Shown here piece by piece: positions 1-51,705 of a stretch of 51,705 nt of DNA (its first letter is position 1; each line of letters begins with the position of its first letter). The translations under genes and the position numbers were made by a program. Below the pieces are notes generated by a model that ran no database searches, was not told where the DNA came from, and worked only from the letters and a program-made list of their open reading frames with translations. This stretch comes from Chitinivibrionales bacterium (GTDB lineage: Bacteria > Fibrobacterota > Chitinivibrionia > Chitinivibrionales > FEN-1185), in the NCBI GenBank assembly GCA_035516255.1, contig DATJAL010000034.1, positions 1-51,705 of the forward strand. Reading direction: 5' to 3'.

Positions 1-495
1 TATACGGGAAACGGAAAAGGCAAGACGACTGCAGCCATTGGATTAGCCATAAGGGCGGCCGGCGCGGGGCTGAAAGTATTGTTTGTCCAGTTTTTAAAAG
101 GCAGGATCGCTTCCGAACATAAAGCATTAAAGAAGTTTAAAAATAAAATCGTTGTACGACAATACGGAAAAAAGTCTTTTATTGAAGGGAAGCCTTCCAT
201 CCGGGACATCCAAATTGCCAATAAAGGATTGCTGGAAGCCCAAAGGGCCATATCTGGCCATAAATACGACCTTATCATATTGGATGAGGTTTTACTTGCA
301 ATTGACTTAAAATTAATTAAGTTACAAAGAATCATCAAACTGTTAAAAGCAAAACCTAATGATCTTGAATTATTACTGACGGGCAGAAATGCGCCAAGAC
401 AAATAATTGAGATTGCCGATCTGGTTACGGAAATGAAGGACATAAAACATTATTATGATTCCAAAGTCAAAGCCAGGATAGGAATTGAGTTTTAA
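1..495 (+). CDS. cobO: corrinoid adenosyltransferase (CobO/BtuR family), 5' truncated by window edge
   Basis: The reading frame is open from base 1, so the true start lies outside the window; 164 codons are visible. The protein would transfer the adenosyl group of ATP to the cobalt of reduced corrinoids in the cytoplasm (adenosylcobalamin synthesis or salvage). Seen: the P-loop GNGKGKTT at the very start of the visible part, a Walker-B-like LIILDEV in the middle, and the family's C-terminal pattern LTGRNAP, then ADLVTEM, then KHYYDSKVKARIGIEF. The canonical family has a very similar ending (VTEM.PVKH.....KAQ.GIEF). The internal ATG at 79 lies after the P-loop and cannot be the start. No other cobalamin gene is visible in the window. 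It is followed by an AT-rich, gene-poor stretch. Confidence 0.9.
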   Translation, partial: YTGNGKGKTTAAIGLAIRAAGAGLKVLFVQFLKGRIASEHKALKKFKNKIVVRQYGKKSFIEGKPSIRDIQIANKGLLEAQRAISGHKYDLIILDEVLLAIDLKLIKLQRIIKLLKAKPNDLELLLTGRNAPRQIIEIADLVTEMKDIKHYYDSKVKARIGIEF

Positions 496-679
496 AACAT
501 ATTGATGAGGATGAATGGAACGGCATTGGTCATTTGAAGGTAGTAATTTGTCTATGAAAGAAAGATTGGCTGCGTCGCATAATATATATTATGTAAACAT
601 TTATTTTTGTTCAATTTTATTCTTTTTAAATCTAATAATCTCCCCCATCTTTTCAAATTTCAACTATCTATTTAAAAAA

Positions 680-1330
680 TTATTCCTTGAACAAGTCCTT
701 AATTTTCTCACCAAATGACAAAAGATTTTTTAATTCTACCACAGAAAATACCTTCCCATGCCGAAAAACAATAAAGGCATCTTTATTACCTTCAACTGAC
801 CAGCCTAAGTTTTGTTCAAAAAAAGATCGTGTTTCTTGGTTAAACCGGCTTGTTATGCGTTCTATATCGTCACCTTTAAGAAAATATTTTGACGAAAATA
901 TATGACTGTCAGGGAAGTTAATGTCTTTTTTACCAAAAAACTCACCAATTTTATATAGAATGTTTTCAGGTTCCAGGTAAAAGTAAGGTAAGTTTATTTT
1001 CTTCGAAGTCATCAAACAGATTGTTTGACTATGTGTTGTTCTGCTTTTTCCTGAGCCAGTAACATAGGTAAATTGAAAAATATAAGTATTGCTATCTTCC
1101 AATTGTTTTTGTAGAAAATCTATAAATCGCTGATCTGTTCCATTCCTAAAAAAATGAAAACGATGGATATATTGTTCTATCAATGATTTGTTCCTATCAG
1201 ACCAAATGAAATCATTTCTGACTGCAAACTCTTTTAGGTCGGTGACTCTCTTGGCTCGTAAGGTGGCATTCCACCAAATTAATAAGCCTATGATGCCAAT
1301 AAATACAGTAATAATTATAAATGAATTCAT
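680..1330 (-). CDS. hypothetical protein with one N-terminal membrane anchor
   Basis: Predicted 216-residue protein that I do not recognise. Residues 4-20 form a single hydrophobic segment ending in WW, followed by positive residues (RAKR), so it is probably an N-in or signal-anchored membrane protein. The rest is soluble, rich in Phe, Lys and Asn, without cysteine clusters or nucleotide-binding motifs. The ATG is preceded by a strong AAGGAGG ribosome site at correct distance, which supports it as a real gene. It is convergent with the cobO-like gene. Base composition is clearly more AT-rich than most of the window, so recent acquisition is possible. No function is proposed. Confidence 0.7.
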   Translation of the reverse strand: MNSFIIITVFIGIIGLLIWWNATLRAKRVTDLKEFAVRNDFIWSDRNKSLIEQYIHRFHFFRNGTDQRFIDFLQKQLEDSNTYIFQFTYVTGSGKSRTTHSQTICLMTSKKINLPYFYLEPENILYKIGEFFGKKDINFPDSHIFSSKYFLKGDDIERITSRFNQETRSFFEQNLGWSVEGNKDAFIVFRHGKVFSVVELKNLLSFGEKIKDLFKE

Positions 1331-1477
1331 ACTTTCCTCCTTTTAAATGAAAAATATTTGTTCCCAAATGTTTATCTGTTTTTAAAATAACCTTTTATTC
1401 TCTTCCCCGTTTTCCAACCATAAATATGATATCATAATTTGAATGTTTTATGAATGAATTTCCGTCTATTTGTTTTA

Positions 1478-1506
1478 TTGACTCTTTGGACTCAATCAAG
1501 TATTTT
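1478..1506 (+). promoter_or_regulatory. sigma70-type promoter of rpmE
   Basis: TTGACT (1478-1483), 17-base spacer, TATTTT (1501-1506), about 30 bases before the rpmE start. The elements lie inside an upstream in-frame extension of rpmE, which argues that the extension is not translated. Confidence 0.6.
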
Positions 1507-1537
1507 TACTGATTCAAAATTTCATTTGGAGGCCTTT

Positions 1538-1750
1538 GTGAAAGAAAAAATTCATCCTAAATACGAGCTAGCCACGTTTACCTGCTCGTGCGGTAATGTC
1601 ATTGAAACCAAATCCACCATTAAAAGCACCCATATAGACATCTGCAATAAATGCCATCCTTTTTACACCGGCAAGCAGAAGCTCATCGACAGCGCTGGCC
1701 GGGTGGAACGTTTCCAGAAGCGTTACGCTGGCACAAAAAAAGAATCGTAG
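1538..1750 (+). CDS. rpmE: 50S ribosomal protein L31
   Basis: Small 70-residue ribosomal protein of the large subunit. Seen: the typical opening KEKIHPKY, then C16-x-C18 and C36-x2-C39, the zinc-binding (C+) form of L31, followed by HPFYTGKQ and the basic tail. I chose the GTG at 1538 because GGAGG lies at 1528-1532 (5-base spacing) and because the mature family begins with this MKxxIHP-like sequence; an ATG at 1454 in the same frame would add 28 residues unlike the family and would place the promoter inside the gene. A strong terminator follows, so it is probably a monocistronic unit upstream of the prfA operon. Presence of the zinc form means that L31 stores zinc; no zinc-free paralogue is in the window. 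Confidence 0.93.
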
Positions 1751-1770
1751 CACATTTTAAGCTGTTTTGG

Positions 1771-1806
1771 CGGGCGGAAAGGATTTTTTCTTTCATGCCC
1801 GTTTTT
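1771..1806 (+). terminator. rho-independent terminator of rpmE
   Basis: Stem CGGGC / GCCCG enclosing a second GAAAG / CTTTC pairing, followed by TTTTT. It lies 20 bases after the rpmE stop. Confidence 0.8.
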
Positions 1807-1865
1807 ATTTCATATAGATAATTTCCGTTTAAAATCAAATATTTTAACCAGGCAAACCCGTTTTT

Positions 1866-2825
1866 ATGAATCTAAAATCGTTAAAAAACAATTCACTTCT
1901 TTTGCAGTGCATCCTTATGGGATTTTCGGAAAAAAAATCCAGAGTCGGCGGCCAGGCGATTATCGAGGGCGTTATGATGCGCAGCAAACAGAAAATATCT
2001 TGGGCGGTGCGCAGGCCGGATGGCGAAACCGTTGTAGAGCGCTTTCCCTTCGTTTCACTTGCCAACAGGTATAAAATATTATCACTGCCGGTAATTCGCG
2101 GGTGCATCAACCTTTACGAGTCGCTTAAAGTCGGATACAATGCTTTGACCCGTTCAGCGCAAATTGCGGCGGGCGAAGCGGTACCGGAACCTCCCAAGCG
2201 CCGGAAATCAAAGGATAAATACGCCTTTTTGGCGAGCTTTCTGGTTGCTCTTGCGGTTTCGCTGGGAATTTTTATGTATCTGCCCATGCTTATTTCTCAG
2301 GTTTTCCTTAAAAATTCGGCAATCGAGTTCAACATCCTGGCCGGCGCGATCAGGATAACTCTTTTCATCCTTTATCTTGTCCTTATCAGCCTGTGGAAGG
2401 ACATACGACGGGTTTTTGAATACCATGGCGCCGAGCACAAGGCCATTTTCACTTTTGAAGACGGCAAGGAATTGACATTGGAAAACATGCGTCCCTATTC
2501 CACGCACCATCCGCGGTGCGGCACCAGTTTTCTGCTCCTTGTCGCGCTGATATGCATTTTTCTTTTTTCCGTCATAGATTCACTGGTGACTGTTTTAATT
2601 GCGCCGTATCCCAATGTAATGATGCGATTTTTTGTTCATATTGCACTTGTCCCGGTTGTGGCGGGGCTCTCGTATGAAGTGCTGCGACTTTCGGACAGGT
2701 TCCAGCAAATCCCGCTCGTCCGTTTTTTAATACTTCCGGGATTATGGCTCCAGAACATTACCACAAAAGAACCTGACGACAGCCAGCTGCAGGTAGCCGC
2801 GTCCGCGTTAAGGGCTTCCCTATGA
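1866..2825 (+). CDS. DUF1385 (YqhQ-like) membrane protein
   Basis: A 319-residue integral membrane protein of the DUF1385 family, function unknown; the family commonly sits just before prfA and prmC. Seen: the family signature VGGQAIIEGVMMR near the N-terminus, the internal HGAEHKAI.TFE and THHPRCGTSF motifs, and several hydrophobic segments (around residues 120-145, 155-175, 220-265). The ATG at 1917 is in frame and would give a 302-residue protein that starts nearer the signature; neither start has a clear ribosome site, so the first 17 residues are uncertain. The stop overlaps the prfA start (ATGA), implying translational coupling. Confidence 0.88.
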   Translation: MNLKSLKNNSLLLQCILMGFSEKKSRVGGQAIIEGVMMRSKQKISWAVRRPDGETVVERFPFVSLANRYKILSLPVIRGCINLYESLKVGYNALTRSAQIAAGEAVPEPPKRRKSKDKYAFLASFLVALAVSLGIFMYLPMLISQVFLKNSAIEFNILAGAIRITLFILYLVLISLWKDIRRVFEYHGAEHKAIFTFEDGKELTLENMRPYSTHHPRCGTSFLLLVALICIFLFSVIDSLVTVLIAPYPNVMMRFFVHIALVPVVAGLSYEVLRLSDRFQQIPLVRFLILPGLWLQNITTKEPDDSQLQVAASALRASL

Positions 2826-3907
2826 TTGACAAGATCCAGGAACTCATTGCCCGGCAGAAGGAGCTTGAGACTGAACTCTCCTCCCCTGCCATAATTTCCA
2901 ATCCTTCGCTTTTGGAAAAACTCGGCCGCGAATACAACGGCTTGAAAAAAAACATGCCTGAATTTCAAAAATACCTTGCCATGATCAAAACCCTTTCCGA
3001 CAACAAGGAATTACTCGCGACGGAAAGCGATCCCGGGATCAGGGAAATGGCCAAAGAGGAAAAAGAACATATTGAAAAGGAATTGCCGTCTCTCGAACAG
3101 ACGATCAAGTATCTGCTCGTTCCCAAAGATCCTAACGACTATAAGAACGCGATCATGGAAATCCGCGCGGGCACCGGCGGCATAGAAGCCGGCATTTTCG
3201 CCGCCGATTTATACAGAATGTACTCGCATTTTATCGAAAATAAAGGATGGGGCCTCGAAGTGCTCAGCTCCAGCTATGGTGATATTGGCGCCGTAAAGGA
3301 AATCATATTCATGGTAAGCGGCGATGAGGCCTACGGCACGCTCAAATTCGAGTCGGGCGTGCACCGCGTGCAGCGGGTACCGCAGACCGAGGCGCAGGGC
3401 CGTATCCATACATCGGCCGCGTCGGTCGCGGTGTTTCCCGAAGCTGATGACATCGAGGTCAATATTGACCCTTCGGAAATCCGCATCGATGTGTTCCGCG
3501 CCGGGGGCAAGGGCGGCCAGCACGTAAACAAAACCGAGTCCGCGGTGCGCATCGTGCATCTGGAAACAGGGCTTACCGTTTCGTGTCAGGACGAAAAATC
3601 GCAACTGAAAAACAAAGCCAAGGCCATGAAAATCCTCTCGTCCCGTCTGTATGACCTGCGCCAGTCCGAAAAACAGGCAAAGGAATCTGCCAGCCGGAAG
3701 AGCATGGTCGGCTCAGGCGACAGGAGCGAAAAAATCCGCACCTATAATTTTCCCCAGAACCGGGTGTCGGACCACCGCATCAACCTGACGCTTTACAAAC
3801 TGGACGCTGTGATGAACGGCGACCTGCGTGACCTCATAACCGCACTCGCCGCAGCCGACCTCAACGAACGCATCCGGCAGTCAGGGACATCGGGTAATGG
3901 CACGTAA
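2822..3907 (+). CDS. prfA: peptide chain release factor 1
   Basis: Class I release factor (361 residues) that recognises UAA and UAG and triggers peptide release on the ribosome. Seen: the catalytic GGQ at residues 231-233 in the context RAGGKGGQHVNKTESAVRI, whose glutamine is the PrmC methylation target, and the codon-reading tripeptide P-x-T at 187-189 in VQRVPQTEAQGRIHTS. RF1 usually has PAT or PVT; here the middle residue is Gln, which is tolerated in the pattern but uncommon. Length is normal for RF1. ATGA overlap with the DUF1385 gene and TAATG overlap with prmC place it in a tight operon with its own modifying enzyme. Confidence 0.97.
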   Translation: MIDKIQELIARQKELETELSSPAIISNPSLLEKLGREYNGLKKNMPEFQKYLAMIKTLSDNKELLATESDPGIREMAKEEKEHIEKELPSLEQTIKYLLVPKDPNDYKNAIMEIRAGTGGIEAGIFAADLYRMYSHFIENKGWGLEVLSSSYGDIGAVKEIIFMVSGDEAYGTLKFESGVHRVQRVPQTEAQGRIHTSAASVAVFPEADDIEVNIDPSEIRIDVFRAGGKGGQHVNKTESAVRIVHLETGLTVSCQDEKSQLKNKAKAMKILSSRLYDLRQSEKQAKESASRKSMVGSGDRSEKIRTYNFPQNRVSDHRINLTLYKLDAVMNGDLRDLITALAAADLNERIRQSGTSGNGT

Positions 3908-4770
3908 TGGAAACGAAAGCAAAAGTCCTCAGGACGCTTCGGAAATCATTGGCCCCGGTTGCGCAGGAATGCGCCATTTACGAATCAGAACAAATCCTTC
4001 AGTACTTACTAAACTGTTCCCGCAGTGACTTATATTTTAAAAATTTTCCGCTTATCGACGACACCGTCGAACGCAGGATACGAACGATCGTCACGCGCAG
4101 AATTTCCGGCGAACCGCTTGCCTACATTCTGGGGTCGGTGTTTTTTTATTCTATGGAAATTTCGGTAAATCGTCATGTCCTGATTCCCCGTCCCGAAACG
4201 GAAGTTCTCGTTGAAACGATTTTAAAAACAGAACCGCAATCCGCTGAATCGTTTGTTGATTTTGGCACCGGCTCCGGGGCTATTCTTGCCGTTTTATGCA
4301 AGGAACGCCCGCTGTGGCACGGATTGGGAATGGATAAATCTTTTGACGCCATAAAAACCGCGCGTCTTAATTGCAAGTCAAACAACGTGACGTTCCTTTG
4401 CTCTGATAATTTTTCATCAATCAATCAATCTGTTCAGCAGAAATATGGCTTTGATTTCATTGTAAGTAACCCACCGTATATATCCGGAGACGAAATGAAA
4501 AGCCTGGATGCCAGCGTCACGACATTCGAACCGCATTCGGCGCTTTACGGCGGCAACGATGGAATGGATTTTTACAGGCTCTTGGCTAAAGAGGGAAAGA
4601 ACATTTTAAAGTCTGGAGGCAGATTATACTGTGAAATGGGATCTGATCAAGGTGAGACAATAAGGAATATTTTCCAAAATGCATGTTGGAATAATATCAA
4701 CATTATTTTTGATTTAGCAGGACGGCAGCGCGTCATTTCTGCATGCCATAATGGCCTGCTATATAAATAA
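3907..4770 (+). CDS. prmC: release factor glutamine methyltransferase
   Basis: 287-residue SAM-dependent methyltransferase that methylates the GGQ glutamine of release factors. Seen: an N-terminal helical domain (1-75), the SAM motif FVDFGTGSGAI (116-126) and the catalytic NPPY at 188-191, followed by ISGDEM, as in HemK/PrmC. The start shares a base with the prfA stop (TAATG), the usual coupling of substrate and enzyme genes. Length is normal. Confidence 0.95.
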   Translation: METKAKVLRTLRKSLAPVAQECAIYESEQILQYLLNCSRSDLYFKNFPLIDDTVERRIRTIVTRRISGEPLAYILGSVFFYSMEISVNRHVLIPRPETEVLVETILKTEPQSAESFVDFGTGSGAILAVLCKERPLWHGLGMDKSFDAIKTARLNCKSNNVTFLCSDNFSSINQSVQQKYGFDFIVSNPPYISGDEMKSLDASVTTFEPHSALYGGNDGMDFYRLLAKEGKNILKSGGRLYCEMGSDQGETIRNIFQNACWNNINIIFDLAGRQRVISACHNGLLYK

Positions 4771-4908
4771 TTACACGTTAAGCCTAATCAATTCCTATAA
4801 GGAAAGAATGTGATTTGAAATCTAAAAAGTTCCTGCTGGTGGCATTGCCCTATTTATATTACAAGATAGAAATTCCAATTTCATCAACTTCAATATCGAT
4901 TATAATCA

Positions 4909-5967
4909 ATGCAGCCTCTTGGCAATTCTCCCCTGCCCCGCATTCTTGCGTTTGCATTCGGCATTGTAGTAGCAGTAAGGAATTTTTTTTACGACCATGT
5001 GCCTTCGCTTTCCACTGAAGCCGGACGACCGGTGATAAGCGTCGGCGGCGTGCATGCTGGCGGCACGGGAAAAACCCCTATGGCGCTGCTCACGGCAAAA
5101 TATTTTGTTGAAAAAGGTCGCGGTGCGGCTTTCTTGTGCAGGGGGTATCGGAGGATTAAGAAAAAATTGATAATAGGTAAACCTGGAGTCTCCGCTTCAT
5201 GGGAAGAAGTCGGCGATGAACCATCCCTGCTTCATTCCGAGCTTCCTGTTTCATGGCTCGGTGTTTACGCGAACCGTGTGGCAGCGGCAAGGGTACTTTG
5301 CGGACTTGCCCCCGAAAATTCGGTGTTCATTCTTGACGACGGTTTTCAGCATAGAGGGATAAGGCGCACCCTTGATATTGTCTGCCTTCCGCCCGACGCA
5401 TTTGGCTCGTGGCTGATGCCTGCCGGAACGCTCCGCGAGCCGTTGAAAAATTGCAGACGCGCTGATATTGTCTGTATCATCGGCAATAAAAAGCAGGTCC
5501 ACGAACTTATCCAGACAAGGGAAAAGGTCATATCCAGATTAGGCTGCAAGGATGTTTTTATCCTGTACCAGTCTCCGATTGGTTGGAACAATTTGAGAAC
5601 CGGGGAATCAGCCCCGGTACCGCCATGCAAAAAGGCTGCCCTCGTATGCGGCATTGCCCGGCCAGAGCGTTTTGCAGAGCTTGTGCAAGATATGGGCATC
5701 AGCGCCGGCAAAAAGTATTTTTTCAACGACCATCACGCATTTTCGGCGGATGAAGTTGAAGCAATCGGCAGCAGGCCATGCGACGGTATTATTACCACGG
5801 AAAAAGACGCAATAAGATTGAACACTTTAAAACTTGTTAATTGCCCGGAAATTTGGTATCTTAAAATAGAACTGGATTTTTTTGACTCCCAGTCCAAAGA
5901 AGAGTTTTTCAACCGTTTATACGGTTCAATTTCGAAATACATCCCAACGAGGAGGTGTCCTACATGA
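4909..5967 (+). CDS. lpxK: tetraacyldisaccharide 4'-kinase (lipid A kinase)
   Basis: Phosphorylates the 4' position of the lipid A disaccharide at the inner membrane (late Raetz pathway step). Seen: a hydrophobic N-terminus (residues 9-23), a P-loop GGTGKTP at 51-57, LDDGFQHR in the middle and TTEKDAIR near the end, all typical of LpxK. Length 352 is slightly above the usual 320-340. A stop codon lies two codons upstream of the ATG at 4909, so the frame cannot extend; there is no good ribosome site and about 140 bases separate it from prmC. The N-terminus is shorter before the P-loop than in the E. coli enzyme, but the hydrophobic anchor is present. It is the only lipid A gene in the window and is direct evidence for an LPS-bearing outer membrane. 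Confidence 0.93.
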   Translation: MQPLGNSPLPRILAFAFGIVVAVRNFFYDHVPSLSTEAGRPVISVGGVHAGGTGKTPMALLTAKYFVEKGRGAAFLCRGYRRIKKKLIIGKPGVSASWEEVGDEPSLLHSELPVSWLGVYANRVAAARVLCGLAPENSVFILDDGFQHRGIRRTLDIVCLPPDAFGSWLMPAGTLREPLKNCRRADIVCIIGNKKQVHELIQTREKVISRLGCKDVFILYQSPIGWNNLRTGESAPVPPCKKAALVCGIARPERFAELVQDMGISAGKKYFFNDHHAFSADEVEAIGSRPCDGIITTEKDAIRLNTLKLVNCPEIWYLKIELDFFDSQSKEEFFNRLYGSISKYIPTRRCPT

Positions 5968-6338
5968 AGCGGTTCACCGTATCCATTCTCTGTTTTCTCT
6001 TTCTTCTGGTCTCTTCGTTTTCCACCTTTGCAGCGGCCGCAAAGTATGTGGAGATCAAGAACCCGTTTGTCAATGTCTATGAATTTCTTGACCCGAAATC
6101 AAACGTGATCACCCAGGCGAAGAAAGGCGATCATTTCGAGCTTGTGTACGAAGGCAAGGCCTGGTACCAGATCAAGATCAAGGACAAGGTCGGCTGGCTG
6201 GAAAAAAAGGCCGGCGTGGTGGTCAACAACCCGCAATACCTCCCCATCGGGACGTTTTTCGCGTTTGTGATTCTGTTGCTGGGGACGCTTGTCGCCGTTT
6301 CGATGTACATTTACAAACAAAAAGCAGTTGAAGTATAA
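5964..6338 (+). CDS. small exported SH3-domain protein with C-terminal membrane anchor
   Basis: 124-residue protein: signal peptide (residues 1-22, ending FAAAA), one bacterial SH3 domain (about 25-88, with VNVYEFLDPKS, KKGD and YQIKIKDKVGWLEK) and a C-terminal transmembrane segment (about 94-115) followed by a short tail KQKAVEV. Topology: SH3 outside the cytoplasmic membrane, tail inside. I chose the ATG at 5964 because GGAGG lies at 5951-5955 with 8-base spacing; the upstream in-frame GTG overlaps this ribosome site. The start overlaps the lpxK stop (ATGA). The SH3-plus-anchor unit resembles residues 239-333 of the next protein, so the two are probably duplicates. SH3 domains of this kind often bind cell-wall peptides; ligand unknown here. 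Confidence 0.8.
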   Translation: MKRFTVSILCFLFLLVSSFSTFAAAAKYVEIKNPFVNVYEFLDPKSNVITQAKKGDHFELVYEGKAWYQIKIKDKVGWLEKKAGVVVNNPQYLPIGTFFAFVILLLGTLVAVSMYIYKQKAVEV

Positions 6339-6354
6339 GTTTGGCCTATGGCCT

Positions 6355-8133
6355 ATGACATACTGTTCAGCCTTTCGCGCGGCCGCCGTTTTTTTGGTTT
6401 TGACCGTTTCCATCTCCGTCGCACAGAACGCCGTGGTGGTGACCAAGGACATTGCGCGTGTGCTCCTTCTTCCCTACGGCGACGCCAAGCTTGTCGGGAT
6501 TGCCAAGAAGGGCGAGAAGTACAAGGTTCTTTCAAAAAAGAATGACTGGTATCAGCTAGAATTCAAGGGAAGCATCGGCTGGATTTTCCAGGCAAATGTA
6601 GAAGGAACCCAGCTTGGAGAAGCGGTCCAGTCACAGGCAGCACTTCCCCCTTCCGCGTCTCAGCCTCAACCGGCGCAAGCGCCTCCCGCGACTCCGTCAG
6701 CGCCTAAACAGCAAACACCGCCGCCCCAACCGCAGGCGCAATTGCCTTCTGTAAAACAACTGGCCGTGCCGCAAAAGCCGCCTCCCCAGGCTCCTGCCGT
6801 ACAACAAGCCGCTGCAGATCAGAAAAAGGCGCAGCACAAACAGAAAAAACCGCAGAACATGGCGGTTGACTTGCCGCCGGCACCGGTCACCCCTCTTGCG
6901 GGAAGCAAGGAACTTCCAACCTATTCGCCAGAATCGGCAGAGGCTGGGGCGAATCCTCGGCAGCCCTCCGAAAAGTCCAGCGAAGCTTCAGCAAAGCTGC
7001 AACCGAAATCGGAAGCCACGCAAAATGCATCGGCTTCTAGCGAGACCGCCGCAGCTGTTCCGGAAATGAAATATTTTGAGGTCACCGAAAGCACTGCCAA
7101 GATATTGGCCCGCGTTAGCCCTGAATCACCAATCCTTGGCATGGCGCACCAAAACGACTGTTATCCCCTTATCTACGCCGGCGCATCATGGTGCAAGATA
7201 CTTTTCGGTACCGACACCGGATGGGTCGAACTCAGGTGCGGAAAAATCGTCAACACCCCGTCGGTGGCCCCGAACATATCACGCATCGTGATTTTTACCA
7301 CGGTGGGCGTGGCGGGCCTGCTGCTCATCGGCGTTCTCATTATTGTACTTGTCAATTCGTTCAGGGGCAGGGCCGCGCGCAAGGTAACGGTGAAAAAAGA
7401 CCTGCTCATCATTGCGCAAACGGAAAAGGAGATCCAGCACTCACTCACCGATTCCATGATCACCTTGTCAAAATGCTTTTCCGAAATCGGATTCCACATT
7501 AATTACGCAACCGATTTCGAGCATGCAAAAGGCATGATCGCCCACTACCTCCCGGACGTGATCGTGGTTGACTGGCAGTTGAAAACCAACGCGCTGGCGG
7601 CAGTTGAGTCGTTCCTTTCGGACCGTACCTCGACCTCCAACATCCTTGTCATATTCTACAACGTGCCTGATTCTCATCAGGTGCCGGCGAACAAGGAACT
7701 GCCCAATGTCCATTACCTCGGCATTGTCTTTTCGGACCGGGAAATTTTCAAGCTGGTCACTCCGCTCATCATCACCGAATCCGAAACCAAGGCGATTCGG
7801 AAGAGCGTGGAGACATCGGCGCTCGGGGGTGAAATCGGGCATGGCAGCCTTATCGAGGTGATGCAATTCATTGAAATCGGCAGGAAAACGGGGTGCCTTT
7901 ACATTGTGCTCGACAAACCGTTCGGGCTCTGTTACTTCGAGCAGGGGCGCCTCACCTACGCGGCAACGCAGACCAGGCAGGGCCGCGACGCGGTTTTTGA
8001 AGTGCTCAATCTTAAAAAGGGGCATTTTCATTTTGTGCTCGATAAAACCTCGCAGACGAAAAACGTGGATTTATCCACCCTCGAAATCCTCATGGAATGG
8101 ACGAAAACGGTTGATGAAGCTCATCGGAGTTGA
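6355..8133 (+). CDS. multidomain membrane signalling protein: SH3 - P/Q linker - SH3 - TM - receiver-like - PATAN (DUF4388)
   Basis: 592-residue protein with an unusual order. Residues 1-25: signal peptide. 27-85: first SH3 domain. About 90-235: low-complexity linker rich in Pro, Gln, Ala and Ser. 239-300: second SH3 domain. 310-333: transmembrane helix. 348-475: fold pattern of a response-regulator receiver (DLLIIAQ, then PDVIVVDWQ with D406 at the phosphoacceptor place), but without an obvious acidic pair or the switch lysine, so probably degenerate. 491-590: PATAN/DUF4388 domain (GSLIEVMQFIEIGRKTGCLYI, then YFEQGRLTYAAT). I chose ATG 6355 because a signal peptide starts there; in-frame codons upstream overlap the preceding gene. 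It could pass an extracytoplasmic cell-wall signal to a cytoplasmic PATAN output. Downstream ruvX overlaps its end. Confidence 0.82.
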   Translation: MTYCSAFRAAAVFLVLTVSISVAQNAVVVTKDIARVLLLPYGDAKLVGIAKKGEKYKVLSKKNDWYQLEFKGSIGWIFQANVEGTQLGEAVQSQAALPPSASQPQPAQAPPATPSAPKQQTPPPQPQAQLPSVKQLAVPQKPPPQAPAVQQAAADQKKAQHKQKKPQNMAVDLPPAPVTPLAGSKELPTYSPESAEAGANPRQPSEKSSEASAKLQPKSEATQNASASSETAAAVPEMKYFEVTESTAKILARVSPESPILGMAHQNDCYPLIYAGASWCKILFGTDTGWVELRCGKIVNTPSVAPNISRIVIFTTVGVAGLLLIGVLIIVLVNSFRGRAARKVTVKKDLLIIAQTEKEIQHSLTDSMITLSKCFSEIGFHINYATDFEHAKGMIAHYLPDVIVVDWQLKTNALAAVESFLSDRTSTSNILVIFYNVPDSHQVPANKELPNVHYLGIVFSDREIFKLVTPLIITESETKAIRKSVETSALGGEIGHGSLIEVMQFIEIGRKTGCLYIVLDKPFGLCYFEQGRLTYAATQTRQGRDAVFEVLNLKKGHFHFVLDKTSQTKNVDLSTLEILMEWTKTVDEAHRS

Positions 8134-8524
8134 CTACGGCCAAAGAAGGATCGGCCTTGCGGTAACCGATGAAACCGGCGAGTTCATTCGAAGCCTTCCC
8201 ACCTTCGCGAGAAAAAAAAACGAACCTTTTCTCGCTGCGCTCGCCGAAATCATCAAACGTGAAAACCCTTCGCGGATCATCGTGGGCCTTCCCCTCGATG
8301 CCGATGACCGCGATACCGCCATGTCACGCGAAATCCGCTTGTTTGCGGAAAAGCTCGGCCGGGCGGCCTCCCTCCCGGTCCATTTTGTCGATGAGAGCAT
8401 GACATCGAGAAAGGCCCATAAGATTATTCTCAATCGTAAAAAGAAAATCAGACGGGCCAAGGAGAATACCGACCGGATCGCGGCGTGCCTGATTCTTGAG
8501 GCATATCAAAAGGAAAACCAATAA
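8114..8524 (+). CDS. ruvX: YqgF/RuvX family nuclease (pre-16S rRNA processing / Holliday-junction resolvase-like)
   Basis: 136 residues, the usual size. RNase H-like fold enzyme; in E. coli YqgF matures the 5' end of 16S rRNA. Seen: the first catalytic Asp in IGVDYGQRRIGLAVTD (D7), IIVGLPL in the centre, E94 in VDESMTS and D120 in ENTDRIAA, giving the expected D-E-D set. The start ATG at 8114 lies inside the end of the signalling gene (20-base overlap), so it is translationally coupled. The frame extends upstream but that part is antisense-like shadow of the signalling protein. Together with rsmI it forms a small rRNA-maturation pair. Confidence 0.9.
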   Translation: MKLIGVDYGQRRIGLAVTDETGEFIRSLPTFARKKNEPFLAALAEIIKRENPSRIIVGLPLDADDRDTAMSREIRLFAEKLGRAASLPVHFVDESMTSRKAHKIILNRKKKIRRAKENTDRIAACLILEAYQKENQ

Positions 8525-8587
8525 GTCCCACGGTAAGTCTTGCCTGGAGCGGATCATGGTAAAAACCTATCACGGAAAAGAGCAACA

Positions 8588-9301
8588 ATGGCCGTTTTAT
8601 ATGTTGTCTCCACCCCCATTGGGAATCTTGACGACATAAGCATTCGCGCGAAAAAAATATTGGGAACAGTGTCCATGGTACTCGCCGAGGACACACGCCA
8701 GTCGCGAATCTTGCTGAGCCATATCGGCGCATCCCCGAAGCTGGTCGCGTTCCACGATTTCAACAAAGAAAAAGCTGCGCCGGCAATCATCGCGGTGCTG
8801 AAGCAAGGCACCGACATGGCAATTATCTGCGACGCGGGAACGCCGGGCATTGCCGACGAGGCATTCTATCTCGTGCGCGAGGCGATCCGCAACGGCATAG
8901 CCGTTGTTCCGGTGCCGGGCGCAAGCGCTTTGCTCGCCGCGCTGGTCGGCAGCGGGCTCCCGACCGACAGGTTCGTGTTTGAAAATTTTCTTCCCGCAAA
9001 AAGCGGCCGAAGGCGTAAATTCCTCGAAGAACTTAAAAGCGAGCATCGTACTGTCGTATTTTATGAGTCGCCGTTCAGGATTGTCAAGATGCTCGGCGAG
9101 ATGAATGAAGTTCTCGGCGACGTTTCGGTGGCAATCGGACGGGAACTCACGAAGATCCACGAGGAGTTCCTGCGCGGTACGCCGAAATCCCTGCTCGAGC
9201 ATTTCTCCAAAAACAAGCCGCGCGGGGAAATGGTGGTGGTGGTGAATACAAGGGTGCCGGCAAATGAAACGAACAGGACGGCGCACGGCTCGACATCTTA
9301 G
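8588..9301 (+). CDS. rsmI: 16S rRNA (cytidine-1402-2'-O)-methyltransferase
   Basis: 237-residue SAM-dependent tetrapyrrole-methylase-fold enzyme that adds the 2'-O-methyl group at C1402 of 16S rRNA. Seen: VVSTPIGNLDDIS (6-18), LAEDTRQS (32-39), CDAGTPGIADE (81-91), PVPGASALLAAL and FYESPFRI, all family hallmarks. The ATG at 8588 is chosen because it begins immediately before the conserved first strand, with GGAAAAG just upstream; an earlier in-frame start at 8540 would add residues foreign to the family. The protein is somewhat shorter at the C-terminus than the E. coli enzyme (about 286 residues), missing the small C-terminal domain. Confidence 0.93.
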   Translation: MAVLYVVSTPIGNLDDISIRAKKILGTVSMVLAEDTRQSRILLSHIGASPKLVAFHDFNKEKAAPAIIAVLKQGTDMAIICDAGTPGIADEAFYLVREAIRNGIAVVPVPGASALLAALVGSGLPTDRFVFENFLPAKSGRRRKFLEELKSEHRTVVFYESPFRIVKMLGEMNEVLGDVSVAIGRELTKIHEEFLRGTPKSLLEHFSKNKPRGEMVVVVNTRVPANETNRTAHGSTS

Positions 9302-9516
9302 CCATGTGGCACATGTGAAACAATCCTATCCTTTATTACGCCTGGTATCTTTAAAATCATCATGGATATTTCCAGCGCTTCTCCCCTGCCTGGTTCTCTG
9401 CCACCGTAATAAAGCCATCTGTTGGTAATTCCTCTCAGTAAATTTAGAATGAAAGTTTCCGGTTCACGTGTCGTCGCTTTATTGCTATATTTTTTTTGCC
9501 AGGCCTCATCTATCAT
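9298..9516 (-). CDS. possible small hypothetical protein
   Basis: 72-codon frame with an ATG start 22 bases after the stop of the ABC1-kinase gene and on the same strand. The composition is protein-like (mixed charge, FILNLLRGI, LYYGG), but I recognise no family and the ribosome site is weak (CTGGTAA). It ends within the stop codon of rsmI on the opposite strand. It may be a real last gene of the pdxB-gnd operon or chance. Confidence 0.3.
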   Translation of the reverse strand: MIDEAWQKKYSNKATTREPETFILNLLRGITNRWLYYGGREPGRGEALEISMMILKIPGVIKDRIVSHVPHG

Positions 9517-9538
9517 TTACCAGATAATCACGAATACG

Positions 9539-11218
9539 TCATATTTTTTTGCGCCATAGGGCCGTAATGATAAGCCAGAAGGCGACAATACCGGCTGCAA
9601 TAAACCCGATAATGCCGAAAAGGGGGATTTCAAAAATCCTGGGGGGAATTCCGGAATGCACCACCAAGGCAGAGCCGACGATGAGCGCCGCAAGGACAAT
9701 GGAAAAAACAAGACGGTTGACAAGGACGGCAGCGGTACTCAACACCGGTTCAAGCCCGCGATGCTCAAATTCAACATGCATTTTTCCTGCCTTTATGAGA
9801 CTGATGATTTCCTTGACATCATAAGGCATGCCGCCAAGAATACGGCTTAACTCAGAGCTGGAAGAAAACATTTTATAAAGCCCGGAAAAGAAATTGACGC
9901 GTTGCGCCAGCATTTTTTTTGCAAACAGCTCAATGTGACTAATCAGCGTGAACTCAGGATCAAGGCTGTATCCCACCCCTTCGATTATGACAATGGCCTT
10001 TATCAACAGAAAAAAACCCGGAAGTACTTTTATGTGGTGGTTTACAATGAGCCTCATAAGCCGGGACAGCAACTCGCCCAAGTTTATATTGCGGAGTGAC
10101 ACAAGTCCGTAGTCCTCAAGTAACTCGGTGACCTCGTATTCCAGCCCCTGAGGATCAATAATGGAATGATGACTCTCCTCCGCGATGATGCGAACGATCC
10201 TGCGGGGGTCGTTATTCACCACGCCAAGAAGTATTGATACAATATATTCCTTAAGCGTCGGGGACAACAGTCCCATGATGCCGAAATCGAGAAAACATAC
10301 CACATTGCCGGGCAGAATCAGCAGATTTCCCGGATGAGGGTCGGCATGAAAGAAACCGTGCTCGAAAATTTGCCTAAGGACAAGGTTAGTTCCCCGTTCC
10401 GCTATCAGGTGCGGATCGAGGCCAGCCTCGCGAATCTTGCTTACGTCTGTCGCCTTGATGCCGTCAATGAACTCAGTGGTAATTACCCGCCGGGTTGTCA
10501 TGGGGCGGAAGACTCTTGGAACGCGAATCGTACTGTCACTTTTGAAATTTTCGGCGAACCTTTCCATGTGCAAGGCCTCGTTTCTGAAATCCAACTCTTT
10601 GCGGATGCTGTGGGCGAATTCGCCACAAATGCTCACAGGATCGAAATATCGCGCCTCCCCAACATGCCTTTCGATCGTCGAGGCCATAGCACATAAGATA
10701 TCGATGTCGGTCTCTATCATCTGTTCCAACATTGGCCGCTGAATCTTGACGGCGACCGGGGTTCCGTCACCGAGTTTAGCACGATGCACCTGTGCCATCG
10801 AGGCTGCGGCGACAGGAACCTCCGAAAATTCCGCAAAAAGTTCAACGACCGGTTTTTGCAGCTCTCGCTCGAGGACATGCACCGCTTCTTGCGGGTCAAA
10901 CGGCGTGACTGAGTCTTGCAGATCGCGGAGCGCAACAATGATCTCCGGTGGCAGTACGTCGGGACGGCTGCTCATGAACTGACCAAGCTTGATGAACGTA
11001 GGGCCCAACTCTGAAAATGCCATGCGGAGACGGTTACCGCGTGACAACTGCCTCACGCCAGGATCGGTTCCTTTTTGTCCCCGTAAATTCAATCGCCGGT
11101 CGAGCTGGAATGTTGCAAGCAGATCGTCGAATCCGTATTTCACCAATATCCCTATAATTTCGCCATACCTTGCGATATGCCGATAGGTGCGTCCAATGGT
11201 GGGAATTCTGCGGACCAT
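9539..11218 (-). CDS. ABC1/UbiB family atypical kinase
   Basis: 559 residues, normal for AarF/UbiB/ABC1 proteins, atypical membrane-anchored kinases/ATPases supporting isoprenoid quinone synthesis or lipid homeostasis. Seen: the KxGQ motif (KLGQ 77-80), the Ala-rich loop AAAS (137-140) replacing the usual Gly-rich loop, the ATP lysine K158 in VAVKIQRP, the catalytic HADPHPGN (291-298) and the metal-binding DFG (311-313). Two hydrophobic segments at about 505-525 and 535-555 form the C-terminal membrane anchor. It follows a phasin-like gene by 17 bases on the same strand. The window holds a UbiA-type prenyltransferase elsewhere but no other quinone gene, so the exact pathway cannot be fixed. 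Confidence 0.92.
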   Translation of the reverse strand: MVRRIPTIGRTYRHIARYGEIIGILVKYGFDDLLATFQLDRRLNLRGQKGTDPGVRQLSRGNRLRMAFSELGPTFIKLGQFMSSRPDVLPPEIIVALRDLQDSVTPFDPQEAVHVLERELQKPVVELFAEFSEVPVAAASMAQVHRAKLGDGTPVAVKIQRPMLEQMIETDIDILCAMASTIERHVGEARYFDPVSICGEFAHSIRKELDFRNEALHMERFAENFKSDSTIRVPRVFRPMTTRRVITTEFIDGIKATDVSKIREAGLDPHLIAERGTNLVLRQIFEHGFFHADPHPGNLLILPGNVVCFLDFGIMGLLSPTLKEYIVSILLGVVNNDPRRIVRIIAEESHHSIIDPQGLEYEVTELLEDYGLVSLRNINLGELLSRLMRLIVNHHIKVLPGFFLLIKAIVIIEGVGYSLDPEFTLISHIELFAKKMLAQRVNFFSGLYKMFSSSSELSRILGGMPYDVKEIISLIKAGKMHVEFEHRGLEPVLSTAAVLVNRLVFSIVLAALIVGSALVVHSGIPPRIFEIPLFGIIGFIAAGIVAFWLIITALWRKKI

Positions 11219-11235
11219 GAAAATCTATTTATGAT

Positions 11236-11526
11236 TTACTTCTTCCCCTCAAGCTCCCTGATCCTGTCCTCAAGCTTCTTCATCTCCGCACGAGTAGGAA
11301 TGTCGAGTTTTGTCACCGCCGTATGCACGGCGTTGTCAACCAGCTTCTCGACGCTTTTTCTGGCCTCTTCCGACTTCTTGAGAAGCTCCTCGACGAATTT
11401 CTTTCCTTCGCCCTCCTTGATCTTGGCCTCCTCAACGATTTTCTTCGCCGCCTCCTCGGCCTTCTCCTTTGTCATGAACGCGAGCCCGACGCCTGCAAGA
11501 ACCGTCTTTTTGATGAGTTCAACCAT
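11236..11526 (-). CDS. phasin-like / PhaF-type coiled-coil protein
   Basis: 96 residues, highly charged and helical. Seen: an N-terminal hydrophobic patch KKTVLAGVGLAFMTKEKAEE, then repeated Lys/Glu helical stretches, and a C-terminal coil RAEMKKLEDRIRELEGKK. This is the pattern of the short phasin-family proteins (polyhydroxyalkanoate granule or membrane associated) often found next to ABC1 kinases. A strong AGGAGG ribosome site precedes the ATG. It lies between gnd and the ABC1 kinase in one operon. No PHA synthase is in the window, so a role in PHA metabolism is not shown; a structural partner of the kinase is equally possible. Confidence 0.75.
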   Translation of the reverse strand: MVELIKKTVLAGVGLAFMTKEKAEEAAKKIVEEAKIKEGEGKKFVEELLKKSEEARKSVEKLVDNAVHTAVTKLDIPTRAEMKKLEDRIRELEGKK

Positions 11527-11584
11527 ACAAGTCCTCCTGTTAAGGTGTGTTTCCTATTTTTATTTCGTTCGTTGCGCTGAAAAA

Positions 11585-13042
11585 TTACGCGTTATACCTT
11601 CCCGCGGTTGTTTCTCCCCCATTGCCGGTCCAATCGAAATGGAAAAACACGCCACGGGGCCGGTCGTTCCGTTCATAAGCATGTGCTCCAAAATAATCAC
11701 GCTGAGCCTGGATCAAATTCGCCGGCAGGTTATTGCATCGGTATCCGTCATAAAACGACAAGGCGCTGGACATTGCCGGCACCGGGATGCCTGCTTCGAC
11801 GGCGGCGGCAACGGTTTCTCTCCAGCCACCCTGACATTTTTCCAGCGATGTATTGAAATAATCATCGAGAAAAAGTGATGGCAGGCTTGGGTTCTTCTCA
11901 AAGGCCGCTTTGATCCTGTCCAGAAATACGCTTCTGATGATGCACCCCCCGCGCCATACCGAGGCTATTGTTCCCGGATCAAGGTTCCACCGGTATTCTT
12001 TTGAAGCTTTGTCAAGAAGCATGAATCCTTGGCAATAAGACACCATTTTGGATGCGAAAAGGGCCTGTTGAAGATTGTTAAGCCAATTTTTTGTATCGGA
12101 TAAATTTTTCAGTTTTGGTCCCTTCAGCAATTTGGATCCTACCGAGCGATCATCCTTAAGGGCAGAAAGATCCCTGCTTAAAACCGCCTCGGTGATAAGG
12201 GCGAGCGGAACGCCAAGGTCAAGTGCGCTTGCCGATACCCATTTTCCTGTCCCCTTCTGGCCGGTTACATCAAGGATTTTGTCGATGAGAAATTTACCGT
12301 CCGCATCTTTGATAGTGAGTAATTTCCCCGTAATTTGGATAAGATAACTGTTCAGTTCGCCGTTGTTCCATTCCGTAAATGCAGATGCTATTTCTGGCAC
12401 TTTCATGCCGAGGCCATCCCGCATGATTTGATACGCTTCCGCGATGCACTGTAGATCGCCGTATTCAATACCATTGTGCGCCATTTTTACAAAATGACCT
12501 GCGCCGTTTTCCCCCATCCATTCGCAACACGGCATGCCATCGGCTGCTTTTGCGCAAATGGCGGTAAATATACCTTTGACAAGCGGCCACGCGGCTTTGC
12601 TTCCGCCGGGCATTAAAGAAGGCCCATTTCGCGCACCTTGTTCGCCTCCTGAAACACCGCACCCGATGTATAAAAGGCCTTTGCTTTCAAGGTACTTGGC
12701 GCGACGCATGGAATCGCTGAAATGCGAGTTGCCTCCGTCAACGATACAGTCGCCGGTATCAAGGCATGGAAGCAAAAGCTCAATGAATTCATCTACTGCC
12801 CTGCCTGCTTTGATCATAAGCATTACTTTTCGCGGCTTTGCGAGAAGTTCGGCCATTTCCCGGAGGTCATGCGCGGCAACGATGTTTCTTCCTCTTGCCG
12901 GTCCATCAAAGAATTTGTTCAGCTTTGAGGCGGTCCTGTTGAATGCGACAACGGTAAAACCCCGCTCCGCCAAATTAAGAATCAAATTCTGACCCATCAC
13001 CGCCAACCCGACAACTGCAATGTCACCTTTAGCATTTGTCAC
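11585..13042 (-). CDS. gnd: 6-phosphogluconate dehydrogenase, decarboxylating
   Basis: 485-residue enzyme of the oxidative pentose phosphate pathway: 6-phosphogluconate to ribulose 5-phosphate, CO2 and NADPH. Seen: N-terminal dinucleotide motif GLAVMGQN (12-19), the substrate motifs DGGNSHFSDS and CGVSGGEQGARNGPSLMPGG, and the catalytic HNGIEYGDLQ. The GTG at 13042 is chosen: GAGG lies 5 bases before it and this start leaves 19 bases after the pdxB stop, whereas the upstream ATG at 13087 would overlap pdxB and add residues absent in the family. No glucose-6-phosphate dehydrogenase is in the window. Transketolase of the same pathway lies 18 kb away. Confidence 0.96.
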   Translation of the reverse strand: MTNAKGDIAVVGLAVMGQNLILNLAERGFTVVAFNRTASKLNKFFDGPARGRNIVAAHDLREMAELLAKPRKVMLMIKAGRAVDEFIELLLPCLDTGDCIVDGGNSHFSDSMRRAKYLESKGLLYIGCGVSGGEQGARNGPSLMPGGSKAAWPLVKGIFTAICAKAADGMPCCEWMGENGAGHFVKMAHNGIEYGDLQCIAEAYQIMRDGLGMKVPEIASAFTEWNNGELNSYLIQITGKLLTIKDADGKFLIDKILDVTGQKGTGKWVSASALDLGVPLALITEAVLSRDLSALKDDRSVGSKLLKGPKLKNLSDTKNWLNNLQQALFASKMVSYCQGFMLLDKASKEYRWNLDPGTIASVWRGGCIIRSVFLDRIKAAFEKNPSLPSLFLDDYFNTSLEKCQGGWRETVAAAVEAGIPVPAMSSALSFYDGYRCNNLPANLIQAQRDYFGAHAYERNDRPRGVFFHFDWTGNGGETTAGRYNA

Positions 13043-13061
13043 AAAAGCCTCATTGATGAGA

Positions 13062-14201
13062 TTATTTAATTTCCATTTTGAATCCAAGCTTTTTCAACAC
13101 CGACGCATCGTTTTCAGCATTGTCATCACGTACCACAAAAGTATGGTTGCAAAATTCAAGCCGTTTGTAATAATTATTCCTCAGCCCGCTGAAAAAATCC
13201 GCTCGTTTGGGGATATCCAACCGAATGATTTTTCTGAAATTACGGTCATCTTCCATAATCGGATATGCGCGGTTGATAACTTCGCGAATCACATTGTCGC
13301 TTTTTGAAACAAGTATGGGAACTGGTTTTTCGTTGTCACGCATGTCATGGCCGTGCCATTTTACTTCCTGTTTAAAATAATCGCACGCGGCTTCATAGAT
13401 CATTTTTGTTCCCAGCAATTTTCCGTCGAAGGAATGGCCTGCGATATGCGGCGTTGCGATGTCGCATATGGCAATGGTGGCGGCGCTGGGCTCCGGCTCA
13501 TTGCTCCAGACGTCGAGGACAACGCAACCGAGTCTTTCCCTCCTTTTTTTTAGCGCTGACTCATCAACCACGTCCCCCCGGCTCGTGTTTATAAACAGGG
13601 CACCTTTTTTCATTGATGAAATAAATTCCTCGTTCACCATGCGAAATGTGGCATCGCGGCCTTCAAACGACAAGGGGACATGAAGGGAGATTATATCGGA
13701 TTCATCGAGTAGTTTTGACAGGGGCAGATAATCTTTACCGCCGGTACGCCTTTGTATCGGCGGATCGTTGAGGAGACAGCGAATTCCAAGTGCCTGGCAA
13801 AGGTGAATTACGCGTCGTCCCACTTTCCCCACGCCAATGACGCCGAGCGTCATCCCGTTCAGCTTTATGTTCATTTCATGCGCGCAATGCACAAGGGCGG
13901 ACACGACGTATTCCGCAACTGATTCGGCGTTTGAACCGGGCGCGTGCGAAAAGCCTATGTTTCGGCCGCGCAAATACGAAACATCAATATGATCGATACC
14001 GGAGGTTGCGGTTGCCACGTATTTCACCGCAGTATCCTCAAGAAGCTCCCGGTTTATGAGAATGACCGAACGCGCGAGCAGAACGTCGATATTGCGGAGT
14101 TTCTCCCTGGTTATGCTGCGTCCCTCAATGGTCACCACATCGCCAAACTGCGCAAATGCCTCTGCGGCAAAGGGAATATTTGAATCAGCCAGAATTTTCA
14201 T
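13062..14201 (-). CDS. pdxB: erythronate-4-phosphate dehydrogenase
   Basis: 379 residues, as in known PdxB proteins. Oxidises 4-phosphoerythronate in the DXP-dependent branch of pyridoxal phosphate synthesis. Seen: the family's opening MKILADSNIPFAAEAF, the ATATSGIDHID and HAPGSNAESVAEYVVSAL stretches, the NAD motif GVIGVGKVGRRV, TSRGDVVDESAL and the catalytic His in TPHIAGHSFDGK; the C-terminal dimerisation extension specific to PdxB is also present, which separates it from other D-2-hydroxyacid dehydrogenases. First gene of a minus-strand operon with gnd, the phasin and the ABC1 kinase. Linking it to gnd may be functional since both handle sugar phosphate acids, but this is inference. Confidence 0.93.
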   Translation of the reverse strand: MKILADSNIPFAAEAFAQFGDVVTIEGRSITREKLRNIDVLLARSVILINRELLEDTAVKYVATATSGIDHIDVSYLRGRNIGFSHAPGSNAESVAEYVVSALVHCAHEMNIKLNGMTLGVIGVGKVGRRVIHLCQALGIRCLLNDPPIQRRTGGKDYLPLSKLLDESDIISLHVPLSFEGRDATFRMVNEEFISSMKKGALFINTSRGDVVDESALKKRRERLGCVVLDVWSNEPEPSAATIAICDIATPHIAGHSFDGKLLGTKMIYEAACDYFKQEVKWHGHDMRDNEKPVPILVSKSDNVIREVINRAYPIMEDDRNFRKIIRLDIPKRADFFSGLRNNYYKRLEFCNHTFVVRDDNAENDASVLKKLGFKMEIK

Positions 14202-14338
14202 GGTTGTGATAGGAAAAATAACATTCCGACTTCAACAGCCCAAAATAAAATCCATGCCCCTCAGATTGCGCAAATTAATTTTGAAACGAACCAGAATCAC
14301 TATCGCCAGGTCACTCTCTTCAGAACGACCGTCTTCCA

Positions 14339-16060
14339 ATGTATAATCAAAACGACCCCGCTTCCCTTGAAAAATATTCATCGGCAATAACGCTGTCCGA
14401 CATGGAAGTGTTTATCTTCCCCGAGCTGCTTTTTTCGCTTGTTCTTGCGAATGCCATGTCGCCTGCGTTGTGGAAATGGCGCAATGCCCCTTGGTTTTCA
14501 GGCATGGATACGCTGACCCCTTACCGCAGGCTTCTACGCACAAAACAGTACATCATTGACAATTTCATCTTCAACCTCGACCTCGACACCTGGGGATTGA
14601 CCACCAAGGAAAAAGAGCTCGCGCGGTTTTCCTCGTTCATCAGCAAGGAGGCGCTCGCACAAAGCAATGCGCTGTTCGGCTACGAAGGCGACAAATATTA
14701 TTTCGACATCGACATTCGGCGGCATTTCGGGCTCGACAAATATTCCACCAACGTGATCCCGTATTGGAAAACCGAAACCCTTGAGGCCATGGAGGCATTC
14801 CGCCATAAACCCGGATACAATACCGGCGCAGGCGAGTGCGTGTCGCTTTCGACCCTCTATGCGGCTGCGATGTTCGTGGTGGCCCGCCTTCCGCTCGAAA
14901 ACATTTTTCTCATGGCAACGCCGCTTCATTCGCAGAATTTCGTGGACATCAACGGCGGCGTCATCACCAACAACAGGCGCATCGTGACCAAAAACATGTG
15001 GTTCAACGGCTCTGAACTGAGCGAAAAGGCGCGGCGTGCGCTTACGCACGAGCGTATCACGGTTGTGGCGCACCATACGGGATACATTCATACGTTCTAT
15101 GATGCCGCGACGATCTCAAGGACGGATTACGAACGGTTCTCCCGGCATCTTTCCGAGTACCTCTCCACGGACATCAGCTTCGAAATCCTGGCCAATTTTC
15201 TCAGGCAAAACAGCAAATTGCAGAAATGCTTCCAGATCATGCATGACTGCGGCGGCAAACCCCGGTACATCGAGGCGGAAAAGGTCTATTCATACGAGCA
15301 CAACAGCAAATTCAAGGTGAGCGACGACACGCGCGACCACCTCCTTCACGAAATTGACGAAGACGAATTCTATCCCGAGCCGCTCCCCAACCGTCTCATG
15401 CTGCGCGAGGTGGAGGAATTTTTTAAATCGAACCGGATTTCGCTCGACCATGTCGCATCGATCGATGATTTGAAAAAACAACTACGCCATTCCTGCTTCA
15501 ATTCCGAAGAAGTCATGAAGGACCTTGTCAAGTTCTGCCGCATCACGCCGCTGCTGCCTTCAACCGAGAAAAAATGGATGCCGCCGCAGCCTATTGCCAT
15601 CAGCAATTCAATGCCGCGCGAGCAGATCGTGGACTATCTCGAATCCATTCGCGGAGAAAACCCTGTGGCCGACCTTGCCTTTACCGCGTTCCGGGATCTG
15701 AGGCGCAGCCCCTGGAAGCCGTTCCTGAAGGCCGCGCTTGAAAGAAACCCCGTTTCCATTGCAGGCTGCGCGAAGCTTGACATACCGGATGCGGCCCGCA
15801 AACTCTCGGAACTCCCGAACGAATCCATTTACGACGCCTCACGATTGGCCCAGCCCGACGAAGTGTGGAATTACGGACAAGGAGACGGGCTTGAGAAGGC
15901 ACTATGCCTGTTCAACGTTCTCCGCGACAGGCTTCCGGAAGAAAAGGCGGGATTAAAAGGGGACGGAAAAAAAGTCATCGTGTTCGGCGGAAACCGCGAA
16001 TATGAATTTGAAAGTAAGAAAGACCTGTCCCTGCCACGCGAAAGTGATTTCGTATTTTAG
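14339..16060 (+). CDS. hypothetical protein with transglutaminase-like Cys-His-Asp region
   Basis: 573 residues, cytoplasmic by appearance (no clear signal peptide or membrane segment). I do not recognise the whole protein. Residues 160-210 show a pattern of the transglutaminase/papain-like fold: GECVSLSTLYAAAMF, with C167 as possible nucleophile in a helix, then ATPLHSQNFVDINGG with H197 and D203, spaced as a strand-strand pair. The parts before (helical, DLDTWGLTTKEKE) and after (210-573, mostly helical, rich in charged residues) match nothing I know. Start: ATG 14339 without a good ribosome site; a later in-frame ATG at 14402 is an alternative. It is divergent from pdxB and convergent with the next gene, so it stands alone. 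Confidence 0.7.
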   Translation: MYNQNDPASLEKYSSAITLSDMEVFIFPELLFSLVLANAMSPALWKWRNAPWFSGMDTLTPYRRLLRTKQYIIDNFIFNLDLDTWGLTTKEKELARFSSFISKEALAQSNALFGYEGDKYYFDIDIRRHFGLDKYSTNVIPYWKTETLEAMEAFRHKPGYNTGAGECVSLSTLYAAAMFVVARLPLENIFLMATPLHSQNFVDINGGVITNNRRIVTKNMWFNGSELSEKARRALTHERITVVAHHTGYIHTFYDAATISRTDYERFSRHLSEYLSTDISFEILANFLRQNSKLQKCFQIMHDCGGKPRYIEAEKVYSYEHNSKFKVSDDTRDHLLHEIDEDEFYPEPLPNRLMLREVEEFFKSNRISLDHVASIDDLKKQLRHSCFNSEEVMKDLVKFCRITPLLPSTEKKWMPPQPIAISNSMPREQIVDYLESIRGENPVADLAFTAFRDLRRSPWKPFLKAALERNPVSIAGCAKLDIPDAARKLSELPNESIYDASRLAQPDEVWNYGQGDGLEKALCLFNVLRDRLPEEKAGLKGDGKKVIVFGGNREYEFESKKDLSLPRESDFVF

Positions 16061-16067
16061 GGAAGAA

Positions 16068-18392
16068 TCACCTCGCCACTTTATTAATAATATCCGCCAG
16101 TTCCTTTTGGTTCTTTACCGCTACCACTTCCCTGTTGTTAACAAGGGCTTCGACCGCTTCCCTCATGCCGAATCCTTCGATTTCCTTTTGATCAACTGAC
16201 AATCTAGAAGTGTTTGCCTCAACCTGCTTAACCAGTTCATCCACGGAGATTTTAAGTTTGCCGCAATCGGTGAACCAGTACGAGAGGCTTTTTCGGTCAG
16301 CAAAAAAATCTAAATACCCATTATATTTATCCGGGTATTTTTCCATAATGACAAGCCACCGGAGCGCCTCTTCCTGCCGCAGCGCCTGTTCGGCAGGCGA
16401 TCCGACGGTATCGGACGCTGGATAGACAAGAGGCATAATTCGCATGTTTTGACCGGCCCGCGATTCGTGCAGCAGCGCCTTTATCGCATCTTTTGCGCCT
16501 GGGAAAACAGGATCAACATAAAGCACGAAGGATTTCGGCATTAATTTTCTTTTGTAAAAATATGACGGTTTTACCATTCCTGGCTTAAATAAAAGCTTGT
16601 CTTTCACAATAGTCAGCCCTGATTCAATAGAAGGATAATTCGGCGCATTCGTTATATCCTTGTCAAAGATAAAAAGAGGCAAAAATGCCGGTGAATATTC
16701 AGAAAGAATCTTTTTTCCCTTTTCGGATGAAGCCCGGACAGTGTCAATAATGACGCCGGGAAAATCATTCATAATTCCGGCCATCACGCCGTTTTCTGGA
16801 TGAAACAACGAAGAATCCGACACGACGACGGTTAGTGTGAAACGAAGGGCATCATGGAATTCGCAAACGGCCTTGTTTCCTTTTTTCTCAACGCATTTCC
16901 CCACCTTGCCGATTTTCCGGCAGTCCGCATCGCTGAAACATTCGGGAAGCGAATCGCAATACGCGGTTTTCGTCCCGGCTGTTCCGCATACAAGTTTTGC
17001 AATCCGGTTTTTGGTTATTTCCTGTGAAAATGGCATGTTGTTGACAAGCAGGGTCGGCGAGGCGTTGATGCCCATGCGCATCGAACGGGTATAATGCATG
17101 GCGAGTTCAGCATGGCCCTTTTTGGCTATCCAACCTTTCAGCTTGGAAAGGTTAAGTCCCATGCCGCGGATCACCGACTCGGTCTGATCCTGCGGTATTG
17201 ATGCACGTCGTTTGAGAAATTCCTGCCATTTTTCAGGGTACAAAGCCTGTACCGACAGCCAAAGCAGTTCATCATCGATTTCCGCTTGTCCATGCAAAGA
17301 GGTCAGGGTGCTGTCCATGTGCGCAGTCCCAATGAACCACAAATGCCATTCTACCGCAGGGAACAGAGGAAGGAAGTCGGAAAATTCTTTGAGCGCCGCG
17401 CACCCGAATTGACATTGTGACATGATATACAAATCCAAAACGGTCTTTGTCTGCAAAGATTTATTTTCCCCGGGAAGCGCGACAAGCTTTGAAACAACCG
17501 GATCATCAGGAATATTGGGGCCGACATCGAACCAGCCGGTCCTGCCGACCCCCGCCCCTTTATTGTCCTCCACGATTTCCGCATACGAAAGCGCCTTGCC
17601 CTGAAACCCGAACTGCAGCATCACCTGACCCTGCGCCGTGATGAATTCCTCCGTTGAGCTTTTCCGGTGACCGTTTACGACAAGGTCGCAGTCAGGAAAT
17701 GTATCGAGCAACATGCGGCTTTCCGTTTCACCAAGATGAGCAAGGATGATCTGGATATCTGATTTTCCCTTGAGTTCTTTCCAAATGGCCCGTATCGCAG
17801 GAATGGGAGGTTTGACAATTATGGAATCATCGATTGCTAGGAGCTTTTCCGGCGTTGTCACTGCAGTGACTCCTATTGAATATTTTCCTTTTTTGACAAT
17901 GATATACGACGCAGCAAGCAAGCGGCCGTTTTGCATGTAGCAATTTGCAGAAACGAGCGGCACCCCGGAATAAGCCGCCTGTTTTGCTAGCCATTGTCCT
18001 CCGTATTGCAGGTCGTCGTCGCCGATGCAAACGGCGTCATATTTGATATATCCCATGGCCCGTATTGCCGCCAAAGTCCGGAGAGAATCGCCTTGCCTTC
18101 CCTTGGTATAAGAATCGTATAAACCACCGCCCCCAAAACCGCCAGCATCAACAAGTATCACATCGTTTGAGTCGCGCAGCATGGTAACAAGTGACGCGCG
18201 TTTGGCAAAACCGCCGCCCGGATCGTCGGGGCAGTTGCAGGCTTCAAGCATAGCATGCGTTTCACCGCTTGCAACCAGTAGGATTTTTTTTTCGGGAGCG
18301 GCAAATGAATAAAATGCAAGCATGAGCAGGCAGAGAACGCACGACCTCATTCCCCGATTGCTTAAAAATCCCTGTTTAAATGCGATGTTCAT
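16068..18392 (-). CDS. exported fusion: metallophosphoesterase/5'-nucleotidase-like domain + DsbA/GILT-like thioredoxin domain + degenerate thioredoxin-like domain
   Basis: 774 residues. Residues 15-32 form a signal peptide core; an in-frame ATG at 18350 gives a shorter, cleaner signal peptide. Residues 36-300 resemble the calcineurin-like 5'-nucleotidase fold (VASGETH, VILVDAGG, IGDDD, ILAHLGE, VVNGHRK), but usual metal ligands are changed: the GNHE motif reads GDDD and GHSH reads GHRK. Residues 315-470 resemble a DsbA/GILT-type thiol domain: LYIMSQCQFGC with C327 and C331, and a cis-proline region INASPTLLV (P446). Residues 485-510 hold four spaced cysteines. About 620-740 open with LYVDPVFPGA, a thioredoxin-like start lacking both cysteines. 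Probably periplasmic. It could be a redox or sulfur-related protein; activity of either part is unproven. Confidence 0.72.
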   Translation of the reverse strand: MNIAFKQGFLSNRGMRSCVLCLLMLAFYSFAAPEKKILLVASGETHAMLEACNCPDDPGGGFAKRASLVTMLRDSNDVILVDAGGFGGGGLYDSYTKGRQGDSLRTLAAIRAMGYIKYDAVCIGDDDLQYGGQWLAKQAAYSGVPLVSANCYMQNGRLLAASYIIVKKGKYSIGVTAVTTPEKLLAIDDSIIVKPPIPAIRAIWKELKGKSDIQIILAHLGETESRMLLDTFPDCDLVVNGHRKSSTEEFITAQGQVMLQFGFQGKALSYAEIVEDNKGAGVGRTGWFDVGPNIPDDPVVSKLVALPGENKSLQTKTVLDLYIMSQCQFGCAALKEFSDFLPLFPAVEWHLWFIGTAHMDSTLTSLHGQAEIDDELLWLSVQALYPEKWQEFLKRRASIPQDQTESVIRGMGLNLSKLKGWIAKKGHAELAMHYTRSMRMGINASPTLLVNNMPFSQEITKNRIAKLVCGTAGTKTAYCDSLPECFSDADCRKIGKVGKCVEKKGNKAVCEFHDALRFTLTVVVSDSSLFHPENGVMAGIMNDFPGVIIDTVRASSEKGKKILSEYSPAFLPLFIFDKDITNAPNYPSIESGLTIVKDKLLFKPGMVKPSYFYKRKLMPKSFVLYVDPVFPGAKDAIKALLHESRAGQNMRIMPLVYPASDTVGSPAEQALRQEEALRWLVIMEKYPDKYNGYLDFFADRKSLSYWFTDCGKLKISVDELVKQVEANTSRLSVDQKEIEGFGMREAVEALVNNREVVAVKNQKELADIINKVAR

Positions 18393-18406
18393 AATTTTAC
18401 TACAAC

Positions 18407-18436
18407 AAAATAACTATAATCCCACCGAACTATCAA
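18407..18436 (-). promoter_or_regulatory. possible promoter of the phosphoesterase/thioredoxin fusion gene
   Basis: On the minus strand TTGATA (18436-18431), 18-base spacer, TATTTT (18412-18407), about 15 bases before the ATG. Short leader; tentative. Confidence 0.35.
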
Positions 18437-18491
18437 TGCGCCTTATACCATCATAGCAAAGCGCTGAAATTTTAATGCTGAACTGATTTTG

Positions 18492-18519
18492 TTGACATTA
18501 TGCTCCATTTTAGTATTTT
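18492..18519 (+). promoter_or_regulatory. sigma70-type promoter of trpB2
   Basis: TTGACA (18492-18497), 16-base spacer, TATTTT (18514-18519), about 50 bases before the trpB2 start, in a divergent intergenic region. Confidence 0.55.
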
Positions 18520-18570
18520 ATTACTTTGTTCTTCCCTATGGATACCCAATTAAATTTAAAAGGAGACTTT

Positions 18571-19971
18571 ATGCCTTTAAAAACACCGGTCAAAGTTTTT
18601 TTAAGCGAAGACGAAATACCGCGCCAGTGGTACAACCTGGCAGCGGACCTTCCTACTCCCCTGCAACCGCCGCTCGGACCGGACGGCAAACCGCTCAGCC
18701 CCGAAGCGCTCGGAGCCGTGTTTCCCATGAACCTGATTGAGCAGGAGGTGAGCCAGGAGCGCTGGATCAATATTCCGGAAGAAATCATTGAAATCCTCTA
18801 CCGTTGGCGCCCCTCCCCGCTCAGGCGCGCGGTGTACCTCGAAAAAGCCCTGGGAACGCCCGCAAAAATCTATTACAAGGACGAAAGCGTTTCTCCAGCC
18901 GGCAGCCACAAACCCAATACAGCCATTCCGCAGGTGTGGTATAATAAACAATTCGGAACAAAAACCATCACGACGGAAACCGGTGCGGGACAGTGGGGCA
19001 GCGCTCTTGCGTTTTCATGCGCGCTACTGGGGCTCAAATGTAAGGTTTTCATGGTGCGTATCAGCTTTGAACAGAAACCTTTCAGAAAGATCATGATGGA
19101 AACATGGGGCGGAAAATGCGTCGCCAGTCCTAGCACCGAAACCGAGGCGGGAAGAAACTTCCTTAAAAAGGACCCTAATACTCCGGGGAGCCTCGGCATT
19201 GCTATCAGCGAAGCCGTGGAGGCGGCGGTCACCGACAAATCGGGAACCACAAAATATTCGCTGGGAAGCGTGCTTAACCATGTGCTGCTGCACCAGACCA
19301 TCATCGGTCTCGAGGCCAAGAAGCAGCTTGCCAAGATCGGCGTAAAGAAACCCGACATTGTCATTGCATGCGCCGGCGGCGGGAGCAACTTCGGCGGTAT
19401 CGCATTCCCTTTTGTCGCGGACAAGATCGCAGGCGCCAACATTGACATCGTTCCAGTGGAACCAGCCTCGTGTCCGTCCATGACACGCGGCATTTTCACC
19501 TACGATTTCGGGGATTCCGCGGGGATGACGCCGCTTCTTCCCATGCATACCCTGGGGCATAACTTCATCCCGGAACCCATTCATGCCGGCGGGCTCCGCT
19601 ACCACGGCATGGCGCCGCTCGTATCCCAGGCGATCGTCGAAGGGCTTGTGAAGCCACGGGCGATCCACCAGACCGAATGTTTCAAGGCCGCGCTGAAGTG
19701 GGCAGGCACCGAGGGCATGATTATCGCACCGGAAACAAGCCATGCCGTCGCCGCGGTCATCCAGGAAGCGCTCAAGGCCAAGGAGGAAGGAAAGGAAAAG
19801 GTCATCCTCTTCAACCTGAGCGGTCACGGCCACATGGACCTCGCGGGCTACTCTAAGTTCATGGAGGGGAAACTCACCGACTTTGAACTTCCCCAAAAGA
19901 ACATCGAAGCCGCAGAGGCCGACCTTAAAAACCTGCCTAAAGCAAAGGCGGTCAAGACAGGCAAGTGGTGA
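18571..19971 (+). CDS. trpB: TrpB2-type tryptophan synthase beta chain
   Basis: 466-residue PLP enzyme of the TrpB2 (long, stand-alone) subfamily, which condenses indole with serine to tryptophan. Seen: the PLP lysine K114 in AGSHKPNTA, TETGAGQWGSALA, the phosphate-binding CAGGGSNFGG and the C-terminal NLSGHGHMDL. The extended N-terminus (RQWYNLAADLP) and the insertion AGGLRYHG are typical of TrpB2 and not of TrpB1. The ATG at 18571 follows AGGAG (18561-18565); an upstream in-frame ATG overlaps the promoter. The gene has its own promoter and terminator and no trpA beside it, so it may salvage indole or use other nucleophiles rather than form the alpha-beta complex. Confidence 0.93.
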   Translation: MPLKTPVKVFLSEDEIPRQWYNLAADLPTPLQPPLGPDGKPLSPEALGAVFPMNLIEQEVSQERWINIPEEIIEILYRWRPSPLRRAVYLEKALGTPAKIYYKDESVSPAGSHKPNTAIPQVWYNKQFGTKTITTETGAGQWGSALAFSCALLGLKCKVFMVRISFEQKPFRKIMMETWGGKCVASPSTETEAGRNFLKKDPNTPGSLGIAISEAVEAAVTDKSGTTKYSLGSVLNHVLLHQTIIGLEAKKQLAKIGVKKPDIVIACAGGGSNFGGIAFPFVADKIAGANIDIVPVEPASCPSMTRGIFTYDFGDSAGMTPLLPMHTLGHNFIPEPIHAGGLRYHGMAPLVSQAIVEGLVKPRAIHQTECFKAALKWAGTEGMIIAPETSHAVAAVIQEALKAKEEGKEKVILFNLSGHGHMDLAGYSKFMEGKLTDFELPQKNIEAAEADLKNLPKAKAVKTGKW

Positions 19972-19998
19972 TTTTTTATCTTGAGTGAAATCTGAAAG

Positions 19999-20027
19999 GC
20001 AGCCGGGCTAATCTCCGGCTGCTTTTT
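19999..20027 (+). terminator. rho-independent terminator of trpB2
   Basis: Perfect 8-base stem GCAGCCGG / CCGGCTGC, 8-base loop, then TTTTT; 27 bases after the stop. Confidence 0.88.
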
Positions 20028-20054
20028 CTTTGTGATTTTTAAGGACGGTGGTTT

Positions 20055-21440
20055 TTAATAGTGAGAGAGCGGCCGCTTTCCTATCGGAAATACATTGAAC
20101 CCGATATCAAACAGCTTCTGGTGATCCAGGATGTTCCGACCGTCAAAAATAAAGGCCGGCTTTTCCATGAGCGAGAATATTTTTTTATAGTCGAGTAAGC
20201 GGTATTCCTGCCATTCGGTGCATACCGCGATGGCGTGCGCGCCTCTGGCCGCCTTATAAGGATTTTTTTCGTATTCGATCTTATCCTTGTATTCCGCAAG
20301 GTCAATTTTCGCGTTTCCAATCGCCTTGGGGTCGCTGATGATCACATGCGCCTGCTCCGCCAGCACTTTCTTGGCTACATAGATCGCGGGCGATTCGCGG
20401 GTGTCTCCTGTATCGGCCTTGAAGGCGAACCCGAGAATCACGATGCGCTTTTTGGCAATGGTGTTGAACATGGCATGGATCATGGTTCTCACGAAACGGG
20501 TCATCTGGTAATCGTTGATCTTGATGACATTCTCCCAGTAATGCGCCACGTCGGAAAGACCGTAATGCTCGCACAGATACACCAGGTTGAGAATATCCTT
20601 TTTAAAGCACGATCCACCGAACCCGACGCTTGCCTTGAGAAATTTGTCGCCGATGCGGCTGTCTTTTCCGATGGCAAACGCGACCTCCGAAACATCGGCC
20701 TCGGTTTTTTCGCACAGCGCGGAAATGCTGTTGATCGAGGAAATGCGCTGCGCCAGAAACGCGTTTGCGACGAGTTTGGAAAGCTCGGCGCTCCACACAT
20801 TGCTCGTAATGATGTTTTTCCTGTCCACCCAATGCGCGTAAATGTCCACAAGCTCCTTTCGAGCCGCGAGACCGGTTTTCGTCTCGTGAGTTCCGATGAG
20901 CACGCGGTCGGGTGAAAGAAGGTCGTCCACGGCGCTTCCTTCTGCAAGAAACTCCGGGTTCGACGCGACTTCAAAATGGATGCTCTTGTCGTTGGCGTTA
21001 AGAATGCGTTCCATCGCATGCGCGGTGCGCACCGGAAGCGTGCTTTTCTCCACGATGATTTTATCCGACTGTGATGCTTTCACGATGTTGCGCGCGGTTT
21101 TTTCCCAATACTGGAGATCAGCCGCTTTGCCGGCTCCGTCGCCGAACGTTTTGGTCGGCGTGTTCACGGAAACAAAGATTATTTCAGCGGATTTGATGGC
21201 CTCGTCGATGTCGGTGGAAAAAAAAAGGTTTTTTCCCCTGGCCTTTTTCACCACATCGATCAGACCGGGCTCGTAAATGGGCAGGTTGTTGCTTTCCCAA
21301 GCAGCAATGCGCTCGGCATTGACGTCAACGACGGTGACCTTGATGTCAGGGCATTTTGCCGCGATGACCGCCATGGTGGGGCCGCCCACGTAACCGGCGC
21401 CGATGCAGGTGATATTGCTCTTGAAAGCTTTTGTTGGCAT
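20055..21440 (-). CDS. ugd: UDP-glucose 6-dehydrogenase
   Basis: 461 residues. Oxidises UDP-glucose twice to UDP-glucuronate, a precursor for polysaccharides or modified LPS. Seen: NAD motif [16 protein letters not shown] (12-27), [29 protein letters not shown] and the catalytic Cys C278 in [10 protein letters not shown]. Wording of these motifs ([28 protein letters not shown]) is that of the longer, eukaryote-like UGDH type rather than the short bacterial one. The ATG at 21440 follows AGGAGA at 8 bases; an earlier start would overlap the upstream serine hydrolase gene. It lies 25 bases downstream of that gene. Confidence 0.95.
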
Positions 21441-21465
21441 CCGAATTTCTCCTAGTGACTTTGGG

Positions 21466-22521
21466 TTATTCCGTAGCAAAAATGATATCCGCTATACTTC
21501 TTCGCACGTTGTCTATCGCCTGCATGTCGGGCTTTCTTGCAGGAAATACGTAATTGGATAAAAATACCATTGCCGTTTGTTTCGGTATATCGCACATGCA
21601 TACGCAGCCGGTAAATCCCGTTTTTCCAATGGTCCTGCTTGAACAAAAATTCCCCATGTAGCGTTTCTGGTTCAGTTCCCATCCGAGTCCGGCGCACAGG
21701 CCGAGTTCTTGTATCTGGTTGCTCTGCATCTGCAAAATACTGCGTCCTGAAAAATATCTTCTGCCCTGCCACACCCCATCGTTTAAAAGCATGTTTAAAA
21801 ACCGCATAAGGTCCGACGCGGTGGAAAACAGGCCTGCGGAGCCGGCGACCATTTTCTGCCGCAATACGAACGCGCTTTCATCGTGGATTTCGCCGTGGAT
21901 CAACCTGCCGCGCCAAGTGTCGATTTCCGTCGGTACGATGGTTTGCCGTGAAAACTGCTCTGGAAAAAACGACGTGCTCGACATTCCGAGCGGTCCGAAA
22001 AATTCCTTTTGCGCGGTGACGGCGAGACATTCCTTGGTGACTTTTTCAACAACCATCCCCAGCAGGATGCTCGTGGCGTTTGTATAAAAAAAAGTGGAAC
22101 CCGGTTCGGTTGGAAACTCCGTGTTGAATATGGCATTTAAAATTCCGTCCGGGCCTTTGTCTTTGAGAGCCGAAAGCCGGAAATTATAGTTGAGCGTTTG
22201 CGTGAGCAGATGGCGTATTTTCACTTTCTCCCTGCTCGAATTGTTGAATTCGGGAATATAATCGACCAGTTTGTCATCAAGGTGAAGCTTTCCCTTGTCA
22301 ACGAGTTGGATGGCCAGGCATGCGGTGGGTATCGCCTTGGTGACTGAGGCGACATCGAAAATTGAATCCCTTTCCATTGCAGGCGATGAGGGGGCATAGG
22401 TGTGCCTGCCAAACGACGCAACGATTTGCTCCGAATAAGGTGATGTGTAGCCTATGACGCAGCCCGGAAAAACTTTTTCCAGGATTGCCTTATTGATCCG
22501 GTCGCGTATTTTCTCAATCAT
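21466..22521 (-). CDS. serine hydrolase of the class C beta-lactamase / penicillin-binding-protein fold
   Basis: 351 residues. Family members include esterases, D-aminopeptidases and DD-peptidases. Seen: the SxxK motif ASVTK with S59 and K62, the Tyr-x-Asn motif FYTNAT (Y146, N148) and a C-terminal GKTGFTG corresponding to the KTG/HxG element, so all three active-site motifs are present. No signal peptide is visible from this start, so it is probably cytoplasmic. I rejected the in-frame ATG at 22572 because it lies inside the terminator hairpin of the preceding gene. It is co-oriented with ugd, 25 bases away. True substrate unknown; these proteins are often annotated as beta-lactamase without such activity. 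Confidence 0.85.
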
Positions 22522-22545
22522 GATAATCAGTATGGAACAGCGATT

Positions 22546-22583
22546 TAAAAACAATAACGCCGGAGAATACATTTTCCGGCGTT
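22546..22583 (-). terminator. rho-independent terminator of the acidic-tailed gene
   Basis: Perfect stem AACGCCGG / CCGGCGTT extended by further A-T pairs around a tiny loop, followed on the minus strand by ATTGTTTTT. It separates the gene from the serine hydrolase gene. Confidence 0.75.
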
Positions 22584-22609
22584 TACCGCTTTATCCGTCA
22601 GTAAAATAT

Positions 22610-23512
22610 TTATTGAGGAGCCGGTTCCTGCCCCGGAGCGGCTTCCTGTTGCGGCGGAGGCGCAGTCTTCTCCATTGGGTTTTCTTCCACGGGCGATGCC
22701 TCGGTCACGGCTTCCTGCCGGGGCTGTTCTGCGGGTTGTGCGCCTTCTTGCACCACGATAACGGTTTCATCAGCAGTCGTGTCTTGTGTTTGAGAAGCCT
22801 GCGGCATTTCGATCTCAACGGTGGAAGCTTTTTCTAAAACAGTTTCGCCCCCTGCCAGTTCCGCCTCGTCATCTTCCAAAACTTCCTCTTCATCATGGGG
22901 TGACAGGCGCTTGGTTTCTGCAACGTACGCGGCGCGCTGGTCGGGTTTTGATTTCAGCAGATCAAGAAGGCTTGCCGTGTTCTCGGCGCTCAAGATGATC
23001 CTGAGTTGCTTTGAAACCTTTGCGTTAAATCCCCACGCCTTCAGTTGGTCGGGTGAAACCTCAAACGCGTCACCGATTGAAACAAAATGAACCTCGTCGG
23101 CGCGGAGCGCAATGCAGGTATCGGAATCCAAGCAGGAATACTCGTCGAGATACCGGCGGTGCAGCTTCTGCACGTCGGCGGTCTTAGCGATGCGGAAATA
23201 TCCGGTGACGAGCATCTTGTCCTTGAATCCTTCCTTTGCACCGGCGTACTTGGTGAGGAAAAAAAGGTACCTGAGTTTGCTTTTGGCAAATGCGCCGCGG
23301 ATTTTTGTGCGCATGCATCCGTAATAACCATAGGTTCCGGTCTCGTAGTTCGGATCGGGCAGTTCGGGTGAATCTATATCATCGGGGATTTCCCGTATCG
23401 GGATTTCAGAAACCGGGTCCGAGGAGTAAAAAACAACCATGCCGGTGTTCGCGGCCCGGTAATCCTGCCATTGAATACTGTCTGGCGTTTTGGAAATTAT
23501 ACCGTGGCTCAT
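22610..23512 (-). CDS. hypothetical protein with acidic, Pro/Gln-rich C-terminal tail
   Basis: 300 residues, family not recognised. Residues 1-205 look like a folded alpha/beta domain without signal peptide: GMVVFYSSDP, a YGYYGCM turn, LRYLFFLTKYAG, KMLVTGYFRI and EVHFVSIGDAFEVSP. Residues about 205-300 are low complexity, rich in Glu, Ala, Gln and Pro, beginning with a run of acidic residues (EEEVLEDDEAE). The start is supported by GAAAGGAAA before the ATG. A terminator before (for queA) and one after make it a single-gene unit. A disordered acidic tail suggests binding to a basic partner such as nucleic-acid-binding protein, but this is speculation. Confidence 0.75.
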   Translation of the reverse strand: MSHGIISKTPDSIQWQDYRAANTGMVVFYSSDPVSEIPIREIPDDIDSPELPDPNYETGTYGYYGCMRTKIRGAFAKSKLRYLFFLTKYAGAKEGFKDKMLVTGYFRIAKTADVQKLHRRYLDEYSCLDSDTCIALRADEVHFVSIGDAFEVSPDQLKAWGFNAKVSKQLRIILSAENTASLLDLLKSKPDQRAAYVAETKRLSPHDEEEVLEDDEAELAGGETVLEKASTVEIEMPQASQTQDTTADETVIVVQEGAQPAEQPRQEAVTEASPVEENPMEKTAPPPQQEAAPGQEPAPQ

Positions 23513-23604
23513 GGCCTTTTTCCTTTCAAATCAATGATGCTGTGTGAAAAAGATACGATGAGAAAGATTGCCCAATTACGAGCAGTCAGGGCCTATTGCA
23601 GATT

Positions 23605-23643
23605 AAAAAATGAAGCCCGCATGCATAAAATCATACGGGCTTC
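23605..23643 (-). terminator. rho-independent terminator of queA
   Basis: Stem GAAGCCCG / CGGGCTTC with a 16-base loop, followed on the minus strand by ATTTTTTAATC. It lies about 90 bases past the queA stop. Confidence 0.75.
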
Positions 23644-23732
23644 CATGTCTCTTCTGGTATAAAGATAACTGGCGGCAGAGTATTTGTCAATACATGAATT
23701 TTCGCTCAGTAAATTATTTCTTGTAAGACTCG

Positions 23733-24773
23733 TTACAGGATGAGCATGGCGTCGCCATAACTGAAAAAACGGTACCGTTCGGCAACTGCCTGGCGGTAGG
23801 CCTCTAGCACGACCTCGCGACCGGCAAACGCGCTTACCAGCATAAGCAGGGTTGATTTTGGCACATGGAAATTGGTGACAATGCCGTCGATTGCCCGGAA
23901 CTTGTATCCCGGCAGTATCATAAGGGATGTTTTTCCCGCAGAAGGTTTTATGCAGCCGCCTTCCCCTGCGCAATGCTCGAGAACGCGCACCGAGGTCGTG
24001 CCCACCGCAATTATCCGTCCGCCTTTTGAACGTGTTTGCATTATTTGGGCCGCAGTCTCATCTGTCAATTCATACGACTCTTCATGCATGACATGGTCTT
24101 TTGGATCTACAACGGTCACCGGCTTAAAGGTTCCTATTCCAACATGGAGCGTCAAGTATGATATGCCGATGCCTCGTTCTTCAAGAGCTCCCATAATTCC
24201 GGGGGTAAAATGAAGCCCTGCGGTGGGCGAAGCAATGGCACCCTCATGTTTTGCGTATATGGTTTGATAGGTTTCATCGTCTTTCGCGTCCGCGGGTCTG
24301 CGGATATAATGCGGAAGCGCCATGACGCCGTATTTTTTAATCACTGCGGGCCAGGACTTCACGGAACTGCCAGAAACAAAAGTCACCCCTCTTGTCCCGT
24401 CCGGATTTACCACCGTTATTTCAATGCCTACAGAAGAGTTTTTTTCCAGATATAATTTTACACCCGCCTTGCATCCCCTGCCGGGCCTAACCAGCGCATT
24501 CCAGTGATCACCTACGGACGGACCAGTCAACAGTAATTCAACTCTTCCGCCTGATGCTTTTTTACAGAAAAGGCGCGCATGCATGACTTTGGTATCGTTG
24601 AAAACAAGACGGTCTGCCGGTGAAAGCAGTCCGGGCAATTCCTTAAAAGTCCGGTGTGAGATTGCCCCGCTTTTGCCATCAAGACAGAGCAATCGGCATC
24701 CGTCGCGTTTTACGCAGGGATATTGGGCAATCAGGCCTGAAGGCAATGAATAATCAAAATCCGTTGTTTTCAT
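23733..24773 (-). CDS. queA: S-adenosylmethionine:tRNA ribosyltransferase-isomerase
   Basis: 346 residues, normal. Transfers and isomerises the ribosyl part of SAM onto preQ1 in tRNA to make epoxyqueuosine. Seen: FDYSLPSGLIAQYP at the N-terminus, FNDTKVMHARLF, LLTGPSVGDHWNALVRPGRG, the strongly conserved SPTAGLHFTP, LHVGIGTF and the ending FSYGDAMLI. The usual RDxSRLL reads RDGCRLL, a mild change. Start ATG 24773 without strong ribosome site. No tgt or other queuosine gene is nearby. Confidence 0.96.
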   Translation of the reverse strand: MKTTDFDYSLPSGLIAQYPCVKRDGCRLLCLDGKSGAISHRTFKELPGLLSPADRLVFNDTKVMHARLFCKKASGGRVELLLTGPSVGDHWNALVRPGRGCKAGVKLYLEKNSSVGIEITVVNPDGTRGVTFVSGSSVKSWPAVIKKYGVMALPHYIRRPADAKDDETYQTIYAKHEGAIASPTAGLHFTPGIMGALEERGIGISYLTLHVGIGTFKPVTVVDPKDHVMHEESYELTDETAAQIMQTRSKGGRIIAVGTTSVRVLEHCAGEGGCIKPSAGKTSLMILPGYKFRAIDGIVTNFHVPKSTLLMLVSAFAGREVVLEAYRQAVAERYRFFSYGDAMLIL

Positions 24774-24847
24774 GGATGTTTTTTCTTGCGCGCCATGGTC
24801 TTTTTGAGTCCTGACGAACCCCGGAGCATACTATATTAAAATACAGG

Positions 24848-26458
24848 ATGCTTCCCGTTCCCGTGACGATTCCCCCGTTGTTTCTCTACGCCGAAACGCA
24901 TTTCCGTTTCTTTCCGTTTTTCCCAAGCCTGCTTTTTAAAAGACAACCCGAGGTAGTATTTGACGTGCCTTGCCGCTGTGCTCTGCAAAAAGACCTCCCC
25001 ATCATGCTTATGGTCAACGACGTCCATCTGTTCCCGGCGGAAGTCAAAGACGTAAAGGTGACTGTTTCACAAAGGGAAAAACCGCCAGTATTGTTCAACT
25101 TTCCTTCGCCCAGATTCTGTATTGTCAAACACGAACTTGAAAGCCAGGCGACCATATTTATTTTTACGATAGCCCGCGGGCGGCTTCCTCAAGGAAGGAT
25201 TTTCATAAACTGCAAGGCAACGCTTGCGTGCCGCGGCAGGACTATTGAAGTCCTTAATGATAATTTTTTCTCGTCCTCTCAACTGCCTTTTACCTGTTTT
25301 ATCGCGGATGAGGATTTTCCCGCCCACGGCTCTTGTTCCTATGGCGACCTTCATATTCATTCACAGTTCTCCCAGAGCCACGTTGAATTCGGGCCGCCGG
25401 TAAGCGTGATCGATCTGGCCGCGGACGCTTGCGGCCTTGATTTTATCGCCATAACCGACCATTCCTACGATCTTGCCTGTTCCTTGGAAAATTATCTGGA
25501 ACTTGACAAATCCTATTCCCGTTGGCGGGCGCTTCTTTCAGTAATGTCAAAACCTCATAAGACGATCTCGATCCTCGGGGAAGAAATCTCCAGTTATAAT
25601 TCCAGGAACAGGGCGGTGCACCTTTGCGGGCTTGGGTTAAATAAAATTATTCCGGGTTCCGCCGACGGCGCTCGAAGGAATGCGCCGGACACTTTGAAAT
25701 TGGAAAAAGCAATACAATCGGTCCATTCTCAGGCCGGCCTTGCAATCGCGGCGCATCCGGGGTCAAAATTCGGTTTTTTCCAACGGCTTCTTCTAAACCG
25801 TGGCATGTGGCTCCAAAGCGATATGGCACTCGAATTGGATGCGGTGCAGGCCGTGAACAACGGTTTCAATCATTCATGGCTTGAATCAAAAAAATTATGG
25901 ACAAATGAATTACTTAAGGGGAGAAAGTTGCCGATTGTCGCCGGTAATGATTCGCATGGCGATTTCAACAGGTATCGATGCATCGGCACGCCGTTTGTGG
26001 CAATTTCCGAGAATTTTTTCCGGCATCTGGCTTTTGCGAGGACCGGCCTATACCGAAAGGTATCTTCGCAATCAGATGTTTTATCGGCAATAAAAGCGGG
26101 CGAAACATTTGTAACGAGCGGACCGTTCATTGGTATTTCTTCTTCTGAATCCACGGATCGCGGTTTAATCAGTAATGCCGAGAAAATAGTTTCAGCAGAC
26201 GGCGCAACCGTCGTAATACTAAGTAGTTATGAATTTGGAAAGCCAGACAATCTGTTTGTTTACTATGGAGAAGTCGGAGCGCGTTCGGAACGTATTATTT
26301 TCTCAAAAAGATACAAGGATAATTATAAAATTATAGATCAATTTCCTCTTGCTTCCGTTACAAAGAGGGGCTATTTACGGGCGGAAATATCCTGTTTGAA
26401 AGAAGATGGAGCAAGCACCTTTGCCGCCACAAGTCCGTGCTATGTTTCGGTAAAATAA
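24848..26458 (+). CDS. PHP-domain metal-dependent phosphoesterase with N-terminal extension
   Basis: 536 residues. Residues about 165-420 hold a PHP domain, a trinuclear-metal phosphoesterase fold: GDLHIHS (H169, H171), AITDHS (D204, H205), LGEEIS (E245/E246), H258, AAHPGS (H303) and AGNDSHGD (D368, H370), a full ligand set. The 160-residue N-terminal part is a beta-rich domain that I do not recognise; the last 110 residues look like a small beta domain. Such long PHP proteins are poorly characterised. Start ATG 24848 is the first in frame; a short leader and only a weak CAGG ribosome site make it uncertain. It is divergent from queA. A second PHP protein lies at 36857-37942. Confidence 0.85.
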   Translation: MLPVPVTIPPLFLYAETHFRFFPFFPSLLFKRQPEVVFDVPCRCALQKDLPIMLMVNDVHLFPAEVKDVKVTVSQREKPPVLFNFPSPRFCIVKHELESQATIFIFTIARGRLPQGRIFINCKATLACRGRTIEVLNDNFFSSSQLPFTCFIADEDFPAHGSCSYGDLHIHSQFSQSHVEFGPPVSVIDLAADACGLDFIAITDHSYDLACSLENYLELDKSYSRWRALLSVMSKPHKTISILGEEISSYNSRNRAVHLCGLGLNKIIPGSADGARRNAPDTLKLEKAIQSVHSQAGLAIAAHPGSKFGFFQRLLLNRGMWLQSDMALELDAVQAVNNGFNHSWLESKKLWTNELLKGRKLPIVAGNDSHGDFNRYRCIGTPFVAISENFFRHLAFARTGLYRKVSSQSDVLSAIKAGETFVTSGPFIGISSSESTDRGLISNAEKIVSADGATVVILSSYEFGKPDNLFVYYGEVGARSERIIFSKRYKDNYKIIDQFPLASVTKRGYLRAEISCLKEDGASTFAATSPCYVSVK

Positions 26459-26485
26459 TCAAGGATATTTGGTGAGTATATTGGA

Positions 26486-26514
26486 TTGACTTGTAATTTC
26501 CAAGCATCTATTTT
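26486..26514 (+). promoter_or_regulatory. possible promoter of the membrane protein-dus-lepB operon
   Basis: TTGACT (26486-26491), 17-base spacer, TATTTT (26509-26514), about 40 bases before the next start codon. Confidence 0.42.
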
Positions 26515-26555
26515 GATTGCACGCATGATTGGTTATCATCAGGAGACACCAGACC

Positions 26556-27074
26556 GTGCCCGAAGAAGAAAAAGACGAGTTGATTAACAGCGATTCAGAG
26601 CAGAGCTTTGAAGTCGATCCGCGCGACTTCTCAAAACACTGGCAGTATTTGAAAAAAAGAGAGAACATCCTTTTAGGAACCGCCGCAGGTATTGGAGCGG
26701 CAATCGTTGCGCTCGTCATTTGGGGATTTGCGGTAAAATTCACCGGATACAAACTCGGCTGGATTGCCATGGCCTCGTCCTTCGGGATCGGGTTTGCGAT
26801 CCAGTATTTCGGAAAAGGCGTTTCGCCGGTTTTCGGGATCATCGGCGGCGGCATTGTTTTTTTTACGTGGCTTGCCGGTAATTTTATCACCGCGGCCCTT
26901 ATTTTTTCCCGGGTCAAAAGCATCAGCTTTCTCACCATAATGTCGCGCATGGATTTCCCAATGTTTGGCGCGTTCCTCCAGGCCGTTATCGGCCCGGTAG
27001 ACTGGCTTCTGCTGTTGGCTGCAACTTATATCGCCTATTTTTTCGGGTTCAAAAAGGTCGCCCCGCCGCAGTGA
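26556..27074 (+). CDS. hypothetical multi-pass membrane protein
   Basis: 172 residues, family not recognised. The N-terminal 35 residues are charged and cytoplasmic (VPEEEKDELINSDSE), followed by about four hydrophobic segments: roughly 39-60, 66-83, 90-110 and a final one at 146-165 ending in a short positively charged tail. The GTG at 26556 is chosen because AGGAGA lies at 26541-26546 with 9-base spacing; an ATG at 26529 would overlap it. Four bases separate it from the dihydrouridine synthase gene, so the two are probably co-transcribed. Confidence 0.7.
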   Translation: MPEEEKDELINSDSEQSFEVDPRDFSKHWQYLKKRENILLGTAAGIGAAIVALVIWGFAVKFTGYKLGWIAMASSFGIGFAIQYFGKGVSPVFGIIGGGIVFFTWLAGNFITAALIFSRVKSISFLTIMSRMDFPMFGAFLQAVIGPVDWLLLLAATYIAYFFGFKKVAPPQ

Positions 27075-27078
27075 TCCC

Positions 27079-28017
27079 ATGAAAATTTTGCTGGCTCCCA
27101 TCCTCGGCCATACGGACTTCGTTTTCCGGAACACGCTGGCCCGCAATTTTCAGGGCATTGACGGATGGTATTGCCCGTTCATCACGACTGTCAAGGGAAG
27201 ATCCGTTCGCGATTCACATCTGCGCGATGTGCTTCCCAAGTACAACAAGCTTAAAAACACCGTTCCGCAGCTCATCGGAAAAGACGCGGAGGAATTCATT
27301 GTTCTGGCAAACCAGCTGTTTGCCATGAAATACCCGGTTGTCGGCTGGAACCTCGGCTGCCCCTATCCCATGGTGGTGAACAAAAAACGCGGGGCGGGGC
27401 TTCTGCCGTATCCCGAAATGATTGAGTCCTTCCTTGATAAGGTAATACCAAATGTCAAATGCCGGATTTCGGTGAAAACCAGGCTTGGAAAAGAACGTCC
27501 CGATGAGATTTTCGACGTCATACCGATATTAAACAAATATCCTCTTGAGGAAATCATCATCCATCCGCGCACGGCAAAACAGATGTACGGCGGAAGCGTC
27601 GATCTCGATGCGTTCGAAGAATGCCTCGCTCCTTCAAAACATCCGGTGATTTACAATGGAGATATTGTTGACGTGAATTCGTTTAAAATGATTTCAACGC
27701 GTTTCGCGTCTGTAAGCAGCTTTATGATAGGAAGAGGAATATTAATGGACCCTGGATTGCAAGAGGCGATAAAAGGAATTCCTTCAACACATTTCAAGGA
27801 ACGCCTCTACCGTTTTCACGAAGACCTTGTTCGCGGATACCAGCAAAGCGGGTGCGATGAAATTTCCCTTCTCGGCAGGCTCAAGCAGCTATGGTGTTAC
27901 CTTTCATTTTCGTTCATTAAAAACGAAGAAATGCTGAAAAAAGTGCAAAGGGCAAAATCAATGGAAAAATACTGGGAAACGGTCAAAGAATCATTTGTAA
28001 ACGGGATACGGGAATAA
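27079..28017 (+). CDS. tRNA-dihydrouridine synthase family protein
   Basis: 312 residues. FMN-dependent TIM-barrel enzyme reducing uridines in the tRNA D-loop. Seen: the first strand ILLAPILGHTD (the usual MAPM.G.TD with a changed start), PQLIGKDAEEFI, WNLGCPYPMV with the catalytic Cys C94, RLGKERPDE, the HPRTAKQMYGG stretch (usual HgRt..q.Y.G), VIYNGDIVD and the FMN phosphate site MIGRGIL. The subfamily (DusA, DusB or DusC-like) cannot be fixed; the C-terminal half is short, like DusC. It ends with a one-base overlap with the signal peptidase gene. Confidence 0.9.
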   Translation: MKILLAPILGHTDFVFRNTLARNFQGIDGWYCPFITTVKGRSVRDSHLRDVLPKYNKLKNTVPQLIGKDAEEFIVLANQLFAMKYPVVGWNLGCPYPMVVNKKRGAGLLPYPEMIESFLDKVIPNVKCRISVKTRLGKERPDEIFDVIPILNKYPLEEIIIHPRTAKQMYGGSVDLDAFEECLAPSKHPVIYNGDIVDVNSFKMISTRFASVSSFMIGRGILMDPGLQEAIKGIPSTHFKERLYRFHEDLVRGYQQSGCDEISLLGRLKQLWCYLSFSFIKNEEMLKKVQRAKSMEKYWETVKESFVNGIRE

Positions 28018-28580
28018 TGCAAAAGAAAAAGGCCTATTTCCCCCGGCGCTTTAAAAAAAATGACGCCCTTTCGGGGAAACGTTTCCTGTCCGTGGTGCTG
28101 TTTGGTGTTGCTGTGGCGCTGGTTTTACGCGCCTTTATCGTTGACATTATACAGGTGACCTCCGGTTCGATGCAGCCGACCGTGAACTTAGGCGTCAGAT
28201 ATCTGTTGAATAAAACCGCCTATTGGTTCGGCAAGCCTAGAAGAAATGACATCATCGCATTTCCCTCCCCGGTATTAAAGGGGCATAGTCTCGTAAAACG
28301 GGTCATTGCAATTGAGGGCGACACGATTGAGATCAAAAAAAAAGAAGTCTTCATCAACGATGTAAAAACAAAAGAGCCATTTGCATACCATTCGCGGGAC
28401 ACGGTAATTCTGGTCGGGGACAATCTAGGGCCGCTGGAGATTCCAAAAGACATGGTGTTTGTTATGGGAGACAACCGGGACGAGTCGGAGGATTCACGGG
28501 ACTGGAAGGACGGCAATGGGGCTCATATTTATTTTATTCCGGTGAGCAAGATTATGGGGAGAATCATTCTATTACATTAG
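28017..28580 (+). CDS. lepB: signal peptidase I
   Basis: 187 residues. Cleaves signal peptides at the outer face of the cytoplasmic membrane. Seen: a single N-terminal membrane segment (about 22-42), the catalytic serine S51 in TSGSMQPTV, the catalytic lysine K94 in LVKRVIAIEGD and the box E motif VMGDNRDESEDSR. Short form, like Gram-positive or thermophile type, with one membrane anchor. The start ATG overlaps the stop of the preceding gene by one base. Confidence 0.94.
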   Translation: MQKKKAYFPRRFKKNDALSGKRFLSVVLFGVAVALVLRAFIVDIIQVTSGSMQPTVNLGVRYLLNKTAYWFGKPRRNDIIAFPSPVLKGHSLVKRVIAIEGDTIEIKKKEVFINDVKTKEPFAYHSRDTVILVGDNLGPLEIPKDMVFVMGDNRDESEDSRDWKDGNGAHIYFIPVSKIMGRIILLH

Positions 28581-28606
28581 GTCGATGGAATCATAATCAG
28601 ATGAAA

Positions 28607-30598
28607 TCATAATTTTTTCCCCGCCCGCACTTCATCCGCAAACCTCACGTTATCCGCCGGCTTTCCCAGAAAAACCAAAATATCACCCGCACAGATCTCA
28701 AGCGAACTTTCCGGATTGGAGAAAATCTCCGTTTCCCTGCGCACCGCGAGGAGCGTGACGCCGAAACGCTGGCGCAGGTTGAGTTGCGCGATTGTTTTTC
28801 CCGCCGGAAAAGAGCCTTCCCCCACCCAGACCATGTTCATCTCGACGTCCGGAAGCGCGAACTTGAGGTCGGGAAACGAGGTCTTTTGTTTTGAAATGCT
28901 CCTGAACATCTGATAGCCGTCGGAGCGTACTTCGGCTATGAACTGCTCTATTTCGTAGCGCGGAACAAGGTACTTCATGAGCACGCGGGTGAAGATTTCC
29001 ACCGAGGTCTCGAATTCTTCAGGAATCACCTCGCTGGCGCCCAGGTCGTAGAGCGGTTTGGTTTCCTGGAAAAATCGCGTACGCGCAATGATGTGTACCG
29101 AGGGATTCAACTTGCGTGCGTTTTCCACCACGCGCCGCGTCGCCACAGGGTCGGGGATGCCGATCGCCACGACCCGCGCCCGGCGCACCTTGACATGCGC
29201 GAGCACCGCCTCCTGCGTGCAGTCGCCGTAAAAAATAGGCTCGCCCGCCGCTTTCTCCTTGCGCACGGTCTCGGGGTTCATTTCGGTGATCACATAGGGA
29301 ATGCCCGCGGCTTTTGCTGCCCGAGCGACGTTGCGGCCGTTGACGCCGAACCCGATGATGATGAGATGGTCGTTGAGTTTGTCGGTAAACGCCTGGCTCT
29401 GTATTGCATCGGCGGCATCGAGGCCCGAAAGGATGCGCCGGGGAAATGGCATTTTGTGAAGTAGGTCGGAAATCCAATCGCCGAGTCCCATCACAAACGG
29501 TGTAGCCGCCATTGTCAAAATGGAAACACCGAGAAATACCTGGTAGGTATTGCCGTCGAGAAGGCCGGATTCCATGCCCGACACCGCTAGAATGAAGGAA
29601 AACTCCCCTACCTGCCCCAGCGAAAGCCCGGCAAGCACCATGGTCCGCAGGGGAAACCCGAGCAAGGCGGGAATGAGGGAAGCAATCACCACCTTAAGGA
29701 GAAGAACGCCCGCGGCGAGAAGGATAATAGGCACCGGATGGTGGATGAAAAAGGCAATATCGAACAGCATGCCGATGGAAATGAAAAATACGCTGGTGAA
29801 CACGTCGCGGAACGGTAGGATCGAACCGAGCGCCTGGTAGCTGTATTCGGATTCAGATAAAATCAGTCCGGCGAGAAAAGCGCCTAAAGCGATGGACAGG
29901 CCCGCGCTTGACGTGAGCCAGGCAATGGAAAAACATATCACGATGACGCTGAGAAGAAACAGTTCGCTGCTCCTGGTCTTGGCGATCCAGAAAAGCACCT
30001 TGGGCACGATCCATTTGATGCAGGCATACATGAAGGCGACAATACCGATGATTTTCACCAGCAGCAGCAGCAGCGAGGGGCCTAAGGCACCGGACTTTCC
30101 CGACAAAATGGGAACGAGCAGCATCATGGGAACAACAATGAGGTCCTGGAAAATAAGGATGCCGAGGCTGGTTTTGCCGTGCGGGCTTTCCACTTCCCCC
30201 TTTTCTTGAAATCTCTTAAGGACAATGGCGGTGCTGCTCAGGGAAAGCAGAAATCCCATAAACAGAGCCTGCGCCGGGGAAAGGTGGAGCCACAGCGACG
30301 CAGCATAAACCGCGACAATGGTGGTCAGCACCTGCAAGGGGCCGCCGATAAGAACGATATTTTTGATCTGAACAAGATTTTTAAGCGAGAATTCTATGCC
30401 GATGCTGAACAACAGCAGCACGATTCCGATTTGCGCAAGGGTCTCGACCTCGCTGCGGTTCCCGACAACGGGACCGGCAAGCATGCCGGTGAGAAGAAAT
30501 CCAACGATAGTCGGAATACGAAGCCGGTAACAGACCAAAAGGACGAGGATGGAGAGCCCGAATACGATTACGGTTGTGCTGAGAAATGAAGTTTGCAT
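28607..30598 (-). CDS. Kef-type cation:proton antiporter with RCK domain
   Basis: 663 residues. N-terminal CPA2 exchanger domain with about 12-13 membrane segments (1-385), containing GFLLTGMLAGP, the family's FSIGIEF and a conserved QDL; then an RCK (TrkA-N) NAD-binding domain whose Rossmann motif GFGVNGRN lies at 416-423 with an acidic residue at the end of the second strand; then a TrkA-C domain (about 570-655). Likely exports K+ or Na+ in exchange for H+. The ATG at 30598 is preferred over an upstream TTG that overlaps the YfcE-like gene stop. No glutathione-regulation partner (KefF/KefG) is present. Confidence 0.9.
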   Translation of the reverse strand: MQTSFLSTTVIVFGLSILVLLVCYRLRIPTIVGFLLTGMLAGPVVGNRSEVETLAQIGIVLLLFSIGIEFSLKNLVQIKNIVLIGGPLQVLTTIVAVYAASLWLHLSPAQALFMGFLLSLSSTAIVLKRFQEKGEVESPHGKTSLGILIFQDLIVVPMMLLVPILSGKSGALGPSLLLLLVKIIGIVAFMYACIKWIVPKVLFWIAKTRSSELFLLSVIVICFSIAWLTSSAGLSIALGAFLAGLILSESEYSYQALGSILPFRDVFTSVFFISIGMLFDIAFFIHHPVPIILLAAGVLLLKVVIASLIPALLGFPLRTMVLAGLSLGQVGEFSFILAVSGMESGLLDGNTYQVFLGVSILTMAATPFVMGLGDWISDLLHKMPFPRRILSGLDAADAIQSQAFTDKLNDHLIIIGFGVNGRNVARAAKAAGIPYVITEMNPETVRKEKAAGEPIFYGDCTQEAVLAHVKVRRARVVAIGIPDPVATRRVVENARKLNPSVHIIARTRFFQETKPLYDLGASEVIPEEFETSVEIFTRVLMKYLVPRYEIEQFIAEVRSDGYQMFRSISKQKTSFPDLKFALPDVEMNMVWVGEGSFPAGKTIAQLNLRQRFGVTLLAVRRETEIFSNPESSLEICAGDILVFLGKPADNVRFADEVRAGKKL

Positions 30599-30627
30599 AA
30601 AGTCCGGGACATCAAAAAATGATATCG

Positions 30628-31155
30628 TCAACCCTTAAACAACCTGTTTTCCGACCTGAAAAGGTCCATGGTCGTCACGGGCTTGAAATCGAGCCCGAAT
30701 ATTCTTGCGTGAAGGGTTTTGTCCTGGATGTCAAGAAGCCCGAAGGTCGGCGGCAGGTTTTTGTCCTTGGGGCCCTTGAGGTGCCCCGGGTTGAGGCACA
30801 GAAGCCCGTCCTCGAGGGTTATGCCCTGATGATGCGTGTGGCCGTGAAGGATGATGTCGCACATCATCTTATCGTCGGGCGTCACGTCTTTTTCCATGGA
30901 ATGGACTAGGAGGATGCGGAGTCCGAGAACGTTTTCCATGAGCTTTTTTGGGAGGGAACCGTTGGTGTAGCGGTCATCGTAAATGCCGGGCACTTGCACG
31001 ATGTCAAGGTATCTGTCCTCGAGGCTTTTCACGTCGTCGTAATCGTCGCCGAGGTGATAGAGCATGGCGATCTTGTGCCGAGCCAAAAGCCAGTCAACAA
31101 CGTTGTTCAAATACTCCACGTTGCGGTGCGTGTCACTTACCACTCCGATTTTCAT
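30628..31155 (-). CDS. YfcE/MJ0936-type metallophosphoesterase
   Basis: 175 residues, the usual small size. Calcineurin-like phosphodiesterase. Seen: VVSDTHRN (D8, H10), LYHLGDD, VHSM and the HGHTHHQG metal-binding box; the GNCD box is replaced by GIYDDR, in which the usual Asn-Cys/His is changed, so activity may be altered. The ATG at 31155 is chosen for a strong GGGAGG seven bases upstream. It lies 33 bases after the transketolase gene and 29 bases before the antiporter gene, forming one operon. Confidence 0.83.
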   Translation of the reverse strand: MKIGVVSDTHRNVEYLNNVVDWLLARHKIAMLYHLGDDYDDVKSLEDRYLDIVQVPGIYDDRYTNGSLPKKLMENVLGLRILLVHSMEKDVTPDDKMMCDIILHGHTHHQGITLEDGLLCLNPGHLKGPKDKNLPPTFGLLDIQDKTLHARIFGLDFKPVTTMDLFRSENRLFKG

Positions 31156-31188
31156 GGGAATGCCTCCCCTGCCTCGTCGTCTCCGCAA

Positions 31189-33273
31189 TCACGCGGATAT
31201 CACCCCGGAAAGCGCTGCAACGTTTTTTTTATGTTCGTCGAGAAAAAGTTCCATTTTTTTCACAACGCTGTCGGCGGTGAAGCCGAATTTTTCTTCAAGA
31301 ACGCCAAACGGCGCCGATGCGCCGAACCGGTCGAGCCCGTGCACTTTTCCGAAAACGCCGGCGATTTCCATGAACGAGCACGAAAGACCTGCGGTGATTC
31401 CGAACACCGGAAGGCCCAGCGGGATCAGTTGGCGGCGGTACGATTCGGGCTGTTCGCGGAACAAACCGTCCGAGATTACCGACACCACGCGCAGGCCGAT
31501 GCCGCGGGATGCCGATAATTTTTGTGCGGCATTGATAAGCGTTGAAACTTCAGAGCCATTCGCGATGCAAATAAGGTTTGGCTTGGAACCTGTTTCGAAC
31601 ACGATATAAGCTCCCCGCGCCGCATTGCAGGCATCGTGATAGCGCGACGGTCCTTTGAAAACAGGCAGTTCCGGCATCACCTGCCGCGACAGCAGCAGCG
31701 CGGTGGGTGACTGCGTGTTTTCCATGGCGAGTTTCCACGCCACGGTTGTTTCGGCGCTGTCCGCCGGCCGCAGCACGAGCATGCTCCTCTTTCCGTCGGA
31801 TGTTGCCATTCTCTCCAGGAGCCGGATCTGCATCTCATGTTCAACGGGCTGGTGCGTGGGCCCGTCTTCGCCCACGCGGAATGAATCGTGCGACCAGACA
31901 TATTTTACCGGCAGTTTCATGAGCGCCGCAAGACGTATCGAGGGCTTCATGAAATCAGAGAAAACGAAAAAGGTGCCGCACACCGGAACGATGCCGCCGT
32001 GCAGCGCGATGCCGTTCATGATGCCCGCCATGGCATGTTCGGCCACGCCTATTTGCAAAAAGCCGCCGCCGAAATCGCCTTTTGTAAAAACCCTCGAACC
32101 GCCCTTGAGAAACCCCTCGGTATTGTCGCTGTTGCACAGGTCGGCCGAGGAGACGATCATGTTTTCCACCTTCTGCGCAAATACAGAAAGGATCTTTCCC
32201 GATGCGACCCGCGTCGGCGCTCCGCTCTTCTGTTCGATGGCGCCGTAGTCAATGGCGGGGACTTTTCCTGAAATAAAATTCTTGAATTTTTCCGCCAACG
32301 CCGGATTTTCTTTTTCCCATTTCGCCTGGATGGCTTTTTTTTCTTTTGCCGCTTTCCGCTTCTGCGCGAGAACCTTTTCAAAAAAGTCCTTTACCGCCGG
32401 AAACACCGCGAACGGGTCCTGCGGATTTCCGCCGAGGTTGCGTATCGTTTTTTCGACCGAGGCGCCGGCCTTGGAAAGCGGCATGCCGTGCATCTCCACC
32501 TTGCCTTCAAAACATTCTCCTTTGTCATTAAGCGCGCCCAGGCCCATGGTGGTTTTGCCGATGATAAGCGTGGGTTTTTCGGTTTCTGCGTTTGCGCGCG
32601 CGAGCGCCCGGAGGATCTCGGCGATGCTGTTGCCGTTGATGGTATCGACATGCCAGCCCCAGGATTCATACTTTTTCGCCGTATCTTCGCTTGTCACCTG
32701 GGAAGTGGGCGTGGAAAGCTGCACCGAGTTTGAGTCGTAGAACATGATGAGGTTGGACAAGCCGAGGTGGCCCGCAAGCCGCCCCACGCCGGACGCAATG
32801 TCTTCCTGGATTCCGCCGTCGGAAAGGTAGGCGTAGGTTTTATGGGAAAGCCACTCGCCGAAGCGCGCGGCAAAAAAACGTTCAGCGATTGCAGCGCCGA
32901 GCGCCATGGAATGGCCTTCGCCGAGCGGACCTGAAGTGTTTTCAACCCCGCGCATCACATCGCGTTCGGGATGCCCCGGCGTCACGCTCCCCCACTGGCG
33001 GAAATTTTTAATATCATCAACGGTGTATTTTCCCAAGAGCATGAGCGTTGAATACAGCATGGGAGACATGTGTCCGGGATCGAGGAAAAACCTGTCCCTG
33101 TTGGGCCAGGTCATGTCGTCGGGATCGAAACACAGGAATTCGGAAAAAAGGACGGCGATGAAATCGGCGCCACCCATTGCGCCGCCCGGATGGCCCGAAG
33201 CGGCTTTTTCCACCATGGCGGCCGACAGTATACGAATAGTATCGGCCGTCCGTTTCAGCATGTCCTGCGACAT
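31189..33273 (-). CDS. tkt: transketolase
   Basis: 694 residues. TPP-dependent transfer of two-carbon units in the pentose phosphate pathway. Seen: SGHPGGAMGGAD near the N-terminus, DPGHMSP, TGPLGEGH-like SGPLGEGHSMALGAA, the TPP site beginning LSDGGIQEDIASG through NLIMFYDSN, QIGVAEHAMAGIM and the SHDSFRVGEDGPTHQPVE loop. The TPP motif reads SDGG rather than the usual GDGC. The second ATG of an ATGATG pair (33273) is chosen with GGGGAG 5 bases upstream. First gene of the unit with the phosphoesterase and the antiporter. Confidence 0.95.
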   Translation of the reverse strand: MSQDMLKRTADTIRILSAAMVEKAASGHPGGAMGGADFIAVLFSEFLCFDPDDMTWPNRDRFFLDPGHMSPMLYSTLMLLGKYTVDDIKNFRQWGSVTPGHPERDVMRGVENTSGPLGEGHSMALGAAIAERFFAARFGEWLSHKTYAYLSDGGIQEDIASGVGRLAGHLGLSNLIMFYDSNSVQLSTPTSQVTSEDTAKKYESWGWHVDTINGNSIAEILRALARANAETEKPTLIIGKTTMGLGALNDKGECFEGKVEMHGMPLSKAGASVEKTIRNLGGNPQDPFAVFPAVKDFFEKVLAQKRKAAKEKKAIQAKWEKENPALAEKFKNFISGKVPAIDYGAIEQKSGAPTRVASGKILSVFAQKVENMIVSSADLCNSDNTEGFLKGGSRVFTKGDFGGGFLQIGVAEHAMAGIMNGIALHGGIVPVCGTFFVFSDFMKPSIRLAALMKLPVKYVWSHDSFRVGEDGPTHQPVEHEMQIRLLERMATSDGKRSMLVLRPADSAETTVAWKLAMENTQSPTALLLSRQVMPELPVFKGPSRYHDACNAARGAYIVFETGSKPNLICIANGSEVSTLINAAQKLSASRGIGLRVVSVISDGLFREQPESYRRQLIPLGLPVFGITAGLSCSFMEIAGVFGKVHGLDRFGASAPFGVLEEKFGFTADSVVKKMELFLDEHKKNVAALSGVISA

Positions 33274-33449
33274 CATCGCTCCCCTTGCGTTCAAAAATCG
33301 GCGGCGGCAACTTGAAAAACAATCTGTGAAAAATAGTTTATTGTCTTTGATGGTACTTTAAGAAAAAAAAGGGAAGACGAATTTTTTCAATGCGCTCCGG
33401 TTGATGGTCGGAATTATAAATGCAGGGCGCAGCCAAAGGCACATGACGG

Positions 33450-34610
33450 TTAACGCAGAAGCCTGATCACCTTAAGCAGCAACAAGGGGCGTTTTGAAAA
33501 GGCTTTTATGAAAATGGAAAGGATGTCCATTTTCCCGTCCGGATCTTTTGTGATCGACCGGGCGACATCATCAAGAAAATCATCTTTGAAGGTCACCATG
33601 ACCTCCTTAAGCGAAAACGAGCGCAACTGCTGCTTGCCGTAAAAAGAGGCCCATTGCTTTTGATAGGTTTTGAGGCGTTCGTATTTGCAGGCGCCGCCGA
33701 TAAAAGACTGCGCGGCAACGGTTCCCGCCGCCTTGCCAGAAAAAAGGGCGTAGCCGATGCCGGCGCCGCTCACGCAATTCATCATGCGCGCTGCGTCGCC
33801 GACAAGCATGACGCCGTTTCTTACCAGAGGTTTCTTCCATTTTCCCATGGGAACGCCGGCGCAGTGCAGGTCGGAGACGGCGGCGCCCGGAAATCTTTCA
33901 TTGATGAATTTTAAAAGCAATTCACGCGGCATTCCGCCTTTACACCTTGACCCCAAAACGCCCAGGCCCACATTCGCCGTGTTCCCGCCCCGGTGGAACA
34001 CCCACACATACCCGCCCGGCGCGTGCGAACTTCCCAGATAGAAAACGCAGGCTTCGGGTTCAATGTCGTTATGGGCAACCCTTGCAAAGGCGCATGAATG
34101 AACGTCGCCGAGCGAAAGATTGGTTGACCATCCGAGGGAACGGCCGAGCCGGGATTCAATTCCCTCTGCGAGAATCACGCATTGCGCGGAAAACGAACCG
34201 GCGCTGCCCTTGCATTCATATCCGCCATTAATCTGCGCGATTGACAGAATGGACGTGCCGGGAAAGAATTCCGCGCCCGCCGCCACGGCATCGGCCGTCA
34301 TGTCCGTTTCCATTTTCTCCCTGTCAACAACATACCCCTCGTAGCTGTTGGGGACCGTCACGCTTATACCGCAGGGCGAAACGAGTTTCATGTATTTGAT
34401 TGCGCTTTTTATCCATCCCGGTTTGAGGCTGACGCTCTGCGTGAATCCTTTGAGGCCTATGGCCTCGCCGCAGCGCACGGGATACCCGGGGATTTTCTTT
34501 CTGTCAATAAGGCACACTTTTCTTCCGCCCTGCGCGGCATGCAGGGCGGCGACGATCCCGGCCGGCCCCCCGCCGATGACCGCGATCTCGAATTTGCGCG
34601 GAATGCTCAT
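33450..34610 (-). CDS. geranylgeranyl-reductase-family flavoprotein
   Basis: 386 residues. FAD-dependent reductase of the GGR superfamily (digeranylgeranylglycerophospholipid reductase, chlorophyll or menaquinone side-chain reductases, and related). Seen: FAD motif VIGGGPAG (11-18), the second conserved element GYPVRCGEAIG containing the family Cys C47, the substrate region GGYVWVFHRGG and MLVGDAARMMN..SGAGIGYAL. The ATG at 34610 overlaps the ferredoxin stop (ATGA), with GGAAG 5 bases before. Reduction by ferredoxin is the known mode of archaeal GGR, matching its neighbour. In this operon the substrate might be a prenyl chain attached by UbiA. Confidence 0.88.
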   Translation of the reverse strand: MSIPRKFEIAVIGGGPAGIVAALHAAQGGRKVCLIDRKKIPGYPVRCGEAIGLKGFTQSVSLKPGWIKSAIKYMKLVSPCGISVTVPNSYEGYVVDREKMETDMTADAVAAGAEFFPGTSILSIAQINGGYECKGSAGSFSAQCVILAEGIESRLGRSLGWSTNLSLGDVHSCAFARVAHNDIEPEACVFYLGSSHAPGGYVWVFHRGGNTANVGLGVLGSRCKGGMPRELLLKFINERFPGAAVSDLHCAGVPMGKWKKPLVRNGVMLVGDAARMMNCVSGAGIGYALFSGKAAGTVAAQSFIGGACKYERLKTYQKQWASFYGKQQLRSFSLKEVMVTFKDDFLDDVARSITKDPDGKMDILSIFIKAFSKRPLLLLKVIRLLR

Positions 34611-34834
34611 CGGTGCTTCCTTTGCGCATCGGAAGTGGTCTTGTCGGAAGCAATTTGAAGGGACAACGCTCCCACCGGGCAGACCGCAACACAGTTGCCG
34701 CACGCAACGCACCTCGCTCGGTCAACGGCAATGCTTTTGTCAAGCATGATGGCGTCAACCGGACACACGCCGATGCAGGTGGCGCATTCATCACATTTTT
34801 CCAGATTCACTTCAATCATGACGGTGCCAAACAT
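34607..34834 (-). CDS. 2[4Fe-4S] ferredoxin
   Basis: 75 residues with two complete CxxCxxCxxxCP clusters: C14, C17, C20, C24 and C42, C45, C48, C52. Low-potential electron carrier. The gene starts with TAATG coupling to the upstream helical-repeat gene and ends with ATGA coupling to the GGR-like gene, strongly implying that it feeds electrons to the reductase. A second in-frame ATG at 34819 is a possible alternative start closer to the conserved IEVNLEKC. A basic Lys/Arg-rich tail follows the second cluster. Confidence 0.93.
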   Translation of the reverse strand: MFGTVMIEVNLEKCDECATCIGVCPVDAIMLDKSIAVDRARCVACGNCVAVCPVGALSLQIASDKTTSDAQRKHR

Positions 34835-35889
34835 TAACGGGGGCTGCGCATTTGTGCCAGCAGTTTTTCCGCATCACTGCGGGCCTTTTTACAAAGGCCA
34901 TCGCATTGTTCCATTTTCCGGGAAAGGATTTTCTCGCAGGCGTTTCTTGCCTGCACCGTGTCGCCCGCGGTAAAATACATGAGCGCCGCGCTGACGCGCG
35001 TCGCCAACGCGTTCCTCCTGGCGCAGTGTATTCCATCATACGCATCGGCGAGTTTCGTATAATAGCCAGCCGCCTCGGCGAATGACCGGGTGGCCTCACC
35101 GCGTTTCGCGCACGTCCACCAGGTGAGCCGGCTTTCCGGATGTTCCGCCAAAAGGCCCTTGGTGATTGCATCGGATTCGAAAATATAGTTCTCACGGTAA
35201 TACAATTCCGCGAGAAGCAGCGTTGCCGCCAAACCGACAAACTGCGCGTTTCTGCTGCACGTTTTAATGCTTTTAATGCCGTCCATTTTTTCACCCGAAT
35301 ACCAGAAAAATGCCCACCAGAAATTCTTCTTGAGGTCGGCCCGCGCATAGGTATAAAATCCGAGGATAAAATCCACGTCTGTATTTGTATGGTCGAGCCG
35401 TTTGGCTTCCTTCAATGCCGACAGGGCCGAGAACCCCACATCGAGTCCGGTGAAATATTTTTTTCTCCATAAAAAGTATGCCGCGGCGATGGCTTTTGAA
35501 AAGCCGTTGATGGTATAGCTGAACGAAGAAACGCCGAATTTTTTCTCAAAATTAAATATCGAAGCTTCCGTCTTTTTGTATCCCTCAGAAAAATTCAACG
35601 AATCCGTGGCGCTGTCTAGGTCCAGGTCGTGCAGGCCGACCGCTGAAAGGCGCAGCATCGGCCACAGCGGATTTTCCGGATCGGTTTTGGTCACTGAATC
35701 GCAAAACAGGATCGCGCCGTTGTAATCACTGGCGATCATTTTCTCTATTGCCAAGGAAGCCGCCTGCCTGACCGCAGGGGGAAGTGAAAGACCGGCACAG
35801 GGGACGCAGCCCCAGCCAAAGAAAAGCAAAATCAGCCCTGCGTGCTTTTTATTTATGAGCCGCGGGGACAAGTGAAGGATACCAGACAT
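34834..35889 (-). CDS. exported helical-repeat (TPR-like) protein, function unknown
   Basis: 351 residues. N-terminal hydrophobic segment (about 15-33, KKHAGLILLFFGWGCVPCAG) looks like a signal peptide with a cysteine that could fit a lipoprotein site. The remainder is all-helical with TPR-like pairs (AIEKMIASDYNGAILFCDSV, ALKEAKRLDHTNTDVDFILGFY, LLAELYYREN). No catalytic motif seen. Its start lies 41 bases inside the UbiA gene and its stop overlaps the ferredoxin start, so it is fully embedded in the prenyl-lipid operon. A role in assembling or transporting the product is possible but unproven. Confidence 0.78.
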   Translation of the reverse strand: MSGILHLSPRLINKKHAGLILLFFGWGCVPCAGLSLPPAVRQAASLAIEKMIASDYNGAILFCDSVTKTDPENPLWPMLRLSAVGLHDLDLDSATDSLNFSEGYKKTEASIFNFEKKFGVSSFSYTINGFSKAIAAAYFLWRKKYFTGLDVGFSALSALKEAKRLDHTNTDVDFILGFYTYARADLKKNFWWAFFWYSGEKMDGIKSIKTCSRNAQFVGLAATLLLAELYYRENYIFESDAITKGLLAEHPESRLTWWTCAKRGEATRSFAEAAGYYTKLADAYDGIHCARRNALATRVSAALMYFTAGDTVQARNACEKILSRKMEQCDGLCKKARSDAEKLLAQMRSPR

Positions 35890-36811
35890 GAAACCTCAAT
35901 CTGAAATATGCTATGGTGGCGACAAGCGACAAAAGGGCTCCGGCAACCAGATAGGGAAAAACCACGGCGGCAATGAGCATCATAATCAATCCGCCGATTT
36001 TGTACGTTGCTTCCATCAGGCCCGCGGTTTTACGGACAAGATAGGCTCCATAGAGCGGAACGGCGCACAGTGAGCACGTGAGCGCCACCCAATCATTAAG
36101 CAGAAGCGAGACCGTGAGTCCCGCGGCGATAAACATCGAGGCAAGAACATGTGCTTTGCGGAGCCCGATGGTCACGGCGGTGGTATTTTTCCCGTACGCT
36201 CGGTCTCCGTCGATGTCCGGGAGCGTCGAGCTGATGGAACCGGCGCACATCAGGAGAAAATACGGTGATGATGAGATGAAAAAAGCCGGGCCCGGTGCGG
36301 CCCCGGACAAAAGCCAGCCGACACCGAACGCGATGAAGCCATAGCCTGCGGCGTTGGTAATAAAATCCAGACCGGCACGTCCGGAGAAATAGAACGGTTT
36401 GACACAGTAGAGAAAACCTACCGCAAGCGCCGCTGCCGAAAAGAGAGATACTGCGGGGTATGCGGCAAGGGGAATCAGCACCGCCGCGGCGGCGAGGAGG
36501 AACGCCGTTACCCCCGCGAGCGGCAACGGAATATTCCCTTTTGCCAACATTGGAAAACCGGCATTCACGGCATCGACGTGCCGGTCGGCGATTTGGTTCA
36601 CCGCATACACCGCGCCCACCGAGCAAGAGAAGACCAGCATCCAGGCGGCGGTGGAAAATGGTGTTTTCCAGGCGGCTGAAAGATGGAAGCCGTGCACGTC
36701 GGAGAGGCCCGCAACATATCCGAAGGCGCAGTATCCCCAGACTGGAATCAACAAAAGCGGCCGGGCAAGAAATACGGCGTCGGCAACCCGGCATAAAAAG
36801 GATGGCTTCAT
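35849..36811 (-). CDS. UbiA-superfamily prenyltransferase
   Basis: 320 residues, about eight to nine membrane helices. Intramembrane transferase joining a prenyl diphosphate to an acceptor. Seen: the first Asp motif NQIADRHVD (N72, D76, D80; NxxxDxxxD) and the second DIDGD (D199, D203; DxxxD), which bind Mg-pyrophosphate. The family includes quinone (UbiA/MenA), chlorophyll, heme O and archaeal digeranylgeranylglyceryl phosphate synthases. The acceptor cannot be read from the sequence. Neighbouring ferredoxin and GGR genes suggest that the attached chain is then saturated. Confidence 0.9.
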   Translation of the reverse strand: MKPSFLCRVADAVFLARPLLLIPVWGYCAFGYVAGLSDVHGFHLSAAWKTPFSTAAWMLVFSCSVGAVYAVNQIADRHVDAVNAGFPMLAKGNIPLPLAGVTAFLLAAAAVLIPLAAYPAVSLFSAAALAVGFLYCVKPFYFSGRAGLDFITNAAGYGFIAFGVGWLLSGAAPGPAFFISSSPYFLLMCAGSISSTLPDIDGDRAYGKNTTAVTIGLRKAHVLASMFIAAGLTVSLLLNDWVALTCSLCAVPLYGAYLVRKTAGLMEATYKIGGLIMMLIAAVVFPYLVAGALLSLVATIAYFRLRFHVWYPSLVPAAHK

Positions 36812-36856
36812 CCGAGTCTTTCTATCATCGCACCTTGACGTACCGCGACAGCGGTT

Positions 36857-37942
36857 TTAGAGTGGATACGGTCCGACGGGAAAAGGGTTCGAATAGATCC
36901 AGGCATGTTTTCCTTTATAAACTTCTATCCTGAAAACTCTACGCGAAGAAATTGGAAATTCAACCTGCCATCCTTTTCTTTTGTCAATATACTCGCCGTT
37001 GGCGACCAGTTTCACCAGCGCGGGTTCCGGCAGATTTACCTTGAGCATTGCCGGCAGGCAAATATCGGCGGTGGGACTGCCAGGCATCACGGCATGTCCG
37101 TTTTTATCCACGAGATAGATTTCGGCGCCTCTGGCATCTCCCCTTCTGTAATTGCTGATAAAACCTCTCCCGTTTTTTAGAGCGTCAAGGAGCATCGCCT
37201 TTGCAGCTGCAGCATCGCCTTTCGGTAAAGGACGGCTGAAATACAGATGCGTCCGTATTCCTTTCAGCTCCACTTTAATCGGAAAAATGGTAAAAAGGAA
37301 AATGCCGAGCCGAACTTTCATGGAATGGGCATCCACGCCGCCGATGCCGCTCACGAACCGGTTGCGGTTCAAGGCGTCCCAGCGTCCGAGAAGTTCCCGA
37401 GGCGCCTCAAGGAGAAAACGGCGCGGATAGAACAAACGGAAGAAATGAAGCCAGCTCCTCAGGTTTTCGAGCCAATCCGACATCTGGTTCCACAGCTCGA
37501 TGCCGTCAAAACCGGTTGCGTTCCATTCAATCCAGGGATAAGGAGGATATTTTTTAAAATAGTGGCGCTTCTCGATTGGATGGGCAATGAACCCTATTCC
37601 TCCCGTTTCTTTGATTTTGTTGATGTATCCCTGCGCATCATTCGTGTAAGTGACCACTGAATTGCTGCCAAGAGCCAGATAATGGTTGATGTTCGCGGCA
37701 TCGTTGTGTTCATACCCCACGCAGACGAACAGATCATCTGAAAAGCCTTCAAACCCGGCATCCCTTCCCTTGAGCGAAACATGGTCTGTTACGACGATGT
37801 AATTGAGGCCGACCGCCTTGGCGGTTTCTATCATGACGGGAAAATCCACGCCACCGTCCGAGAATTTTGTATGCAGATGGATTGCGCCGCATAACTCCAG
37901 GAATGTGAATTCTTTTCCGTTACTTGTTCTTTCTGCCGCCAT
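36857..37942 (-). CDS. PHP-domain metal-dependent phosphoesterase
   Basis: 361 residues from the ATG at 37942. PHP fold with complete ligand pattern: IHLHT (H22, H24), VTDH (D53, H54), GYEHN (E78, H79), NHYLAL (H87), FIAHPIEK and GGVDAHSMK. A C-terminal beta domain of about 120 residues follows. Function unknown; related proteins act on phosphate esters or DNA. A GTG at 38002 in frame would add 20 residues but has no ribosome site; neither has the ATG, so the start is uncertain. It lies 45 bases before ubiA-like and may lead that operon. Divergent from rpsT. Confidence 0.85.
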   Translation of the reverse strand: MAAERTSNGKEFTFLELCGAIHLHTKFSDGGVDFPVMIETAKAVGLNYIVVTDHVSLKGRDAGFEGFSDDLFVCVGYEHNDAANINHYLALGSNSVVTYTNDAQGYINKIKETGGIGFIAHPIEKRHYFKKYPPYPWIEWNATGFDGIELWNQMSDWLENLRSWLHFFRLFYPRRFLLEAPRELLGRWDALNRNRFVSGIGGVDAHSMKVRLGIFLFTIFPIKVELKGIRTHLYFSRPLPKGDAAAAKAMLLDALKNGRGFISNYRRGDARGAEIYLVDKNGHAVMPGSPTADICLPAMLKVNLPEPALVKLVANGEYIDKRKGWQVEFPISSRRVFRIEVYKGKHAWIYSNPFPVGPYPL

Positions 37943-38110
37943 AGTTCGTTTACAAGGAGAAATTGATAGGTGTTTTCCGTGACTACCGTTGAACCAGGAC
38001 ACTCGGTATTATTGCATTTGGTTTTTAAAATACCTTTAATACTGTAGAAGTGGGTACCCATAATTTATTTGATATCCTGCTGCGCCGGCAAAAAGAGCCC
38101 ATTGCAGTAT

Positions 38111-38138
38111 TTGACAATGGTTAATGGATGAATATATT
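38111..38138 (+). promoter_or_regulatory. sigma70-type promoter of rpsT
   Basis: TTGACA (38111-38116), 16-base spacer, TATATT (38133-38138); the rpsT start codon lies 66 bases further. Confidence 0.62.
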
Positions 38139-38203
38139 TTGAGAAATTTCCAATAGTTAATCTTCATTTCTTTTTCACCGGTTTTCGGTCGTAAGGAGTA
38201 TCA

Positions 38204-38461
38204 ATGCCTCAACACAAAGCGTGCGAAAAACATGTCCGCAAAAGCAAAAAAGCCAATCTTAAAAACCGCAGCGACTGGTCTACGCTCCGCACGGTCATAC
38301 GTCATGTCCTCGAGTCAAAGGACAAGAAGGCCGCCCAGGAAAAGCTCAGGCTCGCGGTGTCGTTCATCGACAAATGCGCCGGCAGCGGATTGATCCACAA
38401 AAACAACGCCGCAAACAAAAAATCCAGGCTTTATATCCATGTGAACAAGCTTAAGGGTTAA
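38204..38461 (+). CDS. rpsT: 30S ribosomal protein S20
   Basis: 85 residues, normal size. Binds 16S rRNA in the small subunit. Seen: high lysine content and the family pattern KSKKANLKNR near the N-terminus and the C-terminal GLIHKNNAANKKSRL. AAGGAG at 38193-38198 with 5-base spacing supports the start. The conserved opening A-N-x-KSA reads differently here (MPQHKACEKHVRKSKK), a slightly divergent N-terminus. Followed after about 50 bases by lysA on the same strand. Confidence 0.93.
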   Translation: MPQHKACEKHVRKSKKANLKNRSDWSTLRTVIRHVLESKDKKAAQEKLRLAVSFIDKCAGSGLIHKNNAANKKSRLYIHVNKLKG

Positions 38462-38514
38462 AAACCGGTTAGTGGCGTTTTTCCCGCCTTATGTGGTTTT
38501 GCTGAGGAAGTACA

Positions 38515-39756
38515 ATGGTTAATTTTCACCTCGTGGGCGAAGAATTATACTGCGAGAGTGTGCCGCTGTCCGCGCTTGCCCGCGAATTCGGCACTCCTGC
38601 GTATGTGTACAGCAAGGCAAGCATCATTAATTCTATCGAGCTTTTATTGGGCGCTTTTGAATCGCTTGATGTCCAAATATGTTTTTCCGTCAAATCAAAT
38701 TCAAACCTCTCCATTCTCCGCCTCATGGCGCAAAAAGGCCTCGGCGCCGACATCGTTTCGGGCGGCGAACTCTTCCGCGCCCTTAAGGCCGGGATTCCTC
38801 CGGAAAAAATCGTTTACTCTGGCGTTGGAAAAACCGCTGAGGAAATAAGGTATGCCTTAAAAAGCGGCATTGCCATATTCAACGTGGAGTCTGAGGAAGA
38901 ACTGTATTCTCTTTCGGACATCGCTCATTCGCTTGATGTCATTGCTCCCGTTTCGCTCCGCATCAATCCGGACATTGACGCAAACACGCACCATCATACC
39001 ACAACGGCAAAAAAGGAAAACAAATTCGGCATCCCTGCCCAGCAGGCTGTTGACCTCTATAAAAGAATGAACTCATTGCCGCACCTCAACCCCGTGGGCA
39101 TTGACGTGCACCTCGGTTCGCCCATTCTTTCCCTCGAACCCTACCGGCAGGCGCTCGACGTGCTCGGCGACATTTTCACGCAATTGCACGGCCTCGGAAT
39201 CAATCTCCATACCATTGACATCGGCGGCGGGTTCGGCATCGTTTACAACCGTGAAACGCCGTTTACCCCCATCCAGTTCGCCGGCCTCCTTGCGCCGTAT
39301 GCAGCAAAACTCGCCTGCAATTTCATCGTCGAGCCCGGCCGTTTTATCGTGGGAAATTCCGGCGTTCTCATGGCCACCGTCATCTACGTAAAGCAGGCGC
39401 GCAGCAAATTGTTTTACATATGCGATGCCGGGATGAACGACCTTATCCGGCCGCCGTTCTATGACGCCTACCATGCCATCGTCCCGGTGGTGCAGTATAA
39501 AGACGCCCCGCAATCGGTTGCCGACATCGTCGGCCCGGTGTGCGAATCGTCTGATTTTTTTGCAAAAGCCCGTACTATTGACAAGCTGGAAAAGGGTTCT
39601 CTCATCGCGATACGCAGCGCCGGAGCCTATTCTTTTTCCATGGCGTCCAACTACAATTCGCGGCCTCGGCCCTGCGAGATCCTTGTTGACGGTTCCCACT
39701 ATTCCGTCATTCGAAGGCGTGAAACCTATCAGGACCTGGTTAGTCTTGAGGAATAA
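38515..39756 (+). CDS. lysA: diaminopimelate decarboxylase
   Basis: 413 residues. PLP-dependent, makes lysine from meso-diaminopimelate. Seen: the PLP lysine K60 in CFSVKSNSN, GADIVSGGEL, GIDVHLGSP, the Gly-rich phosphate loop DIGGGFGI, EPGRFIVG and the active-site Cys in CESSDFFAKAR. The ribosome site GAGGAAG lies upstream of ATG 38515. Normal length. An independent gene or second gene after rpsT. Confidence 0.96.
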   Translation: MVNFHLVGEELYCESVPLSALAREFGTPAYVYSKASIINSIELLLGAFESLDVQICFSVKSNSNLSILRLMAQKGLGADIVSGGELFRALKAGIPPEKIVYSGVGKTAEEIRYALKSGIAIFNVESEEELYSLSDIAHSLDVIAPVSLRINPDIDANTHHHTTTAKKENKFGIPAQQAVDLYKRMNSLPHLNPVGIDVHLGSPILSLEPYRQALDVLGDIFTQLHGLGINLHTIDIGGGFGIVYNRETPFTPIQFAGLLAPYAAKLACNFIVEPGRFIVGNSGVLMATVIYVKQARSKLFYICDAGMNDLIRPPFYDAYHAIVPVVQYKDAPQSVADIVGPVCESSDFFAKARTIDKLEKGSLIAIRSAGAYSFSMASNYNSRPRPCEILVDGSHYSVIRRRETYQDLVSLEE

Positions 39757-39848
39757 TCCCTTTCTCTTTGCAACTCCTCCACTTTTTACTCAGGGTTTGG
39801 CTATTTAAGGCGTAGGACCTTAATAATTTGTTTTCCCGATAAATAGAA

Positions 39849-39878
39849 TTGCTTTTTTTAATACCACGTATGTAGAAT
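39849..39878 (+). promoter_or_regulatory. possible promoter of the TPR-PATAN operon
   Basis: TTGCTT (39849-39854), 18-base spacer, TAGAAT (39873-39878), in an AT-rich leader about 55 bases before the TPR protein start. Confidence 0.4.
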
Positions 39879-39934
39879 TTATATTAATTATTATTATAGT
39901 TCGTATCTATCAGCCCGCGGAATCCAATCGCCAT

Positions 39935-42076
39935 ATGAACATAAGTCGCAACAATAGAGATTCCCACTTAGCACACACTATGCCCGTTATGGTGCTGGGA
40001 TTTATATGTTCTTTGGCGCTTGGTTCGGCTGCTCAGCCCATTTTCTGGGAATCGGAGATAGCCCTTGCGCTGGAGTCGCGAGATATCATGTATCTGCAGG
40101 CAGGCATACGGTCCACCGAGTTTTCCAAAATGGAGCCGGGCTACCATAGTCCTGCGGTGCCACTTTCGCCTGACACCACAACACCGTGGCCTTACTTTCT
40201 CAAGGGTTTGTCAAACTCAGGAGACGTGCACGATGATGCGGACGCCGTCTCGTATTTCACCAAGGCCATTGCCTCCGCCGAAAAATACCCGGGCCGTATG
40301 TGGGTCCTTTCCGTGGAGTTTGAAAGGTGCGGCCTCCGGGATTGGCAGGAAAAATGCATTAAAAAATTGGAACAGATCTTTCTTGCCAGCGGCGCACAGG
40401 CCGCACCCGTCATTACCCAGCAGTTACTTTACAAAGCCGTAAAAATGTCCGGCAAGGGTCTGGGTGAAACCGGGGAATTGTACAATTCATGGGCTTCCTG
40501 GTTCGACAAGGACGACATCCTGATCCACCTTCAGGCCGTCCAATCTGCCGGCGTCCTTTCCTTGACAAAGGTATTGCCCCGGCTTCAGGACATCGTCGAC
40601 GATATCTCGTCATCCTGGAAAATCCAGCTCGGGCTCGTCAAAAACATCTGCGCATGGTTCTTTACCTTTCTTTTCATTGCCATGGCGGGCATTCTGCTCG
40701 GCCTGGGCCCGAAATATTTTTCCTGGGCGCTCCATCTTCCTTCAGAACGCCTTCCCGATGTTTTTGCGCCCAAGGCGAAATTATTCCTGGCTCTTCTTGT
40801 TTTCGCTTCAATCGCTTTTTTAGGCCAGCTTGCCTTTATTTGGTGTTTCTTTTTCATCATTTGGCGTTTTTGTGATAGCAAGGATAAGCCCCTCGCGATG
40901 ATTGCGCTCGTGCTTTTTCTTCTGTTTCCCCTCAGCGTTAAATTGGGAGACATGTTCGATCAGGTGCTTTCTCCCGGCGGATCGGTGATGTTGTACAAGA
41001 AAGCCCTTGACGAAGGATATTATCACCAACTTGACTCATGCATTCGCGCGCGAACAATCAGCAACAACGCTGACTATCTTATTCATACTGCATCGGCGCT
41101 TTATTCCCTAAAAAAAGGCGACCCGTCCGCAGCGGCTCCCCATCTTCAGATCGCGCAACGGCTGTTTCGCAACAATCCCGCGGTGCTGGTGGCAACCGGG
41201 AATACCCTGTTTTACGGCGGCGACCTCGCCGGAGCACGCGGCGCCTACCAGGAATGCATCTCGCTTTATCCGTCATATGAGCCCGCATTTTTCAACCTGG
41301 GGCAATATTATTTCAACACCATGGAAACCGCAAAAGGCATGGAATATATCACCCAGGCAACGAAACTCAATCCGGGCTATGTCAACGCGTTCATCAAGAA
41401 AAACGATGAATGTTTTTCAAAGGATTGGCCTCCTCTGCGGCAGCTTATGGCACCGGATTTTTCCCCGATGTACTTCTGGAGCAACATTTTTCCCGAATAT
41501 TGCGGGACGTGGAACACCGCCAGCCAACGTTTCGGTGGCATGTTTTTCGGCTTTTCCCTTCCGCTCTACGGTCTTCTGTCACTCGGGCTGCTGGCCATTC
41601 TCCTAATGATGGATTCCCTGGTGTGGTCGAAAGCGGTGGTGAAAAAAGTGACCGCCTGCAAACTCTGCCAGTCCATTGTCTGCCGGAAATGCAAACGCGG
41701 TGTCATATGCAAGACCTGTTTCAACGCGACCCAGCAGATCCGCAACGAACAAATCAGGCAGCGCATCATGTCCAAAATCCAGTCCCGAACGGTGCGTTTT
41801 CGAACTTTTACGGCGATTTTTCTCAACATGTTTTTTCCCGGTTCTGGCCTAGTCTACCGCGGTGCACCCCTCTATCAGTCGCTGTCGCTTGTCGCAACCA
41901 CCTCCATCATCTATGCGACGTATATTGCCCTGTTCCGCGCAACGTTCAATTTTCCTACATGGACCGTACAAGGACTTATAGCGCAGGCATATCTGGTTCT
42001 TGCTGTTTACAACATATTCTTCTTTGGCCAGGGCCTTGTGAAGGGATTTAGAGAACTAACAAAACGGGGTGAATGA
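39935..42076 (+). CDS. TPR membrane protein with cysteine zinc-ribbon-like motif
   Basis: 713 residues, no known family. N-terminal signal/anchor segment (about 16-33). An extracytoplasmic helical region (40-235) with TPR-like pairs, then two or three membrane helices (about 240-262, 283-308, 318-335). A second soluble TPR-like region (350-495: ALYSLKKGDPSAAAPHLQIAQ, LAGARGAYQECISLYP). A membrane helix (540-560), then CKLC, CRKC and CKTC pairs (about 575-595), a likely metal-binding ribbon in the cytoplasm, and further C-terminal membrane helices. Starts: ATG 39935; M16 would put the signal peptide at the very N-terminus. The stop lies one base before the PATAN gene start, so they are coupled. 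Confidence 0.75.
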   Translation: MNISRNNRDSHLAHTMPVMVLGFICSLALGSAAQPIFWESEIALALESRDIMYLQAGIRSTEFSKMEPGYHSPAVPLSPDTTTPWPYFLKGLSNSGDVHDDADAVSYFTKAIASAEKYPGRMWVLSVEFERCGLRDWQEKCIKKLEQIFLASGAQAAPVITQQLLYKAVKMSGKGLGETGELYNSWASWFDKDDILIHLQAVQSAGVLSLTKVLPRLQDIVDDISSSWKIQLGLVKNICAWFFTFLFIAMAGILLGLGPKYFSWALHLPSERLPDVFAPKAKLFLALLVFASIAFLGQLAFIWCFFFIIWRFCDSKDKPLAMIALVLFLLFPLSVKLGDMFDQVLSPGGSVMLYKKALDEGYYHQLDSCIRARTISNNADYLIHTASALYSLKKGDPSAAAPHLQIAQRLFRNNPAVLVATGNTLFYGGDLAGARGAYQECISLYPSYEPAFFNLGQYYFNTMETAKGMEYITQATKLNPGYVNAFIKKNDECFSKDWPPLRQLMAPDFSPMYFWSNIFPEYCGTWNTASQRFGGMFFGFSLPLYGLLSLGLLAILLMMDSLVWSKAVVKKVTACKLCQSIVCRKCKRGVICKTCFNATQQIRNEQIRQRIMSKIQSRTVRFRTFTAIFLNMFFPGSGLVYRGAPLYQSLSLVATTSIIYATYIALFRATFNFPTWTVQGLIAQAYLVLAVYNIFFFGQGLVKGFRELTKRGE

Positions 42077-42077
42077 C

Positions 42078-43148
42078 ATGGCACTCAGGGGCAGCCTCCG
42101 CGAATTCGAACTTGCGGAAATCTTTCAATTGATTTCGCGCGACGCAAAAACCGGTCAACTCATTCTTTCGCATGAAGGCCGGGAGGCGTTTGTCATCTTT
42201 TCGCAGGGCGCCGTGGTCGCGGCCGGCAACAGTGATCAAAACCTGCAAACACTTCTGTCAAGGTATCTCAAAGCCGTCAAACGGTACTCCGATGATGAAG
42301 TCAATGAATTATTGACCGTGTGCCAGGGCGAAATGCGGCTTTTTTCGCAGGAGCTCATCAACAGGAAATATATGACGCAGGAGGAACTCGTGGCCTTTGC
42401 GCAAATGGGCATAGAAGACTTGGCATGCAGTCTTTTTCTCTGGGAAGACGGCAATTACCGGTTCGACACCCTCGAAAGCATCCATGAATACATTGTCGCC
42501 GGCGTCACTTTTCCTGTGGATGCCATCACCATGGAAGCAATGCGGCGGACCGACGAGTGGAAGCGGATACGGCAGCATATCAAGCCGGACACGGTTTTCA
42601 CTCCCGCGCAGAAAGTTGCCCCTTCGGCAGCACTGGCGCCTCTTGCCGATCCCTCGGCATATATTCTTTCGTTTGTCAATGGCACCGCGAAGGTTTCATT
42701 GATTTGTGAAAAGTCCATCTTCCTTCCCTACCGCGTGTATGAAACCCTGTTCGGATTGTGGCAAAACTCGTCCATTGCCCCGCTTGCGGTAAAACGGGCT
42801 CATGCAAAGGCGCCCGGATTGGAACCGGTTCGAAAGCCGGCGGCCGAATTTGCCGCGGCGACAGTTTCGCTGATAGCAATTCTCGGATGGCTGCTCGCCA
42901 TTTTCGCCTTTTCATACATCGAAAATGCAGTATTGCTCCGCAAAGCCGTTGCAGAGCGCCAACAGGCGATGGCGGATTTGCCGGCGTCGCAAGCGTCACA
43001 AAAAATCCGGATCGCCGCTCTTCAATATCATACGTTGCAAGGATCACCGCCTCCTAAGATAAAAACACTTGTTTCAGAAGGCTTGATCACCGAACGGGAC
43101 CTGTATTCGCACAAAACGGCCCGCCTTCCGAGTACTCCTAATAAATAG
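42078..43148 (+). CDS. PATAN (DUF4388) protein with C-terminal membrane anchor
   Basis: 356 residues. Residues 1-135 are a PATAN/DUF4388 domain (ALRGSLREFELAEIFQLISRDAKTGQLILSH, then FSQGAVVAAGN and LFLWEDGNYRFD), a domain found in bacterial signalling proteins and often linked to polarity, gliding or gene-exchange regulators. A second domain-like part covers 140-240, and residues about 256-280 form a membrane helix, leaving a short segment outside. The ATG at 42078 is preferred over the upstream GTG (42069), as the family starts close to the conserved LRGSL. It follows the TPR protein by one base. Confidence 0.83.
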   Translation: MALRGSLREFELAEIFQLISRDAKTGQLILSHEGREAFVIFSQGAVVAAGNSDQNLQTLLSRYLKAVKRYSDDEVNELLTVCQGEMRLFSQELINRKYMTQEELVAFAQMGIEDLACSLFLWEDGNYRFDTLESIHEYIVAGVTFPVDAITMEAMRRTDEWKRIRQHIKPDTVFTPAQKVAPSAALAPLADPSAYILSFVNGTAKVSLICEKSIFLPYRVYETLFGLWQNSSIAPLAVKRAHAKAPGLEPVRKPAAEFAAATVSLIAILGWLLAIFAFSYIENAVLLRKAVAERQQAMADLPASQASQKIRIAALQYHTLQGSPPPKIKTLVSEGLITERDLYSHKTARLPSTPNK

Positions 43149-43182
43149 CCTCATTTATTCTGGGAGCTTTCCCGAACTTTGC

Positions 43183-43211
43183 TTGCATATTCTTTCATAC
43201 AGAACTATATT
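43183..43211 (+). promoter_or_regulatory. possible promoter of the GTPase-roadblock operon
   Basis: TTGCAT (43183-43188), 17-base spacer, TATATT (43206-43211), about 100 bases before the MglA-like start in the 160-base gap after the PATAN gene. Confidence 0.45.
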
Positions 43212-43308
43212 TTATTAATACTTATGGCTTCGTTGCCTACCGCGGCTCTTGTCAAGATTGCCACGGGGGCTTTGCTGTGGTTTATTGTCCTAACAAAGGG
43301 AACCTTAA

Positions 43309-44697
43309 ATGGCGTCAATTAATTATGCGATAAGGGAAATCAGCGTCAAGATCGTCTTTTACGGACCTGGCTTGAGCGGCAAAACCACCAACCTGCAGGT
43401 TATCCATAGAAAGATCCCCATTGATTATCGAAGTGATATGGTTTCACTTGCCACCGAGACCGATAGAACGCTGTTCTTCGATTTTCTCCCGCTCGATTTG
43501 GGAAAAATCAAAGGTTTTTCGACAAAATTCCAGCTCTACACCGTTCCCGGCCAGGTGTATTACAACGCAACCCGCAAACTTGTTCTCCGCGGCGTGGACG
43601 GTGTTGTATTTGTCGTTGACAGCGCTCAAGATAAAATGCAGGAAAATCTTGAGAGTTTCCAGAACCTCCACGACAACCTGGCGGAATATGGGATCAAACA
43701 GGGAAGCATTCCGATAGTTGTTCAATACAACAAAAGGGACCTGCCGAACGCCATGCCTGTTGCGGCACTTGACAAATCAATCAATAAATTCGGTTATCCG
43801 TGGAACGAAGCGATTGCCAATCAGGGAAAAGGCGTCTTTGAGTCGCTTAAAATTATCGGCAAGATAGTCATTGACAATCTCAACAAAAAATATTCGAGAC
43901 CTTCATTCGGTCAACCGCAGGAAGCCGCACCCAGGCCCATGCAGCAGCAGGCGGCGGCATCGACGCCAAGGCCCGCCGCAGCCGATCCCTTTTACGCGCC
44001 TCCGCCGCAGCGGCCGCAGCCCCAGCAGGCGAGACCGGTTGCTGCTCCGCCTCCACCGCCGCAGCGGCAGCAGCCGCAATATGCCGAGAATGCTTTCCCG
44101 GCACCGCCGCAACAGGCGCCACGGTTTCAGCAGCCACCGGTCCGTGCGCCGGCCGCTCCCCCACCGCAGCCTCGTCCTCAGCCAGTGCAGGATGAACAGT
44201 TCCGCAACGATTATTCCGATTACGGCGCCATCAACCTTGAACCCATGGGGCAACCGGCAGCGCCGTCGTTTGAACCGCCGCCCGCTAAGGCGGTGCAACA
44301 GCAATCGCCGCCGGCTGTTGACAAAACAGAACTCGACCTCGAAATTGAGAAATACCAGAGGGAAATCGAGGAAAAGCAGCGGCGCCTCCGTTCGCTGCAA
44401 AGTCCGCAGGCTCCCCAACAGGCCCAACAGCCGCAGCAGGGCGCGTTTCCCGCGCCGCAGCAGGGAAGCTACGACGTTTATGCCGCTCCGGCCACCGAAG
44501 AAATGCAATATCCTCCACAGCAGCAGGCGGACGTTCCCGAGGAACAGGCGGTGTCGGAGGAAGACCAGCCGATGTATTTCACGTCTGTCAACCCCGCCGA
44601 CCGTCAGCGGAAGAAAATCAAGCGACCGGTGAACCCTAAAACAAAACCGCAGAACACGTTCCTTTCGAAATTTTTCAATAAAGAAAAACCCGAATGA
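43309..44697 (+). CDS. MglA-like Ras-family GTPase with long Pro/Gln-rich C-terminal extension
   Basis: 462 residues against about 195 in Myxococcus MglA. Residues 1-196 are the GTPase: P-loop GPGLSGKTT (19-27), the MglA-type switch region ETDRTLFFDFLPLDLG, YTVPGQVYYNATRK (with PGQ as G3 element in MglA style), and NKRDLP (G4). Residues about 200-345 are low complexity, rich in Pro, Gln and Ala; 340-372 form a short coiled coil (DLEIEKYQREIEEKQRRL); 375-420 are again Gln-rich; 423-462 are a conserved-looking tail YFTSVN with a basic stretch and FLSKFFNK. The next protein has the same tail signature. It overlaps the roadblock gene by ATGA. Confidence 0.92.
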   Translation: MASINYAIREISVKIVFYGPGLSGKTTNLQVIHRKIPIDYRSDMVSLATETDRTLFFDFLPLDLGKIKGFSTKFQLYTVPGQVYYNATRKLVLRGVDGVVFVVDSAQDKMQENLESFQNLHDNLAEYGIKQGSIPIVVQYNKRDLPNAMPVAALDKSINKFGYPWNEAIANQGKGVFESLKIIGKIVIDNLNKKYSRPSFGQPQEAAPRPMQQQAAASTPRPAAADPFYAPPPQRPQPQQARPVAAPPPPPQRQQPQYAENAFPAPPQQAPRFQQPPVRAPAAPPPQPRPQPVQDEQFRNDYSDYGAINLEPMGQPAAPSFEPPPAKAVQQQSPPAVDKTELDLEIEKYQREIEEKQRRLRSLQSPQAPQQAQQPQQGAFPAPQQGSYDVYAAPATEEMQYPPQQQADVPEEQAVSEEDQPMYFTSVNPADRQRKKIKRPVNPKTKPQNTFLSKFFNKEKPE

Positions 44698-45569
44698 GCG
44701 ATGTAATTCTTTACAAGGAAGACATCGACCGGCTCAACACCATTCTGCAGTCTCTTGTAAGCGAGACAAAGCTACTTTCGGCGCTCCTGATCAACAAGGA
44801 TACCCGCCTTCTCGCAAACCAGGGAACCCTCGCTATGTTCGATATGTCCGCGCTCGCGGCGCTTATCGTGGGCAGTTTTTCATCCACGCAGGCGATCGCG
44901 GGGCTTATTGGCGAACGCGAGTTCGGCACCATGACCCACACCGGGAAGTCAAAGAGCCTGCTCATTTCAACGGTCGACGACAATACGATCATCGCTACCG
45001 TGTTCGACCGTTCAACACCGCTCGCCGCGGTTTCGGCCTGCATCGAACGGCACACCGGCATGCTGCAACAGGCGCTCGCGGCCATCAACCGCAACATGGA
45101 AAACCTGTTTCAAGGGCCCGTTGCAATGCCATCTCTTTCCCAGGACGATGTGGAGCAGGGGTTCGATTCCTTTTTCGATCAGCAGCAGCCTGCTGGCCCT
45201 GCCGTGACCGCCGTCCCGGTTGCGGATCCACCTGCTCCCGAACCGGTGAAACCCCGCCTGCATGACAGCAGGCGCATCGTTCCGCCGCCGCCCGAGACCA
45301 AACATATCCAATACGCGGCAGTTCCCGAGCAGGCGCCCGCAGGAATTCCTGCAGAAAAAGCCGCCGAAGAGGTGCTTGTCGGCCAGGATCAGGGTAACGG
45401 TCTTTCACGAAATGCGGCCATGAAGAAAATTCCTCCGCCCAGCAACACCGAATATCTCTATTTCACCTCCATGAATTACCTTAAAAACAAGGCGAAGGAA
45501 GGCGCGGCCTTCCAGAAACATAAAAATGAAAAAGGCCTTTTTTCCCGTTTCTTCAACCGTTCCAAGTGA
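44694..45569 (+). CDS. roadblock/LC7 (MglB-like) protein with C-terminal tail shared with the GTPase
   Basis: 291 residues; MglB is normally about 160. Residues 1-125 are a roadblock domain (LQSLVSETKLLSALLINKDTRLLANQG, LAALIVGSFSSTQAIAGLIGE, then LLISTVDDNTIIATVFD), which in MglB acts as GTPase-activating partner of MglA. Residues about 145-250 are a Pro-rich linker; residues 256-291 are YFTSMN, a basic helical stretch and LFSRFFNR, matching the tail of the GTPase. Start overlaps the GTPase stop (ATGA), so the pair is made together. Expected to form a GTPase switch; output unknown here. Confidence 0.87.
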   Translation: MSDVILYKEDIDRLNTILQSLVSETKLLSALLINKDTRLLANQGTLAMFDMSALAALIVGSFSSTQAIAGLIGEREFGTMTHTGKSKSLLISTVDDNTIIATVFDRSTPLAAVSACIERHTGMLQQALAAINRNMENLFQGPVAMPSLSQDDVEQGFDSFFDQQQPAGPAVTAVPVADPPAPEPVKPRLHDSRRIVPPPPETKHIQYAAVPEQAPAGIPAEKAAEEVLVGQDQGNGLSRNAAMKKIPPPSNTEYLYFTSMNYLKNKAKEGAAFQKHKNEKGLFSRFFNRSK

Positions 45570-45633
45570 AATCGGCAAGATTTTTCCTTCCATCTCTTTA
45601 TCCGTATCGAGCGTTTTTTTCTCCTGAATCCGT

Positions 45634-46494
45634 ATGACTGCCGCAACCATTATTTTACTTGTTCTTCTTGCTCCCCTGCTCGCCGGGATCCTTGCCCTTG
45701 TGTTTTTCGGAGCAAAGAAAAAAAGAACGATGCCTGTCGGGCTTCTGCTGCATGCAATTTCCGAAAAAAGCGCACCGCATTGCTCCTACTATTCCCCAAA
45801 AAAATTTACCGCTCTGCTCGACAGGCTCGCCGGAAATGGTTTTATCCTTGTCACGCTGGGCGAAGCGCTGCGGCGTCCCGATCCTGACCGCCCCAAGGCC
45901 GCTGTCATGTGCTTTGATGACGGCTTTGAAAGTTTTTACCGTTTTGCCCTCCCTCAATTGCAAAATCGTAATTGGAAGGCGACGGTTTTTCCCGTCGCAG
46001 GTTTTCTCGGCAAGCCATCAACGTGGGACACGCTGCCCCCGCAGATTCATTTGACAAAAGAACAAGTAAAAGAAATTTTATCGCTGGGACATGAAATCGG
46101 CAGCCATACCATGACCCACCCCAACCTCACCCTGCTCAGCGACGCGGATCTATCCGCGGAACTGTCGCAATCCAAGAAAATCCTTGAAGACATAACAGGC
46201 AGGCCGGTCACCAGCCTTTCATTCCCTTTTGGACAGTGGAACCGGCGCGTCTGGAACAAGGCGCTCGAAGCCGGTTATACCGCTGCGACGTCGTACGCCG
46301 GCAGCGCAAAAAGGGGAAAAGGCATGTTTCCCCTGTGGGGAATCTACTCCTTTGACTCGGTGCAGGATGTCTGGGACCGGGCGATCGACCAGCCTGCAGT
46401 TTCAAATGCCGTGGCGCAAGGAATCGTGATGCCGCATTTCGCAAAGGGGACGCCGATGTGGAAATTCAGGAAGGGATATGGGTTGTTGCGGTAA
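45634..46494 (+). CDS. polysaccharide deacetylase (NodB family)
   Basis: 286 residues. Carbohydrate esterase 4, removing N- or O-acetyl groups from polysaccharides or peptidoglycan. Seen: one N-terminal membrane anchor (about 5-26), the Asp pair in MCFDDGFES (D95, D96), the metal-binding H-x3-H in GSHTMTHPN (H158, H162) and SFPFGQWNRR; so the metal and catalytic base residues are present. Signal-anchored and probably facing the periplasm. It lies 64 bases after the roadblock gene, possibly co-transcribed. The linkage may relate to cell-envelope modification. Confidence 0.9.
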   Translation: MTAATIILLVLLAPLLAGILALVFFGAKKKRTMPVGLLLHAISEKSAPHCSYYSPKKFTALLDRLAGNGFILVTLGEALRRPDPDRPKAAVMCFDDGFESFYRFALPQLQNRNWKATVFPVAGFLGKPSTWDTLPPQIHLTKEQVKEILSLGHEIGSHTMTHPNLTLLSDADLSAELSQSKKILEDITGRPVTSLSFPFGQWNRRVWNKALEAGYTAATSYAGSAKRGKGMFPLWGIYSFDSVQDVWDRAIDQPAVSNAVAQGIVMPHFAKGTPMWKFRKGYGLLR

Positions 46495-46604
46495 TGAAAG
46501 TTGACAAACCGATATCGATGATATACAGCCTTTCCAGAAACATCTATTTGTCAAACCATTAACTATTTTGGAATCCTTTGATCCTGAATAAAAAACTGAT
46601 CCTG

Positions 46605-47309
46605 CTATCGCTTAAACACATACCCCTTTCCCTTCACAATCTCATGCATTTCCTTCAGCCTTTGCTGCACCATGTCGGCGCCCGCGGAGGGCTGCGACGC
46701 CAGGTAAACCTCCCCGTCCTTGAAAAAGTCTATTGTTTCCGTTGGCAGGTCGGGATACTTCGATACGTTGAACTGTGCCTGCGGGCAGTCCCATTCCTTG
46801 AGGCTATCGGCAACGAGTCTGTTGCGTAACGAGTCAACGAGAGACATGTCGATGGCGATCATGACCATCTGCGCATGTCCGGAAGCAAGTGCGGCCCTAA
46901 TATTCGGGTAGATATGTTGCATGCGCTCTCCCGGTCCCACAAGGTCCCATTTCGCAAGCTGCACGTCGCGCCACCAGTCGATCCCGCGGCATTCGATCTT
47001 CATCTTCTGCGCGGCATGCGCGAGGTAGGCCATCTCCGGCGAACCGTCGAAGAATTCCTGTTTGTCGAAATGTTCGGGCCGTATCTGGACCAGGAGAAGG
47101 TCGGGCGTGCTTTTATGAAGTATCGAGTCGAGGTGGATCCAGCCGAAACGCGGGTTGCGCGCGTGCGCTGACCCGATGGTGGCGAGAACCGTGACGTCGA
47201 TGTTTTTATTGTGGAAGCAGTAAACGATGGGAACGGCGTTTTCCCGCGGATCGCCGGGACTTTTCTGGGTCTGGCCGGTCGCGCACAGAATGCCGCAAAG
47301 TACCAACAA
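46605..47309 (-). CDS. putative exported TraB/GumN-like protein, 5' end uncertain
   Basis: About 234 residues. The core (SAHARNPRFGWIHLDSILHKSTPDLLLVQIRPEHF, then EMAYLAHAAQKMKIECRGIDWW) resembles TraB/GumN-type domains in which a protein surveys 'who you are and where' through paired Gly/Glu motifs; identification is tentative. The in-frame start codons are TTGs at 47309/47306 just before a hydrophobic stretch LVLCGILCATG, which is a signal peptide lacking its positively charged N-region. A basic N-terminal stretch (KKAGAPLTRIFQ) exists in another frame directly upstream (starting near 47362), so a frameshift or sequencing error is possible. Confidence 0.5.
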   Translation of the reverse strand: MLVLCGILCATGQTQKSPGDPRENAVPIVYCFHNKNIDVTVLATIGSAHARNPRFGWIHLDSILHKSTPDLLLVQIRPEHFDKQEFFDGSPEMAYLAHAAQKMKIECRGIDWWRDVQLAKWDLVGPGERMQHIYPNIRAALASGHAQMVMIAIDMSLVDSLRNRLVADSLKEWDCPQAQFNVSKYPDLPTETIDFFKDGEVYLASQPSAGADMVQQRLKEMHEIVKGKGYVFKR

Positions 47310-47399
47310 CGAAGCTGAAATATTCGTGTTAATGGTGCACCCGCTTTTTTACAAAACGACACTCATCAGCATCGCGCGAATCATTGAACCGATATGCTT

Positions 47400-47612
47400 T
47401 TATTCCTCCCCGCACATTTCCACATTCACGGCAGTTGTTCCGCGGGAGGTTTCCATGATGTCAAAGGTTACCCGCTGACCCTCAAACAGCACCTTGAACC
47501 CGTCTCCCGCGATTCCGGAATGGGTCACCGGTATCTCCTTTCGATTATCAACGGAGACGATTATTCCCCGTCCCTGGCCCTCGTTGTACCATTTGACAAT
47601 ACCATTTTGCAT
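47400..47612 (-). CDS. divergent cold-shock-domain protein
   Basis: 70 residues, the size of CspA. OB-fold nucleic-acid-binding protein. Seen: the opening NGIVKWYNEGQGRGII matching the family GxVKWFNxxKGFGFI, HSGIAGDGFKVLFEGQRVTFDI and the ending RGTTAVNV. Key change: the RNA-binding motifs RNP1 (KGFGFI) and RNP2 (VFVHFS) are altered to QGRGII and IPVTHS, losing three aromatic residues needed for stacking on bases. It starts 3 bases after the mtnA stop and is likely co-transcribed. It may be a specialised or non-RNA-binding member. Confidence 0.78.
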   Translation of the reverse strand: MQNGIVKWYNEGQGRGIIVSVDNRKEIPVTHSGIAGDGFKVLFEGQRVTFDIMETSRGTTAVNVEMCGEE

Positions 47613-47615
47613 GTA

Positions 47616-48656
47616 TCAAGCCAAGACTTTTTTTATATTTTTTTGAAACGGGGGCTTCATAACACCCTTGTCGGATACGATCGCGGTGATGAGCTTGTTT
47701 GGGGTAACATCAAAGGCGGGATTAAAGACCATGGCGTTGCGTGGCGCGGTTTCCTTGCCGAACCCGCTGATTATTTCCTGGGCCGGACGTTCTTCAATGG
47801 GAATGGCATTGCCGTCGGCAAGCGAAAGGTCGAACGTTGACGAAGGCGCAGCGACGTAAAATGGAATATGGTGCGCTTTGGCAAGCAGCGCGACGCCGTA
47901 AGTACCAATTTTATTTGCCGTGTCGCCATTTGCCGCGATCCGGTCGGCACCGACGAGTACTGCTTCGACCAGTCCGCGCGCCATGACCGTCGCGGCCATG
48001 TCATCGCAGATGACGGTGACGGGAATGTCGGCTGCCATGAGTTCGAACGCGGTGATGCGCGATCCCTGCAGAAGCGGTCGCGTCTCGTCAGCATAAACGT
48101 GGATAAGTCTGCCCTTTTCCTGCGCCACATACACGGGCGCGAGGGCGGTGCCGTATTCGGCGGTCGCAAGACCTCCGGCATTGCAATGGGTAAGAACGGC
48201 TTTGCATGTCTTGATCAGATCGTACCCGTTCTTGCCGATCGCGAGGCACATCTGCCGGTCTTCTTCAAGGATTTTGAGAGCTTCGTCCAGAAGCGCTTTT
48301 TTCCTGGAGGAAATTGACAATCCGGAAGATCGGGCGGTCTCAACCATCCGTTTGATCGCCCACGCCAGATTGACCGCTGTCGGACGCGACGAAACCAGAT
48401 AGTCCGCCTTTTTTTTCAATTCAGCGGTAAATTCTTTTTCTGAGGTGCTGTCCGGAATTCCCCGGATTCCAAGGTACAAACCGAATGCGGCAGCTACGCC
48501 GATAGCCGGCGCGCCCCTCACGCGGAGGGTTTTAACTGCGTCATACATTTCCTCAATGGTCTTTATATCTTTATAGATCAGGGTTGAAGGCAGCGCGGTC
48601 TGGTCAACGATGCGTGCGCAATTGTCAATCCATTCTATTGTCTTTAAACGTGCCAT
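47616..48656 (-). CDS. mtnA: S-methyl-5-thioribose-1-phosphate isomerase
   Basis: 346 residues. Aldose-ketose isomerase of the methionine salvage pathway, converting methylthioribose 1-phosphate to methylthioribulose 1-phosphate. Seen: RVRGAPAIGVAAAFG, THCNAGGLAT with catalytic C158 and VGADRIAANGDTANKIGT with D238, which align with the known Cys/Asp pair (160/240 in B. subtilis), and ERPAQEI and NPAFDVTP at the C-terminus. A strong terminator between it and the upstream EF-G-like gene separates the units. No other methionine-salvage gene is in the window. Confidence 0.95.
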   Translation of the reverse strand: MARLKTIEWIDNCARIVDQTALPSTLIYKDIKTIEEMYDAVKTLRVRGAPAIGVAAAFGLYLGIRGIPDSTSEKEFTAELKKKADYLVSSRPTAVNLAWAIKRMVETARSSGLSISSRKKALLDEALKILEEDRQMCLAIGKNGYDLIKTCKAVLTHCNAGGLATAEYGTALAPVYVAQEKGRLIHVYADETRPLLQGSRITAFELMAADIPVTVICDDMAATVMARGLVEAVLVGADRIAANGDTANKIGTYGVALLAKAHHIPFYVAAPSSTFDLSLADGNAIPIEERPAQEIISGFGKETAPRNAMVFNPAFDVTPNKLITAIVSDKGVMKPPFQKNIKKVLA

Positions 48657-48699
48657 GAGATCCAGCCCGCCGGAAACGGCCCTTTACGTTAAAATCACA

Positions 48700-48722
48700 G
48701 GGGGCGATCAGAAATCGCCCCC
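48700..48722 (-). terminator. terminator hairpin of the EF-G-like gene
   Basis: Perfect 9-base stem GGGGGCGAT / ATCGCCCCC with a 5-base loop, 34 bases after the stop. The U-tract on the minus strand is weak (TGTGATTTTA). Confidence 0.6.
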
Positions 48723-48755
48723 AACGGATATCCTTTATTTACATTTTCAAAAACG

Positions 48756-50846
48756 TTATTCCTTGACTTCCTGCACCGTCTGTTTCGAAGCTTCGATGAT
48801 CTTTCGCGCCACTTCGGTAGGCACGGGTTCGTAGTGAGAAAACGATTTTGAAAAATACCCGCGTCCCTGTGAAAGCGCCCGGAGCGCCTGCGAATAATTC
48901 TGCACTTCAGCCTCAGGCACCTTTGCCACGATGGTCTGGAATTTTCCCTCAGGTTCCATGCCGCCTATCTTGCCGCGGCGCGAAGAAAGGTCTCCCATGA
49001 CGTCACCGGTGTAGTCGTCGGGCACGGTTATCCGCATGTCCGCGATGGGTTCCAAGAGTATCGGGCCCGCCTGTTCGAATGCCAGCTTGAAAACCTCACG
49101 GCCCGCGATCTGGAAAGCGATGTCCTTGGAGTCGACCGGATGCGTCTTGCCGTCGACGAGATATACGCGCGCGTCAACGATCGGGTATCCGGCAAGGATC
49201 CCCTCCTCTAGTTTGGCGTGTACGCCTTTGTCAACGCTCGGCCTGAATGACTGATCGATCACCCCGCCAACGATTTTGTCAACGAATTCATATCCGGAAC
49301 CGCGCGGCAGCGGTTCGAGATCGATGGCGACCTTGGCATACTGGCCCGCGCCGCCCGACTGTTTCTTGTGGGTGTATTCGACATACTTAACGGTTTTCGT
49401 TATGGTTTCGCGGTATGATATTTTCGGCTGTTTTTTCTCGACCTCGACCTTGTACCTGTTCTTAAGGGCGCCGAGGATGATGTCGATATGAATGTCGCCC
49501 ATGGCGGAAAGCACGGACTGCCGGATATCGGCATGGTATTTATAAATGAACGTGGGGTCTTCTTCTCGCAGCTTCGCGAATCCAAGGCCGATCTTGTCTT
49601 CGTCACCTTTGTTCTTCGAGGATATGGCGACGTTGACGAGCGGTTCTGAAAATTTGATGGAAGGGAACACGTAACCGACGCCCTTGTCGGCGAGCGTGTC
49701 GTTTGTGTGCGTATCTTTCATTTTAAGGAGCGCCCCGATATCGCCGAACCCTATTTCCGGTGTGTCAACACGTTCGTGCCCGCGCAGGAAGTATATGTTG
49801 CTCATGCGCTCCGAAGAGCTGCGGGTGAGGTTCTGAACGTCTTTTCCCGAGGTGAGCTTTCCGCTGAAAACGCGTATGCAGTTGAAATCGCCGATGTGTT
49901 CCTCGGAAATCGTCTTGAATACAAACGCGGACATCGGCTGGGGTTCGGAAACCTGGATCGTCTTTTTTTCCTGGCCGGCCACCACCTCGACTTCCTTGCG
50001 GGAAAGCGGCGACGGACAGAGGTTTACAATCATGGTGAGAAGCACGTCGGTGCCCATGTTGAGCGTCGCGCTGCCGCTGAGTACCGGGAACACCGCACCT
50101 TCCAGAAATCCCTTTGCGAGTCCCTGCTTGAGTTCATCGAGCGAGAGCTCGCCTTTTTCGAAATACTTGTTCATGAGCGTCTCGTCGGTCTCCGCAACCG
50201 ACTCCATGAGCGCGGAGCGGAGGGTGTCCACTTCATCCGCCAATTCCTTCGGAATATCGATTTTTTTACCTACGCCGCTGCCTTCACGTGAATATTCGAA
50301 CGCTTCTTTATTGACAAGGTCTACAACGCCCTTGAACGACGCGCCGCTTCCCATGGGAATGGCGAGCGGCGCCACGGCGGTGCCGTAGGTCTCCTTGAGG
50401 TTTGCGAGCGTTTTCTCGAAATCGACGTTGTCCTTGTCCATACCGTTGACAAAAAATAATTTCGGCATTTTGGCCTCTTCAACGAAGCGGGACATGAGCT
50501 CGGTTCCCACCTGCACGCCGTCAAGCGCGCTCACGAGCATCACTGCGGATTCAACCACCCTGAGGGCGGCTTTCGCATCGCCCTGGAGGTCGAGAAAGCC
50601 CGGCGTATCGAGGAAATTTATCTTGGCGTTGTTCCATTCGCAGAACCCGAGTTTCATGCTGATGGTCATTTTACGGTCTTTTTCGTCGGCCCGTGTATCG
50701 AAAATGCTGGTACCGTTGGCGACTTTATTGAGCTTGCTGGTTCCCTTTGACGTGTAGCAGGCAGCCTCGAGCAGCGATGTCTTTCCCACGCCGCCGTGGG
50801 AAAGCAAGCATACGTTCCTGATAGCATTTGCTTCATACTTCTTCAT
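48756..50846 (-). CDS. elongation factor G-like GTPase (EF-G paralogue type)
   Basis: 696 residues with the full five-domain EF-G layout. Seen: P-loop HGGVGKTS (17-24) where canonical EF-G has AHIDAGKTT, switch regions RKMTIS and DTPGFLDL (80-87), and domains II-V including the family GGAGQYAKV. The G4 guanine-specificity motif reads NGMD (134-137) instead of NKMD, losing the lysine. These traits match the EF-G-like/FusA2 group rather than the housekeeping factor, whose gene would be with rpsG, rpsL and tuf. The ATG at 50846 follows GGAGG at four bases. It could act in ribosome recycling, stress or ribosome protection. Single-gene unit with its own promoter and terminator. Confidence 0.9.
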   Translation of the reverse strand: MKKYEANAIRNVCLLSHGGVGKTSLLEAACYTSKGTSKLNKVANGTSIFDTRADEKDRKMTISMKLGFCEWNNAKINFLDTPGFLDLQGDAKAALRVVESAVMLVSALDGVQVGTELMSRFVEEAKMPKLFFVNGMDKDNVDFEKTLANLKETYGTAVAPLAIPMGSGASFKGVVDLVNKEAFEYSREGSGVGKKIDIPKELADEVDTLRSALMESVAETDETLMNKYFEKGELSLDELKQGLAKGFLEGAVFPVLSGSATLNMGTDVLLTMIVNLCPSPLSRKEVEVVAGQEKKTIQVSEPQPMSAFVFKTISEEHIGDFNCIRVFSGKLTSGKDVQNLTRSSSERMSNIYFLRGHERVDTPEIGFGDIGALLKMKDTHTNDTLADKGVGYVFPSIKFSEPLVNVAISSKNKGDEDKIGLGFAKLREEDPTFIYKYHADIRQSVLSAMGDIHIDIILGALKNRYKVEVEKKQPKISYRETITKTVKYVEYTHKKQSGGAGQYAKVAIDLEPLPRGSGYEFVDKIVGGVIDQSFRPSVDKGVHAKLEEGILAGYPIVDARVYLVDGKTHPVDSKDIAFQIAGREVFKLAFEQAGPILLEPIADMRITVPDDYTGDVMGDLSSRRGKIGGMEPEGKFQTIVAKVPEAEVQNYSQALRALSQGRGYFSKSFSHYEPVPTEVARKIIEASKQTVQEVKE

Positions 50847-50943
50847 GCATCCTCCGAAAGAAAATTCCAATTGGTTGAAACCATTGTCTGGGAACAAAAA
50901 GAAACTGATCTGTTTCCAGGATGGATTGAAGACAAGTCTGTTA

Positions 50944-50973
50944 AATATAAAAGAGTTCTTTAATTTGAGGCAA
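50944..50973 (-). promoter_or_regulatory. possible promoter of the EF-G-like gene
   Basis: Minus strand TTGCCT (50973-50968), 18-base spacer, TATATT (50949-50944), about 95 bases before the start codon. Confidence 0.42.
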
Positions 50974-51438
50974 CAGAAATGCGGGCATATTAGGAAAAAT
51001 GCAAAGGTGGTGTTCCGCTGAACCGTTGCAGACACCGGCCGCGCCGTTTGTAAAAATCCATTCCATATATTTATCCGAAGAAGATTTTTAAAACGATGTT
51101 CCTTAGGACCGAAAAAAAACTTCTATCAGAAAATTTGCCTCAAAACATCTTTTAACCCAATGCAAGTTAGATCACGAAAACTTTTTTTGCGATTGTTTTT
51201 ACATCGTGTCGGAGGATAAAATCGCTTCGGGAAAAGGACAGGTGCTTACACGAATCATATCCCCCCAACACCAGTTTCACATTTCGAATAGACTCAGAAT
51301 ATGCCGTGAGTTCGGGGCACAGCTGCCTTCACAAGTGAATTATGACCAAATCCAGCCTGTGTCATTAATGCTTAATCTTATAGATTAAGCTATAACCGTT
51401 ATTTATTAATTATCAATGAATTGACTTACATATTATGA

Positions 51439-51467
51439 TTGACAAATCAATTTTCTAATCATTTAAT
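51439..51467 (+). promoter_or_regulatory. promoter-like site in the gene-poor region
   Basis: TTGACA (51439-51444), 17-base spacer, TTTAAT (51462-51467), pointing to the right edge. No firm gene follows within the window. Confidence 0.42.
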
Positions 51468-51705
51468 TTGATTAATACTTGAATTCTTGATAATTTTAAA
51501 AATGGAGTCCATGAAAATATTCCCCTGGCTTAATTCGCCTACTTTGAACAAGATACGAATTACACACGTATCGGCTCATTTAAAAAGGTAACCGAAGGCT
51601 CAAAGTCGTCGTCTCACAAATGAGGTAACCAAGACTTGTTTGAAAATGGCTTTGAGTTTTCGTTCTATTGCATCTTTGAGAGAAAATGGATTCAGTTCTG
51701 TATGG

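Follow-up and report, generated by a model that had tools for sequence, protein, structure and literature searches.

The closest described counterpart of the locus reported here is the pairing of a ferredoxin gene with a geranylgeranyl reductase (GGR) gene, which is largely conserved in euryarchaea; in E. coli, the GGR of M. acetivorans is more active when its ferredoxin is present (PMC9385802, PMC8941075). As in the present operon, MA_1485/MA_1484 of M. acetivorans combine a small 4Fe-4S ferredoxin with an adjoining GGR that carries the Cys, PxxYxWxF and LxGD motifs, and the operon GGR most resembles this euryarchaeal lipid reductase type. In contrast to the archaeal pair, however, it is found in a bacterial host and shares its operon with a UbiA-type prenyltransferase, an exported TPR protein and a PHP hydrolase, whereas the tetraether synthase homologue that lies alongside the M. 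acetivorans genes (PMC8941075) is not part of it.

Bacteria of the FCB group provide a second point of comparison. G1P dehydrogenase, GGGPS and DGGGPS have been reported together in Chitinispirillum and Chitinivibrio (Coleman 2019, PMC6431249), and GGGPS and DGGGPS of Cloacimonetes give rise to unsaturated archaeol lipids in E. coli (Villanueva 2020, PMC7852524). The initial annotation had remarked that FCB bacteria have been reported to carry archaeal-type lipid genes; in view of these two studies, the potential for such lipids is not new for this group. Like these sets, the genome studied here combines GGGPS, a candidate DGGGPS and GGR and, as in Cloacimonetes genomes, a G1P dehydrogenase was not recognised; unlike them, it has GGGPS and DGGGPS genes that lie apart, and a UbiA other than DGGGPS is tied to the GGR, a combination of which the literature consulted gives no description. 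A third parallel is offered by ChlG/ChlP and BchG/BchP, in which a UbiA prenyltransferase is likewise paired with a GGR-family reductase. The profile of U1, the first of the two tandem UbiA genes (U1 and U2) usual in relatives, matches DGGGPS and the chlorophyll synthase 9sau about equally well. However, the ChlG match (35.9 bits) is far below the cut-off of 313, the operon GGR is nearer to the archaeal than to the BchP model, and no tetrapyrrole genes linked to the operon were seen. A limited literature search found no description of a CehA–U1–U2–TPR–ferredoxin–GGR operon.

Gene organisation of the locus

The window, a 51,705-nucleotide stretch of contig C34, belongs to the genome of a Chitinivibrionales bacterium (4.28 Mb, 96.6% complete). 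On its minus strand, a gene for a CehA/McbA-like PHP-domain metallohydrolase (36857..38002, 381 aa) opens the operon and is followed by those for the UbiA-type membrane prenyltransferase U2 (35849..36811, 320 aa), an all-helical TPR-type protein (34834..35889, 351 aa), a 2[4Fe-4S] ferredoxin (34607..34834, 75 aa) and a GGR-family flavoenzyme (33450..34610, 386 aa). The initial annotation had described the last four as co-oriented, and all of them were found on the minus strand as it had placed them: the UbiA and TPR genes overlap by 41 bases, TPR and ferredoxin genes share TAATG (34832–34836), and ferredoxin and GGR genes share ATGA (34607–34610). Its family assignments also held (PF01040, E 8.4e-18; Fer4, E 1e-14; GGR_cat, E 1.3e-20; TIGR02032 above its cut-off). 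The operon had nevertheless been drawn too short, leaving out the co-oriented CehA-like gene 45 bases upstream of UbiA, and the GGR gene, although correctly recognised, had been given an over-extended frame of 420 aa; since the longer frame lacks a counterpart in most orthologues, the start was set at ATG 34610 from an alignment of 11 orthologues.

The first gene product matches NF038032 (E 1.2e-17) with 64.3 bits against a cut-off of 80, and its Pfam PHP match (E 4e-05) is likewise below cut-off. Because the curated cut-off is not reached, we name this putative relative of CehA/McbA only CehA-like. The gene precedes U1/U2 in many relatives. The TPR protein had been described as exported and TPR-like, a view that the present data reinforce: a hydrophobic, signal-like N-terminal helix is found in the window protein and a corresponding N-terminus in all orthologues, and an AlphaFold2 model (pLDDT 86.8) is all-helical and retrieves generic TPR superhelices in Foldseek. 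The single sequence gave no match in Pfam; its orthologues gave weak TPR matches. Paralogues occur in the phylum outside the operon. An apparent link between TPR and DGGGPS, suggested by a TPR paralogue near DGGGPS in G002 and G005, was discarded as a neighbourhood effect of the housekeeping lspA–rluD cluster. Downstream of GGR, many relatives carry a gene of ~296 aa that was considered as a prenyl synthase and rejected, its N-terminus reading as an HDOD-type signalling protein; response-regulator-like genes follow it.

The GGR and its ferredoxin

The flavoprotein, annotated at first as GGR-like, scores above the cut-offs of both TIGR02032 (180.9 versus 158.8 bits) and PF22578 (73.5 versus 27 bits). 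Its best specific model is the Thermoplasmatales lipid reductase (157.8 bits), ahead of BchP/ChlP (101) and MenJ (62), and its best PDB match is the T. acidophilum GGR 3oz2 (E 1.2e-45). The motifs GGGPAG, PVRCGE, PGGYVWVF(H) and LVGD are present; the final P of PxxYxWxFP is replaced by H in the window and in L002, and the RxxxD motif of most relatives reads RxxxE in the window. The catalytic Cys and PGGYxWxF are unchanged in 12 orthologues, and the GDA motif is also invariant. Taken together, these comparisons mark the protein as a true GGR within the archaeal-lipid-reductase branch. The ferredoxin, with its two CxxCxxCxxxCP motifs, adjoins GGR throughout the order and, by analogy with the archaeal pair, is likely the electron donor to it. 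Members of the GGR family also act on chlorophyll, quinone and dolichol tails, and a GGR alone does not fix the substrate. The genome encodes a second GGR, on contig C44 and without an adjacent ferredoxin, which could be the ether-lipid reductase instead of the operon enzyme.

The operon UbiA and its tandem partner

U2 scores 65 bits with PF01040 (cut-off 34.2), and its AlphaFold2 model (pLDDT 85.4) adopts the UbiA fold, with 4tq4 and 4od4 nearest and all nearest Foldseek matches being UbiA structures. Given this modelled fold and the invariance of both remaining Asp motifs (NQxxDxxxD and PDxxGD, unchanged in 12 orthologues), the protein is likely an enzyme. The initial annotation had likened it to DGGGP synthase, an identification that did not survive comparison. 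Among the eight residues probed in MjDGGGPS (N62, D66, D70, Y125, K130, D180, D183 and D187; PMC9385802), K130 is replaced by S and D180 by T, and DGGGPS-type models give only 31–35 bits. The single sequence found no UbiA match in the PDB with phmmer, 6m31 included, whereas the UbiA profile reached 6m31 with E 2.6e-07. By contrast, a paralogue on contig C45 (65451–66293) carries all eight residues, matches MjDGGGPS with E 8.6e-25, and scores 169 bits with PRK12884 and 146 bits with a model named GGGP geranylgeranyltransferase, both below the strict cut-offs. In plasmid searches it matched haloarchaeal proteins annotated as GGGP geranylgeranyltransferase at up to 38% identity; the corresponding searches for U1 and U2 found no relatives. 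On these scores and residues, the C45 gene is the better candidate DGGGPS.

U1 and U2 match each other's profiles with 113.9–169.6 bits, compared with at most 38 bits for any other UbiA tested. When placed among DGGGPS and MenA/UbiA sequences, as the initial annotation had proposed, they formed a clade of their own (support 99.9/100) and did not group with MenA with support, in a tree with a small reference set whose resolution does not reach beyond the monophyly of U1 and U2 to their deep placement. Motif 2 of U1, YNLPPxxLKN, is more chlorophyll synthase-like than DGGGPS-like.

Ether-lipid genes elsewhere in the genome

The proposed genome search for GGGPS was successful: a gene on contig C36 (L001) exceeds the cut-offs of PRK04169 (294.6 versus 247 bits) and TIGR01769 (227.8 versus 161.6 bits). 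No G1P dehydrogenase was recognised in the genome, its two PF13685 matches being AroB and an iron alcohol dehydrogenase. The parallel search for a geranylgeranyl diphosphate synthase was answered in part: the genome has one trans-prenyl synthase, of the short-chain type, whose score is slightly higher as an FPP than as a GGPP synthase, and the C20 supply is for this reason not certain.

Conservation across Fibrobacterota

We compared 151 Fibrobacterota genomes, 40 of the order and 111 others. The usual order in relatives is CehA–U1–U2–TPR–ferredoxin–GGR, with two tandem UbiA genes; it recurs in ~30 related genomes, and the linkage of the locus is therefore more than chance. TPR orthologues likewise occur in ~30 genomes. 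In the order, an operon-type GGR is present in 39/40 genomes, GGGPS in 35/40 and DGGGPS in 34/40, while GGGPS is found phylum-wide (142/151). In G008, the nearest relative and of the same genus, as well as in G028 and G056, U1 is absent from the operon and U2 is kept; none of the seven UbiA genes of the window genome is U1, the tandem partner of U2 having been lost in the genus of the window.

The operon is reduced to CehA–ferredoxin–GGR in G030, G062 and G078 and to ferredoxin–GGR in G050 and G034; all five lack UbiA–UbiA–TPR beside the retained ferredoxin–GGR pair and keep DGGGPS. U1–U2–TPR thus appears to be a separable block, and the operon to consist of two modules. Beyond the order, G002 and G005 also have ferredoxin–GGR without UbiA–UbiA–TPR, so that this pair is older than the operon; in G002, one of the GGR copies forms the sister lineage of the operon GGRs (support 100). 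Conversely, G006 and G016 have U1–U2–TPR–ferredoxin without an adjoining GGR.

Proposed function and alternative readings

On balance, we favour a prenyl-lipid operon of two modules, archaeal-type tail saturation by ferredoxin and GGR and a separate prenyl transfer by UbiA and TPR, and hold this reading with moderate confidence. In the first module, (i) the ferredoxin would hand electrons to the FAD of GGR, and (ii) GGR would hydrogenate geranylgeranyl chains, most likely those of an archaeal-type diether lipid that the C36 GGGPS and the candidate DGGGPS on C45 would produce. In the second module, (iii) the UbiA proteins, usually two in tandem, would hold a prenyl diphosphate via Mg2+ by their two Asp motifs and, together with TPR, transfer the prenyl group to an acceptor in a step other than that of DGGGPS; (iv) the CehA-like hydrolase may act on a phosphorylated intermediate, with the TPR protein probably serving as a periplasmic partner or scaffold. 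The likeness to archaeal ether-lipid synthesis claimed in the initial annotation would accordingly be preserved in the GGR branch, the ferredoxin donor and GGGPS, and lost for the operon UbiA as DGGGPS. GGGPS, being phylum-wide, does not track the operon, which counts against an ether-lipid reading.

Alternatively, the whole operon could form one pathway for a distinct lipid, in which the UbiA proteins prenylate an aromatic, sugar or other head group, ferredoxin–GGR saturates the tail, CehA trims a phosphate and TPR has a periplasmic part in transporting or docking the product. The tight, overlapping and recurrent linkage of the six genes would fit such a pathway, as would the sister relationship of U1 and U2, their invariant Asp motifs and the chlorophyll synthase-like motif of U1. 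However, ferredoxin–GGR and U1–U2–TPR–ferredoxin each occur apart, the former in several genomes of the order as well as in G002 and G005 and the latter in G006 and G016, which implies that GGR is independent of the operon UbiA; we consider the single pathway doubtful.

The relation of the operon to menaquinone was considered as well. None of the 40 genomes of the order, that of the window included, has MqnA/D, which are present in 107 of the 111 other genomes of the phylum; the order thus seems to lack futalosine menaquinone synthesis. A new saturated prenyl lipid made by U1/U2–TPR–ferredoxin–GGR, perhaps a menaquinone substitute acting as redox carrier or membrane lipid, strikes us as improbable, and the opposed patterns of operon and Mqn may reflect a single lineage difference rather than a functional link. 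Still less credit can be given to the view that the operon serves the synthesis or saturation of a respiratory quinone, with a MenA-like UbiA and a MenJ-like GGR. It draws on the breadth of the UbiA and GGR families, which take in MenA and MenJ, on the lack of a D180 equivalent in U1/U2, as in E. coli UbiA and MenA, and on a cytochrome c oxidase cluster in the genome, because of which the organism presumably needs a quinone. Against it stand the low MenJ score of the GGR, the lack of a supported grouping of U1/U2 with MenA, the single, short-chain prenyl synthase and the missing pathway: besides the absence of MqnA/D, the genome has no MenD above the cut-off, its matches in that search looking by eye like acetolactate synthase-type ThDP enzymes. 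The saturation of reduced menaquinone, which the initial annotation had offered as an alternative, is disfavoured by the same absence. Finally, that the operon UbiA is itself the DGGGP synthase and the operon the archaeal ether-lipid pathway is barely tenable: it has in its favour the GGGPS gene and the weak similarity of U2 to DGGGPS models and to 6m31, and it is countered by the far better C45 paralogue, the two replaced residues and the separate U1/U2 clade.

Implications

The two-module reading places two ether-bond enzymes and a conserved, archaea-style ferredoxin–GGR unit for tail saturation in one bacterial order, and the operon brings to light a new pair of UbiA enzymes, U1 and U2. Chitinispirillum and Chitinivibrio are cultured genera, and lipid analysis could therefore address directly whether mixed archaeal and bacterial membranes are made by living bacteria.

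Genes flanking the operon, and a TPR paralogue elsewhere

A 713-aa membrane protein with TPR repeats is encoded divergently from the UbiA–geranylgeranyl reductase (GGR) operon (window 39,935–42,076, plus strand), and its gene is kept next to the operon in several relatives. The sequence 3' of GGR in relatives, including the stretches L065 and L074, often carries genes that read as HDOD-type, CheX-like and CheY-like signalling genes; this block is absent downstream of the window's operon, where a transketolase gene is found instead. Outside the window's order, in the lineages of genomes G002 (contig C68, L039) and G005 (contig C681, L040), a paralogue of the exported TPR protein lies near lspA/rluD-type genes and a DGGGP synthase gene.

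Menaquinone genes and further UbiA-like proteins

The futalosine menaquinone genes MqnA/D are missing in all 40 genomes of the window's order and were found in 107 of the 111 other Fibrobacterota. Despite this absence across its order, the window's own genome (G000) carries a cytochrome c oxidase cluster (L111:7335–13405, contig C51) with a heme O synthase-like UbiA and a rubredoxin-domain protein; another divergent UbiA is encoded there on the opposite strand. On contig C2, near 248–250 kb, a single 589-aa frame (L113:7011–8777) fuses IspH (HMBPP reductase) to a UbiA-like membrane domain, which forms the C-terminal half, retains the motif DLRDIEGD and lacks the usual first Asp motif.

A six-gene cluster on the minus strand of contig C16 (L112:271–10229) encodes an HMG-CoA reductase, a DUF3419 protein, a 462-aa protein with no match in Pfam, an AMP-ligase, a UbiA-like protein and a PPDK-like enzyme. 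It looks like a second isoprenoid-lipid cluster of this genome.
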